Positions 1 through 51,193 of a DNA stretch of 51,193 nt are shown piece after piece (positions within the stretch are counted from its first letter, which is position 1; every line of letters starts with the position of its first letter). This DNA is from Dysgonamonadaceae bacterium. GTDB lineage: Bacteria > Bacteroidota > Bacteroidia > Bacteroidales > Azobacteroidaceae. The notes beneath the pieces were generated by a model. The model was not told the origin of the DNA, ran no database searches, and was given only the letters and a program-made list of their open reading frames with translations. A program made the translations under genes and the position numbers. Where the stretch lies: the NCBI GenBank assembly GCA_031253625.1, contig JAIRVZ010000054.1:1-51193 (forward strand), written 5' to 3'.

Positions 1-17
1 TGATTAGAAAATTTATC

Positions 18-161
18 ATTTAAAGAACTATTCTTTTTATTATTTAATGTTTTATTGAAAGAGCTATTAATTTTTTTATTTAATATTCTATTGGAAGATT
101 GTGTATTTTTTTTATTTAAAATATTGTTGTGAGATTCATTATTAGTTTTTGAAATATCTTC
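18..161. repeat. 36-bp degenerate tandem repeat at the left edge
   Basis: Three clear units of exactly 36 bp (18-53, 54-89, 90-125) and a fourth, weaker one (126-161). Each starts ATTnnAAGA or similar and carries a T-rich centre. On the minus strand one frame is open from 203 to the window edge. It reads as 12-residue units rich in Asn, Lys and Ser, with the shared core ILNKK or TLNNK. No ATG, GTG or TTG occurs in that frame after the stop at 206-204, so it is either a start-less remnant or non-coding. The plus strand is also open over part of it (Leu/Phe-rich) but ends at a stop near 132. A period of 36 bp fits a repetitive coding origin; function is unknown. Confidence 0.7.
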
Positions 162-189
162 AATTTTTTGGCTAAATATTATTTTACCT

Positions 190-546
190 TTATAACTTTC
201 CCTCTATAAATTTCTGCAAAACGAGCGCATGATTTTCTGCTGCATTTTTAGATGCATACAATAACGTTACAATCTTTTGGTCTCTTAGCTTGTCGATAAA
301 ATCCTTAACGGCAGAAGAATTTTCCAATTCTTTTATATACTTCTCTCGAAATTCCTCCCAATGCCCTTCTTCATTTTGATGATACCACTGACGCAGGGGA
401 GTGGACGGAGTGATATCCTTAGCCCACAGGTCGTAATGCAAATTTTCTTTTCTGATGCCTCTTGGCCATAATTTATCAACTAATACGCGGTAGCCGTCAG
501 CATTTTCTTCGGGTTCGTAAACCCGTTTAATTTTCACTTGTACCAT
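190..546 (-). CDS. DUF488 family protein (YeaO-like)
   Basis: A 118-residue soluble protein of the DUF488 family, whose biochemical role is not established. It shows the family hallmarks in order: an N-terminal beta strand (VKIKRVY), the DKLWPRG motif near residue 24-30, a PSTPLRQWY segment near 48-56, and the C-terminal core TLLYASKNAAENHALVL. Length is normal for the family (about 115-125). It stands alone and has a TAnnTTTG promoter element at 586-579 upstream. It ends just before the 36-bp repeat block. The family assignment is firm; nothing here indicates a substrate. Confidence 0.88.
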   Translation of the reverse strand: MVQVKIKRVYEPEENADGYRVLVDKLWPRGIRKENLHYDLWAKDITPSTPLRQWYHQNEEGHWEEFREKYIKELENSSAVKDFIDKLRDQKIVTLLYASKNAAENHALVLQKFIEGKL

Positions 547-578
547 AATTTATTGCTGTTCATTGATTAGAAGTCCTA

Positions 579-586
579 CAAAGTTA
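579..586 (-). promoter_or_regulatory. -7 promoter element of the DUF488 gene
   Basis: Reads TAACTTTG on the minus strand, a perfect match to the Bacteroidetes TAnnTTTG consensus, about 33 bases before the ATG at 546. Upstream, GTTG sits 21 bases away, a near match to the TTTG -33 box. Confidence 0.5.
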
Positions 587-656
587 TTACAAATCCTGAA
601 TTCTTGGCAACATATTTGCTCAAGTGATATAAAACAATTATTTACAAAAGGCGATT

Positions 657-664
657 TACTTTTG
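657..664 (+). promoter_or_regulatory. -7 promoter element of grpE-dnaJ
   Basis: TACTTTTG matches TAnnTTTG and lies 42 bases before the grpE ATG. No TTTG box is seen at the usual 19-21 base spacing. No CIRCE-type inverted repeat was seen, so heat-shock control is not visible here. Confidence 0.45.
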
Positions 665-706
665 TAACTATCTGGTATTGAAAGTAATAAAATAGTATAT
701 TTTATC

Positions 707-1270
707 ATGACAGAAAAAAAAAATCTGGAAAAACAAGAGGAATTTCAAGAAACAACTGACAATCCGACTGTAAATATGACAAATGAGCAGTTGGACGAAG
801 AAAATCAAATAACAAAAACAGATTCGGCTGACAATTCGGCTGATGAATTAGCCCAATTAAAAGATTCCCATATCCGATTAATGGCTGAATATGATAACTA
901 CCGCAAACGCACAATTAAAGAAAAAGCCGAATTAATTAGAAATGGTGGCGAGCGCGTTTTGATTGGACTGCTGCCCGTAATAGATGACTTCGAACGGGCA
1001 TTGAAAAATATTACTCCGGAAGGCGACAGCGAAAATATCGCGGAAGGAGTCTATTTGATTTACAATAAATTCATGACCTTTTTGAAACAAAATGGAGTTC
1101 AACCTATCAACGCCTTAGGAGAATTTTTTGATGATGAACTTTTTGATGCTATCGCTACGATTCCCACTCAAGATGAAGATTCAAAAGGAAAAGTTATTGA
1201 TTGTGTCTTAACCGGATATAAACTGAATGATAAAGTCATCAGGCATTCAAAAGTGGTAGTTGCAGGATAA
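707..1270 (+). CDS. grpE: nucleotide exchange factor GrpE
   Basis: GrpE, the ADP/ATP exchange factor of the cytoplasmic DnaK chaperone cycle. The 187 residues comprise a charged, disordered N-terminus (about 1-45), a coiled-coil segment (about 47-95, including RLMAEYDNYRKRTIKEKAEL), and the beta domain that contacts DnaK (about 125-187), ending in the family signature HSKVVVAG. The length is typical. It is followed by dnaJ after 121 bases that contain a palindromic repeat, so the two are probably co-transcribed; dnaK is not in the window. The start is the first ATG after the promoter element at 657-664. Identification is secure. Confidence 0.97.
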   Translation: MTEKKNLEKQEEFQETTDNPTVNMTNEQLDEENQITKTDSADNSADELAQLKDSHIRLMAEYDNYRKRTIKEKAELIRNGGERVLIGLLPVIDDFERALKNITPEGDSENIAEGVYLIYNKFMTFLKQNGVQPINALGEFFDDELFDAIATIPTQDEDSKGKVIDCVLTGYKLNDKVIRHSKVVVAG

Positions 1271-1277
1271 CCCCCAA

Positions 1278-1341
1278 CCCCTAAAGGGGAGTTAGAGAAG
1301 TGAATTTGTTCATTATACTGCGGCAAAGTCCCCTTTAGGGG
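1278..1341. repeat. CCCCTAAAGGGG-type dispersed palindrome
   Basis: Two 13-base arms, CCCCTAAAGGGGA (1278-1290) and TCCCCTTTAGGGG (1329-1341), are perfect inverted copies. Each arm is also a palindrome in itself. A further fragment (TTAGGGG) occurs near 1368. The element fills the grpE-dnaJ gap. Similar motifs recur as intergenic repeats in Bacteroidetes genomes (recollection, not searched). It could form a hairpin in the grpE-dnaJ mRNA. Confidence 0.6.
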
Positions 1342-1391
1342 AAACAACGTTCGGCGGTAGCCAATTAGGGGTAAAAATTAAACTAAACAAA

Positions 1392-2552
1392 ATGGCAAAA
1401 CGAGATTATTACGAAATCTTAGAAGTCGGTAAAAGCGCGACGAAAGAGGAGATTAAAAAAGCTTACCGACAAAAGGCAATTCAATATCACCCCGATAAAA
1501 ATCCGGACGATAAAGTTGCTGAAGAAAAATTCAAAGAAGCTGCGGAAGCATACGAAATACTGAGCGATGATAACAAACGAAGTCGTTACGATCAGTTCGG
1601 TCATGCAGGAGTCGGTGGAGCTGCCGGTGGTGGCGGATTCAGCGGTGGCGGTATGTCGATGGATGATATTTTTTCTCAATTCGGAGATATTTTCGGAGGT
1701 CATTTCGGAGGTGGTTTCAGTGGATTTAGCGGATTTGGCGGTGGCGGAAGAGGTCAGCGCGTAAATCGCGGTTCAGACTTGAGAGTTAAAGTAAAATTAA
1801 CTTTGCAGGAAATCGCCAAAGGTGTTGAAAAGAAAATTAAGGTCAAAAAATATGTACCTTGTAAAGATTGTAGCGGATCAGGTGCAGAAAACGGCTCTTC
1901 CTATACTACATGTTCTACTTGCAAGGGAACCGGTCAAACGACGCGAGTAGTAAATACCATGCTGGGTGCAATGCAAACAACAACTACTTGTAATGCTTGC
2001 GGAGGAGAAGGAAAAATCATTACCAATAAATGCAAGAACTGTAGCGGTGAAGGCGTAATAAGAGATGAAGAAGTGATTTCAATCAACATTCCGGCAGGAG
2101 TTGCCGAAGGAATGCAATTATCTCTTTCGGGCAAAGGAAATGCAGCCAGACGAGGAGGTATCAATGGTGACCTGTTAGTCGTGATTGAAGAAGAACCGCA
2201 TCCCGAACTCTTGCGCGATCAGAATGATGTTATCTACAATTTGCTGCTTAGTTTTCCGACTGCAGCTTTGGGAGGAAACGTGGAAGTTCCGACCATCGAT
2301 GCAAAAGCGAAAATCAAAATCGAACCGGGCACACAACCCGGAAAAGTATTACGACTACGAAACAAGGGTTTACCGAGCATCAACGGATATGGTACAGGCG
2401 ATTTGTTGGTAAATATCAGCGTATATGTTCCTGAAAATCTGTCGAAAGAAGAAAGAACTTCTTTGGAAGAATTGGAAAAAGGACAGAATTTCCAGCCTAC
2501 AAAATCAGTTAAAGACAAAATTTTCAGTCACTTCAGACGAATGTTCGAATAA
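1392..2552 (+). CDS. dnaJ: molecular chaperone DnaJ
   Basis: Type I DnaJ (Hsp40), which delivers unfolded proteins to DnaK and stimulates its ATPase. The 386 residues comprise a J-domain (about 4-70) with the invariant HPD at 33-35, a Gly/Phe-rich linker (about 74-125), and four CxxCxGxG zinc-binding repeats spanning 157-222 ([32 protein letters not shown]). The two C-terminal substrate-binding beta domains follow. All expected zinc ligands are present. It lies downstream of grpE. Its stop codon is the first three bases of the left arm of a 31-base perfect palindrome, so the repeat forms the gene end. Confidence 0.98.
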
Positions 2553-2648
2553 GAACGCAGATGACGCGGATAACGCGGATTTCCGCAGAGAATATTTCAA
2601 TATAAAAATCTGCGCACATCCGCGTTATCCGCGTCATCTGCGTTCTTA
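2550..2648. repeat. perfect 31-bp inverted repeat, copy 1 of a dispersed hairpin element
   Basis: The arms 2550-2580 and 2618-2648 are identical inverted copies over all 31 bases (core GCAGATGACGCGGATAACGC), around a 37-base centre that itself has partial pairing. It lies between convergent dnaJ and the C69 dipeptidase. It contains the dnaJ stop codon and ends one base before the dipeptidase stop. A second copy is at 12841-12937. There is no open reading frame, so it is a REP- or MITE-like element. It may also act as a bidirectional terminator or mRNA stabiliser. Confidence 0.85.
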
Positions 2649-4307
2649 TTAAAACTCTCTAACTTTTAATTTATCTCCGGTATCTTTCACAATCATTCGG
2701 TAATGTCGTTCGTTATATCCCGGACGAGTCGGAGAAATTGGATTGCCATGTTCGTTTCTTTTGAATTGTCCATTTTCTTCTTTCCTGACAATGCCATCCG
2801 TATATTTAATTAACATGCGCTCTCCGAGTCCTTTCCAAGTGGAGAAAGCGTTTTGAGCTTCTTTGATACTGTAATTGGTAAGAAATGATATGGTTTGACC
2901 TTTATGGGTCATGGGAAACATTCTTTCTTCCATCAATAATTCATAAGCTTTTCGCTCAATTAGAAGTTGCATTTTGAAAAAACCGTTTTCTAATTCGGAT
3001 TGTACGGCTACAATCTCCGGAGCCATTTGCGAATAGCGCGGATAAGCCATATTAGCTACCCAGTTGTGAATCCAAAAAGAAGAAGTCCACGAAAAAGTGT
3101 ACAAATCTCCATTTCCTACGCGAAAACATTCCGGAGTTTGAGTCATGTTTGCATACATGGGCGTATAGACCGTAAATGTGGCATCATCTACGCCAAACCA
3201 AAGCAAAGCACCCACTTCATCGGGCAACGAATTACGCATCTGCCCAACGAATGTAAATCCTGTTTGTTGCGTTGCGATGGGACGTTCGTTAATGTATTCC
3301 ACGCTGTCGACTTTCCAAATTAACGGAGCGAAACGCATAGGAGAATAGAATGAACCGGCTCCTATATCAACAGTCATGTCGAAATAGGTTCCTTCGTAGT
3401 GGTCGCGCATGGCAGCCATAATATCTTGCACACTTAACTTGCGATCGGGCTTGATATAAAGCGGCATAATGTTATCCGGATTATCTCCTTTGGCAAAGTC
3501 TATCCATTTTTCTGCGTTTTTATAGAACTTATTGAAAAACGACCAAACTCGTGCCTCGCAAATCCGTAATGCCATAAAATCGTAAGGAGCGTATGCTTTG
3601 GTAAAACTGAAATCTTTATCTGCTCCTGAAAAATAACCTTTTTCCCGGGCAAAAGAGATAACGTCTTTTGAGTAGACACAGTTTTCTTTATCATTCAACG
3701 GAAACTGTTGAATCCTTGCCTGATTGGCATGAGCGGAAATACAATCATCGGGTATTCTGACAGCCACCCAAACGGCACCTTTGCGCCCGGGGCCTTTTCC
3801 AATCATTTCCATAATCCAAACTTCGTTTTTATCAACGATAGAAAAAGACTCTCCTGTGCTGTAATATCCGTATTTTTCTACCAAATCGGTCATGATAGAG
3901 ATGGCTTCTCTTGCTGTTTTTGCGCGTTGAAGGGTGATATAAATAAGACTTCCGTAATCCATGATTCCGGTAGAGTCTGCCAATTCTTCGCGACCGGTAA
4001 ATGTAGTTTCACCAATACAAAGCTGATGTTCGTTCATATTTCCGATAACATTGTAGGTCTGTTTCACCTGAGGAATTTGTCCCAAAAATTTTCCGGTATC
4101 CCATTCGTATACATTTAATAAAGTTCCTTCGGGATGACTCGCCGCCGGCCAATGATAAAGTTCTCCGAAAAGAGCGTAAGAATCGGCAGAGTAAGAAACC
4201 ATGGTTGAACCATCTGTAGAGGCCGATTTTCCTACTAACAAGTTGGTACAACACCAAGCGGAAGCTATCGGCAAGCTTATCAATACTGTAAGAAATATTT
4301 TTTTCAT
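2649..4307 (-). CDS. C69 family dipeptidase (secreted)
   Basis: Peptidase family C69 (PepD/U34-like), an N-terminal nucleophile hydrolase that cleaves dipeptides. Residues 1-18 form a signal peptide. The family start motif follows directly: CTNLLVGKSASTDGS, with Cys20 as the expected nucleophile exposed by processing. The rest of the 552 residues is typical of the longer Bacteroidetes members, including STGESFSIVDKNEVWIMEM. It starts one base after the stop of the upstream glycosyltransferase, so the two form an operon driven from 5317-5287. A periplasmic location is inferred from the signal peptide. The link to a glycosyltransferase is unexplained. Confidence 0.9.
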   Translation of the reverse strand: MKKIFLTVLISLPIASAWCCTNLLVGKSASTDGSTMVSYSADSYALFGELYHWPAASHPEGTLLNVYEWDTGKFLGQIPQVKQTYNVIGNMNEHQLCIGETTFTGREELADSTGIMDYGSLIYITLQRAKTAREAISIMTDLVEKYGYYSTGESFSIVDKNEVWIMEMIGKGPGRKGAVWVAVRIPDDCISAHANQARIQQFPLNDKENCVYSKDVISFAREKGYFSGADKDFSFTKAYAPYDFMALRICEARVWSFFNKFYKNAEKWIDFAKGDNPDNIMPLYIKPDRKLSVQDIMAAMRDHYEGTYFDMTVDIGAGSFYSPMRFAPLIWKVDSVEYINERPIATQQTGFTFVGQMRNSLPDEVGALLWFGVDDATFTVYTPMYANMTQTPECFRVGNGDLYTFSWTSSFWIHNWVANMAYPRYSQMAPEIVAVQSELENGFFKMQLLIERKAYELLMEERMFPMTHKGQTISFLTNYSIKEAQNAFSTWKGLGERMLIKYTDGIVRKEENGQFKRNEHGNPISPTRPGYNERHYRMIVKDTGDKLKVREF

Positions 4308-4308
4308 A

Positions 4309-5259
4309 TTAGTTTTTTATACCAAATATTTGACAGAGTTTATCGCAAACCTTCCTAATAAGTCTAGGACTTTTGCGGTAAAGAAACCATATCATTGGAG
4401 CCCCTACAAGGCGAGAAAATCTTCCTTTGAGGATAAATTTTAAAATATAGCGGGTTCCCCCCGGAGGAATGCCAAAGCTTCTCAAATACAGAATAAAATG
4501 ATATTCCCGGCTGAGAACCGTTCTTGATATAATTGGATTCGTATGAAGATAAAGATGGTCAAAAAATCGTCTTTCCGACTCCATCCTCATTTTAAAATTA
4601 GCCAAAGAAGGCTTACGCATGGTAGAACCGTCTCTTTGAAGGTAATAATATTTGCCTGATGTGGAGTAGCCAATAGATTTTACCGTGCTGTGAATTTCCG
4701 GAAAAATCCATGTATCTTCATAAACTCTACCTTCAGGGAATCTTATATTTTGAAAAACAGATGATTTGAAAATTCTTCCCCAAACTTCCCATGGAGAAAT
4801 CCCATAATATATCTCTTTGACTGTTTTAATGTCATATTTTTTGACGAAAGACTCTGTGATAGGATGATCTGAGGGATAAACTGTTCCATCTTCATGAACA
4901 CGAACAAAAGGGAAACCAATCATATCGGCATCTCCAAAAGCATCAATCAGGTCCATCACACCCTTTATAGTAGTCGTATCCAAATAATCATCTGAATCAA
5001 CAAAACAAATATGATCTCCGGTCATGATATCCAAAGCTTCATTTCTGGCCTTGCTTTGTCCTCCATTGGGTTGATCTATAATAATTATTCTATTGTCGGC
5101 TTTTTCATATTCTCGAAGGATAGAAAGAGAATTATCGGTACTCCCATCATTAACCAAAATGATTTCCAAATCGGAATAGGTTTGGTTAACTATAGAATCC
5201 AAGCATTTTCTTAGATATGCTTCTACATTATACACCGGAACTATTACTGATACCTTCAT
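4309..5259 (-). CDS. family 2 glycosyltransferase
   Basis: GT-A fold inverting glycosyltransferase that transfers a nucleotide-activated sugar to an unknown acceptor. Of 316 residues, the catalytic half (about 1-215) shows the GT2 opening VSVIVPVYNVE, the NDGSTD nucleotide-binding motif near 38-43, GGQSKARNEAL, and the metal-binding DSDDY motif near 87-91. The C-terminal 100 residues are basic and may associate with the membrane. It is the first gene of a two-gene unit with the C69 dipeptidase and has a consensus promoter 27 bases upstream. Donor and acceptor cannot be told from the sequence. Confidence 0.92.
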   Translation of the reverse strand: MKVSVIVPVYNVEAYLRKCLDSIVNQTYSDLEIILVNDGSTDNSLSILREYEKADNRIIIIDQPNGGQSKARNEALDIMTGDHICFVDSDDYLDTTTIKGVMDLIDAFGDADMIGFPFVRVHEDGTVYPSDHPITESFVKKYDIKTVKEIYYGISPWEVWGRIFKSSVFQNIRFPEGRVYEDTWIFPEIHSTVKSIGYSTSGKYYYLQRDGSTMRKPSLANFKMRMESERRFFDHLYLHTNPIISRTVLSREYHFILYLRSFGIPPGGTRYILKFILKGRFSRLVGAPMIWFLYRKSPRLIRKVCDKLCQIFGIKN

Positions 5260-5286
5260 AAATATTAACGTAAATTATCCTTTCAA

Positions 5287-5317
5287 CAAAGGTAATGATA
5301 ATTTGTAGAAATGCAAA
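5287..5317 (-). promoter_or_regulatory. full -33/-7 promoter of the GT2-dipeptidase unit
   Basis: On the minus strand TTTG (5317-5314) is followed after exactly 19 bases by TACCTTTG (5294-5287), a textbook Bacteroidetes promoter. It lies between the terminator at 5347-5385 and the GT2 start at 5259. Confidence 0.72.
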
Positions 5318-5346
5318 CTTGATGAAGATTTACGGTATAATGTCTA

Positions 5347-5385
5347 TAAAAAAAGAAACCGCCTCAAAAGAGGCGGTTTCTTTTA
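5347..5385 (-). terminator. rho-independent terminator of the small lipoprotein gene
   Basis: An 11-base perfect stem (GAAACCGCCTC 5355-5365 with 5370-5380) and an AAAA loop. On the minus strand it is followed by a long U tract. It lies 23 bases past the stop of the 57-residue lipoprotein gene and insulates it from the GT2 promoter. Confidence 0.88.
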
Positions 5386-5407
5386 TCTTTTCAAACGCGA
5401 GAAGAGA

Positions 5408-5581
5408 TTATTCAGCAACAACTTCTTCGATAGCGATAACATCTCCATCAACAGCAACTGAATCAGCTTCAACTTGTTCTATTACAACTTCCTCAACAGG
5501 CTCAACAACTGGAGCAGGTTTTTTACAAGATGCAAAACTTACAGCAACGATAACAGCAGCAAACAATACTAACTTTTTCAT
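5408..5581 (-). CDS. tiny Val/Glu-rich lipoprotein
   Basis: A 57-residue gene that is easy to miss. It starts MKKLVLFAAVIVAVSFASC, a signal peptide with lipobox SFAS-C and lipidated Cys19. A short acidic tail follows, rich in Val and Glu (PVVEPVEEVV, ending IEEVVAE). No known domain is recognised. It is bracketed by its own promoter element (5660-5653) and a strong terminator (5347-5385), so it is a single-gene transcript. Small acidic lipoproteins of this kind recur in Bacteroidales (recollection). The likely location is the periplasmic face of the inner or outer membrane. The role is unknown. Confidence 0.82.
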   Translation of the reverse strand: MKKLVLFAAVIVAVSFASCKKPAPVVEPVEEVVIEQVEADSVAVDGDVIAIEEVVAE

Positions 5582-5652
5582 TTTCTAATTAATTAAAACG
5601 GTAAAACTTATATAAAACTTATCATTTTTAGATTTCCTCTCGAAAACTGGCG

Positions 5653-5686
5653 CAAAGTTAAACATTTTTGTTTAATAAAAAACAAA
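5653..5686 (-). promoter_or_regulatory. promoter of the small lipoprotein gene
   Basis: On the minus strand TTTG (5686-5683) and TAACTTTG (5660-5653) are separated by 22 bases, one more than the usual range. It lies about 70 bases before the ATG at 5581. Confidence 0.6.
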
Positions 5687-5708
5687 TTTTATTATATTTT
5701 TTTTACTA

Positions 5709-7364
5709 TTATTGATACAAATACCTTTTTATACTCTTTTTAGGCGTTTTTTCAAACTCCATTGGGTATAATTGAATTTCTGCTATCCTTTCGTAAGGAG
5801 CTACCATTTCGTTCAAAGTTTTCTTATTTTCATTCATAAGATCGGATAATTTATCCGATTCGATTCCTGTTTCATCAAGAGCATCGTAATCCGGATAAAC
5901 AAGCGCAACGAGTTTTCTATCTCTTTCAATAATTAAACTTTCCATTACAAATGGAAGATTATTGAGTTTCGATTCTATTTCTTCCGGATAGATATTTTGT
6001 CCACTGGCTCCGAGTATCATGCTTTTTGAACGCCCGCGAATAAAAATGCGATCGTTTTTATCAATAGTTCCCAAATCTCCTGTTTTCAACCAGCCGTCTT
6101 CTGTAAATGATGCTTTGGTGGCTTCTTCATTTTTATAATAGCCGGCCATTACATTTTCACCTCTAACTTGTATTTCTCCTGCAATATTATATGGGTCTTC
6201 CGAATCGATGCGAACTTCCATAATATCCAATATCTTTCCGCAAGAAGTAGGAACAAAAGTTGCATAAGTATCAAAACTGATTAATGGTGCACATTCTGTC
6301 ATACCATAACCAACCATAAAGGGGAATTTTATTTTGTACAAGAATTCTTCCACTTCTTTATTTAAAGGAGCGCCACCGATGATGACTTGTTCAAAATTAC
6401 CGCCCATAGCATCCATCAGTTTTTTGCGTATTTTGGCATAGATCTGAGCATCAAGAATCGGGATACTCAATGCCAAACGCATAGGTCTTTTAGCCAATAA
6501 GGGTAAAATCATCTTTTTATAAATTTTTTCCAAAATCAGCGGTACGGTAATCACAATGTTTGGCCGTACTTCTTCAAAAGCTTTCATCAGAATTTTAGGA
6601 GATGGCGTTTTCCCCAAGAAAGTTACATGGCATCCTATTGAAATTGAATATAAAAATTCGAATGCACAGCCATAAGTATGCGCCAAAGGAAGAAATGATA
6701 AAATAGCTTCACCTCGTCTTAAAATATTTTGTCGTGTTACAAATGTAAGATTTCCGGCCAGATTATTACCCATAATCATAACTCCTTTGCTGAAACCCGT
6801 AGTGCCGGAAGTATAATTCAAAACAACCACTTTTTCATTTGGTACATCGGCATAAGCTATATCATCTTTAGTAAATCCGTTGGGATATTTTTCTTTGAAT
6901 TTAGTTTCTATTCGAGCTATTACCTGATCGATATTTTCTTTTTCTTTTTGATGCAACACCCTGAAATCAGTAAGAGAAATGGTTGCTTTAAGCTCTTTCA
7001 TTTTGTCTTCGTCCAAACTTTCCCAAATCCGATCGGAAGAAAACAACAACAATGATTCGGAATGATTTATAATGTGTTGAACATCATTAGGGTTAAAATC
7101 AGCAAGGATGGGCACTATTACGGCACCGTATGTTACAGATGCCAAATAAGAAATCGCCCAATTAGTTGTATCCCCTCCTATTAACGCTATTTTATCGCCC
7201 TCTTTAATTCCTGCCCCCTCAAGTATGATATGCAGTTTTGCTATTTCTTTAGCAACATCACTATAATTAATCGTTTTTGCCTCTCCATAATTCGACATTG
7301 CAGGCAAATCCCAGTTATATTTAAAACCGTCTTCAAATAACTTGATAAAATTTTCTTTAATCAT
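5709..7364 (-). CDS. long-chain acyl-CoA synthetase (AMP-binding)
   Basis: Adenylate-forming enzyme that activates a fatty acid with ATP and CoA. The phosphate-binding motif is NYTSGTTGFSKGV (about residues 186-198). The adenylate motif YGMTE and the hinge TGDLG are present, followed by the C-terminal AMP-binding cap. The 551 residues are normal for FadD/FAA-like Bacteroidetes enzymes. A GTG nine bases upstream (7373) could also start it. ATG at 7364 is preferred because the GTG form only adds MCI. It has a near-consensus promoter at 7419-7390. The substrate could be long-chain fatty acid or another carboxylate; membrane-lipid or fatty-acid salvage use is inferred. Confidence 0.92.
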   Translation of the reverse strand: MIKENFIKLFEDGFKYNWDLPAMSNYGEAKTINYSDVAKEIAKLHIILEGAGIKEGDKIALIGGDTTNWAISYLASVTYGAVIVPILADFNPNDVQHIINHSESLLLFSSDRIWESLDEDKMKELKATISLTDFRVLHQKEKENIDQVIARIETKFKEKYPNGFTKDDIAYADVPNEKVVVLNYTSGTTGFSKGVMIMGNNLAGNLTFVTRQNILRRGEAILSFLPLAHTYGCAFEFLYSISIGCHVTFLGKTPSPKILMKAFEEVRPNIVITVPLILEKIYKKMILPLLAKRPMRLALSIPILDAQIYAKIRKKLMDAMGGNFEQVIIGGAPLNKEVEEFLYKIKFPFMVGYGMTECAPLISFDTYATFVPTSCGKILDIMEVRIDSEDPYNIAGEIQVRGENVMAGYYKNEEATKASFTEDGWLKTGDLGTIDKNDRIFIRGRSKSMILGASGQNIYPEEIESKLNNLPFVMESLIIERDRKLVALVYPDYDALDETGIESDKLSDLMNENKKTLNEMVAPYERIAEIQLYPMEFEKTPKKSIKRYLYQ

Positions 7365-7389
7365 AATGCACACTTTTTATAATTCTGTG

Positions 7390-7419
7390 CAAAAATAGTA
7401 AAGATTTTGAAAAAACAAA
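7390..7419 (-). promoter_or_regulatory. promoter of the acyl-CoA synthetase gene
   Basis: On the minus strand TTTG (7419-7416) and TATTTTTG (7397-7390) are separated by 18 bases, close to the Bacteroidetes consensus. It lies 26 bases before the ATG at 7364. Confidence 0.5.
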
Positions 7420-7461
7420 AAAATGCTTGGTCGACAGGAACATTTTTTTTGATAAGCAGAC

Positions 7462-8523
7462 CTATTTATTATCATTATAATCTTTTATCAACCCATTGCA
7501 TAACCAGTTAGCAATTGCCTGACGATTATCACTATCCAAATAACGTTGGCGATCCTTGCCTTCATGTTGCATATTGCCCAATTCGATTAATACGGAAATC
7601 GGAGTTGTGTTGCGCAATACATGATAGTTAGGGTGAACAACCAATCCTTTATATGGCCGGTTGGGTTGACTTTTCTTGTAATGTTCCCGAACGGTTTTCT
7701 CTAAAGTGTTTGCCAATTGTTTGCCTTTGGCATTGTTTTCCGAATAATTGAAAAATATATCTACAGATTGACTCTTCGGACGGCTATCCCAATGAATAAA
7801 AACAGCCCGCTGGTATTTTGCATTGGATTTTTTACTTAAAGCATTTATTTTATTGCACTGCTGATTCAATCGTTTTATTACATCTTTTTTATCATAGCCT
7901 TGGTGTATTTTTTCTCCCATACATGTTTCCTGATTGTCTTTAGGATCCGTAGTTTTGTTGTTAGATAAATATTTATCATCACGAATCCCATCTTTGGAAT
8001 CTTGAATGATAATATGCACAGTTGCTCCTTCTTGTAATAAGTTTCGTGCTAATCGTAACATAACATCGTAGTTATATTCGTCTTCGTGTAATTCTATATT
8101 TCCTATTTTGGTAATCGCTCCGGGGTCGGGACCGCCATGTCCGCTGACTAAAAAGAAACAGGCTCCCTTTAAACGATCTGACATTATTTCATATTTGGCT
8201 GATTTTTCCCCAAATAAAGGTTCTGTTCCTGTTCCTAAAGTCGTTTGTTGCGTTGTGTTTGTTTTTGAATCGGGTTTTACTATTGAATCAACTTTCACTA
8301 ATGGAGGCAATTGATACGAAATTCCCAGTTTCAAACTTTGATCTTCTCCCAATTTATCCCGGTTCAATTCTAAAAACTTTTGATAATATCCGCTTTCCGA
8401 TCGATTATTACGCCTTAGAAATGCGTGAATTCCTTCTCCTTGTATGGGTTCTGCAAAATCTTGGCTGAAAGCAAAAAAAATTGATAACGTAGTGAATAAC
8501 AGCAAAGTAAATACTTTTTTCAT
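7462..8523 (-). CDS. N-acetylmuramoyl-L-alanine amidase (Amidase_3)
   Basis: Zinc amidase that cleaves the bond between the MurNAc lactyl group and L-alanine in peptidoglycan. A signal peptide (1-20) is followed by a region (about 25-75) ending in LGISYQLPPL that looks like a LysM-type or related wall-binding segment, then a linker. The catalytic domain covers about 120-353. Zinc ligands are visible: His129 in SGHGGPDPGA, Glu147 (HEDEYNYDV, the ExxxN pattern) and a later His in FIHWDSRP. The catalytic Glu lies in VLIELGNM. The 353 residues match the Bacteroidales form. It has its own strong promoter at 8577-8547. It acts in the periplasm, probably in cell separation or wall turnover. Confidence 0.92.
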   Translation of the reverse strand: MKKVFTLLLFTTLSIFFAFSQDFAEPIQGEGIHAFLRRNNRSESGYYQKFLELNRDKLGEDQSLKLGISYQLPPLVKVDSIVKPDSKTNTTQQTTLGTGTEPLFGEKSAKYEIMSDRLKGACFFLVSGHGGPDPGAITKIGNIELHEDEYNYDVMLRLARNLLQEGATVHIIIQDSKDGIRDDKYLSNNKTTDPKDNQETCMGEKIHQGYDKKDVIKRLNQQCNKINALSKKSNAKYQRAVFIHWDSRPKSQSVDIFFNYSENNAKGKQLANTLEKTVREHYKKSQPNRPYKGLVVHPNYHVLRNTTPISVLIELGNMQHEGKDRQRYLDSDNRQAIANWLCNGLIKDYNDNK

Positions 8524-8546
8524 GATTCAAACAACAATGGTTTGAA

Positions 8547-8577
8547 CAAAGATATAATTCTTTTTCGACTGTACAAA
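8547..8577 (-). promoter_or_regulatory. full -33/-7 promoter of the amidase gene
   Basis: On the minus strand TTTG (8577-8574), then exactly 19 bases, then TATCTTTG (8554-8547). Both boxes match the Bacteroidetes consensus perfectly. It lies 24 bases before the ATG. Confidence 0.72.
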
Positions 8578-8621
8578 ATGGTTTACTTCAATTAAATATC
8601 CACTTATTAACGAGTTTTTTA

Positions 8622-8629
8622 TAACTTTG
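8622..8629 (+). promoter_or_regulatory. -7 element of the DUF5063-exonuclease-rlmI run
   Basis: TAACTTTG, a perfect TAnnTTTG match, 24 bases before the GTG start at 8653. No TTTG box is found at 19-21 bases. Confidence 0.5.
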
Positions 8630-8652
8630 TCGGGTTAAATACAAAATATTAA

Positions 8653-9162
8653 GTGGAAGAAGTTATTTATTCAAATCATACGATTGATTTTGTAAAAATC
8701 GCTTTAGAATTTTGCAGCTGGGTCGAAAATGTTCGCGGAAACGATAAAGAAAGATTTATTGATGAAGGAACTAAAATTTTGCCCATGCTTTATCTCAAGG
8801 CTTCGTTTGTTCCTCAAGTAGAAGAAGAATATGATTCTGATTGGGAAACGGGAGTGATAGAAGAAATGTATGCACGCGTTTTAAGCGGCATAGCTGATTT
8901 ACTTGGCGATGATGATTTATATTTGGAAACTTTCCATCCTGATATGCAATACAGCGATACTCCTGTTGCAGTAAGTATTTCGGAAGATTTGGCCGATATT
9001 TATCAGGATTTGGGTAATTTTATTTCTGTGTTCAAACATGCTCAAAAAGAAACGATGACCGATTCTTTGGCTGCGTGTATTGAATCTTTCAAGGGTTATT
9101 GGGGGCAAAAATTAGTCAATGCTTTAAGAGCGTTACATCATTTAAGATGGAATCAAGTATAA
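8653..9162 (+). CDS. DUF5063 domain-containing protein
   Basis: A 169-residue acidic, mostly helical cytoplasmic protein assigned to DUF5063, a family with no known activity. It starts with GTG (GTG GAA GAA GTT), the first codon after the promoter element at 8622-8629. No catalytic motif or membrane segment is visible. Its last 16 bases overlap the start of the exonuclease gene, so translation of the two is coupled. The order DUF5063, 3'-5' exonuclease, RlmI-type methyltransferase is one I recall from other Bacteroidetes. It hints at an RNA-related role, but that is inference. Confidence 0.82.
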   Translation: MEEVIYSNHTIDFVKIALEFCSWVENVRGNDKERFIDEGTKILPMLYLKASFVPQVEEEYDSDWETGVIEEMYARVLSGIADLLGDDDLYLETFHPDMQYSDTPVAVSISEDLADIYQDLGNFISVFKHAQKETMTDSLAACIESFKGYWGQKLVNALRALHHLRWNQV

Positions 9163-9725
9163 CAAAAGAAACGATTTTAACGTTAGAACCGGAAACATTC
9201 ACAGGTCGAATCATAGTGGTTCAGTCTTTGGCCGAGGCGGAAAAAGCTGTCGACTATCTCTCCTGTTGTTCCATGATAGGGTTTGACACAGAAACACGTC
9301 CGTCTTACAAAAAAGGTGTATTTTACCTCATTTCGCTCATTCAGCTATCTACAGAAGATACTTGTTTTTTGTTCAGGTTGAATATAATCGGTTTTCCTCA
9401 ATGTTTAATTGATTTACTGTCTAATCCCAATGTAAAAAAAATCGGATTATCATTGAAAGATGATTTTGCTTCGATGAACCGTCGTCAAGCATTTACACCC
9501 GAAGGTTTTGTCGACTTGCAAAAAATTGTTCAAGAATATGGCATAACAGTCATCAGTCTTCAAAAAGTATATGCTACATTGTTCAATAAGAAAATATCGA
9601 AAAATCAGCGACTTACTAATTGGGAGGCCGATGTATTGACCGAATCTCAAAAAAGATATGCAGCCTTGGATGCTTGGGCTTGCCTTAAAATTTATAATAA
9701 ACTAAAAACGAAAAGTGAAAAGTGA
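9147..9725 (+). CDS. 3'-5' exonuclease, RNase D-like DEDD family
   Basis: A DEDDy 3'-5' exonuclease domain protein of 192 residues. Motif I is GFDTETRP (Asp and Glu metal ligands), motif II is the GLSLKDDF region, and motif III is RYAALDAWACLKIY with the Tyr and final Asp. It consists of the nuclease domain only, without the HRDC domains of full RNase D, so it resembles the short Bacteroidetes 3'-5' exonuclease domain proteins. An upstream TTG (9099) is open, but the ATG at 9147, overlapping the previous gene by 16 bases, is the better start. The last codons and stop come from a palindromic repeat (9704-9763). Confidence 0.88.
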   Translation: MESSITKETILTLEPETFTGRIIVVQSLAEAEKAVDYLSCCSMIGFDTETRPSYKKGVFYLISLIQLSTEDTCFLFRLNIIGFPQCLIDLLSNPNVKKIGLSLKDDFASMNRRQAFTPEGFVDLQKIVQEYGITVISLQKVYATLFNKKISKNQRLTNWEADVLTESQKRYAALDAWACLKIYNKLKTKSEK

Positions 9726-9778
9726 AAAATTAATAATAAGAATACTTTTCACTTTTCGTTTTTCACTTTTCACTTCAA
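9704..9778. repeat. GTGAAAAGTGAAAA-type inverted repeat
   Basis: A 19-base perfect inverted pair (9704-9722 with 9745-9763; core CGAAAAGTGAAAAG) plus a further copy of TTTCACTTTTCACTT up to 9775. The left arm encodes the last residues of the exonuclease and leads into its TGA stop. The right side ends just before the rlmI ATG at 9780. Repeats of this type are common between Bacteroidales genes (recollection). It may act as an attenuating hairpin between the two genes. Confidence 0.7.
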
Positions 9779-9779
9779 A

Positions 9780-10961
9780 ATGGTAAAATTATATTTGCGC
9801 CCTAAAAAAGAAGAATCTGTATTGCGATTTCATCCGTGGATTTTTTCGGGAGCCATCAGTCACAGTGATGGAAATCCCGAAGAAGGCGACTTAGTTGCTG
9901 TTTATGATTCGCAGAAAAGATTTTTAGCCATAGGTCATTGTCAAGTTGGAAGCATTGCGGTCAGGATTCTCACATTCAAAGAAGAAACCATTGATAAAGA
10001 TTTTTGGAAAAAGCGTTTTGAAGATGCTTATCGCTTAAGGAAACAACTGAAATTGATAAATCCTCCGGTTAACGATACTTACCGGTTGATTCATGGAGAA
10101 GGCGACCTGATGCCCGGATTGATTGTCGATGTTTATGCCGGAACAGCCGTTATGCAAGCACATTCGCCCGGAATGCACTTGGCAAGGATTGAATTAGCGG
10201 AAGCACTTAAAGAAGTAATGGGCAACGATATACAAAATATATACTATAAATCGGAGTCTACTTTGCCGTTTAAAGCTGATTTGGGCGCAGAAAATGATTA
10301 CCTGATTGGAGGTGATCATGTTTCTAATATCGCAATCGAACAGGGCGTTAAATTCCATATCGACTGGGTTAAAGGCCAAAAAACAGGCTTTTTTATCGAC
10401 CAACGAGATAATCGTGCCTTGCTCGAAAAATATGCCGAAGGACGTAAAGTCTTGAATATGTTTTGCTACACCGGTGGTTTCTCCTGTTATGCGATGCGGG
10501 GGAATGCCCAATTGGTGCATTCGGTCGACAGTTCTTCTAAAGCTATTAAACTGACGAATGACAATGTGTCATTAAATTTCCCCGAAGATGCTCGACATGA
10601 GGCTTTTGCAGAAGATGCTTTCAAGTATTTGGAACAGATGGGATCGCAATACGACCTGATTATTTTAGATCCGCCTGCATTTGCCAAACATCGCAACGTG
10701 TTGAAAAATGCTTTGCAAGGCTATCGAAAACTGAATGCAATAGCGTTTGAAAAAATCAAACCGGGAGGAATTATATTCACATTTTCGTGCTCTCAGGTGG
10801 TTACTAAAGAAAATTTCCGTTTGGCAGTTTTCAGTGCGGCCGCTCAGTCAAAGAGAAAAGTTAAAATACTTCATCAGCTAACTCAACCCGCTGATCATCC
10901 GATTGATATATATCATCCTGAAGGCGAATATATCAAAGGACTTGTTTTATATGTTGAATAA
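9780..10961 (+). CDS. rlmI: class I SAM-dependent rRNA methyltransferase (RlmI-like)
   Basis: Homologue of RlmI, which makes 5-methylcytosine in 23S rRNA using S-adenosylmethionine. An N-terminal PUA RNA-binding domain (about 1-75, with VLRFHPWIFSGAI) precedes a central segment and a Rossmann methyltransferase domain (about 180-390). Visible motifs are GFFIDQRDNR, VLNMFCYTGGFS (SAM site) and LDPPAFAKHR near residue 300. A Cys in FSCSQ is near the C-terminus. The 393 residues match the family. It follows DUF5063 and the exonuclease on the same strand. The exact target base is by homology only. Confidence 0.93.
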   Translation: MVKLYLRPKKEESVLRFHPWIFSGAISHSDGNPEEGDLVAVYDSQKRFLAIGHCQVGSIAVRILTFKEETIDKDFWKKRFEDAYRLRKQLKLINPPVNDTYRLIHGEGDLMPGLIVDVYAGTAVMQAHSPGMHLARIELAEALKEVMGNDIQNIYYKSESTLPFKADLGAENDYLIGGDHVSNIAIEQGVKFHIDWVKGQKTGFFIDQRDNRALLEKYAEGRKVLNMFCYTGGFSCYAMRGNAQLVHSVDSSSKAIKLTNDNVSLNFPEDARHEAFAEDAFKYLEQMGSQYDLIILDPPAFAKHRNVLKNALQGYRKLNAIAFEKIKPGGIIFTFSCSQVVTKENFRLAVFSAAAQSKRKVKILHQLTQPADHPIDIYHPEGEYIKGLVLYVE

Positions 10962-11051
10962 AAAAATGATTTTTTGAACAATTTGGTATAATTATTGTTA
11001 TATAAGCAAATAAGATATTTTAATCGTAATATTAATTTTAAAAATTTAGTT

Positions 11052-11912
11052 ATGAAAGATTTAGGAAAATTACTACTGATATTAGCAGTTGGTATAGCGC
11101 TTACAAGTTGCGTAAGCAGTAGAAGGTTTAATCGATTGAATACGGAACACAATCAGTTGAGAACAGATTTTCAAGAAAGTCAAATGCTATTAACAAGATG
11201 CAACACTAACGTGGTAAATCTTGAAGATAGATTGGCAGAGGCACGAAAAAACAACGAAAACTTGCGTACAACTTTGAATAATCTGCAAAATTCGTTAGAT
11301 TTGAGTCTTACTCAAGGAACTCAAAGTAATGTGAACATTGCAAGATTGGTAGACGAAATCAATGCTTCCAATCGTTTTATTCAACATTTGGTACAAGCTA
11401 AAAACAGATCCGATTCTTTGAATCTTGTAATGGTTACCAATCTTACCCGTTCGCTTACTCGCGAAGAGATGCAAGGTTTAGACATTCAAGTGTTGAGAGG
11501 AGTTGTATATATCTCTTTGGCCGACAACATGTTGTTTGATTCCGGAAGCTTTGAGATACGCAATCAGGCAGGTGAAACCCTTAGCAAAATTGCTAAAATC
11601 ATCTTGGATTATAGAGAGTATAGCGTGTTAGTGGAAGGAAATACCGACGATGTGCCGATTTCCCGCACTAATATCCGTAACAACTGGGACTTAAGTGTTT
11701 TACGCGGTTCTTCTGTTGTTCAGGCATTGCAAAACAATTATGGAGTTGACCCCAAACGTTTGACTGCTGCCGGACGCGGAGAGTATAATCCGATAGCTAG
11801 CAATAACACACCTGATGGAAGGGCTCGTAACCGCAGAACTCAGATAATTATTACTCCTGAATTAAATCAGTTTTTGGAATTGATTGAGCAGGCTCCGAGT
11901 AGTACTTTCTAA
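11052..11912 (+). CDS. OmpA-family outer membrane lipoprotein
   Basis: A 286-residue lipoprotein. The signal peptide ends in the lipobox LTSC with Cys near residue 19. A coiled-coil region (about 25-125, rich in Asn, Leu and Glu) follows. The C-terminal OmpA/MotB peptidoglycan-binding domain (about 150-275) has VEGNTDDVPIS and NTPDGRARNRR. It tethers the outer membrane to the wall (family knowledge). The open frame extends upstream to a TTG at 10995, but the ATG at 11052 starts exactly at the signal peptide, so it is chosen. A strong terminator follows. It resembles Bacteroidetes OmpA-like lipoproteins with long coiled-coil spacers. Confidence 0.92.
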   Translation: MKDLGKLLLILAVGIALTSCVSSRRFNRLNTEHNQLRTDFQESQMLLTRCNTNVVNLEDRLAEARKNNENLRTTLNNLQNSLDLSLTQGTQSNVNIARLVDEINASNRFIQHLVQAKNRSDSLNLVMVTNLTRSLTREEMQGLDIQVLRGVVYISLADNMLFDSGSFEIRNQAGETLSKIAKIILDYREYSVLVEGNTDDVPISRTNIRNNWDLSVLRGSSVVQALQNNYGVDPKRLTAAGRGEYNPIASNNTPDGRARNRRTQIIITPELNQFLELIEQAPSSTF

Positions 11913-11945
11913 GGTAATGATGTCAGGAAAAACAGTTTTCATCAT

Positions 11946-11980
11946 AAAAAATGAGTGTCCCGAAAGGCACTCATTTTTTT
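11946..11980. terminator. bidirectional terminator between the OmpA-like and TPR genes
   Basis: A stem AAAAAATGAGTG (11946-11957) pairs with CACTCATTTTTT, with a GC-rich inner stem around a CGAAA loop. A T tract follows on both strands. It serves convergent genes ending at 11912 (+) and 11979 (-), and it overlaps the TPR gene stop. Confidence 0.85.
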
Positions 11981-12812
11981 ATTTGCAAAACTTCAATAAT
12001 TCTTCAGCCTCTTTCTTATCATATCCTAAAGAAATTGCTTTTTCAATATCTGAACGTGCCGATTTTTTTTCATATTGAAGAAGTTTAACTCTTGCCCGCA
12101 ACACATAAGTATATGGATTTTTAGGGTCTAATGAAAGGGATTTATTTATATCAGACATTGCTTTGGGGTACTTTTCCATCAATAAATATAATTCACCCCG
12201 GCCTGTATATAAATCGGCATTATCATAAATTTTATCCAAGAGATAGTTGTAGATTTTCTCTGCCTCATTGTATTCCCGACGAAATTTACACAGAGAGGCG
12301 ATTCCCATTCTTCCTGATAAAGTGTTAGGATTTATTTCTATGATTCTTTCAAAATCGGTTTGGGCAGCACCGAAATTCTTCACCTGTAGATAAAGGAGTC
12401 CTCTTTCAAAAAGGGTATTTTCATTATTTTCTTCTATCCAAAGCAATGAAGTATAGTCGGTTATCGCATTTTCAGCGTGCCCAAGTTCTGCGTATAAAGA
12501 TGCTCGGTTCGATAGGAAAGTTACGTTTCGAGGAGCGCGACTTAAAGCGGCAGTATAGGAAACAATTGCCTCTTCCGATTTGCCCAATCGACGTTGGATT
12601 GTACCTAAATTAGATAACAGCAAAACATTGCGAGGATTGGCCGGTTCTAATTTCATCGCCTCTTTTAACGATGTTTCTGCTGCCGGTAAATTGTTATTTT
12701 CAATGTATTTAAAAGAAAAATCAATCAACTCGTCGTAGGTTTGGGCAATAGTGAGTTGAGGAGAAATAAAAGAATAAAGGAATAGTGAAAGGAAAAATAA
12801 TTTGAATTTCAT
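11979..12812 (-). CDS. tetratricopeptide repeat protein (exported)
   Basis: A 277-residue protein with a signal peptide (about 1-23, ending TIAQ) and about six to seven TPR units from residue 24 to the end. Examples are NNLPAAETSLKEAMKLEPAN, GKSEEAIVSYTAALSRAP and YPKAMSDINKSLSLDPKNP. TPRs are protein-interaction scaffolds; no enzyme motif is present. It lies downstream of rprXY on the same strand, but a 97-base palindromic element separates them. The location is likely periplasmic, and the partner is unknown. Confidence 0.9.
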   Translation of the reverse strand: MKFKLFFLSLFLYSFISPQLTIAQTYDELIDFSFKYIENNNLPAAETSLKEAMKLEPANPRNVLLLSNLGTIQRRLGKSEEAIVSYTAALSRAPRNVTFLSNRASLYAELGHAENAITDYTSLLWIEENNENTLFERGLLYLQVKNFGAAQTDFERIIEINPNTLSGRMGIASLCKFRREYNEAEKIYNYLLDKIYDNADLYTGRGELYLLMEKYPKAMSDINKSLSLDPKNPYTYVLRARVKLLQYEKKSARSDIEKAISLGYDKKEAEELLKFCK

Positions 12813-12840
12813 AAGCTTTGAATTTAAAACGAATCTATCT

Positions 12841-12937
12841 CAAAAGAACGCAGATGACGCGGATAACGCGGATTTTCGCAGATAATAATTTAAAATCCGT
12901 GTAAATCTGCGTTATCCGCGTCATCTGTGTTCTTTTG
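12841..12937. repeat. copy 2 of the dispersed hairpin element
   Basis: Arms 12841-12869 and 12909-12937 are inverted copies with one mismatch in 29, and share the core GCAGATGACGCGGATAACGC with the copy at 2550-2648. The centre again holds a weaker second-level pairing (TCGCAGAT with ATCTGCG-like). It fills the gap between the rprY stop (12945) and the TPR gene start (12812). Confidence 0.85.
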
Positions 12938-12944
12938 TTTTTGT

Positions 12945-13646
12945 CTATTCAACCGGCGGAGGCGCAATCAATTTGTAGCCTTTACCGTGAATATTAATAA
13001 TCTCGATAGTCGGATCGTCTTTCAATAATTTTCTCAATTTGGTAATATAAACGTCCATACTACGTGCATTTAAATAATTATCATTTCCCCAAATATTTTT
13101 GAGGGCATAATTACGTTCCAAAATCTCGTTGGAATGAGAACACAAAAGACTCAACAATTCACTTTCTTTGGTTGTAAGTTTAGAAACTTCATTGCCATGA
13201 GCAAGCGTTTGTTTTTGAGTGTCGAAAACAAATGTACCTACTTTATAGAAAGCAACATCTTTAGCCTTTTTACCGTTCACGCGACGAAGAATAGCCTCGA
13301 TACGAAGCAGTAATTCTTCCATACTGAACGGTTTTGTCAAATAATCGTCGGCTCCGATTTTGAAACCTTCAAGCACATCTTCCTTTAAAGTTTTAGCAGT
13401 CAAAAAGACAATAGGTACTTCACTACTTAATTGTCTGATTTCTTGTGCCAATGTAAATCCGTCTTTTTTAGGCATCATCACATCTAACAAACAGATATTA
13501 TACTGATTTCTCGGAAATGCTTTTGCACCGGCTTCTCCATCAGTAAACAAGTCTACATCATAACCTTTCGCCTGAAGATATTCTCTTAAGAGCATACCCA
13601 GATTCTCGTCGTCTTCACACATGAAGATTTTAACTTTTTCGTCCAT
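12945..13646 (-). CDS. rprY: response regulator RprY (OmpR family)
   Basis: DNA-binding response regulator of the RprX/RprY two-component system, known from Bacteroides and Porphyromonas. A receiver domain (about 1-120) has the acidic pair EDDE, phospho-acceptor Asp55 in LLDVMMPKKDG, TAKT, and Lys in TKPFS. The C-terminal winged-helix domain (about 135-230) follows. ATG at 13646 gives the family N-terminus MDEKVKIF. An in-frame ATG at 13655 would overlap the rprX stop as ATGA and add MII. It is translationally coupled to rprX either way. The residue pattern is a close match to Bacteroides RprY. Confidence 0.94.
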   Translation of the reverse strand: MDEKVKIFMCEDDENLGMLLREYLQAKGYDVDLFTDGEAGAKAFPRNQYNICLLDVMMPKKDGFTLAQEIRQLSSEVPIVFLTAKTLKEDVLEGFKIGADDYLTKPFSMEELLLRIEAILRRVNGKKAKDVAFYKVGTFVFDTQKQTLAHGNEVSKLTTKESELLSLLCSHSNEILERNYALKNIWGNDNYLNARSMDVYITKLRKLLKDDPTIEIINIHGKGYKLIAPPPVE

Positions 13647-13651
13647 AATAA

Positions 13652-15190
13652 TCATCTTTTTATATAAGGTAAAGTAATAATAAATTTCGTTCCAACATTC
13701 ACTTCGCTTTCAACTTTAATCGTTCCATGCAAATCGTCAATGATTTTCTTTACATAAGCCAAACCTAATCCAAAACCTTTGACATCATGCGTATTTCCTG
13801 TGTGTACGCGATAAAATCGATCGAATACTTTTTTCAAATTTTCTTTCTTAATACCGATGCCATTGTCTTGTATGCTGATTGAGATTTTATTGCCTTCGTT
13901 GTAAGTTCGTGCAACCAATTGTAAGGGTACATCCTCGCGCCTGTATTTGATGGCATTTTCCATCAAATTAAACAATACATTCGTGAAGTGCATTTCATCT
14001 ACATAAACGGTCGATTCCAAAGCATCGAGCTCTACTTCCAACTGGCCTCCGCATTTTTCTACCCTTAAGATAAAGGTATGAGCCACATTGGCAAGCGTAT
14101 CGTTTACATCTATTTCTTTCAGCTTCAAAGCTGCCTTTTTGGTGTCGAACAACGACATTTGCAACACTTTCTCGACCAAAAAACTCAATCGTTTTGTTTC
14201 GTCCTGAATTACCCCGGAAATATGTCCGAACATTTGTGGCGATTTCGACAAGTTGGAATCTTTCAACATTTGCCCTGCCAAAGAAATGGTCGATACCGGA
14301 GTTTTCAGTTCATGAGTCATATTATTAATAAAATCATTTTTCATTTCAGACAAACGCTTTTGCCTGAGAACTATATATATAGTTATAATAAAAACAAGTA
14401 AGAGAATGAACGTAAATCCTACAGAAGATGCTATAAATCCCACAGAACTAAACAAGTACGCTTTTTGATTCGGAAAATAAACTTGTAAAGTATAAGATTT
14501 TGCCGAAGGATCTTTTGGAAATAAAGTCTGTGTAAACATATTTACAGCTTCATTCTCATCGAATTGATAACTGCTATACACAATTTTTTTGTTTTTGTCT
14601 ACCAGCGCAAACCGATAGGGCAATTCCAATCCGTTACCTTTTAATCCTAACTTCAAATAAACATCTAATTTCTTAAAATCAATTCGTTCTTCTATTGGTC
14701 GCAAATTCGCATTTATAAGATTACGAGCTACATCGTTCAATAGACTTCTATAGTAAAAATAAGTATCCTGCATCGCACCTTGTATTTCTTGCGATTTATC
14801 GGCAAGACTCCTCTTGCCCTGACTTGGTGCTATCGTCAACATCGGCTGGGTTATTTGAGTTATAGAACTGAATTCTATCTGACTAATTCCTGTTCCCGGT
14901 GCTGTGATTTGCATTTTTTGCTGCGTTATAATTTTAGAATCGATAGTTGTGCTTCTTTTTGCATAATTTCTTTTATTATCCAAATTCAACAATTGATCTT
15001 CCAAAAAACGACTTGCCTCGTCAACTTCCAAATCTCGTGAAACTTGACTCAAACTTCGTTCGACCGCCTCTTTAAATCCTACTGTTCTCGTATTCAGTAT
15101 GATTTGTATGTAATTAAATTGTACATACAACAAGCCGATAAAAGCGAAAATCATCACACATACAATCAACCAAATTGTTGACTTTCTCAT
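13652..15190 (-). CDS. rprX: sensor histidine kinase RprX
   Basis: Membrane sensor kinase partner of RprY, 512 residues. One N-terminal transmembrane helix (about 7-27) precedes a periplasmic domain (about 30-245) and a second helix (about 250-272, VGFTFILLLVFIITIYIVL). The HisKA domain has phospho-acceptor His293 (MTHELKTP). A HATPase domain follows with N box FNLMENAIKYR, G1 DNGIGI and G2 GFGLGLAYVK. All catalytic motifs are intact. It is the first gene of rprX-rprY. The signal sensed is not evident from sequence. No consensus promoter was found in the 243 bases upstream. Confidence 0.94.
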   Translation of the reverse strand: MRKSTIWLIVCVMIFAFIGLLYVQFNYIQIILNTRTVGFKEAVERSLSQVSRDLEVDEASRFLEDQLLNLDNKRNYAKRSTTIDSKIITQQKMQITAPGTGISQIEFSSITQITQPMLTIAPSQGKRSLADKSQEIQGAMQDTYFYYRSLLNDVARNLINANLRPIEERIDFKKLDVYLKLGLKGNGLELPYRFALVDKNKKIVYSSYQFDENEAVNMFTQTLFPKDPSAKSYTLQVYFPNQKAYLFSSVGFIASSVGFTFILLLVFIITIYIVLRQKRLSEMKNDFINNMTHELKTPVSTISLAGQMLKDSNLSKSPQMFGHISGVIQDETKRLSFLVEKVLQMSLFDTKKAALKLKEIDVNDTLANVAHTFILRVEKCGGQLEVELDALESTVYVDEMHFTNVLFNLMENAIKYRREDVPLQLVARTYNEGNKISISIQDNGIGIKKENLKKVFDRFYRVHTGNTHDVKGFGLGLAYVKKIIDDLHGTIKVESEVNVGTKFIITLPYIKR

Positions 15191-15401
15191 ACTTTTTAGC
15201 CCTTTCCTATTTTAAAAACAAATTTCGGAGTTTTTTGTTTAACATTTGGCCAAAAAATGAAAAAATATTTATGTTAACATTTAATTCATTTTAACAAAAG
15301 GAAGACAATGTGGCATTAAAGCTATTTTAAGTTAAAATTAACAATTGAAGAATGTTTTATTTTGATTATGAAATTGTATTCATACTATATTTTTATTTGT
15401 G

Positions 15402-15409
15402 TAACTTTG
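15402..15409 (+). promoter_or_regulatory. -7 promoter element of the GT4-asparagine-synthase unit
   Basis: TAACTTTG matches TAnnTTTG, 25 bases before the ATG at 15434. The rest of the 15191-15433 gap is AT-rich with no other recognised signal. Confidence 0.5.
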
Positions 15410-15433
15410 CGCTAAAATTTTTCCATATAAAAA

Positions 15434-16627
15434 ATGGCAGAATCAAAAGAAAAGAAATTAAAAATACTTCAACTACCTTCTTGGTATTTGCCCGAAGGTG
15501 GCCTTTTTTGTCTGAATCAAACGAAAGCTTTGCAAAAAGCAGGTTTGGAGGTTGATATTTTGGCAAATGTCGTTCTGCCTTGGAGAAAATATAAATTAAA
15601 CATTTTCAAATTTCCTCTGAAAAGCTTTACATCGGTCGAAGATGGTGTTAAGACTTTCAGGTATTATTCTTGGAAATACCCTTTGGTAGACATACCAAAT
15701 ATAAAGAAATGGGTGCGTAAAACTGTTGATTTGTTTGATGCTTACATTGAAAAACATGGCCGGCCGGATATGATTCATGTTCATAGTTGTATGTGGGCAG
15801 GTGTTGCTGCTGCTCGAATTAAAAAGAAATACGGAATTCCCTATGTGCTAACGGAGCATAGAGCAAGATTTAGTCCTTTGAGCGAATATTCAAGAAGTCT
15901 TATCAAAGAGGAGTATACGCCTTTTTTTATCGAAAGTTTTTCTAATGCTGATTTTATTATTCCTGTCTCCAAGCAAATAACTCCTAAGATTAAAGAATTT
16001 TCAAGCAATGTACCTGTAAAAGTCATATCCAATATTACAAGAACAGACTTTTTCTGTTTGAACCCACAGCAAAGAGGGTCTCGAAATACATTTGTATTTT
16101 TCACTTCAAACAGTTTCATTCATTCTAAGGCTTATGACATTCTTCTTCCAGCTTTTGATATTGTTTGTTCAAAACACGACAATGTTGAGTTAAGAATTGC
16201 AGGAAATGGATTTTCTAAAGATGATTTTTTGAAGATTTTAAAGGAAACTCAACATTTCGATAAAATATTTTTTTGTGGACTTTTGTCTCATGACGGGGTA
16301 AGAAACGAGTTGTGGAATGCGGACACTTTTGTATTAGCAAGCAGGACGGAATCTCAATCGCAGTCAACGCTTGAAGCGTTAAGCACAGGTTTGCCTGTTG
16401 TTGTAACAGAAGTCGTTCCTGAAGAGATTTTTTCTTCTGATTTAGGATATAGAGTGCCTGTCGAAAACATTGAGATGTTGGCTGAAAAAATGTGTAAAGT
16501 AATCGAAAATAGACATTCTTACGATAGTAAAATTATCAGGGAACACATTATTCAAATAACATCGGAAGAGATCATTGCAAGGCAGATAATTGAAATATAT
16601 AACAAAATATTGAACGAACATGCCTGA
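15434..16627 (+). CDS. family 4 glycosyltransferase
   Basis: GT-B fold retaining glycosyltransferase of 397 residues. The N-terminal acceptor domain begins ILQLPSWYLPEGGLF, and DMIHVHSCMWAGVAAA is a typical mid-domain strand. The C-terminal nucleotide-sugar domain ends with the E-x7-E region TESQSQSTLEALSTGLPVV. It acts in the cytoplasm at the inner membrane to build a surface glycan. The gene overlaps the next (asparagine-synthase-like) by 8 bases, so the two are translated together. Sugar and acceptor are unknown. Confidence 0.92.
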   Translation: MAESKEKKLKILQLPSWYLPEGGLFCLNQTKALQKAGLEVDILANVVLPWRKYKLNIFKFPLKSFTSVEDGVKTFRYYSWKYPLVDIPNIKKWVRKTVDLFDAYIEKHGRPDMIHVHSCMWAGVAAARIKKKYGIPYVLTEHRARFSPLSEYSRSLIKEEYTPFFIESFSNADFIIPVSKQITPKIKEFSSNVPVKVISNITRTDFFCLNPQQRGSRNTFVFFTSNSFIHSKAYDILLPAFDIVCSKHDNVELRIAGNGFSKDDFLKILKETQHFDKIFFCGLLSHDGVRNELWNADTFVLASRTESQSQSTLEALSTGLPVVVTEVVPEEIFSSDLGYRVPVENIEMLAEKMCKVIENRHSYDSKIIREHIIQITSEEIIARQIIEIYNKILNEHA

Positions 16628-18209
16628 TATTCAATATATATTACAACGAAAAGGTTGGTATCGCAATGAGTTTACTTCTGTAAAGGGTTATTGTTTTGAT
16701 GAAAACAACAATCTTTTTTGTGGTGAAGATTTATTGAATTATTTCGATGACATCAATGATAAAAATGAATTAGAAAATAAGCTAAAACAGGCAAACGGTA
16801 TTTTTTCATTGATAATTCATCGTCTTAATTTTTCTGCTGTGGCTCTTGACCGAACTCGAATTTTTCCTCTTTTTCACAGTAAAGATAATGATCAGTTAGT
16901 TATTACAGATAGTCCTTACGCGCTTTTTAATCCTAATAATGCACAATTTGATTCCGATGCAGTCGATGAATTCAAACATTCATCAATTGTATTAGGAAAT
17001 AAAACCTTAATAAAAAACATTTATCAGGTACGGCCTTCGTCTTATATCATTATTTCAGAAAATAATGTTGAAGAATTTGATTATTCTCATTTTACAATTC
17101 AACCAGAAGACGAAATTGACACGCAAGATGTTGAAAAAATAGTACCCGATATTTTTGAGAACAGCATCAAACGACTCATCACCTCTGCAAAAGGGCGGCA
17201 ATTGGTAATTCCTTTAAGCGGAGGCTATGATTCCCGCTTAATAGCGTGCCTGTTGAAAAAAAATAATTATGAAAATGTTGTATGTTATAATGTGGGTCGT
17301 CTCGGAAATCCGGAAAATATTCTTTCACAAAAAGTGGCTAAACAACTTGAATATCCGTATTATTTTATCAATAATGCCTCTCTTGAAATTGCTCCAAAGG
17401 ATTATATAAACTCTGAAGATTTCAATAAGTATTATCCCTTTTCCGGAAATTTATGCACTGTTTTCTGGATGTATGAATACTTTGGGATTAAATATCTTAA
17501 AGAAAAACGATTAATAAACGATGATGCAATTTTTATTCCGGGACATTCCGGTGATTTTTTGGGAGGAAGTCAATTCTCAAAGGCAGACGTTAAACAAATA
17601 GAGACTTCGGATGAAATTGTTCGTAAAATACTACAAAACCGATTCGTATCGGGAGATACGTCCGTAGAAAAAACAACCAAACGGTTTGTTGGTGATTTTG
17701 TGAATAATCGGATTAAAGAAAATATTTCTTATTTTTCATATTCCGTATTTGAAGACTTTTATTACAAAGAAATCCTTCCTAAACTTATTAATAATTCGGC
17801 ACGTATATATGAGTTTTTCGGATATGAAACTCGCTTGTTTTTTTGGGATAATGAGTTGCTTGAGATTTTCAAAAGACTTCCTTATCAATTGAAATTGAAT
17901 AAAAAGTTTTATGATAATTTTATAGAGCAGCATTACTTTTTATCGATGAATGTTTCATTTCTTGATGAATTAAAAATTTCAGAAAAGCAATTGAATTGGC
18001 AACGATTTAAGAACAAAATAAAAAGCTTTTTACCAAGCTTTATACAAATGAGAATAAATAGAGCCGACGATAATAATTGTATGAAAGAAATATCGTTTCC
18101 GTTAAAAGAGAAATTGAGAAAAGATAATATTATTATTCATGGCAAGTACGGTAAAATATTTCATAATTGGTACTTAAATAAAATAAAAACAGAGATAAAC
18201 GATTGTTAA
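16620..18209 (+). CDS. asparagine-synthase-like PP-loop protein
   Basis: A 529-residue protein with the asparagine synthetase C-terminal ATP-pyrophosphatase fold. The PP-loop reads PLSGGYDSR (about residue 197-205), followed by the ligase body. The N-terminal half looks like the glutamine-amidotransferase domain but begins MPDIQY, so it lacks the catalytic Cys2 needed to use glutamine. Either free ammonia is the donor or it makes another adenylate-driven bond. Relatives in surface polysaccharide clusters amidate uronic acids (family knowledge). It lies in a two-gene unit with a GT4, and its stop shares TTAA with the convergent FkbM gene. Target unknown. Confidence 0.85.
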   Translation: MPDIQYILQRKGWYRNEFTSVKGYCFDENNNLFCGEDLLNYFDDINDKNELENKLKQANGIFSLIIHRLNFSAVALDRTRIFPLFHSKDNDQLVITDSPYALFNPNNAQFDSDAVDEFKHSSIVLGNKTLIKNIYQVRPSSYIIISENNVEEFDYSHFTIQPEDEIDTQDVEKIVPDIFENSIKRLITSAKGRQLVIPLSGGYDSRLIACLLKKNNYENVVCYNVGRLGNPENILSQKVAKQLEYPYYFINNASLEIAPKDYINSEDFNKYYPFSGNLCTVFWMYEYFGIKYLKEKRLINDDAIFIPGHSGDFLGGSQFSKADVKQIETSDEIVRKILQNRFVSGDTSVEKTTKRFVGDFVNNRIKENISYFSYSVFEDFYYKEILPKLINNSARIYEFFGYETRLFFWDNELLEIFKRLPYQLKLNKKFYDNFIEQHYFLSMNVSFLDELKISEKQLNWQRFKNKIKSFLPSFIQMRINRADDNNCMKEISFPLKEKLRKDNIIIHGKYGKIFHNWYLNKIKTEINDC

Positions 18210-19132
18210 ATCACAACCGCAAACAATTTATGCCGCATATATTTTATCGTATAATTTGGATTTGCTTCGAGAATAATTTTTGTCATTACTTCCGCATCAT
18301 CGGGTAAATGATAAGTACAAAGTGCAAGCTTTGATGCAAATTTTCTCAATGTTTCCTTTGCTCCACGCAACATGTTTCGCTCATCGCCTTCGATATCCGA
18401 TTTGATAAAGTCGACTTTCGTTAAGTGATTTTCTTCTACAAATCGGTCAAGAGTTGTTAGTATGATTTCTTGTTTCTCATTGTCTAGACATGACTTTTGG
18501 GTGGAATGTGACAGGTTTCCATTGATAAAAATTTCTGCTGTTTTATTGTAATCGCTCAATCCTTTTTGAGTAGGAATAATTTTACTGTTTGGATTTAATC
18601 GTTTTGTTTCACACAGAATTTCGAAATTGCGTTTTTCAGGCTCAAAGGCATAAACAACTGCTCCCTTTGAAGCTGCGTAAGCCGAAAAATCGCCAAACCA
18701 TGCACCTGCATCAATCACTATATCATCTGCTTTTACACTCACATCGAAACTACCGTCAATATAACCGTATGCACCTTCGGGAACATAAAAATCAACACGT
18801 TCAACATTTTTTTTATCATGATTGTCACCAAAACGGCACGGAATAAGAAAAACATCTTCAAAAACCTGTTTTAATGCACTAACAGATTCTATTTCAGTAA
18901 TATACGGCATTTTCACTCCATTAAAATCGTAAAACTGCTGTCCATTTTCCTGTTTGAGCCATTTTTTATTAAAACACTGGTTGATATTGATTTTAAACTG
19001 TTCATCTTTGTAAAGAGGCAATCGAAAAGCATCGTTTAACACTTTCAGAATAACAAAAAACGCCTCCGTGCCCACCCAACGATAACGCAAAGCGAAAAAC
19101 AGTTTCTTGAATTTTGTAATGACTTTTCTCAT
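18206..19132 (-). CDS. FkbM family methyltransferase
   Basis: A 308-residue protein with the FkbM-type SAM-dependent methyltransferase domain (about 110-290). The SAM site is VIDAGAWFGDFSAYAASKGAVVYAFEPEK and a conserved later segment is VDFIKSDIEGDE. Such enzymes O-methylate sugars in surface polysaccharides. An in-frame ATG further upstream (19171) would overlap the neighbouring gene by 38 bases. The ATG at 19132, one base after that gene's stop, is chosen. It is the last gene of the long minus-strand run that begins with glsA. Its stop overlaps the opposing asparagine-synthase-like gene in the bases TTAA. Confidence 0.88.
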   Translation of the reverse strand: MRKVITKFKKLFFALRYRWVGTEAFFVILKVLNDAFRLPLYKDEQFKININQCFNKKWLKQENGQQFYDFNGVKMPYITEIESVSALKQVFEDVFLIPCRFGDNHDKKNVERVDFYVPEGAYGYIDGSFDVSVKADDIVIDAGAWFGDFSAYAASKGAVVYAFEPEKRNFEILCETKRLNPNSKIIPTQKGLSDYNKTAEIFINGNLSHSTQKSCLDNEKQEIILTTLDRFVEENHLTKVDFIKSDIEGDERNMLRGAKETLRKFASKLALCTYHLPDDAEVMTKIILEANPNYTIKYMRHKLFAVVI

Positions 19133-19133
19133 T

Positions 19134-20114
19134 TTAGACTTCAATTCTTTTGAGTAAATGTTTTTTGACAAAATACATTAAAACACGGTACAACGAGTTT
19201 TTATACCAAGCCCATTCTCCCGCATATAACACATATCTTCCTTTGATGCCGTTTTTGAATAGGAAAATATTGTTTTTTGAATGAGTGGAAGGGGTTATTT
19301 TGGCCATATCGAAATACGAAAAATGATGATTCCTTAAATACGAAAATAATTCATCATACATAAAAAACGTAGCACCATTTTTTTTTGCAATTTCTTTTTT
19401 GGCAGCAAACACACCTACACTATAATCTCTTTTCTTATAAAATATGATCCCTGAATGGATTTGACAATCCTGTTCTCCGACTACATATCCCAAACTAAAA
19501 TTAGTATCTTCTAAAAGAACTGAAATTTGCTTTTCGGTCGCCATACTGCTAAATTTTTTATCTTCAGTCAAATTTCGATACATTTTAGCAAACGTTTCGA
19601 TTTCTTTTTCGTCCGGATTCGGAATAATTTCAAATTTCAGATTACTTTTTTGGGCTGTCTCAAGATTTCTTCTCCAGTTCCGATTATATGTAATGCTTTT
19701 TTGTAAATCTACAAGTATTGAATTCGGAGTGGAAAACATACCGACAGGACGTAAATATCCTGCTTGTCTAATACCAATAACATATTCGTGATCGTAAACA
19801 TGAAATGAGTTTATTTCTATCATGTCGTAATTCAAAGTCGTAATTTCAGAATAAAATTCGCGTATTTTTTGATGAGATATTTTATCCACATGAAAACATT
19901 CGCCTTCTATCATCAATAATTTAAGCCATAGAAATTTCTTCACATGAGCAAAACATGCAATAGTAGGATTCTCTATACTATCGACTATAAAAATGATTCG
20001 CTCAGGATCTTTATAGGCATGAAAACTATACCATCCTTCGGATTGGTTGAAAGGAACATATTCGAAATCTTTTATAAGTTCGAAGTATTTTTGCTTATTT
20101 GAGATAATCTCCAT
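19134..20114 (-). CDS. FemAB-like GNAT acyl/aminoacyltransferase (second copy)
   Basis: A 326-residue protein with the double-GNAT layout of FemAB-like proteins. Related enzymes add amino acids to peptidoglycan precursors, or take part in exopolysaccharide pathways. Recognisable parts are the RNWRRNLETAQKSNLKFE segment near 155-175 and the second GNAT fold with HSGIIFYKKRDYSVGVFAAKKE and KNGATFFMYDELFSYL. No signal peptide is seen, so it is cytoplasmic or membrane-associated. A different FemAB-like gene lies at 22405-23385; the two are diverged, not recent duplicates. The transferred group is unknown. Confidence 0.75.
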   Translation of the reverse strand: MEIISNKQKYFELIKDFEYVPFNQSEGWYSFHAYKDPERIIFIVDSIENPTIACFAHVKKFLWLKLLMIEGECFHVDKISHQKIREFYSEITTLNYDMIEINSFHVYDHEYVIGIRQAGYLRPVGMFSTPNSILVDLQKSITYNRNWRRNLETAQKSNLKFEIIPNPDEKEIETFAKMYRNLTEDKKFSSMATEKQISVLLEDTNFSLGYVVGEQDCQIHSGIIFYKKRDYSVGVFAAKKEIAKKNGATFFMYDELFSYLRNHHFSYFDMAKITPSTHSKNNIFLFKNGIKGRYVLYAGEWAWYKNSLYRVLMYFVKKHLLKRIEV

Positions 20115-20119
20115 TGTTT

Positions 20120-21091
20120 CTATTCTATTAAAATTCGTTCGAAAGGAATATTATTCAATTGGGCAGCATAAAGGGGAAACTCGGTTTTATACATTAAATC
20201 GGTGCCCATTGAATATATTTTAATTCCTTCTGATAACATATAAAAGTCAAAAAAAGATTTTAAATAAACATTATGAGATTCTCCTTCAACAGTGTCTATG
20301 TGAACTACTTTACTTGGAAAAGTATAAACATCTTCTAAACCCAATATATTTTGCAAAAATAATACACTGTCAGAAGTTACCAATATTTTTTCACAATCAG
20401 ATGTGTTTTGAAGATTGATAATTGCTTGTCGGCATTTTTCAATTAATTCATCTTTTTTACTGTTTTCTAATTCGGTATAATCATATTCTCTAAAATCCCC
20501 CAATAACTGTTGGAATCTAAAAACCGCACAAATATATGGCCCTCCTATTTTAGATTTACAATCAAGAACTAAATTCGTCAATTCTTCTGTTGGCTTGAAA
20601 AGCTTCTTAAATAACTCTCCCCACTGATAATTTGTTTGATAATATGTGTTTAATTCCGGCACTGCATTCCAATTGGCATAACAATGAATTTGTTTTTTCG
20701 TATTTAATTTTATCAAACGCTTAAACAGACTTTTCCCTATAAAATTGGCATATTTTACTTCTAATAAATGATAACTAATTTTGTCTGAAAGCTTTAACGT
20801 CCAGTCATATTCATTAGGGGGTAAATAATTCGAAAGATCAAAAGGATAAGTATGTTTAATCCGGAATTCAATATTATTTATGTAACAATATTGAAATGTA
20901 GAAACGATACCTTTTAATCGGTCGGCTAATCCTCCATGAAAAAACTTTCCATCGAAAACCATTATAAATAATTGACGACTTGGATATTCCCTTTTCTTGA
21001 AATTAAATCTTTTGAGACTGAGTATAAAGTCTCTTTGGTCGACCGGTAGATTTTTCAATATAAAATATGTTATTTGCTTTCTAATAGTCAT
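20120..21091 (-). CDS. fucosyltransferase-like protein (GT-B, tentative)
   Basis: A 323-residue protein I do not recognise with certainty. GGLADRLKGIVSTFQYC (about residues 54-70) is the glycine-rich start seen in fucosyltransferase-like (GT11/GT23/NodZ) folds. Near 225-250 ILVTSDSVLFLQNIL, then HIDTVEG, and a C-terminal DFYMLSEGIKIYSMGTDL region follow the usual late motifs of that fold. The context of flippase, FemAB-like and FkbM genes supports a surface-glycan transferase. The donor sugar is unknown, and the assignment rests on motif pattern only. Confidence 0.6.
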   Translation of the reverse strand: MTIRKQITYFILKNLPVDQRDFILSLKRFNFKKREYPSRQLFIMVFDGKFFHGGLADRLKGIVSTFQYCYINNIEFRIKHTYPFDLSNYLPPNEYDWTLKLSDKISYHLLEVKYANFIGKSLFKRLIKLNTKKQIHCYANWNAVPELNTYYQTNYQWGELFKKLFKPTEELTNLVLDCKSKIGGPYICAVFRFQQLLGDFREYDYTELENSKKDELIEKCRQAIINLQNTSDCEKILVTSDSVLFLQNILGLEDVYTFPSKVVHIDTVEGESHNVYLKSFFDFYMLSEGIKIYSMGTDLMYKTEFPLYAAQLNNIPFERILIE

Positions 21092-21113
21092 AAAAATATC
21101 TCCAAAAATTGAA

Positions 21114-22370
21114 TTATAACAAACGTTGAGTTTTTATCCTGTAAAATGAATATCCTACTTCAGACACGCCGGATAAAGTTGCTGCAATAACAACAATGAA
21201 AACCGATTGCCAAAATAAGATGGGAATACACAATATTATGACTGAAGCAAGTGCTACGACTTGAAGTTGAGTAATATAATAATATTTCTTATTAGGGATA
21301 AAGACCAAATTCATGCAACTTCCTGATAATAAATGCGACAGTACGGTTATACTTAAAATACATGCTAAAGGATAAGCCATAATCATTTGTTTTCCTCCCA
21401 TAAGCAATACTAACCAATAGCCTCCAAGGATAATGCACAATATTATAATACTTCCGATTACTATTTCCATTTTCATTATTTTTCTTATTCTAGACTTAAT
21501 CGGATTTTTTATTATTTCGGGGAATAGTGCTCCATTTATTTTTTCTGTAAGTAGCGTTGGAATAGATACAATTTTATTTGCCAAATCATATAAAGCAACA
21601 TCAGACTTACTTAAGAAACTCCCTATTATAATGGGCAATATCTCTCTTTTTGCAACACCTACAATACTTGTACAGAAAAAAGGGAAACTATCTCTGAAAT
21701 TTGCTCTTATTTCATTAAATGAAACTAAATGAATCCGAATTTTTTCTTGGAAAAGCATAAACCAAGTCGCTATAAGTGCTCCAAAAATAGCACAACTTGA
21801 TATAATCATTGGGTAAATGTGGGTGTCATCCGATTTTTTGATAAAAATAAAAACAAGTGGTATCGTTAATAACTTTATAAACAACTGTATAAATGTAACT
21901 ACTTTCATTTTTTGAATGCCCTGAAAAAACCATATTGGAAATAAAATATCAGGAATAGTAACTTGAAGAAAACAGAAAAACAGAATCAGTCTATTTAACT
22001 TGAAGAAAGAGATGAATAATGTTGATAAGTAAAAAATAATAAATACAATACCGAACAATAATAATTTAGATATTAGTATCGTGGAAATAACTCTATTCTT
22101 TTCATTTTGATTGTTTTGATTGCGCGCAATATCTCTCAAGCCTGTCCAAGAAAAGCCATACGATATTAGAATTGACATGAGACTAACTATGGAAAGAGAA
22201 TAGACATACAAACCATAATTTGAAGATCCTAAAACCCTTATCACATAAGGATATGTTATAAGTCCAATCAATGGAGAAACAACCTGAAGTAAGGTCATGA
22301 AAAAATAGTTTTCAAATACCTTAGAGTAATTTGAAAATATATTTTTCAGTCTGTTTTTGTTAATATCCAA
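21114..22370 (-). CDS. polysaccharide flippase (Wzx/MATE-like)
   Basis: A 418-residue integral membrane protein with about 12 hydrophobic segments. Its first segment, LLQVVSPLIGLITYPYVIRVLG, with SSNYGLYVYSLS following, is the hallmark start of polysaccharide-transporter (Wzx) proteins that flip lipid-linked sugars across the inner membrane. The start codon is TTG at 22370 (next in-frame ATG is 24 codons on, inside the conserved region), so TTG is preferred. It lies between the FemAB-like gene and the fucosyltransferase-like gene. The substrate is presumably the glycan made by this cluster. Confidence 0.88.
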   Translation of the reverse strand: MDINKNRLKNIFSNYSKVFENYFFMTLLQVVSPLIGLITYPYVIRVLGSSNYGLYVYSLSIVSLMSILISYGFSWTGLRDIARNQNNQNEKNRVISTILISKLLLFGIVFIIFYLSTLFISFFKLNRLILFFCFLQVTIPDILFPIWFFQGIQKMKVVTFIQLFIKLLTIPLVFIFIKKSDDTHIYPMIISSCAIFGALIATWFMLFQEKIRIHLVSFNEIRANFRDSFPFFCTSIVGVAKREILPIIIGSFLSKSDVALYDLANKIVSIPTLLTEKINGALFPEIIKNPIKSRIRKIMKMEIVIGSIIILCIILGGYWLVLLMGGKQMIMAYPLACILSITVLSHLLSGSCMNLVFIPNKKYYYITQLQVVALASVIILCIPILFWQSVFIVVIAATLSGVSEVGYSFYRIKTQRLL

Positions 22371-22404
22371 TTGTTTCTGTTATTTTGCTTACAAAAATAA
22401 ACAA

Positions 22405-23385
22405 CTATTTCTTGCTATCTTCTTTTTTTCTAATTTTAAGCTTTAACAATAAATCAAAAATATACGAATTGGTTTTCGAAATACAGAAATATGGCTGTTG
22501 CTCTGCTCCGAAATATTGATTTTTTCGAGCGACACCTTCAATCATACTCCCCTCAAAATCATAGTTTTGCGTTTTTTTACTTACATATTTTATCACTTCC
22601 CATGTCATATAGTCGGATATGAAATGAGCATTTTCTAAAGGTGCTTTGGCTACAATGAGATTATAGGCCGAGTCTTTATCCCAAACAAAAAAAACAGCTG
22701 ATAATAATTCGTTTTTTTTATCCCGAATGGCAATGATTTTACCTTGATTTCTGCTTATTGCTGCCTGATAAATCGACATAAAAATCCGTTCAGAATAAAT
22801 GATTTTTCTCTTTTTTGCCTGCAAAGAAGATTTGTGAAATTGATAAAATTCTTCGGGTGTAAGTTGATTATATACAGCAAATTCCTCTTCTCCTTTTTGG
22901 ATATGTTGCTTGATTTTTTTATGAATACCGTTATAAATTATTTCCAAATCAACTATATTTTTCAAAATATAAGTGTAGCGTGTAGTTTGCTGAAATCCTC
23001 GCCAATAAAACGGCTGCCAATTAGTAAAAGAATAGTGAAAATTCTGCTCATAAAAAGACACTTTCAATTTTTCGAGCTGGTCGATTAAATTATCCATTAC
23101 CTGTTTTTCAAGCGAATAACGTTTGTGTAATTTATCATCTTTCGGATAATCAATCCACACACCGGTATATTGTGTCAGTTGCGGTTGAACAATGATTTTT
23201 AATCCCCATTTTTTGAGTAAATGATAAGACATTACACCGATAATTTTTCCATTTTCTTCACACAAAAGCACGTCCCATTGCTTGTCTTCAGGTGTGCACA
23301 CGGCATCAAGCCACCACGCCTGCATAAAAAACGGAATTTCGGGGCGTTCGTTGCAAAATATTTCGTAACGTTGCTTGTTTGTCAT
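22405..23385 (-). CDS. FemAB-like GNAT acyltransferase (first copy)
   Basis: A 326-residue FemAB/GNAT-like protein. The N-terminal GNAT half has PFFMQAWWLDAVC, a common start, and QPQLTQYTGVWI. The second half has KKIKQHIQKGEEEFAVYN and LSAVFFVWDKDSAYNLIVA. No signal peptide is seen. It starts immediately after the stop of the M20 hydrolase gene, with no spacer, so the genes are one transcript. Members are often found with surface-polysaccharide or lipid genes and transfer amino-acid or acyl groups. The precise reaction is unknown. Confidence 0.78.
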   Translation of the reverse strand: MTNKQRYEIFCNERPEIPFFMQAWWLDAVCTPEDKQWDVLLCEENGKIIGVMSYHLLKKWGLKIIVQPQLTQYTGVWIDYPKDDKLHKRYSLEKQVMDNLIDQLEKLKVSFYEQNFHYSFTNWQPFYWRGFQQTTRYTYILKNIVDLEIIYNGIHKKIKQHIQKGEEEFAVYNQLTPEEFYQFHKSSLQAKKRKIIYSERIFMSIYQAAISRNQGKIIAIRDKKNELLSAVFFVWDKDSAYNLIVAKAPLENAHFISDYMTWEVIKYVSKKTQNYDFEGSMIEGVARKNQYFGAEQQPYFCISKTNSYIFDLLLKLKIRKKEDSKK

Positions 23386-24450
23386 TTATGACTTCAAATT
23401 ATCAAGTAACCGGATATATATTTCTATCGCCTCCCTAATTTCTTCTGTTTTAACAAACTCATCTGCCGTATGTGAACGGGAAGATTGCCCCGGACCCATT
23501 TTCAACGTCGGGAAAGGCATCAATGCTTGGTCTGAAAGCGTCGGAGAACCGAAAGGTTGTTTTCCCAGCATAACAGCTCGCTGCACAACCGAATGATTGG
23601 ATGAAATGCTCGATGAATTCAAACGAGTAGAGCGGGCTTTTACTTCGCAATCGCAATTTTGTGTTATAATTTCAAGAATTTCAGCGTTTGAATAACATTC
23701 ATTACTTCTAACATCCACAACAAAGGTACATAAATCGGGAATCACATTGTGTTGTGTGCCCGACTGAATCATTGTAACACTCATTTTTACTTTTCCCAAT
23801 AAATCGCTTTGTTTGGAAAATTGATATGATTTGAACCAGTTGATAACAGGAATCGCTTTATAGATAGCATTTTCTCCTTCCTCTCTTGCGGCATGACCGG
23901 ATTGACCGCGAACGCAGCAATCCAAAACCATCAATCCTTTTTCTGCGATTGCCGGATTCATATCAGTCGGTTCTCCCACCAATCCGAATGAAATCGGAGG
24001 CAATTCGGGAAGAACACATTCTACTCCGGTTTTCCCGGAAACTTCTTCTTCGGAAGACGCTAAAAAAATCAAATTGTATGGTTGCTCTTTTTTTATCAGG
24101 ACGATAAATGCGTGTAACAGAGAAACAACACTTGCTCCCGCATCATTACTTCCCAAGCCGGTTATTTTTCCTTCGGATTCGATGGCATTGTAGGGATCGA
24201 CAGTCCAACCACCCACAGGTTTTACGGTGTCGATGTGCGAATTAAGTAAAATGGTTGGCTTGTTAATGTCAAAATCAGGAGAGATTGCCCAAATATTATT
24301 CTCTTTTCTTTTCGGATTTAATCCACAGTTTTGCATATATACTTCAAGCATATCTGCAACTTCCTTTTCTTCCCTGCTGTGGGACGGAATTGCAATTATG
24401 CGTTTGAGTAAATCAATACTGTCATAAAAAAGAGAATCTATTTCTTCCAT
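23386..24450 (-). CDS. M20 family metallo-hydrolase (ArgE/DapE-like)
   Basis: Zinc-dependent amidohydrolase of 354 residues. Metal ligands and catalytic residues are visible in order: His and Asp in NSHIDTVKP (near 68-70), Asp in GLGSNDAGA, the Glu pair in SEEEVSGKTG, Glu in VGEPTD, and His in RSHTADEF near the C-terminus. The dimerisation domain (about 170-275) has GQSGHAAREEGENAIY. Closest in pattern to the Bacteroidetes ArgE-like enzymes of arginine biosynthesis. Here it overlaps glsB by 13 bases and no arg genes are nearby, so it may instead act on an N-acyl amino acid. This second role is speculative. Confidence 0.85.
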   Translation of the reverse strand: MEEIDSLFYDSIDLLKRIIAIPSHSREEKEVADMLEVYMQNCGLNPKRKENNIWAISPDFDINKPTILLNSHIDTVKPVGGWTVDPYNAIESEGKITGLGSNDAGASVVSLLHAFIVLIKKEQPYNLIFLASSEEEVSGKTGVECVLPELPPISFGLVGEPTDMNPAIAEKGLMVLDCCVRGQSGHAAREEGENAIYKAIPVINWFKSYQFSKQSDLLGKVKMSVTMIQSGTQHNVIPDLCTFVVDVRSNECYSNAEILEIITQNCDCEVKARSTRLNSSSISSNHSVVQRAVMLGKQPFGSPTLSDQALMPFPTLKMGPGQSSRSHTADEFVKTEEIREAIEIYIRLLDNLKS

Positions 24451-25430
24451 TTGTTACTGATAGCCAGACGAATACATTGCAGAAATCTCCGGGAAGGTAT
24501 ATCTCTCAAAAATGTCTCTATATGGCGTTGTTTTTTTTCTTCAAAAATTTCATCAACATTAATCAAAATGCCGGTTTCTTCCACGTCTCCAAATTCCTCG
24601 TTGAGTGCCGTACCAAATACTCGCATAGTGGGAGATAAACTCATATAAGCACTAAATAACGGAGGTATGTTTATTCCGAGTTTTCGAACTTCCGTGTTTA
24701 GAATTTTATAATCATCCTTGAAATTGTTGTTTGGAAACAGCGTCTTCATTTTATTATAATCCGCATCTGTTTTCAATGGATGAATAGGTGTTACAAGGCT
24801 CTCTTTGTCTAAAAAATATTTATCCAGAAAATAGAGAATCATATTTCGAGCTTCCGGATTATATGTATTATACATCGTTACCTTGCCGAAATAGTATTGC
24901 AAAGATTTGTCGATAACAGAAAGTGCTCCCAAACCATCCCATAAATTATCCAACGCATACAACCCTTTTGTGCCGGCTCTTGATGTTTGATAATCTAAAG
25001 AAACGAAAGAGCGACCTAATTCTACTGTGCGTGGGAGATAGTCTTCAATGAATTCTTGCGAAAAATTAAATAACTCGGAAGTAGCAAGATTACAAGGTTG
25101 TCCTTTTTCGTCGAAAATCACTTCTCTGCCGCAGAGGAAACGATAGCCGCCTAAAATCTCTTCTTTTTCAGGATCCCAAACGATCAGCTGTCGATATGGG
25201 TTTTCCATGGTATCGAATTCGTCTAAATCGCACGATTTTCCACTTCCTCCACCGTAATACCTGAATGCGATTTCCCGCAGCCGGCCAACTTCCCTTATTA
25301 AATTCGGAGCATTATGCGCGGTAAAAAGGTAAATCTCATTCCCCGATTTATTTGTTTTCCTCAACAACTTATCAGATGTAAGCTCCGATTTTATCAACCA
25401 TGTATCTACTTTCGGAATTATGTTTTCCAT
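24438..25430 (-). CDS. glsB: glycine N-acyltransferase-like GNAT protein GlsB
   Basis: A 330-residue GNAT-type acyltransferase with the OlsB/hemolysin-like domain (about 40-210), including EVGRLREIAFRYYGGGSGK and VELGRSFVSLDYQ. In Bacteroides thetaiotaomicron GlsB N-acylates glycine and GlsA then O-acylates it to form glycine lipids (established knowledge). Here the GlsA-like gene lies directly upstream, 17 bases away, matching that pair. The gene overlaps the M20 hydrolase by 13 bases at its end. It is membrane-associated in the cytoplasm. The alternative of an ornithine-lipid enzyme is less likely in this phylum. Confidence 0.82.
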   Translation of the reverse strand: MENIIPKVDTWLIKSELTSDKLLRKTNKSGNEIYLFTAHNAPNLIREVGRLREIAFRYYGGGSGKSCDLDEFDTMENPYRQLIVWDPEKEEILGGYRFLCGREVIFDEKGQPCNLATSELFNFSQEFIEDYLPRTVELGRSFVSLDYQTSRAGTKGLYALDNLWDGLGALSVIDKSLQYYFGKVTMYNTYNPEARNMILYFLDKYFLDKESLVTPIHPLKTDADYNKMKTLFPNNNFKDDYKILNTEVRKLGINIPPLFSAYMSLSPTMRVFGTALNEEFGDVEETGILINVDEIFEEKKQRHIETFLRDIPSRRFLQCIRLAISNKWKK

Positions 25431-25447
25431 GATGTTATATCAAATCT

Positions 25448-26278
25448 TTACTTTTTCAACTCGTATACAATTTTTTTCACTTCTCGCGCCCATGTTGAAG
25501 GAGATTTTGAAGAATCAAAAGTCTCCCACGGAATAGGCTGTCCGAAATGTATGGTAAATGTAGAACCTATGCTTTTAAACATTTCACGAGGCAAAAATAA
25601 CATTTCTATATTAAATTTGATTCCTAAAGACTTACGAATGTTGGCCAACCGATAAAAAAAAGCAGAATTTTTTGCTTCAAAGTAAACCGGAATAACATCT
25701 CGTTTGTATTCTACGGCCTTGACTATGAACATTTTTTTCCATTCCAAGTCTTTAATTTCCCCTTTTTGTTTTCTCGAACAAATTCCTGCGGGGAAAGTGA
25801 TGATTTGATCGTCAGAAGCTAAAGCTTCGTTAATCGCTCCTACTCCACCTTTAGCTTGTCTTCCGTGTTTGTTGATCGGAACAAATATATTTCTTACAGG
25901 TTCTAAGAAATACAAAATATCGTTAACCAAATATTTTATCTTGCCGTCGTATTTATTTCCCAAGAATGCAGATAAAGAAACACCATCAAGTCCCCCAAGC
26001 GGATGATTGGCTGCAAAAATAAAACGTTGGTTGGTTTGCGGAATATTTTCCTCTCCTTCTGTCTTAAGATTTACATTGAAATACTCGATTAGATTATTCA
26101 TGAAATCGACACCTTCAGCACCATTATTTTTGATAAGAAAATCATTCATATCTTTTTGACGAATCAGACGTTCAAACCATCTTACAACAAATTTGGGTAT
26201 CTTACGGGATACCTGAGGGGCTTTTGTTTTCAGGATTTTTTCTATATCTATAAGAAAAAGAGGCTGGGTGGCAGACAT
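25448..26278 (-). CDS. glsA: lysophospholipid-type O-acyltransferase GlsA-like
   Basis: A 276-residue PlsC-like acyltransferase. The catalytic His-Asp motif is ANHPLGGLDG (about residue 92-100; His-x5-Asp spacing). The acceptor motif near 155 is TFPAGICSRKQKG. Such enzymes O-acylate lyso-lipids; paired with GlsB, the likely role is the second step of glycine-lipid synthesis. It begins the long minus-strand run of lipid and surface-glycan genes, with a -7 element at 26329-26322. The pairing with glsB supports the name, which is by context and family, not by direct comparison. Confidence 0.8.
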   Translation of the reverse strand: MSATQPLFLIDIEKILKTKAPQVSRKIPKFVVRWFERLIRQKDMNDFLIKNNGAEGVDFMNNLIEYFNVNLKTEGEENIPQTNQRFIFAANHPLGGLDGVSLSAFLGNKYDGKIKYLVNDILYFLEPVRNIFVPINKHGRQAKGGVGAINEALASDDQIITFPAGICSRKQKGEIKDLEWKKMFIVKAVEYKRDVIPVYFEAKNSAFFYRLANIRKSLGIKFNIEMLFLPREMFKSIGSTFTIHFGQPIPWETFDSSKSPSTWAREVKKIVYELKK

Positions 26279-26321
26279 AAATTTTGTATGATGTATTACA
26301 AAAAAATCTTAAACGAAAGCA

Positions 26322-26329
26322 CAAAGATA
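26322..26329 (-). promoter_or_regulatory. -7 promoter element of the glsA run
   Basis: TATCTTTG on the minus strand matches TAnnTTTG, 43 bases before the glsA ATG (26278). No TTTG box lies at 19-21 bases. The element probably drives the eight-gene run ending at 18206. Confidence 0.5.
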
Positions 26330-26399
26330 ATTATTGCCAAGAAATTTCACTCTGATTATCATAAAAAATGTTTATATTTATTTCTTATTGAAAAATATT

Positions 26400-26407
26400 T
26401 ATATTTG
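26400..26407 (+). promoter_or_regulatory. -7 promoter element of the ATL gene
   Basis: TATATTTG matches TAnnTTTG, 23 bases before the ATG at 26430. This placement supports that start over the longer open frame. Confidence 0.5.
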
Positions 26408-26429
26408 CAACTTAGATTTTATAACTATC

Positions 26430-26768
26430 ATGCAGATCGTAGAAAAAGAACAATTACAGCAAGCCGTTTATGAAATTGTGAAGTTAATACCTCCGGGACG
26501 AGCAACAAGTTATGGAATTATAGCAAAAGCAATAGGTTACCCGAATTTATCCCGAATGGTAGGACGAATGATGAGTCAATGTAATTCAGATGTAATTCAG
26601 ATTCCTGCTCACCGAGTCGTTAACAGTTCCGGAATTTTGTCGGCAAAAAATGCTTTTGGGATATCCGGAGAAATGCAACAATTGTTAGAATCGGAAGGAA
26701 TCGTGGTTATAAATGATAGAATACAAAACTGGAAAAATGTATTTTGGAATCCCTTGAAAGAATTATAA
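26430..26768 (+). CDS. alkyltransferase-like (ATL) DNA-binding protein, MGMT family
   Basis: A 112-residue protein with the C-terminal DNA-binding domain of O6-methylguanine methyltransferase. It shows IPPGRATSYGIIAKAIG (helix-turn-helix) and the active-site motif as PAHRV, where true methyltransferases have PCHRV. The reactive Cys is therefore Ala, so it cannot accept the alkyl group. Such ATL proteins bind alkylated bases and recruit nucleotide excision repair. The start is ATG at 26430, just after the promoter element; the open frame continues upstream without homology. Single gene. Confidence 0.88.
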   Translation: MQIVEKEQLQQAVYEIVKLIPPGRATSYGIIAKAIGYPNLSRMVGRMMSQCNSDVIQIPAHRVVNSSGILSAKNAFGISGEMQQLLESEGIVVINDRIQNWKNVFWNPLKEL

Positions 26769-26812
26769 ATTTATTCTTCATTATGATGGGTTAAATGTAA
26801 CCAAAAAAAGAG

Positions 26813-26820
26813 TATTTTTG
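26813..26820 (+). promoter_or_regulatory. -7 promoter element of the glucuronate operon
   Basis: TATTTTTG matches TAnnTTTG, 40 bases before the oxidoreductase ATG (26861). It probably drives the four-gene run ending at 31906. Confidence 0.5.
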
Positions 26821-26860
26821 CACGAAAATTCGCAAAACAACTTAAATAATACACGACCCA

Positions 26861-27829
26861 ATGAAAGTAGGTATTTTAGCAACCGGGTGGATAGCCGAAA
26901 AAATGGCGATAACCCTTCGACACATGACAGGCGTGGAAATGTACGCAGTGGCTTCCCGCAGTTTGGAAAAAGCAAAAGATTTTGCAAAAAAATGGGGTTT
27001 TACTCACTTTTATGGTTCATACGAAGATTTGATAGCAAACGACCAAGTGGATTTGGTATACATCGCTACCCCTCATTCGGAGCATTACGACAATGCGCGT
27101 CTTTGCCTGTTGAAAGGAAAACCTGTATTATGCGAAAAAGCTTTTACCGGCAATGCCCGTCAAGCCGAAGAATTATTGAATTTAGCAAAAGAGAAAAATA
27201 TATTTATTGCAGAGGCTATTTGGACTCGCTACATGCCGCTTTCAAAAACTATTAACGAAGTGATAGCAAGCGGTATCATCGGAGAACCCAAAATGTTAAC
27301 TGCTAATTTAGGATACCCAAATGTTCATTTAGAACGTATAAGAGAGCCAAAATTAGCCGGAGGCACTTTGCTGGATTTGGGAATCTATCCGTTGAACTTT
27401 GCCTCTATGGTATTCGGTACGGATATAAAAGAAATCGTATCTTCTTGTGTGAAAATAGATACAGGAGTAGATGTTCAAAATAGTATTACCTTGATTTTCA
27501 ACGACGGAAAAATGGCTGTGCTAAACAGCACCGTTTTGGCAAAGACCGACCGACAAGGTGTTATTTCAGGAGAAAAAGGACATATCATTGTGGAAAACGT
27601 CAATAATCCGCAACGAATTACTGTGGTTACCGGAGATTATGAAATGGTCGCCCAATATGATTGTCCACCACAAATTACAGGATATGAATATCAGGTATAT
27701 GCAGTAATGGAGGCTTTAGAAAATGGTTGGATAGAATCGCCCGATATGCCTCATGCCGAAACATTGCGCATGATGCGTTTAATGGATGGTTTGCGTAAAG
27801 AGTGGGGAGTACATTATCCTTTTGATTAA
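26861..27829 (+). CDS. Gfo/Idh/MocA family oxidoreductase
   Basis: A 322-residue NAD(P)-dependent sugar or diol dehydrogenase. The Rossmann domain starts KVGILATGWIAEKMA (a variant of GxGxxA). CEKAFTGN, equivalent to the EKP catalytic-Lys motif, follows near residue 90, and the C-terminal domain has GGTLLDLGIYPL. The pattern resembles the xylose/dihydrodiol dehydrogenase branch, but substrate is not certain. It leads a four-gene run with GH67, uxuA and the SDR (gaps 17, 5 and 17 bases), which points to hexuronate or xylan sugar metabolism in the cytoplasm. Confidence 0.88.
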   Translation: MKVGILATGWIAEKMAITLRHMTGVEMYAVASRSLEKAKDFAKKWGFTHFYGSYEDLIANDQVDLVYIATPHSEHYDNARLCLLKGKPVLCEKAFTGNARQAEELLNLAKEKNIFIAEAIWTRYMPLSKTINEVIASGIIGEPKMLTANLGYPNVHLERIREPKLAGGTLLDLGIYPLNFASMVFGTDIKEIVSSCVKIDTGVDVQNSITLIFNDGKMAVLNSTVLAKTDRQGVISGEKGHIIVENVNNPQRITVVTGDYEMVAQYDCPPQITGYEYQVYAVMEALENGWIESPDMPHAETLRMMRLMDGLRKEWGVHYPFD

Positions 27830-27846
27830 ATTTATCAGATATAAAT

Positions 27847-29880
27847 ATGAAAAAAAGTATTGTATTTTTTTGTTTAGTATTGCTTTCTGTCGGACTTTAT
27901 GCCGAAGATGGCAGCCGTCTTTGGCTACGTGCCGAAACAGGACAAAACGCAACAGTTACTGCAAACAAGCAGAGTGCTACAATTAATATTGCCAAACAGG
28001 AATTGGAATCGCAATGGAAAGGCGCTCCGGTTCAACTAAATATCATCAATAACAAAGACTTGCAAAAACTGGGAAAAGACGGTTATCGAATCACAGGAAA
28101 CAAACTTACAGGTATTTCTATCCTTGCAACTACTGAACAAGGATTGCTTTATGGAGCCTATCATTTGTTACGTTTGCAAGAAACCAGAAGCGATGCCGGA
28201 ATGTTAAACATTGCGGAATCTCCCAAATATGATTTGCGGATATTAAATCATTGGGATAACTTAAACAGAACGGTCGAACGCGGATATGCCGGATATTCTA
28301 TTTGGCGTTGGGATCAACTCCCCGAACAGATTTCTCCCCGTTACAAAGAATATGCTCGCGCCAATGCTTCCATCGGAATCAACGCAACAGTGTTGAATAA
28401 TGTAAACGCTACACCCGATGCGCTGACTCCTGAATTTTTCCAAAAAGTAAAAGTAATAGCCGATGAACTCCGGCCGTATCATATCAAAGTTTTCCTGTCT
28501 ATTAATTTTTCTTCTCCGAAAGTGTTGGGCGGATTGGAGAACTCCGACCCATTGAATAAAGATGTAAGAAAATGGTGGAAAGATAAAGTCAAAGAAATAT
28601 ACAACGTGATTCCCGATTTCGGAGGCTTCTTGGTAAAAGCCAATTCGGAAGGATTGCCCGGCCCGCAGGATTACGGTCGCACACATGCCGATGGAGCCAA
28701 CATGCTGGCCGAAGCGCTTAAACCCTACAAAGGAATTGTTATGTGGCGGGCATTCGTTTATAGTCCAAGCGACCAAGACCGTGCAAAACAAGCATTTAAC
28801 GAATTTATGCCCTTAGACGGTAAGTTCAATGACAATGTTATTGTTCAAGTTAAAAACGGGCCGATAGATTTTCAGCCGCGCGAGCCGTTCAGCCCTTTAT
28901 TCGGTGCTATGCAAAAAACGCCACTGATGCCTGAATTGCAAATTACGCAGGAATATCTCGGACACTCTAAACAGTTGGTTTACCTTGGTACACAATGGAA
29001 AGAATTTTTTGAAAGTGATACTTATTGCAAAGGAGCAGGTTCGACCGTTGCCAAAACAACTGATGGAACGCTTTTCCCTCACAAGCTTACTGCAATTGCA
29101 GGAGTAGCGAACATAGGAGAAGATGCAAACTGGACAGGACATCATTTTGGACAATCCAACTGGTACGCGTTCGGACGATTGGCTTGGAATCACGAACTTT
29201 CGGCCGAGCAGATTGCAGATGAATGGTTGAAAATGACATTTACAAACGACGTTAATTTTCTTACTCCGGTAAAAGAAATCATGATGGATTCGTGGGAAGC
29301 AATGGTTAGCTATATGATGCCTTTAGGTTTACACCATCTTTTTGCATGGCACCATCATTATGGCCCGGAGCCTTGGTGTAATCCTCCCGGAGCACGTCCC
29401 GACTGGCTACCGTCTTATTATCACAAAGCAAGCACTTTTGGCATCGGATTCGACCGGACAACAACAGGCAGTAATGCAGTCAGCCAATATTTTCCTCCAC
29501 TGAATGAAATATTTAATAATATTGAAACTTGTCCGGAAAACCTACTTTTGTGGTTTCATCATGCTCCTTGGGATCATCAAATGAGAGGCGGAAGGATTCT
29601 TTGGGACGAATTGTGTTATAAATATCTATTGGGAGTTAATCAAGCACGTGGTTTTCAGAAAAAATGGGATCCGATTGAAAATCTGATTGACCCCGAACGT
29701 TTTGCCGATGTGCAATTCAAACTTAAAGTTCAAACAAGAGACGCTATTTGGTGGAAAGATGCCTGCTTGCTTTATTTCCAAACATTTTCCAAACGACCTA
29801 TTCCTTTTGAAATGGAAAGGCCTATCCACGATTTGGAGGAAATGAAACAAATTCAATTAAACCTCGAACATCATAATTAA
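27847..29880 (+). CDS. GH67 alpha-glucuronidase
   Basis: Alpha-glucuronidase of glycoside hydrolase family 67, which removes (4-O-methyl)glucuronic acid from the end of xylooligosaccharides. A signal peptide (about 1-19, ending LYA) is followed by the N-terminal domain (about 20-130), then the TIM-barrel. Glu268 in KANSEGLPGPQDYGRTHADG is probably the general acid. Family blocks PELQITQEYLGHS, LGTQWKEFFESD and the C-terminal WWKDACLLYFQ are present. The 677 residues match the family. It is co-transcribed with mannonate dehydratase and reductase. The signal peptide suggests a periplasmic site. Confidence 0.97.
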   Translation: MKKSIVFFCLVLLSVGLYAEDGSRLWLRAETGQNATVTANKQSATINIAKQELESQWKGAPVQLNIINNKDLQKLGKDGYRITGNKLTGISILATTEQGLLYGAYHLLRLQETRSDAGMLNIAESPKYDLRILNHWDNLNRTVERGYAGYSIWRWDQLPEQISPRYKEYARANASIGINATVLNNVNATPDALTPEFFQKVKVIADELRPYHIKVFLSINFSSPKVLGGLENSDPLNKDVRKWWKDKVKEIYNVIPDFGGFLVKANSEGLPGPQDYGRTHADGANMLAEALKPYKGIVMWRAFVYSPSDQDRAKQAFNEFMPLDGKFNDNVIVQVKNGPIDFQPREPFSPLFGAMQKTPLMPELQITQEYLGHSKQLVYLGTQWKEFFESDTYCKGAGSTVAKTTDGTLFPHKLTAIAGVANIGEDANWTGHHFGQSNWYAFGRLAWNHELSAEQIADEWLKMTFTNDVNFLTPVKEIMMDSWEAMVSYMMPLGLHHLFAWHHHYGPEPWCNPPGARPDWLPSYYHKASTFGIGFDRTTTGSNAVSQYFPPLNEIFNNIETCPENLLLWFHHAPWDHQMRGGRILWDELCYKYLLGVNQARGFQKKWDPIENLIDPERFADVQFKLKVQTRDAIWWKDACLLYFQTFSKRPIPFEMERPIHDLEEMKQIQLNLEHHN

Positions 29881-29885
29881 AATAT

Positions 29886-31073
29886 ATGGAAAAAACTTGG
29901 CGCTGGTTCGGTAAGAAAGACAAAATAACCTTACCGATGCTCCGGCAAATTGGAGTGGAAGGAATCGTTACCGCTCTATACGATATTCCTGCGGGCGAAA
30001 TTTGGTCGTTGGAAGCTATTTTAGATTTGAAAAAACACATTGAAGATGCCGGCTTGAAATGGTCGGTAGTTGAAAGCCTTTCTGTTAGCGAAGCCATAAA
30101 ATATGGTGGAAACGACCGGGATAAGTTAATCGACAACTACAAAATAAGTTTAGCTAATTTAGGAAAAGCCGATATTAAAACTATTTGCTATAATTTTATG
30201 CCGGTTATCGATTGGGTTCGTACCGAACTTGAATATCCCCTGGCCGATGGTTCTTTTTCTTTGTATTACGACAATGTGCGTTTTGCCTATTTCGACTGCA
30301 TGATTTTGAAACGCGAAAATGCCGAAAAAGATTATCCGGCCGATGTAATAGAACAAGTACACGCTTTGGATAAGACCATTACGCAAGAAGAAAAAGATCA
30401 ATTGATTTACACGATTATCGTAAAAACTCAAGGCTTTATCAACGGAAATATAAAGGAAGGAGATAAAAATCCCGTAACACTATTCAAAAATTTGATTGAT
30501 TTATACAAAGGGATTGATAAAAATACATTAAGAGAAAATCTGAAATATTTCCTCACACAAATTATGCCTGTTTGTGAAGAACATGGTATAAATATGTGTA
30601 TACATCCCGATGATCCACCTCGTCGAGTATTGGGATTACCCCGGATCGTAACAGATTTGGAAGACATCGATTGGATACTGAAAGCAGTAGATAATCCTCA
30701 CAACGGATTGACATTTTGCGCAGGCTCTCTCAGTTCGGGAATCCAAAATGATGTGCGCGAACTGGCTGCAAAATTTGCTCCCCGCGTGCGCTTTGCTCAC
30801 TTAAGAAGTACGGAAATCCTTCCCGACGGAAATTTCATTGAGGCCGGCCACCTTGAAGGGCGAGGACATTTGATCGAATTAGTCAGGATTTTCGAAAAAA
30901 CAAATCCGGCGTTACCCATGCGTGTAGATCACGGACGACTGATGTTTGATGACGGCGATAAAGATTATAACCCCGGTTATTCATTCTTCGGACGCATGTT
31001 CGCTTTAGCCCAAATGGATGGAGTAATCGCCACCGTTAAAAACGAAATAGAAACAAAATATTGTAATTTATAA
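29886..31073 (+). CDS. uxuA: mannonate dehydratase UxuA
   Basis: D-mannonate dehydratase, which converts D-mannonate to 2-keto-3-deoxygluconate. The 395 residues match the family, with the start MEKTWRWFGKKDKITLPML, the metal-binding HPDDPP motif (CIHPDDPPRRVLGLPRI) near residue 240-250, RFAHLRST, and DHGRLMFDD near the C-terminus. It lies five bases after the GH67 gene. The upstream uronate isomerase (UxaC) and downstream KDG kinase and aldolase are not in the window. Confidence 0.97.
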   Translation: MEKTWRWFGKKDKITLPMLRQIGVEGIVTALYDIPAGEIWSLEAILDLKKHIEDAGLKWSVVESLSVSEAIKYGGNDRDKLIDNYKISLANLGKADIKTICYNFMPVIDWVRTELEYPLADGSFSLYYDNVRFAYFDCMILKRENAEKDYPADVIEQVHALDKTITQEEKDQLIYTIIVKTQGFINGNIKEGDKNPVTLFKNLIDLYKGIDKNTLRENLKYFLTQIMPVCEEHGINMCIHPDDPPRRVLGLPRIVTDLEDIDWILKAVDNPHNGLTFCAGSLSSGIQNDVRELAAKFAPRVRFAHLRSTEILPDGNFIEAGHLEGRGHLIELVRIFEKTNPALPMRVDHGRLMFDDGDKDYNPGYSFFGRMFALAQMDGVIATVKNEIETKYCNL

Positions 31074-31090
31074 TTTATAATTAATTCGTC

Positions 31091-31906
31091 ATGAACGAAC
31101 AATTCAGTATAGCAGGAAAAGTCGCCGTCATCACAGGTGCCGGTGGCGTATTGGGCGGAAGCATCGCCAAAAGTTTTATCAAAGCAGGAGCCAAAGTCGT
31201 AGCTTTAGACATCAGACAAGAACAATTAGATGTTCGCATTAAAGAATTAACTTCTGAAGGAGGCGAGGCCATTGGCATTATCGGCAATGTACTCGATATC
31301 GAAAGTTTGCAAAAAGTAGCTACGCAAGTCGTAGAGAAATGGGGACGAATCGATATTCTTCTAAACATTGCCGGTGGAAATACTCCCGGTGGAACATTGG
31401 CTCCCGATCAAGAATTTTTCGATATGCCCATCCCTGAATGGGAAAAGGTTATCAATCTGAACTTGAACGGAACAGTTTACCCTTCTATGGTATTCGGTAA
31501 AGTTATGGCAAAACAGGGGTTTGGTAGCATTATCAACGTTTCTTCCATGTCAGCTTATTCGGCCATTACCCGCGTTCCCGGATATTCGGCAGCAAAAACT
31601 GCAATCAGCAATTTCACTCAATGGTTGGCTACCGAAATGGCATTGAAATACGGAGAAGGCATAAGAGTAAACGCCATTGCTCCCGGGTTCTTTATTGGCG
31701 ACCAAAATCGTGCGGTACTCGTCAACCCGGATGGTTCGTTAACCGAAAGAAGTCAAAAAGTATTGGCCAAAACACCCATGAAACGTTTTGGAGATATTGC
31801 CGAACTGAATGGAGCAGTACAATTCCTGTGTAGCGATGCTGCAGGTTTTATTACCGGTGTAGTACTGCCTGTCGACGGAGGTTTCAGCGCATTCAGCGGC
31901 GTATAA
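31091..31906 (+). CDS. SDR family D-mannonate oxidoreductase (fructuronate reductase)
   Basis: Short-chain dehydrogenase of 271 residues that most likely interconverts D-fructuronate and D-mannonate, giving the UxuA substrate. The NAD-binding motif is ITGAGGVLGG, followed by the NIAGG motif. Catalytic residues are Ser in INVSSMSAYS and Tyr-Lys in PGYSAAKTA, and the C-terminus has FITGVVLPVDGG. It is not related to the E. coli UxuB family, so the symbol is left blank. Role is inferred from the operon with GH67 and uxuA, a known Bacteroidetes arrangement. It ends the four-gene run. Confidence 0.9.
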   Translation: MNEQFSIAGKVAVITGAGGVLGGSIAKSFIKAGAKVVALDIRQEQLDVRIKELTSEGGEAIGIIGNVLDIESLQKVATQVVEKWGRIDILLNIAGGNTPGGTLAPDQEFFDMPIPEWEKVINLNLNGTVYPSMVFGKVMAKQGFGSIINVSSMSAYSAITRVPGYSAAKTAISNFTQWLATEMALKYGEGIRVNAIAPGFFIGDQNRAVLVNPDGSLTERSQKVLAKTPMKRFGDIAELNGAVQFLCSDAAGFITGVVLPVDGGFSAFSGV

Positions 31907-31963
31907 ATTAAAGTATCATAGTAATTATATAAGCATAAATTAGCATAAGTGAAATAAATTTAT

Positions 31964-31971
31964 TATCTTTG
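31964..31971 (+). promoter_or_regulatory. -7 promoter element of the radical SAM pair
   Basis: TATCTTTG matches TAnnTTTG, 46 bases before the ATG at 32017. It is followed by a small inverted repeat (AGTGTT 31976-31981, AACACT 31989-31994) that would lie at the transcript start. Confidence 0.5.
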
Positions 31972-32016
31972 TATTAGTGTTCGCACATAACACTCAGTAT
32001 ATATAATAAACGTCTT

Positions 32017-33054
32017 ATGCTTAATTTTATAAAAAGTCAATTGCCGACACCCGTTAGATTATGGGTACGTTCCTTAACTCAATTAGATCATCGAGATTTG
32101 ATTATTTGGATGAATCGGACAATAGGAAGGAAACTTCCGAGGCGGGTCAAAATAGACGCAAGTTCTCTGTGTCAATTGCATTGTGGCTCGTGTGCTATGC
32201 GAATATATAATTACGGAGATAGAGGTAAAGGTTATTTGAAATTTGATGATTTTGCAAAATTCTTAAAAATGAACTCTTATGTAAGAGAGATAGAATTATC
32301 TAATCATGGAGAAATATTTCTAAATCCCGACTTACTCAAAATCATTGAATATGCTCATTCAAAAAAAGTTAAACTGACCGCATGGAATGGAGTTAACTTT
32401 AATACCGTTTCGGATGAAGTGTTGGAAACTTTAGTAAAATGCAAGTTTTATGGAGTGAATGTAGCTATTGACGGAGCTTCCCAAGGAGTATATTCTCAGT
32501 ACAGAGGAAATGGCAACTTTGACAAGGTTATAAATAACATAAAAAAACTGAATGAATACAAGGAAAAATATAACAGTCCTCTCCCTCTTTTGAATTGGCA
32601 ATATATTATTTTGGAATGCAGTGAAATTGAATCAGAGATAAAAAAAGCCAAAGAGATAGCGAAAGAACTTAATTGTAGAATATTTTTCATCAAAGATCAC
32701 GCAGGCTTTATTCCTAAGGATACTAAAATGATAGAAAGAGAAACAAATCTGTGTTATGAAAATAAAAATAATGTTTTATCCCGTTATACTGAGAGAAATG
32801 TTCCGTGTGTAGATCTATGGAAATTTCCTCAAATAAATTATGATGGCCGATTATTTGGTTGTTGTAACAATACAACGAAAGATTTCGGAGTGAATGTTTT
32901 TGAAATCGGACTTAGAAAAAGCCTAAATTCGAAGATTGTTAAACACTCAAAAAAAATGCTTATGGGAAAGAAAATGTGTGAGGAATCTCCTTGTAACAGT
33001 TGTTATATTAAGAATTTTGTTCTTGACGAAAAACTCCTGACTAAAATGAAATAA
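32017..33054 (+). CDS. radical SAM/SPASM protein, paralogue 1 (C-terminus frameshifted)
   Basis: A 345-residue radical S-adenosylmethionine enzyme. The iron-sulphur motif is CQLHCGSC (Cx3Cx2C, about residues 49-56). A SPASM-like C-terminal cluster site has Cys in NVPCVDLW, GCCNN and CEESPCNSC. Its reaction is unknown; relatives modify peptides or small molecules. It is a tandem duplicate of the next gene, sharing long identical blocks such as KLTAWNGVNFNTVSDE. Compared with the duplicate, one A is missing near 33043-33047. This creates an early stop, and the old tail RRKDIYN-stop is still readable at 33057-33080. Confidence 0.86.
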   Translation: MLNFIKSQLPTPVRLWVRSLTQLDHRDLIIWMNRTIGRKLPRRVKIDASSLCQLHCGSCAMRIYNYGDRGKGYLKFDDFAKFLKMNSYVREIELSNHGEIFLNPDLLKIIEYAHSKKVKLTAWNGVNFNTVSDEVLETLVKCKFYGVNVAIDGASQGVYSQYRGNGNFDKVINNIKKLNEYKEKYNSPLPLLNWQYIILECSEIESEIKKAKEIAKELNCRIFFIKDHAGFIPKDTKMIERETNLCYENKNNVLSRYTERNVPCVDLWKFPQINYDGRLFGCCNNTTKDFGVNVFEIGLRKSLNSKIVKHSKKMLMGKKMCEESPCNSCYIKNFVLDEKLLTKMK

Positions 33055-33113
33055 AAAGGCGAAAAGATATTTACAATTAAAGAAATTAATAATAATCAAA
33101 AAACAAATGTCTT

Positions 33114-34220
33114 ATGTTTAAATTGATAAAAAAGGCGATACCGCCATCCGTTAAAGATAAAATTAAATCCGGAATCAAATTTATACGTCAATTAGATTAT
33201 CGAGATTTGATTATTTGGATGAATTGGATAATCGGGATAAAACTTCCGAGCAAAGTCAGAATAGACGCAAGTTCTTTGTGTCAGTTAAATTGTAGAGGCT
33301 GTTTCATGCGGAAATTTAATTACGGAAACAGAGGCAAGGGTTATCTGAAATTTACAGATTTTGAAAAATTTGTAAAAATGAATCCATACATAAAAGAGGT
33401 CGAATTATCCAATTTAGGAGAAGTATTTTTAAATCCGGATTTGAAGAAAATTATCCAATTTGCTTATTCTAAAAAAGTTAAACTGACCGCATGGAATGGA
33501 GTTAATTTTAATACTGTTTCTGATGAAATATTGGAAGCTTTAGTAAAATACCAATTTTACGGAATGAATGTAGCTATTGACGGATCCTCTCAAGAGATAT
33601 ATTCTTGGTATAGAAGAAACGGCAATTTCGATAAGGTTATAGACAATATAAAAAAATTAAAGGAATACAAAGAAAAATACCATAGCTATCATCCCATTAT
33701 AGTGTGGCAATACGTTGTTTCAGAGTTAAATCAATCCGAATCTGAAATAAAAAGGGCTAAAGAAATGGCTCATGAATTAGGTTGTAAGATAATCTTCATC
33801 AAAGATTGGGACGGTTTCATCCCCGATGATTTGCCAATGGTTGAAAGAGAAACCGGACTTATTTATGAAAATAAAGAAACCGGAGGGCTTTATGGAAGCG
33901 AAGACAATAAGGTATCTTATTCTCCTCTAAGAACTCTTTTTTGCGTTGAATTGTGGACATCTCCTCAAATCAATTATGATGGACGACTGATGGGATGCTG
34001 TCCTAATATGACAAAAGACTATGGAGTGAATGTTTTTGAAATTGGGCTCAAGAAAAGTCTATATTCAGATGTTTACAAAAGAACAAAAAAAATGCTTATG
34101 GGGGGAAAAGTATGTGAGGAATCTCCTTGTATAGACTGCTCGTTTTATAAAAAAATCGCCAGTGAAAATAATTTTATAACAAAAAAAGAAATAAGAAGAC
34201 GAAAAGGAATTTACGATTGA
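33114..34220 (+). CDS. radical SAM/SPASM protein, paralogue 2
   Basis: A 368-residue duplicate of the preceding gene. The iron-sulphur motif is CQLNCRGC (about 55-62). The SPASM-type Cys set is in LFCVELW, GCCPN and CEESPCIDC. It carries a short insertion (TGGLYGSEDNKVSYSPLR region, near 263-280) and the intact tail KKEIRRRKGIYD that its paralogue has lost. The bases around both starts (GTCTTATG-TTAA) are alike, so the duplication included the 5' leader. A bidirectional terminator follows at 34240-34283. No precursor peptide gene was seen nearby. Function is unknown. Confidence 0.86.
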   Translation: MFKLIKKAIPPSVKDKIKSGIKFIRQLDYRDLIIWMNWIIGIKLPSKVRIDASSLCQLNCRGCFMRKFNYGNRGKGYLKFTDFEKFVKMNPYIKEVELSNLGEVFLNPDLKKIIQFAYSKKVKLTAWNGVNFNTVSDEILEALVKYQFYGMNVAIDGSSQEIYSWYRRNGNFDKVIDNIKKLKEYKEKYHSYHPIIVWQYVVSELNQSESEIKRAKEMAHELGCKIIFIKDWDGFIPDDLPMVERETGLIYENKETGGLYGSEDNKVSYSPLRTLFCVELWTSPQINYDGRLMGCCPNMTKDYGVNVFEIGLKKSLYSDVYKRTKKMLMGGKVCEESPCIDCSFYKKIASENNFITKKEIRRRKGIYD

Positions 34221-34239
34221 AAAGTTCCGACAAATAAAA

Positions 34240-34283
34240 AAATCCCAACCGTCTTAATTTGAGAAAGTTGGGATTTCTTTTTT
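34240..34283. terminator. bidirectional terminator between the radical SAM pair and GH43
   Basis: A 10-base stem AAATCCCAAC (34240-34249) pairs with GTTGGGATTT (34267-34276), with T tracts outward on both strands. It serves convergent genes ending at 34220 and 34314. Confidence 0.85.
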
Positions 34284-34313
34284 ACCGAATGGAGAGGCTT
34301 ACTCCTCTATCAT

Positions 34314-35285
34314 TTATTCTCCGCCTCCTTCTATTGTTTTAATTTTTCCGTTTTCGTCGTATTCAAGTTCAATAACTTTCATGCTACGAAGCCACGTTTT
34401 GCCACCGGAAGGAACACTGTCGTGATGAAATAAATACCATTTTCCTTTATACTCAACAATAGAGTGATGCGTTGTCCAACCCACAACAGGAGTTAAGATT
34501 ACTCCTTGGAAAGTGAACGGGCCGTATGGATTATCACCAACTGCATAACACAAGAAATGCGTATCACCGGTAGAATAAGAGAAATAATATTTTCCATTAT
34601 ATTTGTGCATCCATGAAGCTTCAAAGAAACGGTATTTATCGCCTGCGGTAATAGGTTCTCCGTCTTCGCCGAGGATAATCACTTCGCGAGGTTCTTCTGC
34701 AAACTGCAACATATCATCACTTAAACGTACTACGCGTGAAGGTATTGCCGGTGCATTGTCTGCCGGGAAAATCGCACATTCTAATGCTTTGTTGTTACGG
34801 TAACGTTGCAATTGTCCACCCCAAAGTCCACCGAAATACATATAGAAATTTCCGTCGCCATCGTCTAAAACAGACGGGTCGATACTGTAACTTCCGCGCA
34901 TCGGATCGGGCTGTGGAATAAATGGGCCTTCGGGTTTATCACTTACGGCAACTCCAATATGGAAAACGTCGTTTTTATCTTTCAAAGAAAAATACAAGTA
35001 ATATTTTCCGTTTTTGAAAGCTACATCGCTATCCCATAACTGGCGACCCGACCAAGGAATACCTTTCACATCTAATATTATACCATGATCAACCGCTACT
35101 CCATTTTCCACATCTTCCATTGAAAAAACATGGTAATCTTTCATATCGAAATGATCTCCATTGTCATTTTCTTCGATACCGCTTTCCCAGTCATGAGAAG
35201 GATAAATAAACAACTTACCGTTAAAAACGTGTGCAGATGGATCTGCCATAAAATCGTTAGGAACTAAATACTTCGGTGTTTTCAT
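34314..35285 (-). CDS. GH43 beta-xylosidase/alpha-L-arabinofuranosidase
   Basis: A 323-residue family 43 glycoside hydrolase, a single five-bladed beta-propeller. The catalytic Asp base is in the opening MADPSAHVFNGKLFIYPSHD, the pKa-modulating Asp in the SIDPSVLDDGDG blade, and the acid Glu in the FFEASWMHKYNG region. There is no signal peptide, so it acts in the cytoplasm on imported xylooligosaccharides. It is the last gene of the transporter-GH10-GH43 operon and matches xynB of the Prevotella bryantii xyn cluster in position. Xylosidase versus arabinofuranosidase activity cannot be settled here. Confidence 0.92.
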   Translation of the reverse strand: MKTPKYLVPNDFMADPSAHVFNGKLFIYPSHDWESGIEENDNGDHFDMKDYHVFSMEDVENGVAVDHGIILDVKGIPWSGRQLWDSDVAFKNGKYYLYFSLKDKNDVFHIGVAVSDKPEGPFIPQPDPMRGSYSIDPSVLDDGDGNFYMYFGGLWGGQLQRYRNNKALECAIFPADNAPAIPSRVVRLSDDMLQFAEEPREVIILGEDGEPITAGDKYRFFEASWMHKYNGKYYFSYSTGDTHFLCYAVGDNPYGPFTFQGVILTPVVGWTTHHSIVEYKGKWYLFHHDSVPSGGKTWLRSMKVIELEYDENGKIKTIEGGGE

Positions 35286-35322
35286 TGTTTTATATTTTTA
35301 CATTAATAATTTTTATAAGTAC

Positions 35323-36465
35323 TTACTGTGCAGTTTGCGCTGCATTCGCCATATCTATAATTTTTTGTACGATAGGCTTGGGTTGATGATTCCTGTCAAA
35401 AAGCAATGGATAATCGGTGCGACCTCTTACCGGAAAATCGTTTTTCCATGAAGTAGCATCGCTCACGCCCCACATCGTAACACGTTGGATCTTATCGCTA
35501 TTATCAATAAAGAGTTGGAAAAATTCTGCCATTCTTTTTGTCCATTCTGCCGAAACTTCTTCCGACAGACCTTCGGTAAACGGATTTAATGAAGCTTGAT
35601 ATTCTTCGACATCAGCAATGTTTGCACCTGTATTTTGACCTGGGCGAGGAAGTGCGCTCATATCCAATTCGGTAACCATCACTTTCACGCCTGCAGCTGC
35701 ATAGGCATCCATTGCAGCTTGATATTCGTCAAGCTGTGGATAATCCATTCCGAAATGGCCTTGCATTCCTATGGCATCGATGCGGATTCCGTTTGCTTGG
35801 AAATCTTTTACCATCGCCACAATAGCATCACGTTTTCCGACATGCCATTCGTTGTAGTCATTGTAATACAATTCGGCATCAGGATCTGCTTCATGCGCAA
35901 ATTGGAAAGCTAATTTCATAAAATCATCTCCGATAATTTCATAAAACTTACTTTTACGCAACGAACCATCTTCCATGATAGCTTCGTTTACCACATCCCA
36001 ACCATTGATACGTCCTTTGTAGTGACCCACAATTGTTGTGATATGATTTTTCATCCGTTCGATCAACACTTCGCGAGAAACATCTTTGCCTTTATCGTCG
36101 ACAAAAAACCAAGCGGGAGCTTGCGAATGCCAAATCAAGCAATGACCGATGATATTCATATTGTTTTCTTCTCCAAATTGCACGAATTGATCGGCTAAGT
36201 CAAAGAAAAATTCGCCTTCTTTCGGTTGAAGATACATGCTTTTCATGCAGTTTTCTGCAACAATAGAATTGAACTGTTGCTTGATTACTGCTATTGCTGC
36301 GGTGTCTTTTCCGGTTATCTGATCAACATTCATTGCTGTTCCAATATAGAATTTACCGGCTAAAGCATCTTTCAATGTGTTTGGTTGTTGCTGTGCTTTT
36401 GAACAACAACTAACCGCCATTAATGCGGAAATTGCGATTGCTAATACTAATTTTAATTTTGCCAT
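35323..36465 (-). CDS. GH10 endo-1,4-beta-xylanase (lipoprotein)
   Basis: Endo-xylanase of family 10, 380 residues. A lipoprotein signal ends MAVSC (Cys20). The TIM barrel has HCLIWHSQAPAW, acid/base Glu161 in WDVVNEAI and nucleophile Glu266 in VTELDMS. MWGVSDATSW completes the family signature. Both catalytic residues are intact. The lipid anchor places it at the periplasm or cell surface. It lies two bases after the transporter gene stop and 37 bases before GH43. The arrangement equals xynD-xynA-xynB of Prevotella bryantii (recollection). Confidence 0.96.
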   Translation of the reverse strand: MAKLKLVLAIAISALMAVSCCSKAQQQPNTLKDALAGKFYIGTAMNVDQITGKDTAAIAVIKQQFNSIVAENCMKSMYLQPKEGEFFFDLADQFVQFGEENNMNIIGHCLIWHSQAPAWFFVDDKGKDVSREVLIERMKNHITTIVGHYKGRINGWDVVNEAIMEDGSLRKSKFYEIIGDDFMKLAFQFAHEADPDAELYYNDYNEWHVGKRDAIVAMVKDFQANGIRIDAIGMQGHFGMDYPQLDEYQAAMDAYAAAGVKVMVTELDMSALPRPGQNTGANIADVEEYQASLNPFTEGLSEEVSAEWTKRMAEFFQLFIDNSDKIQRVTMWGVSDATSWKNDFPVRGRTDYPLLFDRNHQPKPIVQKIIDMANAAQTAQ

Positions 36466-36467
36466 GA

Positions 36468-37853
36468 TTATTTAGAATTTCTTTCTTCGATTTCTTTGTT
36501 TATCATATCTATCTTCTCATCGGTCAATTCATATTTCGACATAATAAATATCAATACAAATAATAATATTGCAGGAATAACTGCAACTAACCACAAAATA
36601 CCTTGCAATGCCAAAGGAGTTACATCGGTTTTATCAAAACCTACAAGCCCCAATAACATATTAGGGAAGAAAAGACCAATAGCCATTCCGAGTTGGAAAA
36701 CAATACCGATAATAGCATTTATAGCACCCGGCATACGTTTGCCTGTTTTCCATTCTCCATACGAAATTACTTCAGGCACCAACGCCCACATATAACCTGT
36801 AGCCACAATAATACCTGTTGATTTGATAAATTGCGCTACCATTATCAACCAAGTTGAACGAAGGGCTTCGAATGCCGAAACAATGTAGAGCAATGCCATA
36901 CCAACGATGGCAACAACCAAGAATCCAATAAACATTTGCTTTTTACCGATAGCTTTCTTAATTGCAGGAATGAAAGGTAAAAAGAGGAATGCCGGTAAGA
37001 AACCTACTCCTTGGAACCAACCTGTCAATTCTTCTGCGCCTAAAAAGTATGTAGTATAGTAAGCACCTACTGCATTATAGATTGACATCATGGCAAATGC
37101 AGTAAAAATAAACAACGCTACAATGCGCAACGGTTTGTTTTGCACAAGTTCGTTCCACATATCAGACGCTTTAAGTTTTGCTGCTTTTTCGGCCTTTTCT
37201 ATTACCCGCTCTTTACTTTGAGAAAAACAAAAAATCAATAAAAATACTCCTAACACTGCCAAAATACACATGGTATAAAACCATGCTTGAGCGTCGCCCT
37301 CTCCTTTAATTGTATTAGTTGGAGAAAAATATGCGACCATTGTAGGAACACCGAAAGCGATTGTCAATCCACCTAAATTGGCAAGAAGCATGCGGACAGA
37401 AGTAAGTTTATCCATTTCACGTCCATCACGGGTAAGCGAAGCAAATAGTGCCCCGTAAGGCAAACTGACTATTGTGTAGAGTAAACACATCACTATATAT
37501 GTTGTGAAATAATACACAATAGATCCGTGGAAACCGTCGTAAAAACAAAGGACTGCAAATGCCATCAAAGGAATACCGCCAAAAAGCAAGTAAGAGCGAT
37601 ATTTTCCTAATTTAGGATTGTGTTTGTCGACAAAAGTACCAAACCACATCGACATGAATATGTTTATAACAGGCGGTATAAATACCAACAACGCTACTGC
37701 ACTCTTAGGTAATCCTGCAATAGTACCAAAAAAGAAAGAAACATATTGCATCACCGTTTGAAAAATCAAATTCTGTGCAAAGTCTCCGCTACCAAATCCT
37801 ACTCTTTGTAGGAATGATAATTTGTAAAATCCTTCTGATTCTTTAGTGTTCAT
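36468..37853 (-). CDS. GPH-family sugar transporter (xylooligosaccharide symporter)
   Basis: A 461-residue, 12-segment carrier of the glycoside-pentoside-hexuronide:cation symporter family within MFS. The start ESEGFYKLSFLQRVGFGSGDFAQN is typical, as is the loop DKHNPKLGKYRSYLL (family R-x-K-x-R region). It imports short xylan fragments across the inner membrane (inferred from neighbours GH10 and GH43). An open frame extends upstream to 37979 but without homology; the ATG at 37853 starts the conserved N-terminus. It begins the xylan operon, divergent from the HTCS regulator. The last residues (KEIEERNSK) form a cytoplasmic tail. Confidence 0.93.
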   Translation of the reverse strand: MNTKESEGFYKLSFLQRVGFGSGDFAQNLIFQTVMQYVSFFFGTIAGLPKSAVALLVFIPPVINIFMSMWFGTFVDKHNPKLGKYRSYLLFGGIPLMAFAVLCFYDGFHGSIVYYFTTYIVMCLLYTIVSLPYGALFASLTRDGREMDKLTSVRMLLANLGGLTIAFGVPTMVAYFSPTNTIKGEGDAQAWFYTMCILAVLGVFLLIFCFSQSKERVIEKAEKAAKLKASDMWNELVQNKPLRIVALFIFTAFAMMSIYNAVGAYYTTYFLGAEELTGWFQGVGFLPAFLFLPFIPAIKKAIGKKQMFIGFLVVAIVGMALLYIVSAFEALRSTWLIMVAQFIKSTGIIVATGYMWALVPEVISYGEWKTGKRMPGAINAIIGIVFQLGMAIGLFFPNMLLGLVGFDKTDVTPLALQGILWLVAVIPAILLFVLIFIMSKYELTDEKIDMINKEIEERNSK

Positions 37854-37933
37854 GATTTTTTTATTTAATTGTTTTTTTATTTTAAAAATATGTAATGTGA
37901 GACTGATTCTCAAAACATACTTATTGTATTTTG

Positions 37934-37941
37934 CAAATATA
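37934..37941 (-). promoter_or_regulatory. -7 promoter element of the xylan operon
   Basis: TATATTTG on the minus strand matches TAnnTTTG, 81 bases before the transporter ATG. No good TTTG box lies at 19-21 bases, as expected for an activated promoter. The nearest GTTACAT repeat is 52 bases upstream. Confidence 0.5.
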
Positions 37942-37992
37942 GTTGCTTTATGCAATATGATTATATACAAAAGTTTCATCGCTTATCCTTTA

Positions 37993-38041
37993 TGTTACAT
38001 CGTTGATTTTTCTGTTACATATATTTTCAGGTGTGTAACAT
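37993..38041. promoter_or_regulatory. candidate HTCS operator: TGTTACAT direct repeats
   Basis: TGTTACAT occurs at 37993-38000 and 38013-38020, exactly 20 bases apart (about two helical turns). It is followed by the reverse-oriented TGTAACAT at 38034-38041. They lie between the divergent promoters of the xylan operon and the HTCS gene. The same core recurs upstream of the secreted-protein gene (42331-42416). Direct repeats two turns apart are usual for AraC-type DNA-binding domains. Assignment to the HTCS is inference. Confidence 0.55.
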
Positions 38042-38093
38042 TTATATTGCCTGCCAGACGACAGCTTAATTTTTTTATTGGCCAAATAATCCT

Positions 38094-38101
38094 TATATTT
38101 G
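38094..38101 (+). promoter_or_regulatory. -7 promoter element of the HTCS gene
   Basis: TATATTTG matches TAnnTTTG, 33 bases before the ATG at 38134. No TTTG box at consensus spacing. Confidence 0.5.
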
Positions 38102-38133
38102 TATTCGAAAAATAAAAACATGAAAATACAAAG

Positions 38134-41100
38134 ATGCAAATGATGAATAATTTAGCGAAGGTAGTAGCGATTGCATTTCTTCTTCTGAAAACAAGTGTTG
38201 TTTTTTCTCAAACTACAAAATTTTATTCTACGGAAAATGGCTTGTCGAGCAGTCTTGTAAATCAGGTTTTTCAAGATAAGAAAGGATTTATATGGATTGC
38301 GACTGAAGATGGATTAAATAAATTTGACGGAAATAAGTTCGTCGTATATCGAAGTGTCGAAGGAGATTCCACCTCCTTGAAAAATAATTATGTAAAATCT
38401 TTATTCGAAGATTCTCATGGAAATTTCTGGATTGGGTGTATCGATGGATTGATGTTGTTCGACAGAGATACCGATATTTTTAAAGAAATGAAATTATATG
38501 ATGCCAACGGAGAGCGCGTAAATGCTCATGTGGTATCTATTATTGAGCGACGCAATGGAGATATTTTATTTGCCACTTCGGGTGCCAGCTTATTTTCTTT
38601 GAAAAAAGGTGAAACTCAATGCCGACACGAAACGGAGTTAAACAAACGCCTTTGCAGCAGGTTTCTAACTGTCGTATTCGAAGACTCACAGAACCGCTTG
38701 TGGTTTGGTTCGGAACTCAACGGGTTAAACCTTTACCATCCGGGAACAAACAAGATTGAATTATTTAAAAATACCTCGGAGAATATACACTCTCTCAGTA
38801 GTAACGCCATATCAAGTATTTGTGAAGATAAAAGCGGAAATATTTTTATAGGAACGCTTTTCGGAGGGTTGAACCGTATTGATCCGACATTATCCGGCAT
38901 AAACAGAATTGATGATGTGTCGGGAAATAACAACTTGCCGATAAAAGCTTTAATTGTAGATAAAAACGATAATTTGTATGCCGGAATTGACGGTAAAGGG
39001 ATAAAAGTTTATAACTCGCAAACACAGATTTTGGGAAAATACGAATCCTTTTCTTCTCTTTTCGATTTCTCAAGAGCGAAAGTTCACAGTTTAGTAGAAG
39101 ATAAAGATGGGAATATTTGGGCAGGCGTTTTCCAGAAAGGAATATTTTTTATTCCGAGCAATCCTAATGGATTTGATTATTACGGATATAAATCGTTCAG
39201 AAAAAATTATATCGGTTCAAATAGTGTAATGGCTATTTGTGAGGATAGCGATGGCATTATTTGGGTCGGAACGGATAGCGACGGTTTATATTCGATAGAT
39301 GAAAGAATGCAACGTATAAGACACTTTGACGGAGCAGGAATGCCTTCTTCCATTATGTGCATGAAAGAAGATCAAAATGGCAATTTATGGATGGGTTCGT
39401 ATTTGAAAGGACTTACATTATTCGACAGAAAATCGGGAAAATGTACGTTCTACACCTATAAACGTTCCGAGGTCAACTTGGCAGACAATAAGATTTTTTG
39501 CATGGAAACCGATGATAATAACCATCTATGGGTAGGAACCTATGGTGGTGGATTGTATTGTTTCGATCTTCATACAAAATCAATAGTAACCCACTATTAT
39601 CAACAGGGAGAGGGCGATCATGGGATTCCAAATAACTGGATTAACGCGCTGCTTTATGATAACGATAGCAGCTTACTTTGGGCTGCCACATATAATGGCT
39701 TGGGGTGCTTGAATCTAAAAAACAATGTTTTCGAAAATTACACGCTCGAAAATTATGGTTTACCGAGCAATATCGTTTTTTCGCTGAAAAAAGATAACAG
39801 TGGCAATCTTTGGATTGGTACAAACTCAGGATTGGCTTGCCTGAACAAAAAAACAGGGGATATAAAATCATATACGATTGCCGACGGCTTATCGAGCAAC
39901 ACGATTTGCGCCATTGAAATCGATGAGGATAATAATATATGGGTAAGTACGCTTTGGGGAATTTCGAAAATCAATCCGGAGAATGATATAATTACTGTTT
40001 ATTCTGTTTCCGACGGACTTCAAGGAAATGAATTCACTCGTGGTGCTCGCTGTAAATCGCCCGATGGAAAGATTTTTTTCGGTGGTGTGAATGGAATAAC
40101 AGCATTTTATCCTAAAGATTTTCATAAAAGTAAAGGGAAATTAAGTGTTTATATAACTGACTTTTATGTTTTCGACAGACATATTACAAAAGGTCAAAAA
40201 TCGGGAAACAAAGTAATCTTTAAAACATCTATTTTAGATGCCGATAAAATTTCTCTCTCAGCAAAAGATAATGTTTTCAGTTTCGAATTTTCAAGTTTGG
40301 AATATGGTAATCCCGAAGGTATACTTTACAAATATTATTTAGAAGGTTTCGATGTTTCTTGGTTGAGTACTTCTCCCGGAGTCAACAAAATTACTTATAC
40401 CAATTTACAACCCGGAACTTATAAATTTCATATTAAAGCGTATTACGAACAGGATAATCAGTCGGAAATCAAAATAATTGTAGTAACCATTCGGCCTCCT
40501 TGGTATATGACTTGGTGGGCTAAAGCGGTTTATGTGTTATTGCTTTTAGTATCTCTTTATTTGGTTTATTCTTTCCTGCATTCTAAAATCCGGCATAAAA
40601 ATGAATTGGTACGTTTGGAACATGCCGATCAGATTAATGAGGCTAAATTGCAGTTTTTCATCAATATTTCTCACGAAATACGAACACCTATGACTTTGAT
40701 TATCGGGCCTCTTGAGAAACTGTTGAAAGAGAATGAAAATCCGGTATTACAGCAATCCTATTTGCTGATTTATCGCAATGCGCAGCGCATACTCCGATTG
40801 ATTAATCAATTGATGGACGTGAGAAAAATCGACCGGGAGCAAATGCACCTCAAATCGCGTGAAACCGATATGGTAGGTTTTATCAAAGACGTGATGCAAT
40901 CGTTTGAATATGCGGCCAAAAAGAAAAATACCCGTTTCGTTTTTGAACACGAGATGCCGGATTTGAAAGTTTGGGTGGATTTGAATAATTTCGATAAAGT
41001 ATTGTTTAATATTCTTTCCAATGCTTTCAAATATACTAATGAAAATGGTGAAATTATTGTCCGTTTGAAAACCGGAGAAGACAAAACGGAAAGCGGCCCA

Positions 41101-42240
41101 CTGAAAAATTACTTTGAGATAAGCGTAGAAGATAATGGTATCGGTATTGATAAAGATAAAATAGACAAGATTTTCGAACGTTTTTATCAAATTGATAACG
41201 ATGTAACAAATTCTAATTTCGGCACCGGTATTGGTTTGCATCTTTCCCGTTCATTGGTCGAATTGCAATACGGGACCATCAAAGCATACAACAAAGAATC
41301 CAAATCGGGAAGTTGTTTCTTAATTCGTTTGCCAATGGGTAAAGATCATTTCAAAAGCGATGAAATAGAGATAATGAAAGACGATGAACCGCTGGCCACT
41401 TTTGTATATGCTCAAAAAGACAATTTACTTGAATACACCTTTGAAGAATCAGATGAGGTTGTGCAGAAGATAAAACCCAAAACAAAATATCGCATATTAA
41501 TCGTGGAAGACGAACCGGAGATTAATAATTACATCAGAACCGAATTGTCGGAAATCTATAAAATAAATCAATGCGTCAACGGAAAAGAAGCGCTGGATTT
41601 TATTCTGAAAGAAAAACCCGATTTGGTTATCAGCGATGTGATGATGCCTGAAATGGACGGAATAACCTTGTGCCGGAAAATAAAATCGAATGTCAATATC
41701 AATCACATTCCGATTATCTTGTTGACAGCCAAATCGAAAGAAGAAGACTTGGCAGAAGGCTTGGAAACCGGTGCAGACGCTTACATCGTCAAGCCGTTCA
41801 ATTCGGAAATCCTGAAAAAAACAGTTTCCAACCTACTTGAAAACAGGGAACGATTGAAAGGAAAATTTGTAACGCAATCGGAAGGAAAGTTGGATAAAAT
41901 CGAACTAAAATCTTCCGATGAAATCTTGATGGAAAAAATATTGAAATTCATCAATAAAAACTTGGATAATACCGATTTGAATGTCGAAATGTTAAGTTCC
42001 GAAGTAGGCATCAGTCGCGTACATATGCACCGGAAACTAAAAGAATTAACCAATATGCCTGCCCGCGATTTTATCCGCAACATCCGTTTGAAACAAGCCG
42101 GAATATTACTGAAAGAGAAAAAATTATCTATCTCGGAAGTTGCTTATGCCGTCGGGTTTTCGACACTTTCGCACTTTTCAAGTAGTTTCAAAGAATTTTA
42201 CGGAATGTCGCCCAAAGAGTATGTAGAGAGCCTTAGATAA
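38134..42240 (+). CDS. hybrid two-component system (HTCS) sensor-regulator, xylan-type
   Basis: A 1368-residue one-protein signalling system. A signal peptide (about 1-25) and two seven-bladed beta-propellers of repeated WIGT/WVGT motifs (about 26-690) form the periplasmic sensor, followed by a Y_Y_Y domain (about 700-785) and one transmembrane helix (about 795-817). Inside are a HisKA with His847 (ISHEIRTPM), HATPase, a receiver with Asp1168 (ISDVMMPEMDG), and a C-terminal AraC-type helix-turn-helix. All signature residues are present. HTCSs bind the oligosaccharide from their polysaccharide and activate its genes. Divergent from the transporter-GH10-GH43 operon, it corresponds in place to xynR of Prevotella bryantii. 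Confidence 0.96.
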   Translation: MQMMNNLAKVVAIAFLLLKTSVVFSQTTKFYSTENGLSSSLVNQVFQDKKGFIWIATEDGLNKFDGNKFVVYRSVEGDSTSLKNNYVKSLFEDSHGNFWIGCIDGLMLFDRDTDIFKEMKLYDANGERVNAHVVSIIERRNGDILFATSGASLFSLKKGETQCRHETELNKRLCSRFLTVVFEDSQNRLWFGSELNGLNLYHPGTNKIELFKNTSENIHSLSSNAISSICEDKSGNIFIGTLFGGLNRIDPTLSGINRIDDVSGNNNLPIKALIVDKNDNLYAGIDGKGIKVYNSQTQILGKYESFSSLFDFSRAKVHSLVEDKDGNIWAGVFQKGIFFIPSNPNGFDYYGYKSFRKNYIGSNSVMAICEDSDGIIWVGTDSDGLYSIDERMQRIRHFDGAGMPSSIMCMKEDQNGNLWMGSYLKGLTLFDRKSGKCTFYTYKRSEVNLADNKIFCMETDDNNHLWVGTYGGGLYCFDLHTKSIVTHYYQQGEGDHGIPNNWINALLYDNDSSLLWAATYNGLGCLNLKNNVFENYTLENYGLPSNIVFSLKKDNSGNLWIGTNSGLACLNKKTGDIKSYTIADGLSSNTICAIEIDEDNNIWVSTLWGISKINPENDIITVYSVSDGLQGNEFTRGARCKSPDGKIFFGGVNGITAFYPKDFHKSKGKLSVYITDFYVFDRHITKGQKSGNKVIFKTSILDADKISLSAKDNVFSFEFSSLEYGNPEGILYKYYLEGFDVSWLSTSPGVNKITYTNLQPGTYKFHIKAYYEQDNQSEIKIIVVTIRPPWYMTWWAKAVYVLLLLVSLYLVYSFLHSKIRHKNELVRLEHADQINEAKLQFFINISHEIRTPMTLIIGPLEKLLKENENPVLQQSYLLIYRNAQRILRLINQLMDVRKIDREQMHLKSRETDMVGFIKDVMQSFEYAAKKKNTRFVFEHEMPDLKVWVDLNNFDKVLFNILSNAFKYTNENGEIIVRLKTGEDKTESGPLKNYFEISVEDNGIGIDKDKIDKIFERFYQIDNDVTNSNFGTGIGLHLSRSLVELQYGTIKAYNKESKSGSCFLIRLPMGKDHFKSDEIEIMKDDEPLATFVYAQKDNLLEYTFEESDEVVQKIKPKTKYRILIVEDEPEINNYIRTELSEIYKINQCVNGKEALDFILKEKPDLVISDVMMPEMDGITLCRKIKSNVNINHIPIILLTAKSKEEDLAEGLETGADAYIVKPFNSEILKKTVSNLLENRERLKGKFVTQSEGKLDKIELKSSDEILMEKILKFINKNLDNTDLNVEMLSSEVGISRVHMHRKLKELTNMPARDFIRNIRLKQAGILLKEKKLSISEVAYAVGFSTLSHFSSSFKEFYGMSPKEYVESLR

Positions 42241-42330
42241 AGCAATCGTAACAAAGACATTCTTTCCCGTTTCATTAATCCTTAATTTTTTTAGAATTGC
42301 ATTTGTAGCGCACAGAAAACATTCTTGTGC

Positions 42331-42421
42331 GTTACATCCATGTAACATAACTATTCGTAACTTCAAATAAAATAGCCGTTACAAAAAAATTAAATAGTTT
42401 TATCGGAGGCTGTTACCTTTG
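42331..42421. promoter_or_regulatory. promoter and candidate HTCS operator of the secreted xylan proteins
   Basis: A perfect palindrome GTTACATCCATGTAAC (42331-42346) is followed by CGTAAC (42356-42361), CGTTACA (42377-42383) and GTTACC (42412-42417). The last overlaps the -7 element TACCTTTG (42414-42421), and a CGTAAC also lies at 42247. No TTTG box is at 19-21 bases, as in activator-dependent promoters. The core is shared with 37993-38041. Confidence 0.55.
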
Positions 42422-42488
42422 CGCCGTTAACAAAAAGCAATGGAATTCCAACTAATTAAAACAATGTTTAATCTTAATTGTTAAATCA

Positions 42489-44066
42489 ATGACAAAATGT
42501 AAGTTTATTAATTTTTGGTTGTTATATGCGATGCTGTTGCTGTCGATAAACACAGTACACGCGCAAGAAGCACTGTTAGTTCATCATGCGAACGGCACTA
42601 CCGTCGCAGGTTCCGAGTTGGAAAACGTTCGACACATTACGTTTTCCGGCAACAATTTATCTGTCAATTCGCACAACGGTGATGCTACCGTTCATGTGTT
42701 TGATGATATTGCAAAAATTATTTTCGGCGATATATCCGGAGCTCTCCCTCCTGTGGCAACGCCTGTAATTTCTCCCACAGGAGGCAATGTAAATGCACCC
42801 TTAACTGTTTCAATTACCTGCACTACCAAAGGTGCAACCATTTATTATACCACAAACGGCACAAACCCGACAACGACTTCCGACGTTTATACCACATCTT
42901 TTACGCTTAGAACAAATACAACCGTAAAAGCATTTGCTACAATGGAAGGAATGGCAAACAGCCCTGTGGCTTCGGCAACATATATTTTTCCTGAGGTTGT
43001 TGATATCGCTATTACTGCTATTACGGCTCCGGTAAGTGGAGATAATTTGACTGCAACCGAGACAGTTACCGTAATCATTACCAACAATGGCACAAAACCG
43101 GTTACAGGTTTTGATTTGGAATTGACGGTTGATAATACGGTTGTGGCTACCGAAAGCATTGGTGCAGGTGGCATAAATCTTGTAGACGGAACTTTTGAAA
43201 ACGGAATGGGCAGCTGGAATCCTACCTATTATGCAGATAATTATACGATTGTAAGCACCGAAGCATACGAAGGAACACAATCATTGCAGGTTATTATTCC
43301 TGCTGATGCTAATGGCGGTAAATACGACGGACACGGACAACTCCAAAGTTCAAACTTCGCTATTGTTAGCGGACATCATTACCAAGTTTCATTTTGGATA
43401 AAAGGTTCTGTTCCCGGAAAAGTAGCAGTCGACTTCAAAAATGCAAATTTTGGAAATCAGTATCCCTATGTAAATGGCGCTGAACTTGCTCCTGTTGGCA
43501 CAAACTGGACTCAGGTTATTTACAACACTTCCACAGTTGGCAATAGTGCAATGATTGCTACCACAAACGATGCAGCCATGTGGGCGCGTCTTTTGCTTGC
43601 CGCGCAACCGGATGTAACCTATTGGATTGACAATATAGAAGTTCGCGACTTAGACGCTTCATCTATGTCTATTGTATCTCTTGCTGAATATACCTATACA
43701 TTTACTGCAACAGCCGATTTAAGTGCAAAAGGCAAACATGCGGTTTCTGTAAGGGCAATTATGGTAGGCGACGAAGATGCAAGTAATGACGTATATACCG
43801 TTACTGTTATTAATAATGATCCGACAGGCATATCTGATATAAATAATAAAAATGAAATAAGCATTTATCAGAATAATTCCGGTGAAATATCCATTACAGT
43901 TTCAGAAAATGCTACCGTACAGGTAATAGACATGAACGGACGTGTGCTTGGAACCTATAGTGCTAAAGCAAATGCTGCTTTAACAATCCAGCAATCAAGC
44001 GGAATTTATTTATTCAAAGTAATCAGTAACAACGAAGTTTCTACACATAAAGTAGTAATACGTTAA
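42489..44066 (+). CDS. secreted carbohydrate-binding protein with T9SS sorting domain
   Basis: A 525-residue exported protein with no catalytic domain. A signal peptide (1-25) is followed by an N-terminal module (about 26-80, ending IAKIIFGD), a chitobiase C-terminal-like beta domain (about 86-165, ATIYYTTNGTNPTTTS), a CARDB-like beta sandwich (about 168-222 and 395-435), and a CBM4/9-like module (about 225-390, FENGMGSWNP, YQVSFWIKG, TYWIDNIEVRD). The C-terminal 75 residues are a type A T9SS sorting domain (VIDMNGRVLGTY, SGIYLFKV). The CBM lies inside the CARDB-like sandwich. It probably binds xylan at the surface; it leads the secreted-enzyme run. Confidence 0.82.
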   Translation: MTKCKFINFWLLYAMLLLSINTVHAQEALLVHHANGTTVAGSELENVRHITFSGNNLSVNSHNGDATVHVFDDIAKIIFGDISGALPPVATPVISPTGGNVNAPLTVSITCTTKGATIYYTTNGTNPTTTSDVYTTSFTLRTNTTVKAFATMEGMANSPVASATYIFPEVVDIAITAITAPVSGDNLTATETVTVIITNNGTKPVTGFDLELTVDNTVVATESIGAGGINLVDGTFENGMGSWNPTYYADNYTIVSTEAYEGTQSLQVIIPADANGGKYDGHGQLQSSNFAIVSGHHYQVSFWIKGSVPGKVAVDFKNANFGNQYPYVNGAELAPVGTNWTQVIYNTSTVGNSAMIATTNDAAMWARLLLAAQPDVTYWIDNIEVRDLDASSMSIVSLAEYTYTFTATADLSAKGKHAVSVRAIMVGDEDASNDVYTVTVINNDPTGISDINNKNEISIYQNNSGEISITVSENATVQVIDMNGRVLGTYSAKANAALTIQQSSGIYLFKVISNNEVSTHKVVIR

Positions 44067-44094
44067 ATAAAAAATAATTAAAAAGTAAAAAACA

Positions 44095-45570
44095 ATGAAT
44101 ACAAATATCTTTAAATTAATCGCGGCAATCGTAGCCGCATGGTTTGCAATGGCAACCACCACTGCCCAGGAAGCAAAAACGATGTACATAATGAAAGGAG
44201 GTAGAATCATGTTCGAAACTGCCACTTCTAAAATCGACAGTGTTATTTTTTACCAACCGGAAGAATTGCCTGTTGTAATAACAACGATGGATGAATTGCC
44301 CGAACCGGAAACATTTGAACGCCAAGCTGCTCCTCCCGATTTATTGACCATGTTTAACGGAGCACCGGTAACAACAAAAGAGGAATGGGCAATGCGCAGA
44401 GAGGAAATTAAAGGAATACTTCAGAAATATATGTATGGTATGTGGCGTACAGGGGAAAATGTCACCTATAGTTTTAACGCCAATAAAACTTCAATGACAG
44501 TTACTGTTGAAAAAGATGGAAAGAGTTTTGACTTTAATGCTGCTGTTAATTTACCAACAGGTACAGCGCCGGAAGGCGGATGGCCGGTTGCTGTTGTATT
44601 TATACTCGCATTACCCACTAATTATTACTCCTATTTAGTGCAACAAGGATACGCACTAATCACAATTACTTCGGTAGAATCATTAAAAATTACAAGTGAT
44701 AATAAAAGTGGCCTTAGTACCGCAGGTAAAACCGGGGGATTTTGGACTTTATACCCGTATGATAATAATGACTGGAAAAACCAAACAGGTACGATCATGG
44801 CATTAGCTTGGGGCGCCAGCAAGATTATGGATGCTTTAGCAGGCGGCGCCGATGAAGCATTAAATATCAACACAGAAGCTGCTGTTATAACAGGAGCATC
44901 AGCAAACGACAAATATGCACCCGCTGCTACATGTACAGGTGCTTTTGATGAGAGATTTAAGGTTATCATGCCTGTAAATGCCGGCTTTGGAGGAACGACA
45001 ATGGGCAGATATAAATCAGAAGGTATCACATATACTTTATTGCCTGAATTCCAAGGTGATCCGAAAACGGGAAGCATAAACTTAGCTGCATGGACCAGCA
45101 GCGGCGTTAGTACTGCTCTAGCCACTATACAAGGTGGCTGGTTTAACACGAATTTTGAAAAGTTCACTCAGTATGAGCAACTTCCTTTTGATGCACATTT
45201 TATCACTGCCTTAAGCTGTATGGAAGACAGATATATGTTCATGGTTAGCGGTATCACTTCCAATTCACCCCTATCCCCTCCGGGAATGTGGTATAACTAT
45301 GAAAGTGCAAAGCCTGCTTTTGATTTGATGGGATTGTCCGATAACATTGCCATACAGTACCATCTAAACAACACTTATCCTGAGCAGGTAGATTTGATAA
45401 AAATGAATGCCTATATTAATAAGCGTGTTCATGATAAAGATTATGATACAAGTACATTCCCTTCACCATGGAATACTCTTTTAAAAGATTGGACATTAGA
45501 AGATTTAAAATCCTGCATATTCGCTACTGAAGCAAATAAAGAATCTTACGAAGCAGGGAAAGCGAAGTAA
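44095..45570 (+). CDS. CE15-like glucuronoyl esterase with altered nucleophile motif
   Basis: A 491-residue secreted protein with carbohydrate esterase family 15 features: a signal peptide (about 1-25), a short N-terminal module (to about 60), TMFNGAPVTTKEEWAMRREEIKGIL and MALAWGASKIMDAL, typical family blocks. The nucleophile motif reads GASANDK with Ser269; canonical enzymes have GCSRxGK, so the oxyanion Arg is Ala. Catalytic His368 is in LPFDAH. CE15 enzymes cut the ester between xylan glucuronic acid and lignin, fitting the GH67/GH10/GH11 setting. It has no T9SS sorting domain. The activity of this variant is uncertain. Confidence 0.8.
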   Translation: MNTNIFKLIAAIVAAWFAMATTTAQEAKTMYIMKGGRIMFETATSKIDSVIFYQPEELPVVITTMDELPEPETFERQAAPPDLLTMFNGAPVTTKEEWAMRREEIKGILQKYMYGMWRTGENVTYSFNANKTSMTVTVEKDGKSFDFNAAVNLPTGTAPEGGWPVAVVFILALPTNYYSYLVQQGYALITITSVESLKITSDNKSGLSTAGKTGGFWTLYPYDNNDWKNQTGTIMALAWGASKIMDALAGGADEALNINTEAAVITGASANDKYAPAATCTGAFDERFKVIMPVNAGFGGTTMGRYKSEGITYTLLPEFQGDPKTGSINLAAWTSSGVSTALATIQGGWFNTNFEKFTQYEQLPFDAHFITALSCMEDRYMFMVSGITSNSPLSPPGMWYNYESAKPAFDLMGLSDNIAIQYHLNNTYPEQVDLIKMNAYINKRVHDKDYDTSTFPSPWNTLLKDWTLEDLKSCIFATEANKESYEAGKAK

Positions 45571-45664
45571 ATAACGCAAACACATAGTACACTAATTAAA
45601 TTATAAGAGTAGTAAATTTTTTTTCATAGACAAGTAGCCAAAATAGTTGATTATGAAAAATCAT

Positions 45665-45689
45665 GGTGCGTTCTGTTTCGGAACGCACC
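45665..45689 (+). other. GC-rich hairpin between the CE15 and GH11 genes
   Basis: A 9-base perfect stem GGTGCGTTC (45665-45673) and GAACGCACC (45681-45689) with a seven-base loop, in otherwise AT-rich sequence. It lacks a clean T tract, so it is a weak terminator at best. It may be an mRNA-stability hairpin that sets the GH11 level. The remaining bases of this 153-base gap show no other signal. Confidence 0.5.
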
Positions 45690-45723
45690 TTACTATTAAA
45701 CATTTTTAATAAAATATAAATAT

Positions 45724-46836
45724 ATGAAGAAAATTTTGAGCATTTTATGTTTGGCGACAGTATTGTTGCCTTTAAACGCACAGACCGTTGTTCCGTGTGA
45801 GCAGACAACCCCTCTGACCAATGGAACACCTGTTGTGTTTGGATCAGCAAGTCAAAAGACTGGTAATATCGCAGGTACTCCATTTCATTACGAGATCTGG
45901 TTAGATAGCCGTAATGCGGGCTCTCGAGAAGTTAGCTTTGAGTACTATGGAAAAGATCAAGGCGGTGGTGCTGCATTCAAATCATCATGGGTAGAACCTA
46001 ATAACTATTTAGCTCGTACAGGTTATTTTTGGAATAATGGCGGACACTATACCCAGTACAAAAATATTTTCTGCGATTTTAACTTTACAAGGTCGGGACG
46101 AGCTACTACTGGCACATGGTCTTATATTGGGATTTATGGTTGGTCAAGAAATCCAAGCCGCACAAATCCGGGTGAAAAAATGACGGAGTACTATATTGTG
46201 GAAGATTGGTTCGGTAATAAATGGCAATCTGATACCACTCCCGTTAACATTTCCACAACCGGAGGAAGCGTTGTCGGCACGATTAATGTAGACGGTTCAA
46301 TCTATGATATTGTTATGAACGTAAAGACTAATGCACCTTCTCCTAATAATAGCAATGATACATTCGTCCAAATTTTCAGTATTCGCCGAAAACAGCGCAA
46401 ATGTGGAAGAATTTCGGTTACCGAACACTTTAAGAAATGGGAAGAACTTGGTTTAGTATTTGGTGAAAGGATGTATGAATGCAAGTTCAAAGTTGAAGCT
46501 GGCAAGGGTACAGGATGGATTGATTTCTCATATCTCACATTCAGTCAGGAAGATCCAAACTCCAACAATACACTTACGGTCAACGTTTCTCCTAAACTGT
46601 ATGTAAATACTGTAAACTCTAATGTGAATGTAAATTTCATGGCAATAGAGAGCGGTGAAACACATCTTGGGCTCTACAGCGTAACAGGCAGTCTTGTTTC
46701 ATCGGCACAATTGAAGACTGTTGCCGGTGAAAACTACTCTTACACATTCAGTCGGGAAAAACTTTCGAGCGGAATTTATATCGTAACGATGCAGAACAAT
46801 GGCAATGTAGAACAAGCAAAGGTAGTGATACCATAA
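45724..46836 (+). CDS. GH11 endo-1,4-beta-xylanase with T9SS sorting domain
   Basis: A 370-residue secreted xylanase. A signal peptide (1-19) is followed by the GH11 jelly-roll (about 30-280) with YIGIYGWSRNP, the nucleophile Glu155 in MTEYYIVEDW, FVQIFSIRR, ISVTEHFKKWEELG and the second catalytic Glu258 in KVEAGKGTGW. The last 80 residues are a T9SS type A sorting domain (LYSVTGSLVSSA, SSGIYIVTM). Both catalytic acids are intact. GH11 enzymes are uncommon in Bacteroidota (recollection). T9SS export would place it on the cell surface or outside. It ends the secreted run and is followed by a terminator. Confidence 0.9.
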   Translation: MKKILSILCLATVLLPLNAQTVVPCEQTTPLTNGTPVVFGSASQKTGNIAGTPFHYEIWLDSRNAGSREVSFEYYGKDQGGGAAFKSSWVEPNNYLARTGYFWNNGGHYTQYKNIFCDFNFTRSGRATTGTWSYIGIYGWSRNPSRTNPGEKMTEYYIVEDWFGNKWQSDTTPVNISTTGGSVVGTINVDGSIYDIVMNVKTNAPSPNNSNDTFVQIFSIRRKQRKCGRISVTEHFKKWEELGLVFGERMYECKFKVEAGKGTGWIDFSYLTFSQEDPNSNNTLTVNVSPKLYVNTVNSNVNVNFMAIESGETHLGLYSVTGSLVSSAQLKTVAGENYSYTFSREKLSSGIYIVTMQNNGNVEQAKVVIP

Positions 46837-46842
46837 AATACG

Positions 46843-46872
46843 AAAAGGCTCACTTCTCAGTGAGCCTTTTTA
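46843..46872 (+). terminator. rho-independent terminator of the GH11 gene
   Basis: A stem AAAAGGCTCACT (46843-46854) pairs with AGTGAGCCTTTT (46859-46870), 12 bases, loop TCTC, T-rich tail. It lies six bases past the GH11 stop. Confidence 0.88.
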
Positions 46873-46995
46873 TTCAGTTTTAATAGGCATTAGTTTCCTA
46901 AGGCAAAAAGATTGTTTTAGGTTTATGCGTGCAAAGGTCAAGCTTTTTTAAGAAATAACAAAGAAAAAAAACATATTATAAAACATGTTTTTAAC

Positions 46996-47033
46996 AAAAA
47001 CGGGTGTAAAAATCCATTTACACCCGTTTTTTT
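46996..47033 (-). terminator. rho-independent terminator of the TlpA-like gene
   Basis: A 15-base perfect stem AAAAACGGGTGTAAA (46996-47010) with 47017-47031 and a six-base loop. It has T tracts on both strands. It lies 29 bases past the TlpA-like gene stop and could also block read-through from GH11. Confidence 0.88.
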
Positions 47034-47062
47034 GCCTTTTAAGACAATTTTGTAGGTTAAAT

Positions 47063-48181
47063 TTATTTAATTAACACTGCCAATTTATCTAATAATTTTT
47101 TACCTCTTAAATCTTTAGCGATAATAATACCGTTCGGATCTAATAATACAGTATGAGGAATCGAATTGAAACCGTAGAGTATTCTTGCTTGACTGTCCCA
47201 TTTTTGTAAATCCGACATTTGCGGCCATGTCATATTGTATCTTTTGATCGCAGCTTTCCATTGAGATGCACCGTTTTTGTCGTCTAAAGAAACTCCGACA
47301 ATTTCGAAATTCTTGCCTTTGTATCGGCTATACGCCTCTACCAAAGTCGGCACTTCTTTGATGCAAGGGCCACACCAAGAAGCCCAAAAGTCTATTAATA
47401 CATATTTTCCTTTTCCGGCAAAATCAGAAAGAGAAATTTCCTTTCCTGAAGGATCCTGCATGGTAAAATCTACGAACTTTTGTCCTACAGCAACTTTTTT
47501 CGTTTCATTGATCATCCCAATAATGGCTTTCACCGTATCGTTAGATTTGAATTTGTCTCCGGCATTGCTGATTATCAGATCAATATCTTCTAAAGAAAAC
47601 TGATTTTGATTGATTAACGCAAAAAACAGTCCTTCTCCCAATGGATTATTGATATTATCCCTGACAAAGTTTACGTTCAAATTCTTGATCGCATCAAAAA
47701 TTTCCATAAACTCATCGTTTATTCTTTCTCTTTCTTCTTCAGATAAAGTTGCCGGATTCACAGAGGCATATTTTTGCTCAAGTGCACCCATTTGTTCGTG
47801 AAGGACATTTTCTGCGTCGCTCTTTTTTTGGTAAGCCTCATTGACGGGAGTCCCTCCGATCCTGATTCCATCTGCAGTTATGTCGACTGTGATTTTTCCC
47901 GGTTCAGCTAACAATACGGCTTGATGAGCCGGATTATTAGAACCTTTCCCTAATCTTAAGACATAAATAGCAGGTTTCTTGGGAGACACTGTGAAAGAAA
48001 ATTTTCCTCCTTTGATTTCTACAGAATCAATGCTTTCCACTCCATCTTCACGCTGGTGCATTAAATAGACTTTTTGCCCGTCGAAATCTGCCGGAGCAGT
48101 TCCTTTAATTGAATACTCTTCTTTGGATGTACAGGACGTACATATTACAATTGCAATTAAAACTGAAAATAATTTGTTCAT
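47063..48181 (-). CDS. TlpA-like thioredoxin lipoprotein with DUF4369
   Basis: A 372-residue lipoprotein; the signal ends in lipobox ICTSC. An N-terminal DUF4369-like beta domain (about 20-120, SIKGTAPADFDGQKVYL) and a helical spacer precede a TlpA/AhpC-TSA thioredoxin domain (about 235-372) with active site WCGPC at 269-273. It acts as a periplasmic thiol-disulphide oxidoreductase (family knowledge). An ATG 30 bases upstream (48211) is in frame but lies inside the -7 element, so ATG at 48181 is chosen. It follows nagB on the same strand but has its own promoter. Confidence 0.92.
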   Translation of the reverse strand: MNKLFSVLIAIVICTSCTSKEEYSIKGTAPADFDGQKVYLMHQREDGVESIDSVEIKGGKFSFTVSPKKPAIYVLRLGKGSNNPAHQAVLLAEPGKITVDITADGIRIGGTPVNEAYQKKSDAENVLHEQMGALEQKYASVNPATLSEEERERINDEFMEIFDAIKNLNVNFVRDNINNPLGEGLFFALINQNQFSLEDIDLIISNAGDKFKSNDTVKAIIGMINETKKVAVGQKFVDFTMQDPSGKEISLSDFAGKGKYVLIDFWASWCGPCIKEVPTLVEAYSRYKGKNFEIVGVSLDDKNGASQWKAAIKRYNMTWPQMSDLQKWDSQARILYGFNSIPHTVLLDPNGIIIAKDLRGKKLLDKLAVLIK

Positions 48182-48208
48182 AAAATTAATATTGATAATG
48201 TATGGACG

Positions 48209-48216
48209 CAAATGTA
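48209..48216 (-). promoter_or_regulatory. -7 promoter element of the TlpA-like gene
   Basis: TACATTTG on the minus strand matches TAnnTTTG, 28 bases before the ATG at 48181. It argues against the upstream in-frame ATG at 48211, which overlaps it. Confidence 0.55.
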
Positions 48217-48227
48217 CGGAATATTTT

Positions 48228-49037
48228 TTATAAAAGCGTTTTTGGATTCAGATTGTCTTTTTCAATATCCTTGAAGTAGTTATAAGTTCCGACTTTCAAT
48301 TCGTATGTAGCCATTTCATCACAAACAATAATTCCTTTCGGGTGAAATTGCAATGCCGTGATAGTCCACATGTGATTTACAGAACCTTCCACTGCCTGTG
48401 CCAATGCACGAGCTTTATTGTATCCGTTTACCATAATCAATACTTCTTTAGCATCCAACACAGTGCCTACTCCAACGGTTAATGCCGTTTTTGGTACTTG
48501 GTTGATGTCGTTATTAAAAAATCTTGAATTGGCAATGATGGTATCGGTAGTCAGCGTTTTGATTCTTGTACGAGAAGACAAAGAAGAACCGGGTTCGTTG
48601 AATGCGATGTGTCCATCGGGACCGATTCCGCCCAAGAAAAGATCGATTCCTCCCATTGCTTTCATTTTAGCTTCGTAAGCTGTGCACTCAGCATTCAGGT
48701 CGGGAGCATTTCCGTTCAAGATATTCACATTTTTCGGTTTAATGTCTATATGACTGAAAAAATTGTTCCACATAAAAGAATAATAACTTTCGGGATGCTC
48801 TTTAGGTAATCCTACATATTCATCCATATTGAAGGTAACTACATTTTCGAATGAAACCACTTTCTTTTTGTTCAATTCAATAAGACATTTATACATGCCA
48901 AGAGGAGAAGAACCGGTCGGTAATCCAAGGATAAATGGGTTTGAACCGGTTGGTTTAGCTGCATTGATTTTTGATGCGACATAATTTGCTGCCCATTGGG
49001 ATAACAAATCGTAGTTTGGTTGAATAATTAATCTCAT
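48228..49037 (-). CDS. nagB: glucosamine-6-phosphate deaminase NagB
   Basis: NagB converts glucosamine-6-phosphate to fructose-6-phosphate and ammonia, feeding amino-sugar carbon to glycolysis. The 269 residues match the family length (266 in E. coli). Motifs are [23 protein letters not shown] (catalytic Asp), and [17 protein letters not shown] (catalytic His), followed by [14 protein letters not shown]. All active-site residues are present. It has a -7 element at 49081-49074 and no linked nagA in the window. Confidence 0.97.
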
Positions 49038-49073
49038 AACATTTAATTTTTATAGGTTATTTTAATATGGCCG

Positions 49074-49081
49074 CAAAAATA
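49074..49081 (-). promoter_or_regulatory. -7 promoter element of nagB
   Basis: TATTTTTG on the minus strand matches TAnnTTTG, 36 bases before the nagB ATG. It is back to back with the tRNA-Lys promoter. Confidence 0.5.
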
Positions 49082-49090
49082 AAAAAAAAT

Positions 49091-49121
49091 TTTGTTGGTC
49101 TTGAAGATTTAACTACATTTG
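49091..49121 (+). promoter_or_regulatory. full -33/-7 promoter of tRNA-Lys
   Basis: TTTG (49091-49094), exactly 19 bases, then TACATTTG (49114-49121). Both boxes match the Bacteroidetes consensus. It lies 21 bases before the tRNA. Confidence 0.75.
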
Positions 49122-49142
49122 TGACCGAAAAAAAATGAAAAA

Positions 49143-49215
49143 GTCTTCGTAGCTCAGTTGGTAGAGCAAATGACTCTTAATCATTGGGTCCAGGGTTCGA
49201 GTCCCTGCGAGGACA
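49143..49215 (+). tRNA. tRNA-Lys (anticodon CUU)
   Basis: A complete 73-base cloverleaf. The acceptor stem GTCTTCG pairs with CGAGGAC (one G-T). D stem GCTC/GAGC, anticodon stem AATGA/TCATT with loop CTCTTAA (anticodon CTT), a five-base variable loop, T stem CAGGG/CCCTG with loop TTCGAGT and discriminator A follow. CCA is not encoded. It lies 31 bases before the gldFG gene and may be co-transcribed with it. Confidence 0.96.
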
Positions 49216-49246
49216 CTCACTCAAGGTGCATGAATGAACTAAGCTC

Positions 49247-51193
49247 ATGTATACGCTATTATCCAAAGAATTACGAAGTATCTTTAATTCCGTTTCCGGG
49301 ATTCTCTTTTCCTGTATCTTTCTAATTGTATGTGGATGCCTGTTGTGGTTTATTCCGGGAAATTACAATATTGCCGAATCGGGATATGCCTCTTTGTCTT
49401 CATTTTTCGCTTTGGCTCCGGTTTTGTTGCTCGTCTTGATTCCGGCATTGGCGATGCGGACTTTTTCGGAAGAAAAAAAACAAGGAACATTATCATTACT
49501 GATTACTCGTCCAGTTAGTTTGTTTGAGATAGTTTTCTCGAAATATTTAGCTGTTTTTATCAGCATTGTTGTCGTTTTGTTACCAACTTTAATTTATGTC
49601 GTTTTTCTTTCATACAGCGCTTTGCCACAAGGAAATATCGATTGGGGAGCCATTACCGGTTCGTATTTGGGATTACTGTTTTTGGTTTCAACCTTTGTTG
49701 CAATTTCGGTTTTTGCATCTTCTCTGACCTCTAATCAGGTAGTTGCTTTTATTACAGGATTATTGATTTGCATCGTTTTTTATTTCGGATTTGATTTGTT
49801 TTCCGGATTATTTTCTTCCGGGAAAACTCATTATATGATAAGGAATATCGGCTTTTTATCACATTATCAATCTATTCAAAAAGGAGTGATTGATATTTCC
49901 GATATCATCTATTTTTTTGTCGTTTCGTGCCTGTTTTTGGTATTTACAAAACAAACGCTCACCGTCATTTCGAGCACAGCGAGAAACCTGCCGTCCAATT
50001 ATCGACGCTTTTTTATTAGCATATTAGCTTTAGCTACATTGTTAATCGCAAGTTTCTTTTTTAGTTTCAAATTTGACCTGACTTCCGATAAACGTTATAC
50101 TCTTTCCAAACCGGTAAAAACGTTGTTGAGAGAAATTGAATTACCGGTTACGGTTGAATTTTATCTGACAGGCGATTTAAATTCGGGATTTTATCAATTG
50201 CAAAGAGCGAGTTTAGATATGCTGAATGACTTTTCCGATTTGTCGTCGGGCAAAGTCAGTTATCGGGTAATAAATCCTTATCAAGAAGATAAAGAATTTA
50301 TAAAAACATTGTCGGAAAAAGGAATTAAAGCCATTGCTGTTAATGAAAGAAACCGGGAAGGAAAAATAGTGCAACAAATCGTTTTCCCATACCTTTTATT
50401 TATATCGGGAGAAAATGAAATTCCTGTATCACTTTTGGTTAACGAACCGGGAAAATCGGGAGAAGAAAACCTAAATGCCTCAATCGGAATGCTGGAATAC
50501 CGTTTGACGCAGGCTTTAGAAAATGTTATCAGAAAAGAACCTCATAAAATCACTTTTTTACAAGGTCATGGCGAATTAACTCACGACCAAATGTCGGATC
50601 TTTTCGATTTGTTAAGCTATAATTATGAGATATATTCCGGAACTTTACCCGAAAATCCAGAGGTAAATATTTTAGATGATTCTGAATTGGTTATTATTCC
50701 CGGGCCACAAGAACCTTTTGCCGAAGACGAAAAATATATATTAGACCAATATATCATGCGTGGTGGAAAAGTGATGTGGATTATCAACGGTGTCAAACTC
50801 GATTTGCATGCTTTGGCTACTGCCGGCGCTACACCAACCATGGCCAATGAAGTAAACTTGGAAGATTTACTTTTCGGTTATGGATTCCGAATCGAGCCTG
50901 TTTTGCTGGCTGATGTGCAATGCCTCGAAATTCCGATAGATACCAATATGGAAGACGTTGACGATTCTTTTGAGGTAGCACCTTGGTTTTACGCACCGAT
51001 TTTGAATGCAACTCAAGGACCAATCATAAACAAAGGTATTTCGTTGGTAAAAACAGCTTATGCAAGCATTCTTTCTTTTGTCGGGAAAGAGGCGGAAAAT
51101 CCGGTTCGCAATCAAGTATTGTTGCATTCGTCCGAACTTTCAGCCATCGTGCAAGTTCCGGAAAAAATCAGTTTACATGAAATAAACCGTATT
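49247..51193 (+). CDS. GldF-GldG fusion, ABC-type gliding/T9SS-associated membrane protein (partial)
   Basis: An open frame of 649 codons with no stop, running off the right edge. Residues 1-about 240 are an ABC-2 permease like GldF (six membrane segments; MYTLLSKELRSIFNSVSG, then FSEEKKQGTLSLLITRP). From about 258 a GldG-like ABC_transp_aux protein begins with a membrane segment (FISILALATLLIASFF) and FDLTSDKRYTLS, followed by its periplasmic domain (ITFLQGHGE). In Flavobacterium johnsoniae these are separate genes of about 241 and 560 residues. The junction (49963-49990) is a dispersed-repeat-like sequence. It fits the T9SS-tagged proteins elsewhere in the window. No GldA gene is seen. Confidence 0.88.
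   Translation, partial: MYTLLSKELRSIFNSVSGILFSCIFLIVCGCLLWFIPGNYNIAESGYASLSSFFALAPVLLLVLIPALAMRTFSEEKKQGTLSLLITRPVSLFEIVFSKYLAVFISIVVVLLPTLIYVVFLSYSALPQGNIDWGAITGSYLGLLFLVSTFVAISVFASSLTSNQVVAFITGLLICIVFYFGFDLFSGLFSSGKTHYMIRNIGFLSHYQSIQKGVIDISDIIYFFVVSCLFLVFTKQTLTVISSTARNLPSNYRRFFISILALATLLIASFFFSFKFDLTSDKRYTLSKPVKTLLREIELPVTVEFYLTGDLNSGFYQLQRASLDMLNDFSDLSSGKVSYRVINPYQEDKEFIKTLSEKGIKAIAVNERNREGKIVQQIVFPYLLFISGENEIPVSLLVNEPGKSGEENLNASIGMLEYRLTQALENVIRKEPHKITFLQGHGELTHDQMSDLFDLLSYNYEIYSGTLPENPEVNILDDSELVIIPGPQEPFAEDEKYILDQYIMRGGKVMWIINGVKLDLHALATAGATPTMANEVNLEDLLFGYGFRIEPVLLADVQCLEIPIDTNMEDVDDSFEVAPWFYAPILNATQGPIINKGISLVKTAYASILSFVGKEAENPVRNQVLLHSSELSAIVQVPEKISLHEINRI
49963..49990. repeat. dispersed-repeat-like sequence at the gldF-gldG junction
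   Basis: CGTCATTTCGAGCACAGCGA (49963-49982) and the following GAAACCTG resemble a repeat I recall as widespread in Bacteroidetes genomes (CATTTCGAGCGnAGCGAGAA). Here it is in frame and encodes VISSTARNL between the GldF and GldG parts. One copy only is seen in this window, so the repeat status is from recollection. Confidence 0.5.

Follow-up and report, generated by a model that had tools for sequence, protein, structure and literature searches.

In Flavobacterium johnsoniae, GldF and GldG are separate proteins that, together with GldA, make up an ABC transporter belonging to the gliding/T9SS machinery.

Two kinds of short palindromic repeat are relevant as well. CGTC-tagged REPs, including intragenic ones in conserved genes, were described earlier, with Bacteroidetes among the phyla listed (Di Nocera and colleagues 2013, PMC3733652). 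Rickettsia palindromic elements (RPEs; Ogata 2000, 2002) are mostly longer, about 150 bp according to what the review gives on them (PMC10969869).

Here we analyze a stretch of DNA of 51,193 nucleotides (the window), at the end of which a gldF gene and a gldG gene are joined in one reading frame with a REP-like repeat at the junction. Overall, the results point to a long-established gldF-gldG fusion and a later in-frame insertion of the repeat into the linker (probability about 0.93 for this account as a whole).

The fused gldF-gldG reading frame

The frame lies on the forward strand at 49247..51193, starts with the ATG at 49247 and continues for 649 codons, stop-free, to the end of the window, which is also the contig end; the C terminus is lost beyond that point and only the upstream portion can be read. 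Residues 1-239 (49247..49963, forward strand) represent GldF, an ABC-2 type permease. The NCBIfam model TIGR03518 matches them over model positions 1-238 of 240 (E 1.3e-75; 254.4 bits against a curated cut-off of 288.5), there are ABC2_membrane matches in Pfam, and by Foldseek this half resembles NosY, a permease subunit (TM-score by target up to 0.72). Residues 254-649 (50006..51193, forward strand) represent GldG, with the domains DUF7088 and ABC_transp_aux (PF23357 at residues 280-385 and PF09822 at 434-644). TIGR03521 matches residues 254-647 with an E-value of 3.2e-92 and is covered to position 400 of 552. The score of 309.9 bits is lower than the cut-off of 389.85, at least partly because the contig end removes the last 150 model positions. 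Sequence comparison of the GldG domain with solved structures yields a weak IFT52 match only. The initial annotation had claimed a fusion of the two genes, and the single stop-free frame with the GldF profile followed by the GldG profile confirms this.

The repeat occupies 49963..49989 (forward strand), where it is read as TVISSTARNL (residues 239-248). It is followed at 49990..50055 (forward strand) by the remainder of the linker and TM7, the former GldG signal-anchor helix, as judged from the AlphaFold2 model and the alignment. This model has a mean pLDDT of 84 and places a transmembrane helix at residues 217-242 and a further helix at 245-269, with a break between them at 243-244; the local minimum in confidence (67) is at residues 241-250, over the repeat residues. 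The C terminus of free GldF and the N terminus of GldG are both expected in the cytoplasm. A cytoplasmic loop would thus link the halves and leave the topology unchanged, which would explain both the recurrence of the fusion and the tolerance of the loop for extra residues.

A GldA-type ATPase, as needed for a GldA-GldF-GldG transporter, is encoded in the same genome in a short form (C18:45089-45760; 290.7 bits over model positions 1-222, below the cut-off of 402.6). It measures 224 aa and ends about 75 positions short of the C terminus of the GldA model. Similar short forms are seen in several family relatives with a fused gldFG (open frames of 232-282 aa), and the order-level relatives have about 300 aa. 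The ATPase and gldFG co-occur: 8 of the 18 family members checked have both, and among the remaining 10 one is found without the other only in G007, a genome that is 75% complete. Since GldM is present in the genome too, a T9SS-type setting for the fused gene is likely. Elsewhere in the window, the end of the protein encoded at 45724-46836 resembles, by eye, a type A T9SS sorting domain.

A dispersed repeat at the junction

The junction bases 49963-49989 read CGTCATTTCGAGCACAGCGAGAAACCT and show 0 mismatches to the repeat pattern of the genome. The initial annotation had seen a repeat here and proposed a genome search for further copies. That search supports it: at up to 3 mismatches the degenerate 27-mer has 52 copies in its own 3.14-Mb genome, against 0 for the reversed-pattern control. 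The 20-mer first noted occurs once in the window (0 expected in shuffles); at the same limit the genome has 21 copies of it.

The tag of the 27-bp unit has C or T at its first base in 50 of the 52 copies, followed by TC in most. Its stem covaries over these copies, with T-A in 25 and C-G in 25 at one pair, and A-T in 29 and G-C in 18 at another. DNA folding of the single junction copy gives a weak hairpin (z -0.08); the palindromic nature is thus indicated by the covariation and not by the folding of one copy. Inverted (head-to-head) pairs are present on contigs C84, C118, C126, C55, C96, C34, C42 and C58. We regard as a CGTC-tagged REP a dispersed palindrome of 20-40 bp with a terminal CGTC or TGTC tag and many copies, a self-complementary stem and frequent head-to-head pairs, and the element has all three of these characteristics (size, tag and copy number; stem; pairs). 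The bases at 49963-49989 are a genuine copy of it.

The length of the unit is divisible by three and five of its six frames are open. It is rare in relatives: copies of any kind were found in 4 of the 36 searched, with 2 to 12 each, mostly weaker. A link to Y1_Tnp (RAYT) genes, which RAYT-mobilized REPs would flank, was sought and not found: all 5 Y1_Tnp genes in the genome lack a REP copy in the surrounding 1.5 kb or so.

The gldFG insertion is one of several tolerated REP insertions in this genome. In metH an in-frame copy adds about 10 residues that all 9 aligned relatives lack, and in hemW an in-frame inverted pair adds about 15. A gyrase/topoisomerase IV subunit A gene has an in-frame copy near the N terminus (C93:41750-41776, read as RHSEHSEEPP), and a THUMP-like methyltransferase gene has an in-frame pair about 100 bp apart (C126:11839-11967) with PG_1098 family domains downstream. 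A Bacteroidales lineage of the termite-gut type hereby joins the genomes in which REPs are tolerated in conserved genes (gldFG, metH, hemW and others).

Two side observations concern the same genome. In two similar TPR/AraC-type regulators (L172 and L177) the last residues are supplied by a REP copy in each. Besides the HemW with the REP pair, there is another HemW-like frame with 52% identity to it, which starts at a contig end (C35:1-1005) and might be a paralogue or stem from a foreign contig in the bin.

Age and origin of the fusion

All 12 same-family relatives having the gene encode gldFG fused in one frame, as full-length single frames of 769-867 aa from stop to stop, and the repeat of the window is absent from the junction in all 12. 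Fusions are also seen in Dysgonomonas and in Flavobacteriaceae, and the named relatives with a fusion include Gaetbulibacter, Aequorivita and Mangrovimonas. In total 67 of the 110 examined loci are fused, in a sampling biased towards fused or in-frame pairs. In a tree of both domains without the linker (100 rows, quick method, one very long row) the window falls within a well-supported clade of 30 rows, every one of them fused, and the fused or separate state changes at least 10 times over the 100 rows (parsimony 12). The fused state is old and recurrent in Bacteroidota. A very divergent fused gldFG-like gene (L043, G054:C20) coexists with separate gldF and gldG genes, which form a pair on a different contig of that genome. 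Among the papers searched, none on a gldF-gldG fusion was found.

The linker lengths are consistent with a fusion that preceded the repeat. Measured in one way for 13 rows of the family (including L083), the linker has 21-32 residues with a median of 29; by the same measure that of the window has 38, an excess of 9 residues or 27 nt, which is the length of the repeat unit. Because relatives are fused without the repeat and the excess equals one unit, the repeat would have entered a linker that already existed. This step is read from the alignment: the nearest homologue is about 50% identical, and no strain-level relative with an empty insertion site was found.

The initial annotation had instead proposed, as the simplest reading, that the repeat insertion removed the gldF stop and so joined the genes. 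The REP does sit exactly at the junction, and with most of its frames open a read-through is possible in principle. However, fusion without it is seen in every family relative having the gene and throughout the clade of 30 rows around the window, the linker of the window exceeds theirs by just the length of the REP, and the lineage would have had to revert to separate genes and then fuse them again. The comparison with relatives had been set beforehand as the test that could refute the claim, and it reveals the same fusion with no repeat at the junction. As a cause of the fusion the REP is therefore refuted on parsimony, and we consider this course of events very improbable.

Even less credible is an assembly artefact in which metagenome contigs were misjoined at the 27-bp repeat, creating the fusion. 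A short dispersed repeat is a typical misjoining point and the genome is fragmented (135 contigs), but the gldF and gldG flanks have the order, strand and frame seen in all family members with the fused gene, which a misjoin would not recreate.

How an old fusion may have arisen is suggested by the separate genes. Among 42 unfused pairs, 32 have both genes in a common frame, in most cases separated by one stop codon, a fraction that is inflated since the search favoured matches spanning both genes; in a less biased sample, 3 of 13 unfused order-level loci are in frame. Loss of such a single stop would therefore be a simple route to fusion.

A second repeat in the same linker

In a Candidatus Symbiothrix relative (L082) the gldFG linker contains another kind of REP, present as an inverted pair, GTCATTGCGGGCTTGACCCGCAATC, translated as VIAGLTRNP...GLRVKPAMT. 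The unit has 74 copies in the genome of that relative, and the inverted pair folds into a hairpin of very high stability (z -12.9). Neither repeat occurs in the relatives that lie between L082 and the window on the tree, so the insertions took place independently. Loops of essential-type proteins can be extended by short palindromes, as seen here from two different REP families in a single linker.

It could be argued from these two independent insertions, by unrelated families in two family members, that REPs land preferentially in this linker and that the REP peptide was recruited, for instance to tune the length of the linker, the insertion into the membrane or the handling of the mRNA where gldF meets gldG. 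Most family members, however, do well with REP-free linkers of 21-32 residues, the REPs of the genome also lie in unrelated loops, suggesting tolerance, and two cases are too few for a hot spot. Such recruitment seems unlikely, though less remote than a REP-made fusion. Slightly more doubtful still is the related idea that unrelated REP families have repeatedly landed in the gldFG linker and become domesticated there as coding sequence, changing how the permease is coupled to the periplasmic domain.

Proposed explanation

In the account that we favour, an old fusion with a later insertion, the gene would encode one polypeptide. This would begin with a six-helix ABC-2 permease, its last helix ending in the cytoplasm, continue through a short linker on that side of the membrane and the former anchor helix of GldG, which leads outwards again, and close with the periplasmic domain of GldG. 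The fused GldFG probably works with the separately encoded GldA-like ATPase. We infer that the fused protein is made and that GldF:GldG is thereby fixed at 1:1, as would follow from any translational fusion. Here and repeatedly elsewhere, the fusion probably arose through loss of the single stop between adjacent in-frame genes, judging from the unfused relatives. Later, and in the lineage of the window only, a 27-bp CGTC-tagged REP would have entered the linker in-frame and lengthened the TM6-TM7 loop, where length already varies, by about 9 residues (TVISSTARNL); the insertion was probably near-neutral. It is a known kind of event (an intragenic REP insertion) in a recurrent fusion. The causal reading is thereby corrected: as an old and recurrent state, the fusion is useful evidence for GldF and GldG acting as a single unit.

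Comparison with known systems

As for F. johnsoniae GldF and GldG, both families (TIGR03518 and TIGR03521) follow in order along the frame, and the genome has a GldA-like ATPase and GldM. In contrast to F. johnsoniae, the window encodes one polypeptide instead of two, and the cut protein scores below the curated cut-offs.

With the CGTC-tagged REPs, as far as their anatomy is given in PMC3733652, the 27-bp element shares the CGTC or TGTC tag, a stem starting with AT or TT, a loop of the 5-nt class, head-to-head pairs and insertions within conserved genes. It differs in the tandem G-A / A-G mismatch of the stem in this genome and in its host lineage, which is not among the examples consulted; the likeness is to the general anatomy of the class, for which four consensus families are published there. 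Like the RPEs as summarized in PMC10969869, it is a palindromic repeat found in-frame in many unrelated genes and read as an extra peptide, yet with a unit of 27 bp where those elements are mostly longer, at about 150 bp.
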